From Candidatus Cloacimonadota bacterium (GTDB taxonomy: Bacteria; Cloacimonadota; Cloacimonadia; Cloacimonadales; Cloacimonadaceae), in assembly GCA_012519465.1 (NCBI GenBank), contig JAAYQD010000269.1, positions 1 to 10,571 on the forward strand: 10,571 bases of DNA, given 5' to 3'. The number at the start of each line of letters is the position of its first letter. Position 1 is the first letter of the stretch. The notes beneath the pieces were generated by a model. That model was given only the letters and a program-made list of their open reading frames with translations, was not told the origin of the DNA and did not search any database. The position numbers and the translations under genes are program-made. This document shows, in pieces, positions 1-10,571 of the stretch.

Positions 1-401
1 ATTGCGGGCGTGCCGGGTGTTTGGAGGCATACAGCTCTGTGGATGGCATCAAGAGGCGTGCGCTCAGCCTGGGAAGATATCCCGATGCCACCGGTTGGAA
101 TTTACAAGACATTCTCAATAATGCACAAAATGATAGTGACTTACAGGGCTTTATCGCAGAAGGGGAACGGCTGTTGGCAATGGCGCTGCAGCACGCCACC
201 ATCATCTTGGATCCCCAGCTTATCATCTTGGGCGGAGGTGGCATGGATGGGGGGCTGTATGATGCCCAGATAATCGACCAACTGCTGCAAAGCGCCCTTC
301 CCAAGGTCAATATAGGGCAAACCAGGGTTAAAAAAGCCAAAGCCGGCAACCGCGCCGGTGTGTTGGGTGCCCTCACTCTTGCCGAAAGGAATCTTTCCTA
401 A
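1..401 (+). CDS. ROK-family sugar kinase/regulator, C-terminal part (5' truncated by window edge)
   Basis: The reading frame is open from the first full codon at base 3 to a TAA at 399-401, giving 132 visible residues. It opens with the ROK zinc motif: Cys, Gly, Arg, Ala, Gly, Cys, Leu, Glu (bases 3-26), matching the second half of the family pattern CxCGxxGCxE. Further on, DPQLIILGGG (about bases 213-242) matches the family's C-terminal nucleotide-side strand and glycine-rich turn. ROK proteins are cytoplasmic; they phosphorylate glucose, N-acetylmannosamine or other sugars, or act as transcription regulators. An N-terminal DNA-binding domain would separate these two roles, but that end lies outside the window, so the substrate cannot be named. 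The next gene starts 70 bases downstream, with a possible TATGAT -10 element at 441-446 but no convincing -35, so it may have its own promoter. Confidence 0.88.
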   Translation, partial: CGRAGCLEAYSSVDGIKRRALSLGRYPDATGWNLQDILNNAQNDSDLQGFIAEGERLLAMALQHATIILDPQLIILGGGGMDGGLYDAQIIDQLLQSALPKVNIGQTRVKKAKAGNRAGVLGALTLAERNLS

Positions 402-471
402 GGACAAAGCTTGCGGCGGTTTCGGAACGAATTGTGCATATATGATATGTATCAATTTAGAGGAGTTTCAA

Positions 472-828
472 ATGAACAAGGCATTTATTAGATTGGCAGT
501 TACCGCACTGCTGCTGCTCTTGGCTTTTGGCTTGTTTGCCAAGGAGTTGAGCGTGGTGGATGGTGTGGATATCAAACCTAATCCCATGGACAGGCGTTGT
601 GAGATATTCATACGTCTCAACGGCAGTGCAAATTTGGGCGTGAATATAGAAGATGACCGGGGCAACGTGATAAAAACCCTATACTGGGGCCCTGCCCAAA
701 AGGAATTGGTCCTGGCTTGGGATCGTATGTCAGACAATGGCGAGTATGTGCCCAGCGGCAAATATGTGTTGGTGCTCAATTACGATGCGCGCTACACCTC
801 GCTGAAAAAGACACTCATTTTGAAATAA
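472..828 (+). CDS. Small exported protein with FlgD-type Ig-like fold
   Basis: The product is 118 residues. I chose the ATG at 472 because an AGAGGAG ribosome-binding site lies just upstream (459-465) and the protein then begins with a classic signal peptide: MNK, a Leu-rich hydrophobic stretch (residues 6-22) and a likely cleavage after LFA (residue 23). An in-frame start at 358 would put over 35 untypical residues before the signal. Residues about 40-115 resemble the FlgD Ig-like domain: IEDDRGNVIKTL is followed by WDRMSDNGEYVPSGKYVLVL, matching the W-D-G-x-(D/N)-x-G-x-x-x-x-(S/A)-G-x-Y pattern of that family. In this superphylum such domains usually end large secreted proteins; here the domain stands alone with only a signal peptide. 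It is probably periplasmic or surface-located. No enzymatic residues are visible and its function is unknown. It ends 16 bases before the MlaE-type gene. Confidence 0.8.
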   Translation: MNKAFIRLAVTALLLLLAFGLFAKELSVVDGVDIKPNPMDRRCEIFIRLNGSANLGVNIEDDRGNVIKTLYWGPAQKELVLAWDRMSDNGEYVPSGKYVLVLNYDARYTSLKKTLILK

Positions 829-844
829 TCAAATCCTCGTTCTT

Positions 845-1609
845 ATGACAAGATCGAAACAAAGAAAGTCCTTTGCGGACTTTTTTTGCTTTATCCTGGA
901 TATTCTGCCCCGGTTGTTGCGGCCTTTTGGCAAGGACAGGATATCATGGACGGTATTAACGCGGCAGATACTGTATACTGGTTTTGAGGCTTTGCCGCTG
1001 ATTGGCTTTATTGCCCTGGCCATGGGCGGGCTCATTATCCTGCAGGGGAATATACTGCTTAGCACCTTTGGGCAGGGGATTTGGCTGTATCATATCTTGG
1101 TTACTCTGGTAATCAGCGAGCTGAGTGGATTGATTACCGCCTTGGTGGTGATCGCCCGCAGCGGCACCGCAATCTCCACCGAGCTGGGCAATATGAAGGT
1201 AAATCAGGAGATAGCACTCCTTGAATCATTTGGCATCTCCCCCACCACCTATTTGGTGGTTTCGCGTATCTGGGGTGTGGTGATTTCCACGGTGGTGCTC
1301 AGTTTCTATTTCAATATAATCGCCGTATTGGGCGGATGGCTGTTTGCCACGATCTTCTATCCGCTGGGGTTTCGTTCTTTCATCAGCAATCTGGTGGGAG
1401 TACTGGGGTATCAGCATGTGGCAATGGCTTTTCTGAAATCCCTGGTGTTTGGATTTTTGATTTCCGTGATTGCCTGCTTCCAAGGTCTCAGCGTAAAAAG
1501 CGCCAGCACCGAAGTACCACAAAGAACCATCAAAGCGGTGGTGAGCGGAATAGCCTGGGTGATAGTGGCAGATATCATCATCACATGGTTGTTTTGGATG
1601 TTGGCATGA
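845..1609 (+). CDS. mlaE: MlaE-family ABC transporter permease (phospholipid/MCE transport)
   Basis: The product is 254 residues, close to the usual 255-265 of MlaE. It is an inner-membrane permease that, as a dimer, passes lipids between the membrane and a periplasmic MCE ring. The family core is clear: hydrophobic segments at about 47-70, 79-104, 144-170, 195-212 and 232-252, and the conserved cytoplasmic coupling region IARSGTAISTELGNMKVNQ followed by EIALLESFGISP (103-133), equivalent to the AGRxGSAxxAExGxMxxxEQxxxxExMxxDP region of known MlaE proteins. The usual Gly-Pro after the conserved Glu is Ser-Gly here (residues 94-95). The start is uncertain. ATG 845 has no recognisable ribosome-binding site and an intrinsic-terminator-like hairpin covers codons 6-15. 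The next in-frame ATG (1022, residue 60) would delete the first membrane segment, so only TTG 914 or 917 are plausible alternatives. The stop overlaps the next gene's start (ATGA, 1606-1609). Confidence 0.9.
   Translation: MTRSKQRKSFADFFCFILDILPRLLRPFGKDRISWTVLTRQILYTGFEALPLIGFIALAMGGLIILQGNILLSTFGQGIWLYHILVTLVISELSGLITALVVIARSGTAISTELGNMKVNQEIALLESFGISPTTYLVVSRIWGVVISTVVLSFYFNIIAVLGGWLFATIFYPLGFRSFISNLVGVLGYQHVAMAFLKSLVFGFLISVIACFQGLSVKSASTEVPQRTIKAVVSGIAWVIVADIIITWLFWMLA
861..887 (+). terminator. Intrinsic-terminator-shaped hairpin overlapping the mlaE start region
   Basis: AAAGTCC (865-871), a five-base loop TTTGC and GGACTTT (877-883) form a perfect 7-bp stem. It runs straight into a T tract (881-887) and is preceded by a purine-rich A tract (861-867) that extends the pairing to about 11 bp with one G-T wobble. 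This is the textbook shape of a rho-independent terminator, placed 32 bases after the stop codon of the FlgD-like gene. The odd point is that it also lies within codons 6-15 of the MlaE-type gene as called from ATG 845. It could terminate the upstream unit, attenuate mlaE, or show that mlaE really starts downstream. Confidence 0.6.
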
Positions 1610-2223
1610 AGATAGAATTGATTGATCTGTATACTGATGATGGGTTGGAAGGGCTCAATCTCAGCTTTGGTTTGCATGGGGTAAGTCTGCTTTTGGATCC
1701 TCAGGAGCTGATGAGTGGATCAATCCTGCGGGCATTGGCGGGGCTGAACAAAACTTTGGCGGGAAAGATTCTGATCGATGGAATGCCAATAGATGAATAC
1801 AGAATCGGGAGCGATTGGCACCACAATTTTGGCTATATCTTTGCGGAGGGGATCATGTTAGCCAATCTTAGCCTTAGTGAGAATATCTTTTTGCCCCTGC
1901 GCTGGCGTACACCCAGCATTTCGCAAGCAGAATGTGACAAGCTTGCCGCACCGTGGCTGCAGCTCTTTGGCGTGGATATGGATCTAAATATCCGTCCTGC
2001 AGACGTCAAGCCCTCCATTCTCAAATTCTTGAGCTATACACGCAGCCTGATCCTAAAACCCAAATACCTGCTGATAGATAGTCCCTATTATCAGTTGAAC
2101 AAAATGGAACGCAAGATTATGTTTGATGCGCTTTCCCAGCTGCGTAAAACTCATAAAATGCTGATTGCCAGTTCTGATGATGACTTCGCCGGGGGCTTTA
2201 GCGATGAACTGGTGGAGCTTTAG
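1606..2223 (+). CDS. MlaF-like ABC ATPase homologue with all catalytic motifs altered (probable pseudo-ATPase)
   Basis: The product is 205 residues, shorter than canonical MlaF (about 250-270), and starts at the ATG of an ATGA overlap with mlaE, which implies translational coupling. The ABC fold is recognisable: a strand and helix ending LRALAGL (41-47) after the Walker A position, GYIF-x-EG with NLSLSENIFLPLRW (76-100) at the Q-loop, and YTRSLILKPKYLLIDSP (144-160) leading into Walker B. Each functional residue is nevertheless replaced in my by-eye alignment: Walker A GxSGSGKST is DPQELMSGS (31-39, Ser37 for Lys); the Q-loop Gln is Ala80; signature LSGG is about VKPS (134-137); the catalytic Glu after Walker B Asp158 is Ser159; the D-loop SGLD ends QLN (163-165); the H-loop His is Ser190. 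The frame is intact from start to stop, so this is not simple decay. I infer a structural or regulatory partner of MlaE that cannot hydrolyse ATP itself. Confidence 0.85.
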   Translation: MKIELIDLYTDDGLEGLNLSFGLHGVSLLLDPQELMSGSILRALAGLNKTLAGKILIDGMPIDEYRIGSDWHHNFGYIFAEGIMLANLSLSENIFLPLRWRTPSISQAECDKLAAPWLQLFGVDMDLNIRPADVKPSILKFLSYTRSLILKPKYLLIDSPYYQLNKMERKIMFDALSQLRKTHKMLIASSDDDFAGGFSDELVEL

Positions 2224-2334
2224 GGCGGCATTCCACTTCAGGCGGATGGTATAGGGCTTAGGGGTTTGTGTGGCTCAGCCAATCACATCTAAAGAGCATC
2301 AATAATAAAGCTATTGGGTTGTGAAACATAAAGC

Positions 2335-2340
2335 TTGACA
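2335..2340 (+). promoter_or_regulatory. Possible -35 element (TTGACA) upstream of mlaD
   Basis: A perfect TTGACA lies in the 166-base gap between the ATPase homologue and the MCE gene, 49 bases before the ATG at 2390. No good -10 element is seen at the expected 17-base distance, so the call is weak. The rest of the gap (2224-2389) contains no gene that I can support. It holds a TGGCT-C-AGCCA palindrome (2271-2281) and two copies of ATAAAGCT (2305-2312 and 2328-2335). The gap makes it plausible that the following six genes have their own promoter. Confidence 0.25.
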
Positions 2341-2389
2341 GATTTGCCCAAGCAGAAAAGACTAACACTCAAATGGGAAAATACGCTTT

Positions 2390-3475
2390 ATGAGTTATAA
2401 GACTAAACGCAGTAAACAGATAGTACTGGTATTTGTGGCGTTGCCGCTGGTGCTGGTACTTGTTGTGTTCGCATTGATTGCGATCCGGCAGCGTCTCTTT
2501 GAACAGAAGTTTCTGTTTTACACCAACCTGCAAAATGCGGTGGGGCTTTCCGATCAGACACCTGTATTATACAAAGGCTTTGAGATAGGCAGGGTGAGCG
2601 GCTTTCACCTCACAGAAACAGGCATCATCAAAGTGGAAATGAAGATCCTGAAGCGATATCGCACAATAATGGTGGCAAATTCTGTAATCTCCCGTACCAC
2701 AAATCCCATTATGAACAAAACCACCCTGGAATATCTGCGTGGACCCAAGGAGGAAAAGCCTCTGGCAGATGGTGCCTTTATCCCTTCCACAGATTTTGCC
2801 ACAGGCAGAGGCATCATGCAGGCTTTGGGGCAGGCAGGCTCTGACCCCATAGGCGGCATTTTGGACAATGTGGGCACCTTGGCATCTGAATTGACCGGCA
2901 GCCCGCAAGACAAAGGCTCGTTGGTGCAAACCATGGAGAACATTGCCAAAGCCAGTGAACATGCGGAAGCCTTGATGGAAAGCACAACGATAACCCTGCA
3001 TGAAATCAGCAAACTGATGGAAAACCTGAATGAGGATAATAGCGCCAATTCCGGTGTATTGGTGCGCACTATCCACAGCCTGGCTGCGCTTACTGAAAAC
3101 CTGAACCAGCAGATGGGAACGGTATCCGCTCTCTTGAGCAGCAGCCAGACCCTGATGCAAAACTATGCTCATCCCGATAGCCTGATAGTGCGGATGCTTG
3201 ATCCCAGTGGTGAAACGATAATGGCTCCCTTGAAAAGCATCTTGGAGGCTTTGGCGGCAAATTTGGAAGCCAGCCACAATCTTTTGCAAGGCTTTAATGC
3301 CGCATCACCCCAGATCGCCTCTCTCTTGGGCGGATTGGATGATTCCTTAGCTGATGCACAGCGCTCCTTAAGGCTTTTGAGCAACCATCCCCTCTTCAAT
3401 ATGGGGGCGCAAGGCACTGAATATGAGCCCGCCATGCCTTTGGACAGAATGGGAGAATTGCCACATGCGCAATAG
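2390..3475 (+). CDS. mlaD: MlaD-like MCE-domain lipid-transport protein
   Basis: The product is 361 residues. A short basic N terminus (KTKRSKQ) is followed by one membrane anchor (about 11-33) and a single MCE domain (about 40-118), recognisable from FYTNLQNAVGLSDQTPVLYKGFEIGRVSGF (described in parts: N-x-x-G-L at 49-53, V-L-Y-K-G at 59-63, I-G-x-V at 66-69) and the closing TTLEYLRG strand (111-118). The remaining two thirds is long amphipathic helix with heptad-like leucines, ending in the family-typical SLRLLSNHPLF (326-336). MCE proteins form hexameric rings in the periplasm that bind lipid delivered to or from MlaE. The extended helical tail resembles MCE proteins that build a tunnel or needle, rather than the short E. 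coli MlaD. The ribosome-binding site is poor (AATGGGA, 2372-2378). The gene's last 11 bases overlap the lipoprotein gene. Confidence 0.88.
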   Translation: MSYKTKRSKQIVLVFVALPLVLVLVVFALIAIRQRLFEQKFLFYTNLQNAVGLSDQTPVLYKGFEIGRVSGFHLTETGIIKVEMKILKRYRTIMVANSVISRTTNPIMNKTTLEYLRGPKEEKPLADGAFIPSTDFATGRGIMQALGQAGSDPIGGILDNVGTLASELTGSPQDKGSLVQTMENIAKASEHAEALMESTTITLHEISKLMENLNEDNSANSGVLVRTIHSLAALTENLNQQMGTVSALLSSSQTLMQNYAHPDSLIVRMLDPSGETIMAPLKSILEALAANLEASHNLLQGFNAASPQIASLLGGLDDSLADAQRSLRLLSNHPLFNMGAQGTEYEPAMPLDRMGELPHAQ

Positions 3476-4325
3476 CCTGATCATCCTTATATCCCTATTC
3501 TTTCTGGCGTGCTCCTGGTCTCCCAAACCGCAGCAACCCCTGGAGAAAGACAATGCCGACCGCAGCCTGAAAAGCGCAGGCTTGTATTTGGCAAGTGATC
3601 CCGCCAGAGCGGTGGAAATGTATGAACACAGCCGCCAGAGATATCGCCGTATGGCTGATGTGGAAGGGGAATTGTGGAGCCTCTTTGGAATTGCCCAGGC
3701 TGCTGTGAGGATGCAAGACGCCGCAACTTTGGATGCCACCAAGGAAGAGATGCGGATGATTGTCCGCAACGTGGCTCCGCAGATGGATCATATCCCGCTA
3801 TATCTGGATATGTTGATCTTGTTTAACGCCGGGGAATATGAGCAAATACCGGCTTTGACTATGGATAACTCCCAATGGCCAGACACGGCAAGGCTGCGGA
3901 TAGCTGCCCTTGCTTTGCAAGCAGAGGCGTTTATGAACAAAGGCAATCGTGATCGACAAAAGCTGGTGCAGCGCCTCCTCCGTTCCCAAAAGAAACAATT
4001 GCATCGCAAAGGTGCCACACAGGCGCTCACCGTTGCCAAAGGGCATTATGCATTGGCTTATTATTATGTATCCAGAAGAGAGTATGCCAATGCCTTAAAA
4101 CACATTAAAAATGCAAAAGAACTGGATTGGCTGTATGAGGATTTTGAAGCCCTGGGCTATGATTATTGGCTGCAGGGGCAGATACTGTATAAACAAGGCA
4201 AGATGGCCACTGCAAAAGCAAACCTCATCAAAGCCATCACAATATTTGAATCAACAGATAACAACGCCATGAAAACGAAGATTGAGGCGGAATTATCATC
4301 TCTGGATCAAGGAGAAGAATTATGA
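3465..4325 (+). CDS. TPR-containing lipoprotein in the MCE operon
   Basis: The product is 286 residues. I chose the ATG at 3465 because GGGAG (3451-3455) precedes it at good spacing and the protein then starts with a lipoprotein signal, MRNSLIILISLFFLAC, with the lipidated Cys at residue 16. The residues before Cys (F-L-A) are slightly off the ideal L-A-G/A lipobox. The mature part is almost wholly helical with at least two clear tetratricopeptide units, about 192-225 (AKGHYALAYYYVSRREYANA then LKHIKNAKELD) and about 232-265 (DYWLQGQILYKQGKMATAKA onward), and weaker ones before. TPR units bind proteins. Because this gene starts inside mlaD and its stop overlaps the fabI start (ATGA, 4322-4325), the lipoprotein is probably made with the MCE protein. 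It may serve as an outer-membrane or inner-membrane-anchored docking partner of the lipid transporter; that role is inferred from position only. Confidence 0.8.
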   Translation: MRNSLIILISLFFLACSWSPKPQQPLEKDNADRSLKSAGLYLASDPARAVEMYEHSRQRYRRMADVEGELWSLFGIAQAAVRMQDAATLDATKEEMRMIVRNVAPQMDHIPLYLDMLILFNAGEYEQIPALTMDNSQWPDTARLRIAALALQAEAFMNKGNRDRQKLVQRLLRSQKKQLHRKGATQALTVAKGHYALAYYYVSRREYANALKHIKNAKELDWLYEDFEALGYDYWLQGQILYKQGKMATAKANLIKAITIFESTDNNAMKTKIEAELSSLDQGEEL

Positions 4326-5086
4326 ATCTTAAAGGAAAACGTGCCCTTGTTTTGGGCATAGCAAACCAGTATTCCATTGCCCATGGAATAGCCAAGGCAC
4401 TCTCTGAAAACGGCTGTGAGATGATCTTCAGCTATGCAGGACCCAAGCTTGCCCGGCGGGTGCAGCCAATAGCTGATGCATTGGGAGCCAAAATGTGTGT
4501 GGAATGCGATCTCTCGAACGACTTTGCCATCCAAAAACTAATGGAAAGCGTGCGCAGCGTGTGGGATGGAATCGATATAATAGTGCATTCCGAAGCCTAT
4601 GCCCCCATTGAGGAGCTGAACAAGGCATATCACCACACCACCCGACAGGGATTCCACATAGCGATGGATATCAGCGTATACTCTCTGGTAGCGGTATTGC
4701 GGGAGGCAGAAGGATTGTTACAAGAAGGAGCATCCGTCATCACCCTCACCTATTATGGGGCTGAAAAGGTGGTGCCCAATTATGGGGTGATGGGCGTTGC
4801 CAAAGCCGCCTTGGAGGCTTCCGTGCGCTATTTGGCATTCAGCATGGGAGAACACAGCGTGCGCATAAACGCCATTTCTGCAGGGCCCATGAAGACGCTT
4901 TCCACGGCACGGATATCCGGTGTATCTCAGATCCAAAGACGCATTGAAAAATCCGCCCCTCTGGGACGCAACATCAATAGTGAGGATATCGGAAAGACTG
5001 CCCTTTATCTATTATCAGACCTGGCTTCCGGGGTCACCGGCGAGGTGATTTATGTGGATGCCGGCATGAATATCATGGCATATTAG
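4322..5086 (+). CDS. fabI: Enoyl-[acyl-carrier-protein] reductase (NADH), FabI type
   Basis: The product is 254 residues, within the 250-265 of FabI, an atypical short-chain dehydrogenase that performs the last reduction of each fatty-acid elongation cycle in the cytoplasm. Diagnostic features are: the FabI nucleotide loop GIANQYSIAHGIA (12-24), VHS at 88-90, TYYGAEKVVPNYGVMGVAKA (143-162) with Tyr144, catalytic Tyr154 and Lys161 in the FabI Y-x6-K spacing, and ISAGPMKTL (185-193). Two substitutions are unusual for the family as I know it: Glu91 where Ile or Val is usual (HSIAFA), and Gly155 in place of the Asn after the catalytic Tyr (NYNVMG). The start overlaps the lipoprotein stop, with GGAG at 4310-4313 as ribosome-binding site. 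The next gene follows after 10 bases. Position in an MCE-lipoprotein operon ties acyl-chain synthesis to lipid transport. Confidence 0.88.
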   Translation: MNLKGKRALVLGIANQYSIAHGIAKALSENGCEMIFSYAGPKLARRVQPIADALGAKMCVECDLSNDFAIQKLMESVRSVWDGIDIIVHSEAYAPIEELNKAYHHTTRQGFHIAMDISVYSLVAVLREAEGLLQEGASVITLTYYGAEKVVPNYGVMGVAKAALEASVRYLAFSMGEHSVRINAISAGPMKTLSTARISGVSQIQRRIEKSAPLGRNINSEDIGKTALYLLSDLASGVTGEVIYVDAGMNIMAY

Positions 5087-5096
5087 AAGGGTAAAA

Positions 5097-6362
5097 ATGA
5101 AGTTATTCATAAACGCCCTCTTGCCCACCAGTTCAGCAGCCTTCAAAAAGGTGCATCTGCTTTTTGATGAGACCATCCACAAGGTCTCCGTGCAACCGCT
5201 GGAGCTGGAAGAACCTTATGAAGAGATAGATTTGGGCGGTAAGATAGTATTGCCCGGCGCCGTTGATGCCCATTGCCACATCGTGGATAGCATCGATCCC
5301 ACACCCGCCATCTCTCAAATCAGCCGTTTTGCCCTCCTGGGAGGTTGGACAACCATCGGGGAATTGAGCTATCAAAGCCAAATGCCAATCTTCGATTTTC
5401 AAGACCTGCGCCATATGCAGAGCTTTCTGGATGATTCCTCCTATGTGAATATCCCCTTGTGGGGCAATGTGGAGATAGAAAACTATCCCTACCATGCCGA
5501 GAATGCCCTGGATTTGTGGACGAAAGGTGCGCTGGGCTTGGCAATCTTTTCCCCATCTCCAAACGAATCTTTGAGCGGGATGAGCTTTACAGAGATAATG
5601 GATCTGTTTTTGGATGTGTATACCAGCGATACCGCCTTCCTCTTTCAGGGTTGGGATCAGGAGCTGCACCAAAGCCCCAGCTTTGAGGCACAACAGGATG
5701 CCATCAAAAAGATTTTGCGCCGCATGCAGGAAAACCCCATCCACATCCCGCGGGTGGCAGCATGGGATACCATTGAATTTCTGAATGGAATCTCCAAGCG
5801 TTCTGATATCTCCTTTTCTTTAAACATCCTGGATATCATGGCTCTCTTTGATGAAGAGCTGGATTTGCCGCGTCATCATGACCTTTTGGAAAACAAAGCC
5901 CTGCTCTGGGAACTGATCCGCACCAATAAAATATATATGCTTTCGAACAACGCCGCTCCCAATGCCTCGCCAGATGACATCATCTTTGGCACTGAAGAGG
6001 CGCAGATGCTGTCATACTCCTATATCTGGCTGTTGGCAGAGCTGTGGAAGAAGAGGAAAGTGCCATTGGCAACCGTGATCAAGATGTGCAGCGAAAACGC
6101 CGCCAAACGCTTGGGCGTGTATCCCCAAAAAGGATGTATCAATGCGGGAGCGGATGCAGATTTTGTGATCTACGATCCCCAGGGAACCACAGATGTCACC
6201 TTCCCCGATGGACGCGATGGCACCCTGCCCGGCAGGATTGAATCCATCTGGATGAACGGAGAAAAGGTGTTGCAAGATGGAGAAATACTAATGCGCAAGG
6301 GAGCCTACCTGCCCCGCAGAGACACCCCCAAACGCAGACACAATAGAAGCACTTGGATTTAA
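5097..6362 (+). CDS. Dihydroorotase-like amidohydrolase-fold protein lacking most metal ligands (probable pseudoenzyme)
   Basis: The product is 421 residues, the length of type I dihydroorotase (about 425), and the fold runs end to end: N-terminal beta domain, GGKIVLPGAVDAHCHIVD (47-64), the barrel, and the C-terminal INAGADADFVIYDP then ESIWMNGEKVLQDGEI (348-397). Active dihydroorotases bind two zincs through HxH, a bridging Asp or carbamylated Lys, two more His and a catalytic Asp. By eye, HxH is kept (His59, His61). The bridging site (GALGLAIFSPS, 144-154) has Ala149/Pro153, HCED becomes QGWD (184-187), the His before VS is Arg219, and TDHAPH becomes NNAAPN (284-289). The substrate Arg after HxH (HLREPG) is also absent (HIVDSI). 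I therefore doubt the ring-opening reaction. Inactive dihydroorotase homologues (pyrC') are known as structural partners of aspartate transcarbamoylase, but no pyrB is adjacent here. An amidohydrolase with different ligands remains possible. Confidence 0.82.
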   Translation: MKLFINALLPTSSAAFKKVHLLFDETIHKVSVQPLELEEPYEEIDLGGKIVLPGAVDAHCHIVDSIDPTPAISQISRFALLGGWTTIGELSYQSQMPIFDFQDLRHMQSFLDDSSYVNIPLWGNVEIENYPYHAENALDLWTKGALGLAIFSPSPNESLSGMSFTEIMDLFLDVYTSDTAFLFQGWDQELHQSPSFEAQQDAIKKILRRMQENPIHIPRVAAWDTIEFLNGISKRSDISFSLNILDIMALFDEELDLPRHHDLLENKALLWELIRTNKIYMLSNNAAPNASPDDIIFGTEEAQMLSYSYIWLLAELWKKRKVPLATVIKMCSENAAKRLGVYPQKGCINAGADADFVIYDPQGTTDVTFPDGRDGTLPGRIESIWMNGEKVLQDGEILMRKGAYLPRRDTPKRRHNRSTWI

Positions 6363-6381
6363 GAAGGAGATTGGAGGATAA

Positions 6382-7707
6382 ATGAACCATCTCAGCTATT
6401 TGAAAGAACAGCTCGACGCACAGCCAGACCTGCAGTATGTACTGTCGAGCCACAACTGGAGCACAGATTTCTTGCGCTTTTACCACAGCCAAACCAATTA
6501 TAACATCAGCAAAGACCGCTTTAGCATCGGAGTGCAGATGTGGCGAGGCAAAAAGAGCTATGCCTTTGCCATCGATCAACCCGATCAGGCAAGGATAGAC
6601 GCCACCTTAGCTGAAGCCTTGGGCATCATCGATCAACTGAGCGAAGACCCAGACTTTGTGGATCTGGAGAGCGACCTCACTTTGGCAGCTCCCTCAAAGG
6701 TTCCGAACAATATAGAAGACATCCCTTTACAGCTCAAAACCCAGATTCTGCAGGAGCTGGCGGATGCTGCCCGGCCACATAACTTTGAAATCTATGGCAC
6801 CTTCATCTGCAACCATAGCACCAGCCGCATTATCAACAGCAATGGCATGGATAAAAGCAGCACCGGCTCGCCCATCTATCTGGAAGTGAAGGCGGTGCAC
6901 AACCAGAGCCAGGTGACCGTATTGGAAACCTGGGGTGGAGAGGATTTCAGCCGCTTTCACCTGTCCACCTTCAAGGCAAGGCTGTTGGATAAGATAGCCC
7001 ACTGTGCCAATCCCGTGGTGGATGTGGACCCCGGATATTACGATGTAATCTTTGCCCCGCGCTGTATTGCCGAATTAGCCCAATATCTGGCATGGGGCAT
7101 GAGCGCACGGGCGATTGATCAACGCAGCAGCTATTTTGAAGGCAAGCTGGATACCCAGGTCTTCCCCACCTATCTCAGCATCACAGACGATCCTGAAGAC
7201 AAGGATATCATCTCCCAGGATTACGGCTCAGACGGGCATATCTACCGCCCGCTGAAGCTGATCGACAAAGGCGTGTTTAAGGCTTTCTTTTGCGACAACT
7301 ACTATTCCCACAAAACTGGTTTGCCCAAAAACGGCAATACCGGAGATTGTCTGCGCATTGATGCAGGGGATAAGAGCCTGGAAGAGATGATTGGCAGCGT
7401 AAAGCGTGGCCTGTATATCTCCAGCCTGCATTATATGAATTTTATCAATATGAAAGAGACCTCCATCACAGGGCTCACGCGTGACGGCACCTTCCTGATA
7501 GAAGATGGCAAAATCACCCGTGTGGTCAATTCCCTGCGGTTTACCGATCGCATAGAACGCATCTTTAAAAACATCCTCGCGCTGGAATCCACCGCTAACG
7601 TTATCCCCTTCTCCGAAAATTATGACACATTCTCCATCTCAAGTGTCAAGGCGCCCCATGCCTTGGTGAAGGATTTTAATATCAGCTCTTCAACACACAC
7701 CATTTAG
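6382..7707 (+). CDS. tldE: TldE/PmbA-like subunit of the TldD/E protease
   Basis: The product is 441 residues, normal for PmbA/TldE (about 430-450). The ATG has a strong GGAGG site (6373-6377). Family features are the central YYDVIFAPRCIAELAQYL (219-236), which aligns with the TldD helix that carries HExxxH but has no such motif, then ITDDPEDKD (267-275) and Y-G-S-D-G-H (281-286), K-N-G-N-T-G-D (about 314-320) and LIEDGKITRVVNSLRF (about 373-388) near the C terminus. TldE is the non-catalytic partner in a cytoplasmic TldD/TldE heterodimer that degrades unfolded or leader peptides. In enterobacteria it matures microcin B17 and the antitoxin CcdA. The order tldE then tldD, 8 bases apart with the tldD ribosome-binding site overlapping the tldE stop, fits a stoichiometric pair. 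Confidence 0.87.
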   Translation: MNHLSYLKEQLDAQPDLQYVLSSHNWSTDFLRFYHSQTNYNISKDRFSIGVQMWRGKKSYAFAIDQPDQARIDATLAEALGIIDQLSEDPDFVDLESDLTLAAPSKVPNNIEDIPLQLKTQILQELADAARPHNFEIYGTFICNHSTSRIINSNGMDKSSTGSPIYLEVKAVHNQSQVTVLETWGGEDFSRFHLSTFKARLLDKIAHCANPVVDVDPGYYDVIFAPRCIAELAQYLAWGMSARAIDQRSSYFEGKLDTQVFPTYLSITDDPEDKDIISQDYGSDGHIYRPLKLIDKGVFKAFFCDNYYSHKTGLPKNGNTGDCLRIDAGDKSLEEMIGSVKRGLYISSLHYMNFINMKETSITGLTRDGTFLIEDGKITRVVNSLRFTDRIERIFKNILALESTANVIPFSENYDTFSISSVKAPHALVKDFNISSSTHTI

Positions 7708-7715
7708 GAGAAGGC

Positions 7716-9155
7716 ATGAAAGCACTTATAAAAGATATACTGAATAAAACAAACCTGCCCGACGTCACCTTTGCAGACGTGAGAATCACCCTTACAGATC
7801 ATGAAAGCATCTGGTTTATGAACGGTTTTTTGAGGGGATTTGGCAACAGCCTGGGCTCCCCCGCCCTGGGCATCAGGATGCTCGTGAACGGATGTTGGGG
7901 CTTTGCCGGCAGCAGTGATCTCTCGGCAGCCTCCATCGATAAAGCCGTCCAAACCGCCATCTCCAATGCCCGCAGTGGCAGCCGCTTTATGCAGGAAGCC
8001 GTCAGCTTCCCCTCCCTGCCTGCCACCCAGGCGGAATATCACTTCCAGCCCAAAATCGATCCCTTCAAAATGGATAAGGCAGAAAAGCTGGATTATCTGC
8101 AAAAGCTTGCCACAGCCATCCAGCCCCAAGGCAAAATAGTATATTCCACCGTTTCTGCCCAGTTTTACCGTCAGGAAAAGTATTATGCAAACAGCGAAGG
8201 CAGCTACAGCCACTGCACCTATTATAACACGCTGCCACAAATGAATGTGCTCTCTGCCGATGGCAATCAGACCCAAAGCCGCACCTGGCCTGGTGATATG
8301 AGCGCTGGCAGAGCAGGATTCGAGCTGTTTTACCAGCATGATTTTGAAGCCAATACCCAGAGGATTATCAAGGAAGCCACCGATCTGTTGGATGCCCCCG
8401 TGATCACAGAGGAAAAGGCCGATATCATCATCGGCGGCGGTCATCTGGCGCTGCAAATCCATGAATCCGTGGGTCATGCCACCGAAGCAGACCGCATCTT
8501 TGGCATGGAAATCTCCTATGCCGGCAAAACCTTTGTCAAGCCCGAGATGTTGGGCAAATTCCAATACGGCTCTCCCCTCGTGAATATCTATTCCGATAGC
8601 TCTGATCCCCGTGGCATGGGCTACCATCCCTTGGACGACGAAGGCGTGCCCGGCCGCAAAGTGGATATCATCAAAGATGGCATCCTGGTGGATCAACAAA
8701 CCTCCCGCCATATCGCCCACATGCTGGGGCTGGAGCCCTCCTCCAATATGAAAGGCAGCTTTGCAGACGATTTTCCCTTGGTGAGAATGACAAACTTCTG
8801 TCTGGCACCCGGCTCCGGAACCCTGGAAGAACTGATTGCCTCCACAGAGCATGGATACCTTCTGGACTTTACCAAAACCTGGAGTATAGACGATAATCGC
8901 AACAACTTCCAATTCACCACCGAAATAGGCTATCGCATCGATGATGGCAAGATAACCGGCATCGTGAAGGAACCCACCTATTTTGGCATCACCAAAGACT
9001 TTTGGAATGCCTGCGACGCCGTGTGTGGCAAAGAGGATTGGGAATACTATGGCACCTTCCACTGCGGTAAAGGCGAGCCCGGCCAGGCGATGCTGCTTTC
9101 TCATGGCACTGCACCTGCCAGATTCAAACAGATCAACGTGAGCGTGAATATATAA
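7716..9155 (+). CDS. tldD: TldD metalloprotease (catalytic subunit of TldD/E)
   Basis: The product is 479 residues, the usual size of TldD (about 480). It carries the zinc motif HESVGHATEADR (249-260): His249, Glu250 and His254 in HExxxH, and Cys450 in FHCGKGEPGQ (448-457) as the third ligand expected for this family. Other landmarks are GGGHLALQ before the helix, GMGYHPLDDEGVPGRK (300-315), DGILVDQQTSRHIAHMLG (321-338) and the closing SHGTAPARFKQINV (462-475). All catalytic residues are present, so it should be active, with TldE lining the substrate tunnel. An AGGAG site (7706-7710) overlaps the tldE stop. No recognisable peptide-antibiotic precursor or toxin-antitoxin pair lies nearby, so the physiological substrate is unknown. 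This is probably the last gene of the transcription unit, since a 400-base repeat-rich spacer follows. Confidence 0.93.
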   Translation: MKALIKDILNKTNLPDVTFADVRITLTDHESIWFMNGFLRGFGNSLGSPALGIRMLVNGCWGFAGSSDLSAASIDKAVQTAISNARSGSRFMQEAVSFPSLPATQAEYHFQPKIDPFKMDKAEKLDYLQKLATAIQPQGKIVYSTVSAQFYRQEKYYANSEGSYSHCTYYNTLPQMNVLSADGNQTQSRTWPGDMSAGRAGFELFYQHDFEANTQRIIKEATDLLDAPVITEEKADIIIGGGHLALQIHESVGHATEADRIFGMEISYAGKTFVKPEMLGKFQYGSPLVNIYSDSSDPRGMGYHPLDDEGVPGRKVDIIKDGILVDQQTSRHIAHMLGLEPSSNMKGSFADDFPLVRMTNFCLAPGSGTLEELIASTEHGYLLDFTKTWSIDDNRNNFQFTTEIGYRIDDGKITGIVKEPTYFGITKDFWNACDAVCGKEDWEYYGTFHCGKGEPGQAMLLSHGTAPARFKQINVSVNI

Positions 9156-9220
9156 AACCCAGCTTTATAGCCAGCTTCAGCTTCCTGATAGGGCACGCTG
9201 CACATGCTGCTTCCCTGTTA

Positions 9221-9268
9221 ACCACCCTTGTCTCTCCCTTGTCTCGGCAAGGGAGAGACAAGGGTGGT
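9221..9268. repeat. Perfect 21-bp inverted repeat with 6-base loop
   Basis: The left arm (9221-9241) starts ACCACCCTTG and ends TCTCTCCCTTG. The right arm (9248-9268) is its exact reverse complement, and the loop is TCTCGG. Within the left half, CCCTTGTCTC occurs twice, at 9225-9234 and 9236-9245, so the palindrome is itself built from an 11-base direct repeat. No T tract follows on either strand, which argues against a standard intrinsic terminator. It is more like a REP/MITE-type palindromic element or an mRNA 3'-end stabilising hairpin for tldD. Confidence 0.9.
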
Positions 9269-9303
9269 ACAAAGGAGGCTAAGGGGCGCCAGCCGGTGGC
9301 TGA

Positions 9304-9338
9304 CTTAGGTGTTAGTGGTTAGTTGTTAGGTTTTAGGG
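9304..9338. repeat. Five tandem degenerate heptamers (consensus GTTAGNN)
   Basis: The bases divide without gaps into CTTAGGT, GTTAGTG, GTTAGTT, GTTAGGT and TTTAGGG. Every unit has TTAG at positions 2-5. This matches the style of the heptameric short tandemly repeated sequences known from cyanobacterial intergenic DNA. Function is unknown. Confidence 0.7.
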
Positions 9339-9362
9339 CTTCGCTAATCCTAAGTCTATTAT

Positions 9363-9398
9363 GAATTCGTGAAATCCCTGTAATTAGTGTAATTAGTG
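9363..9398. repeat. Four tandem degenerate nonamers (consensus NAATTNGTG)
   Basis: The bases divide without gaps into GAATTCGTG, AAATCCCTG, TAATTAGTG and TAATTAGTG. The last two are identical; the first and second are diverged but in register. Function is unknown. It sits 25 bases after the heptamer array. Confidence 0.65.
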
Positions 9399-9490
9399 GA
9401 AAACCAAACAGCGGCGGAACGCCACTACCTGTCCACTGTCCCCTGCGACGAAACCGCCTCCCCTTTTTCACTGATCGCTGACATTAGCGC

Positions 9491-9513
9491 TTGACAGAAT
9501 AAACGTATAAAAT
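9491..9513 (+). promoter_or_regulatory. Possible promoter elements upstream of the S8 protease
   Basis: TTGACA (9491-9496) and TATAAAAT (9506-9513) both occur upstream of the ATG at 9556, but only 9 bases apart, far from the usual 17. One of them may be a true element paired with a partner I do not recognise, or the organism's sigma factor may read a different pattern. The position, in an AT-rich patch 43-65 bases before the start codon, supports a promoter in this region. Confidence 0.3.
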
Positions 9514-9555
9514 CATGACGGTGTCAGAAAATATTACAAAAAGCAGAGGTAAACA

Positions 9556-10571
9556 ATGCGCAGACTAATCAGCATAACTCTGATCATGATGATACCAGTC
9601 TTGATTTGTGCAAACGCAATGATGGGTAATCAAGGGGAGCGTCCCCTTTTTGCCAACCATATAGTAAAAATACAGCTTTCCCGGGAAGCTGATGGAACAA
9701 CGAACCTGAGCAAGGAATACCGCTCTGAGGCAGATAGCTTTGGCATTGATGAATTGGACGAGCGGGCTGCCACATGGGGAGAGCATCAGATTATCAGAGC
9801 TCATATACGTATGGTGGACAGGGCTTATGAAGAAGAAGTGGGTTTTGATCGTTGGGTTATCTTGGAATATAAAGAGCGCATAGACGTGTTGGAAGCCATC
9901 AAAGCCTTCAAAGAACACAAGCGCTGGGTGGATGACGCCTGCCCTGAATATATCCGCTATCCTGCTGTCGTGCCCAATGACCCCTTGAATACATCCAACT
10001 GGGGGCACAATAATACCGGTTATAATGGTCCCGGCTCTGGAACCGCCGGCTTTGATTCAAAAGCCCACTTGGCATGGGATCAATCCCAGGGCTACGGCTC
10101 TGCAGATATCATCATTGCCATCATCGATAGCGGTGTGGATACTGGTCATCCAGACCTCAGGCTAATGGCAGGTTATGATTATGGGGATAACGATTCCAAC
10201 CCCATGGATGACAGTGGTGGTGGACAAAACAGTCCCAGAGGTCACGGGACAGCATGTGCCGGTATTGCCGCCGGTATTGCCAATAATGGTATCGGCGTCT
10301 CCGGTATAGCCGGAGACTGCACTGTGATGCCTCTCAAAGCTTCAGACAGCAATGGATACTTGTATGATAGCTATATCATCAATGCCATCACCCATGCCCG
10401 CAACAACGGCGCCCATATCATCAGCCTCAGCCTGGGTGGGGGTGGACAGATGGGAAGCGCCCCTGCCTTTGATAACGCTCTTACAGCTGCCTATAATGCG
10501 GGAATTACTATCTTTGCCGCTACCGGCAATGATAATGCCAGCAGTATCTCATATCCCGCAAATCACAACAG
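9556..10571 (+). CDS. Exported S8 subtilisin-like serine protease, N-terminal part (3' truncated by window edge)
   Basis: The frame from ATG 9556 stays open to the window end, giving 338 residues. An AGAGG site (9545-9549) precedes the start. A signal peptide is clear: MRRLISITLIMMIPVLICANA, given here in full only to residue 21, with likely cleavage after ANA. Residues about 30-140 form a propeptide-like region. PNDPLNTSNWGHNNTG (140-155) is the usual lead-in to these catalytic domains. IIDSGVD contains the catalytic Asp191, RGHGTACAG the catalytic His230, and AATGNDN the oxyanion-hole Asn325. The catalytic Ser (GTS motif) would lie beyond the window. Subtilases of this type in the superphylum are secreted and often end in sorting or Ig-like domains, which cannot be judged here. 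The gene appears to be transcribed separately from the tldD unit. Confidence 0.92.
   Translation, partial: MRRLISITLIMMIPVLICANAMMGNQGERPLFANHIVKIQLSREADGTTNLSKEYRSEADSFGIDELDERAATWGEHQIIRAHIRMVDRAYEEEVGFDRWVILEYKERIDVLEAIKAFKEHKRWVDDACPEYIRYPAVVPNDPLNTSNWGHNNTGYNGPGSGTAGFDSKAHLAWDQSQGYGSADIIIAIIDSGVDTGHPDLRLMAGYDYGDNDSNPMDDSGGGQNSPRGHGTACAGIAAGIANNGIGVSGIAGDCTVMPLKASDSNGYLYDSYIINAITHARNNGAHIISLSLGGGGQMGSAPAFDNALTAAYNAGITIFAATGNDNASSISYPANHN

Follow-up and report, generated by a model that had tools for sequence, protein, structure and literature searches.

What does an MCE transport system do with an MlaF-like ABC subunit whose catalytic motifs have been lost, and is such a subunit still in service? 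The window, by which we mean the whole stretch of 10,571 nucleotides analysed here from a Candidatus Cloacimonadota bacterium, raises this question in a row of genes that all lie on the plus strand:

472..828, plus strand: small FlgD-Ig-like, probably secreted protein that precedes MlaE3 in f1, the family of the window (start placed by eye inside the ORF 358-828)
845..1609, plus strand: MlaE3, a divergent MlaE permease paralogue of 254 aa (PF02405, E 2.7e-56)
1606..2223, plus strand: pMlaF, an MlaF-like ABC subunit of 205 aa with a degenerate nucleotide site (PF00005, E 3.9e-4, below the cut-off; fold; motif alignment)
2390..3475, plus strand: MlaD3, a protein of 361 aa with a TM helix, an MCE domain and a long helical tail (PF02470, E 2.1e-8)
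3423..4325, plus strand: TPR protein, conserved downstream of MlaD3; by eye its N-terminus resembles that of a lipoprotein (TPR_12 just below the cut-off)
4322..5086, plus strand: FabI, enoyl-ACP reductase, part of this gene row; common in f1, though not present throughout

The pMlaF frame (1606-2223) runs without an internal stop, and its start overlaps the MlaE3 stop in the ATGA at 1606-1609. The predicted model of pMlaF matches solved ABC domains, MlaF included, over residues 1-205, revealing an ABC NBD fold and placing no Walker A, Walker B or signature elsewhere in the protein. The two best Foldseek matches of the model are chains of the mycobacterial Mce1 complex, and the best sequence match among solved structures is MceG (PDB 8fed; phmmer 1.6e-10). 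Alignment with 35 canonical MlaF of related genomes located the former nucleotide site as follows:

1696..1722, plus strand: Walker A equivalent, pMlaF residues 31-39, DPQELMSGS versus GPSGCGKTT in canonical MlaF; Lys replaced by Ser37
1831..1899, plus strand: Q-loop and groove, residues 76-98, the expected seat of the MlaE coupling helix; Gln replaced by Ala80
2005..2016, plus strand: signature equivalent, residues 134-137, VKPS (V134-K135-P136-S137) versus LSGG
2077..2082, plus strand: Walker B Asp158, retained, followed by Ser159 in place of the catalytic Glu
2173..2184, plus strand: H-loop position, with Ser190 in place of His; the acidic D191-D193 come next

The D-loop SGLD is also gone. 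A sequence-only reading of this DNA had described an intact, MlaE-coupled MlaF gene with lost catalytic motifs, and the open frame, the overlap with MlaE3 and the motif alignment bear this out, as the alignment does each position it named (37, 80, 134-137, 159, 190 and the D-loop). Its wording that every nucleotide-handling motif had been replaced goes too far in one respect: Lys, Gln, signature, catalytic Glu and H-loop His are replaced, whereas Walker B Asp158 is retained. The same five features separate pMlaF from the MlaF of Mla (PDB 6xbd, 7ch7, 7cha), and its 205 aa compare with 263 residues in the 6xbd chain.

Motif decay reaches beyond the window, to six families of the phylum, and the loss is graded. 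We scored 38 pMlaF encoded next to MlaE3; G035, with a run of N inside pMlaF, was left out, and G069, where the contig ends, has no readable pMlaF. The 35 MlaF rows for comparison were selected because they resemble the canonical MlaF that this genome encodes, and all motif residues are present in 35/35. None of the 38 pMlaF carries the full set, so the canonical-motif orthologue that the sequence-only reading had named as a counterexample did not appear; nor did its other counterexample, intact Walker motifs at another place in the protein. The signature SGG and the H-loop His are each absent from all 38. The Walker A Lys is missing in f1 (0/23), f13 (0/6) and f10 (0/2) and present in f6 (1/1), f7 (2/2) and f9 (4/4); the Q-loop Gln is found in 0/23 of f1, 1/4 of f9 and 11/11 of the remaining families; the Walker B Asp in 21/23 of f1, 0/2 of f7, 0/6 of f13 and 7/7 of the rest; and the catalytic Glu in f10 (2/2) and f9 (3/4), with 0/32 elsewhere. 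The least degenerate pMlaF are thus those of f9, with Walker A retained and the catalytic Glu in 3/4, but without signature and H-loop His. Of the residues that mark an active ABC ATPase, Walker A Lys, signature, catalytic Glu and H-loop His are all four replaced in 23/23 f1 rows, the window included. The simplest history suggested by this pattern is that signature and switch His were lost first, which would have ended hydrolysis, and that the nucleotide-binding parts decayed later and separately. Nucleotide binding may persist where the Walker A Lys (f6, f7 and f9, 7/7) or the catalytic Glu (f10 and most of f9, 5/6) is kept.

The losses also recur in P0002, a protein of a different data set that shares 95% identity with pMlaF; this recurrence, together with that in relatives, places them beyond chance. 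A decaying pseudogene, frameshift, sequencing error or misassembly might be suspected from several motifs gone from one protein and from an assembly fragmented into 406 contigs. However, open-frame orthologues with like losses in many genomes, P0002 and dN/dS values well below 1 speak against such an origin, and conservation across six families leaves it a negligible probability. Exceptions to clean loci are the run of N in the pMlaF of G035 and a split MlaE3 in G090.

Two local patterns were noted within the graded loss. The six f13 genomes (L171-L176) have Walker B 'DE' changed to 'NK' (NKPLFNLD) in 6/6 and Walker A in forms such as 'GSYGYYNG', a different form of motif loss, and an equally fixed one. 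The former ATP pocket of f1 (1696-2184 in the window, residues 31-193) averages 6.5 acidic and 0.9 basic residues over 15 positions, a net charge of -5.6 in 23 rows. The corresponding values are -2.0 in canonical MlaF, +1.0 in f13, +0.5 in f7 and -1.5 to -2.0 in the remaining families. Among the acidic residues of f1, D191 has a top-residue frequency of 1.00 (23/23), D158 of 0.91 and D31 of 0.87.

Selection was estimated by the Nei-Gojobori method. In f13, from which the unsaturated values come, pMlaF gives dN/dS of 0.078-0.150 (six pairs with dS <1 among eight listed of 15), compared with 0.038-0.055 for canonical MlaF (three pairs with dS <1 of six); in the three genome pairs measured for both, the pMlaF ratio is 1.7 to 2.8 times that of canonical MlaF. 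In f1, dS is 2.6 or, more often, saturated, and the window compared with its congener G001 gives a dN/dS of 0.13 at a dS of 2.6, near saturation. pMlaF is therefore constrained, though less than canonical MlaF. These ratios, with losses that repeat across the 38 pMlaF, agree with the purifying selection and consistent motif loss for which the sequence-only reading had proposed to look in orthologues.

Conservation along the protein is uneven. In ABC transporters the groove beside the Q-loop is the seat for the coupling helix of the permease, and here its residues (76-98) have a mean top-residue frequency of 0.84 in 23 f1 rows and 0.83 in 35 canonical rows. The f1 Walker A equivalent (0.54) and signature equivalent (0.43) compare with a protein mean of 0.57, and canonical MlaF shows 0.94, 0.97 and 0.75, respectively, a rough comparison as the two sets differ in breadth. 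The f1 Walker B and H-loop regions stand at 0.78-0.79 with new residues, for example 'DDPYYLLNK' and 'ASxDDDF'.

A search of 60 related genomes with pMlaF returned matches of E 2.7e-30 or better in 20, all of them in f1 (20 of its 36 genomes, own genome counted); G035 matched with its gene split into two pieces (near 1e-15), and outside f1 no match was better than 3.0e-20. A search with an alignment of the permease found the MlaE3 type in 40/124 genomes of the phylum, with a wide gap between the last (3.3e-77) and the next match (4.8e-46). By family these are f1 25/49, f9 4/40, f13 6/17, f10 2/4, f7 2/2, f6 1/2 and others 0/10. The gene that follows MlaE3 is MlaF-like in 39/40; in the fortieth (G069) the gene row stops with the contig. 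Where related proteins carry an organism name, it is Candidatus Cloacimonadota or Cloacimonetes. A wide protein search with the pMlaF alignment A3 gave 671 proteins, of which we considered the best 120; this search needs shared 5-residue words, so kin beyond the phylum are possible. Among the matches listed, P0020-P0138 (119 ids), seven deviate at at least two of five motif positions: P0020, P0021, P0022 and the fragment P0024 resemble the pMlaF family, and P0023, P0106 and P0113 have lost other motif combinations. Scanning genome contigs with the pMlaF of the window yielded two weak matches of 22-25% identity, in records titled Proteobacteria and Deltaproteobacteria. The MlaE3 protein search gave 1069 matches among 7999 scored candidates; in the best 120, mostly nameless, the organism names were Cloacimonadota (or Cloacimonetes, Cloacimonadaceae) and one digester metagenome.

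In a tree with 28 of the 39 pMlaF, one branch (99/100) sets pMlaF apart from canonical MlaF and from ten further ABC proteins that this genome encodes; the branches are long, and the bootstrap had not settled. pMlaF and canonical MlaF form separate supported groups, and their deep placement depends on the long branches. The permease tree agrees, with MlaE3 on one side at an SH-aLRT of 99 (a quick tree of 22 of the 40 MlaE3). A single origin of pMlaF is likely, though unproven because of the long branches and unsettled bootstrap.

The permease has changed along with its partner. MlaE3 belongs to the MlaE permease family, PF02405 covering positions 2-212 of 212, and two of its segments would face the NBD:

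1154..1219, plus strand: MlaE3 coupling-helix segment, residues about 104-125
1517..1531, plus strand: MlaE3 PQRTI loop (TM4-TM5), at the site of GAEGVG in MlaE1/MlaE2; cytosolic by published MlaE topology

Published MlaE topology places the coupling helix between TM2 and TM3 and a periplasmic helix between TM3 and TM4 (PMC7790496), and on this description the TM4-TM5 loop is cytosolic. All 41 MlaE1/MlaE2 rows of the phylum carry GAEGVG in this loop, and the MlaE3 of the window has TEVPQRTI instead. The pattern PQ.TI occurs there in 39/40 MlaE3, the sole miss being G090, whose gene is split over two ORFs and was scored on the first piece. The coupling helix is the second NBD-facing difference, for example 'ARSGTAISTELGNM' in MlaE3 versus 'GRSGSAIASEIATM' in MlaE1. 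The coupling region that had been called preserved is so in part: the coupling-helix segment is kept, with clade-specific changes, but the TM4-TM5 loop is replaced.

MlaE3 and pMlaF adjoin in 39/39 loci, including 12 without MlaD3 alongside. Their distance is -28 to +46 bases in 38/39 loci (window included) and 193 at the split-permease locus; gene starts in these neighbourhood tables are mechanical first-start choices, which may overstate overlaps. Canonical MlaF is encoded in the same genome as well (C268), so the proposed search for a second copy was positive. A further paralogue, MlaE2 (249 aa; L118, G000:C304, 1503-2252, plus strand), retains the GAEGVG loop and follows, on a 10.3-kb contig, a gene that by eye resembles a replicative helicase. 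No ATPase gene was found beside MlaE2 in the stretches examined, including this contig. MlaE2 may borrow canonical MlaF; its GAEGVG would be expected in that case, and MlaE3 lacks it.

The third member, MlaD3, is identified as an MCE protein by the PF02470 match and by its model, in which a helix (3-37) is followed by strands (40-116), with block pLDDT of 80-93 from residue 41; the MCE part is confident, and the helical tail is of low confidence (mean pLDDT 65). With an MlaE permease and an MCE protein as neighbours, pMlaF has the genetic coupling typical of the MlaF family. MlaD3 comes next after pMlaF in 27/39 loci, the window included. Of the 12 genomes without adjoining MlaD3, 11 have it elsewhere (E 2.4e-100 or better) and G001, which is 82% complete, has none. 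Four congeners that lack MlaE3 also lack a full MlaD3; among these, G004 has a 55-residue piece at a contig edge. A genome thus usually has MlaE3, pMlaF and MlaD3 together, and at the loci without MlaD3 alongside, pMlaF still adjoins MlaE3.

Several observations concern the wider surroundings. FabI follows the MCE genes of f1 at full length in 9/14 loci readable past the TPR gene (window counted), as short pieces in G027 and G030 (L106 4826-5044; L107 4652-4978) and not at all in G006, G026 and G060; a link of fatty-acid synthesis with the MlaE3 transporter is possible. At L196 (G000:C340, 1998-6024, plus strand) another MlaD-like gene is directly followed by one for a protein of 1048 aa that combines peptidase MA, PD40 beta-propeller and Omp85 domains, an unusual MCE neighbour. 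AsmA-type (PF05170) lipid carriers matched in 29/121 phylum genomes, with a single f1 case (G011); their absence is uninformative on MlaE3 because f1 members with and without MlaE3 alike lack a PF05170 match.

We consider it probable that pMlaF is a conserved pseudo-ATPase, present as a pair under an MlaE3 dimer, and that MlaE3, pMlaF, MlaD3 and the TPR protein constitute an MCE lipid conduit, passive or otherwise driven. pMlaF would retain the ABC fold and the presumed coupling-helix surface, with the hydrolysis machinery apparently gone in every lineage scored and, in f1, nucleotide binding probably lost too. Two pMlaF would most likely dock under the MlaE3 dimer and keep the permease, together with an MlaD3 hexamer, either fixed or gated slowly. 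Flow through such a conduit may be passive, or powered by something besides its own ATP hydrolysis, and its direction would most simply be from the inner to the outer membrane. Of the three options in the sequence-only reading, a transporter that runs without ATP hydrolysis appears to fit best; regulation by the pseudo-subunit is possible but less likely, and the pairing of one active with one dead half is disfavoured, as no composite site would be complete and GAEGVG is lost.

Reports on Mla bear on this conduit from both sides. Lipid is reported to pass from MlaD to MlaC independently of ATP, and ATP hydrolysis is said to prevent this (PMC10212509); if hydrolysis blocks this flow, a hydrolysis-free core would have a plausible passive mode. 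The same source describes full Mla transport as mainly ATP-dependent and retrograde, with a passive step that uses MlaC. Acinetobacter MlaF is reported to require its Walker A Lys, of which f1 pMlaF has none, the mutant being inactive and dominant-negative (PMC6365058). A dead MlaF thus fails in normal Mla, and the MlaE3-pMlaF system must differ or act otherwise.

Against the conduit, the canonical MlaF of the same genome could itself serve MlaE3. Each ATP site of an NBD pair is built from Walker A/B of one half and the signature of the other; a pair of f1 pMlaF and canonical MlaF would complete neither, because Walker A Lys, catalytic Glu and signature are gone from pMlaF. An asymmetric active ATPase made of one pMlaF and one canonical MlaF under MlaE3 is therefore quite improbable, the more so as the loop common to MlaE1 and MlaE2 is gone in MlaE3, even though asymmetric pairs with one degenerate site are known in other ABC exporters (PMC7756269) and MlaE2, with no nearby ATPase gene, suggests that canonical MlaF can be shared. 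The dominant-negative Acinetobacter mutant and the mycobacterial Mce1N, which is reported to displace the NBD from its permease (PMC10517005), lend some plausibility to a natural regulatory subunit that competes with the coexisting canonical MlaF for permeases and so tunes canonical Mla systems. A pure competitor, however, needs neither MlaE3 nor MlaD3, and pMlaF adjoins its own permease at every locus, one with a clade-specific NBD-facing loop where MlaE1/MlaE2 keep GAEGVG in 41/41 rows; we regard this role as unlikely.

It is likewise unlikely, on present evidence, that the former ATP site works as a switch that senses something else and gates the permease without hydrolysis. The acidic cluster of f1 (net -5.6 versus -2.0 in canonical MlaF, with D191, D158 and D31 strongly conserved) could be a binding site for a metal ion or for a basic partner, and the Walker A Lys retained in f6, f7 and f9 would suit a bound, unhydrolysed nucleotide elsewhere. 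Yet the cluster is absent in f13, f7 and the remaining families, its acidity could merely fill an empty site, and the ligand is putative. A bolder form of the conduit reading is possible and is offered tentatively: an 'ABC transporter without engine', a third class of MCE transporter, in which a single loss of hydrolysis (signature, H-loop) at the base of the MlaE3 clade would have been followed by separate losses of binding in f1, f13 and f10. The result would be a passive conduit carrying phospholipid outward between the two membranes, and in f1 a new, conserved acidic site would have taken the place of bound ATP.

Known systems share parts of this arrangement. PqiABC and LetAB/YebST use the unrelated PqiA/LetA membrane proteins; the MlaE3 system instead keeps the ABC architecture with a presumably dead NBD. 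Both are MCE lipid systems of E. coli without MlaE/MlaF, in the case of PqiABC according to a published abstract. MceG, like pMlaF, is the NBD of an MCE transporter and its best match in sequence and Foldseek searches, but YrbE1A/B-MceG is reported to hydrolyse ATP and MceG to be common to Mce systems (PMC10517005), whereas pMlaF has degenerate motifs and goes with a single permease. The long-MlaD system described for Veillonella parvula has MlaE, MlaF and a long MlaD without MlaA and MlaC (PMC10665443); its MlaD has a beta-barrel, and the MlaD3 model shows none, with a tail of low confidence. TM287/288, ABCC1, Pdr5 and Pdr11 resemble pMlaF in having decayed NBD motifs in a protein still under selection, but are described as keeping one complete composite site (PMC7756269, PMC5602531), and a pMlaF homodimer would have none. 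In the open-access literature we found no description of an Mla system whose MlaF is degenerate, or of an MCE system that conserves a dead NBD, and no paper on Cloacimonadota and MCE, Cloacimonadota and the Mla ABC transporter, or a pseudo-ATPase ABC NBD. Within that literature, a conserved dead NBD in an MCE system would be new relative to asymmetric pairs with one good site and to ABC-free MCE systems.

ABC transporters are defined by ATP-driven NBDs, and the degenerate cases described keep one working site (PMC7756269, PMC5602531). If our reading is correct, the pMlaF family, spread across many genera and supplying the sole NBD gene next to the permease without a complete site, would indicate that an NBD can persist purely as a structure or gate. 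This bears on which way phospholipid moves between the inner and outer membranes and on what powers it, and a natural hydrolysis-free version would make the idea of passive flow (PMC10212509) directly testable. These bacteria would then be a natural experiment: can a core of the Mla type, working without ATP, provide the outer membrane with lipid?
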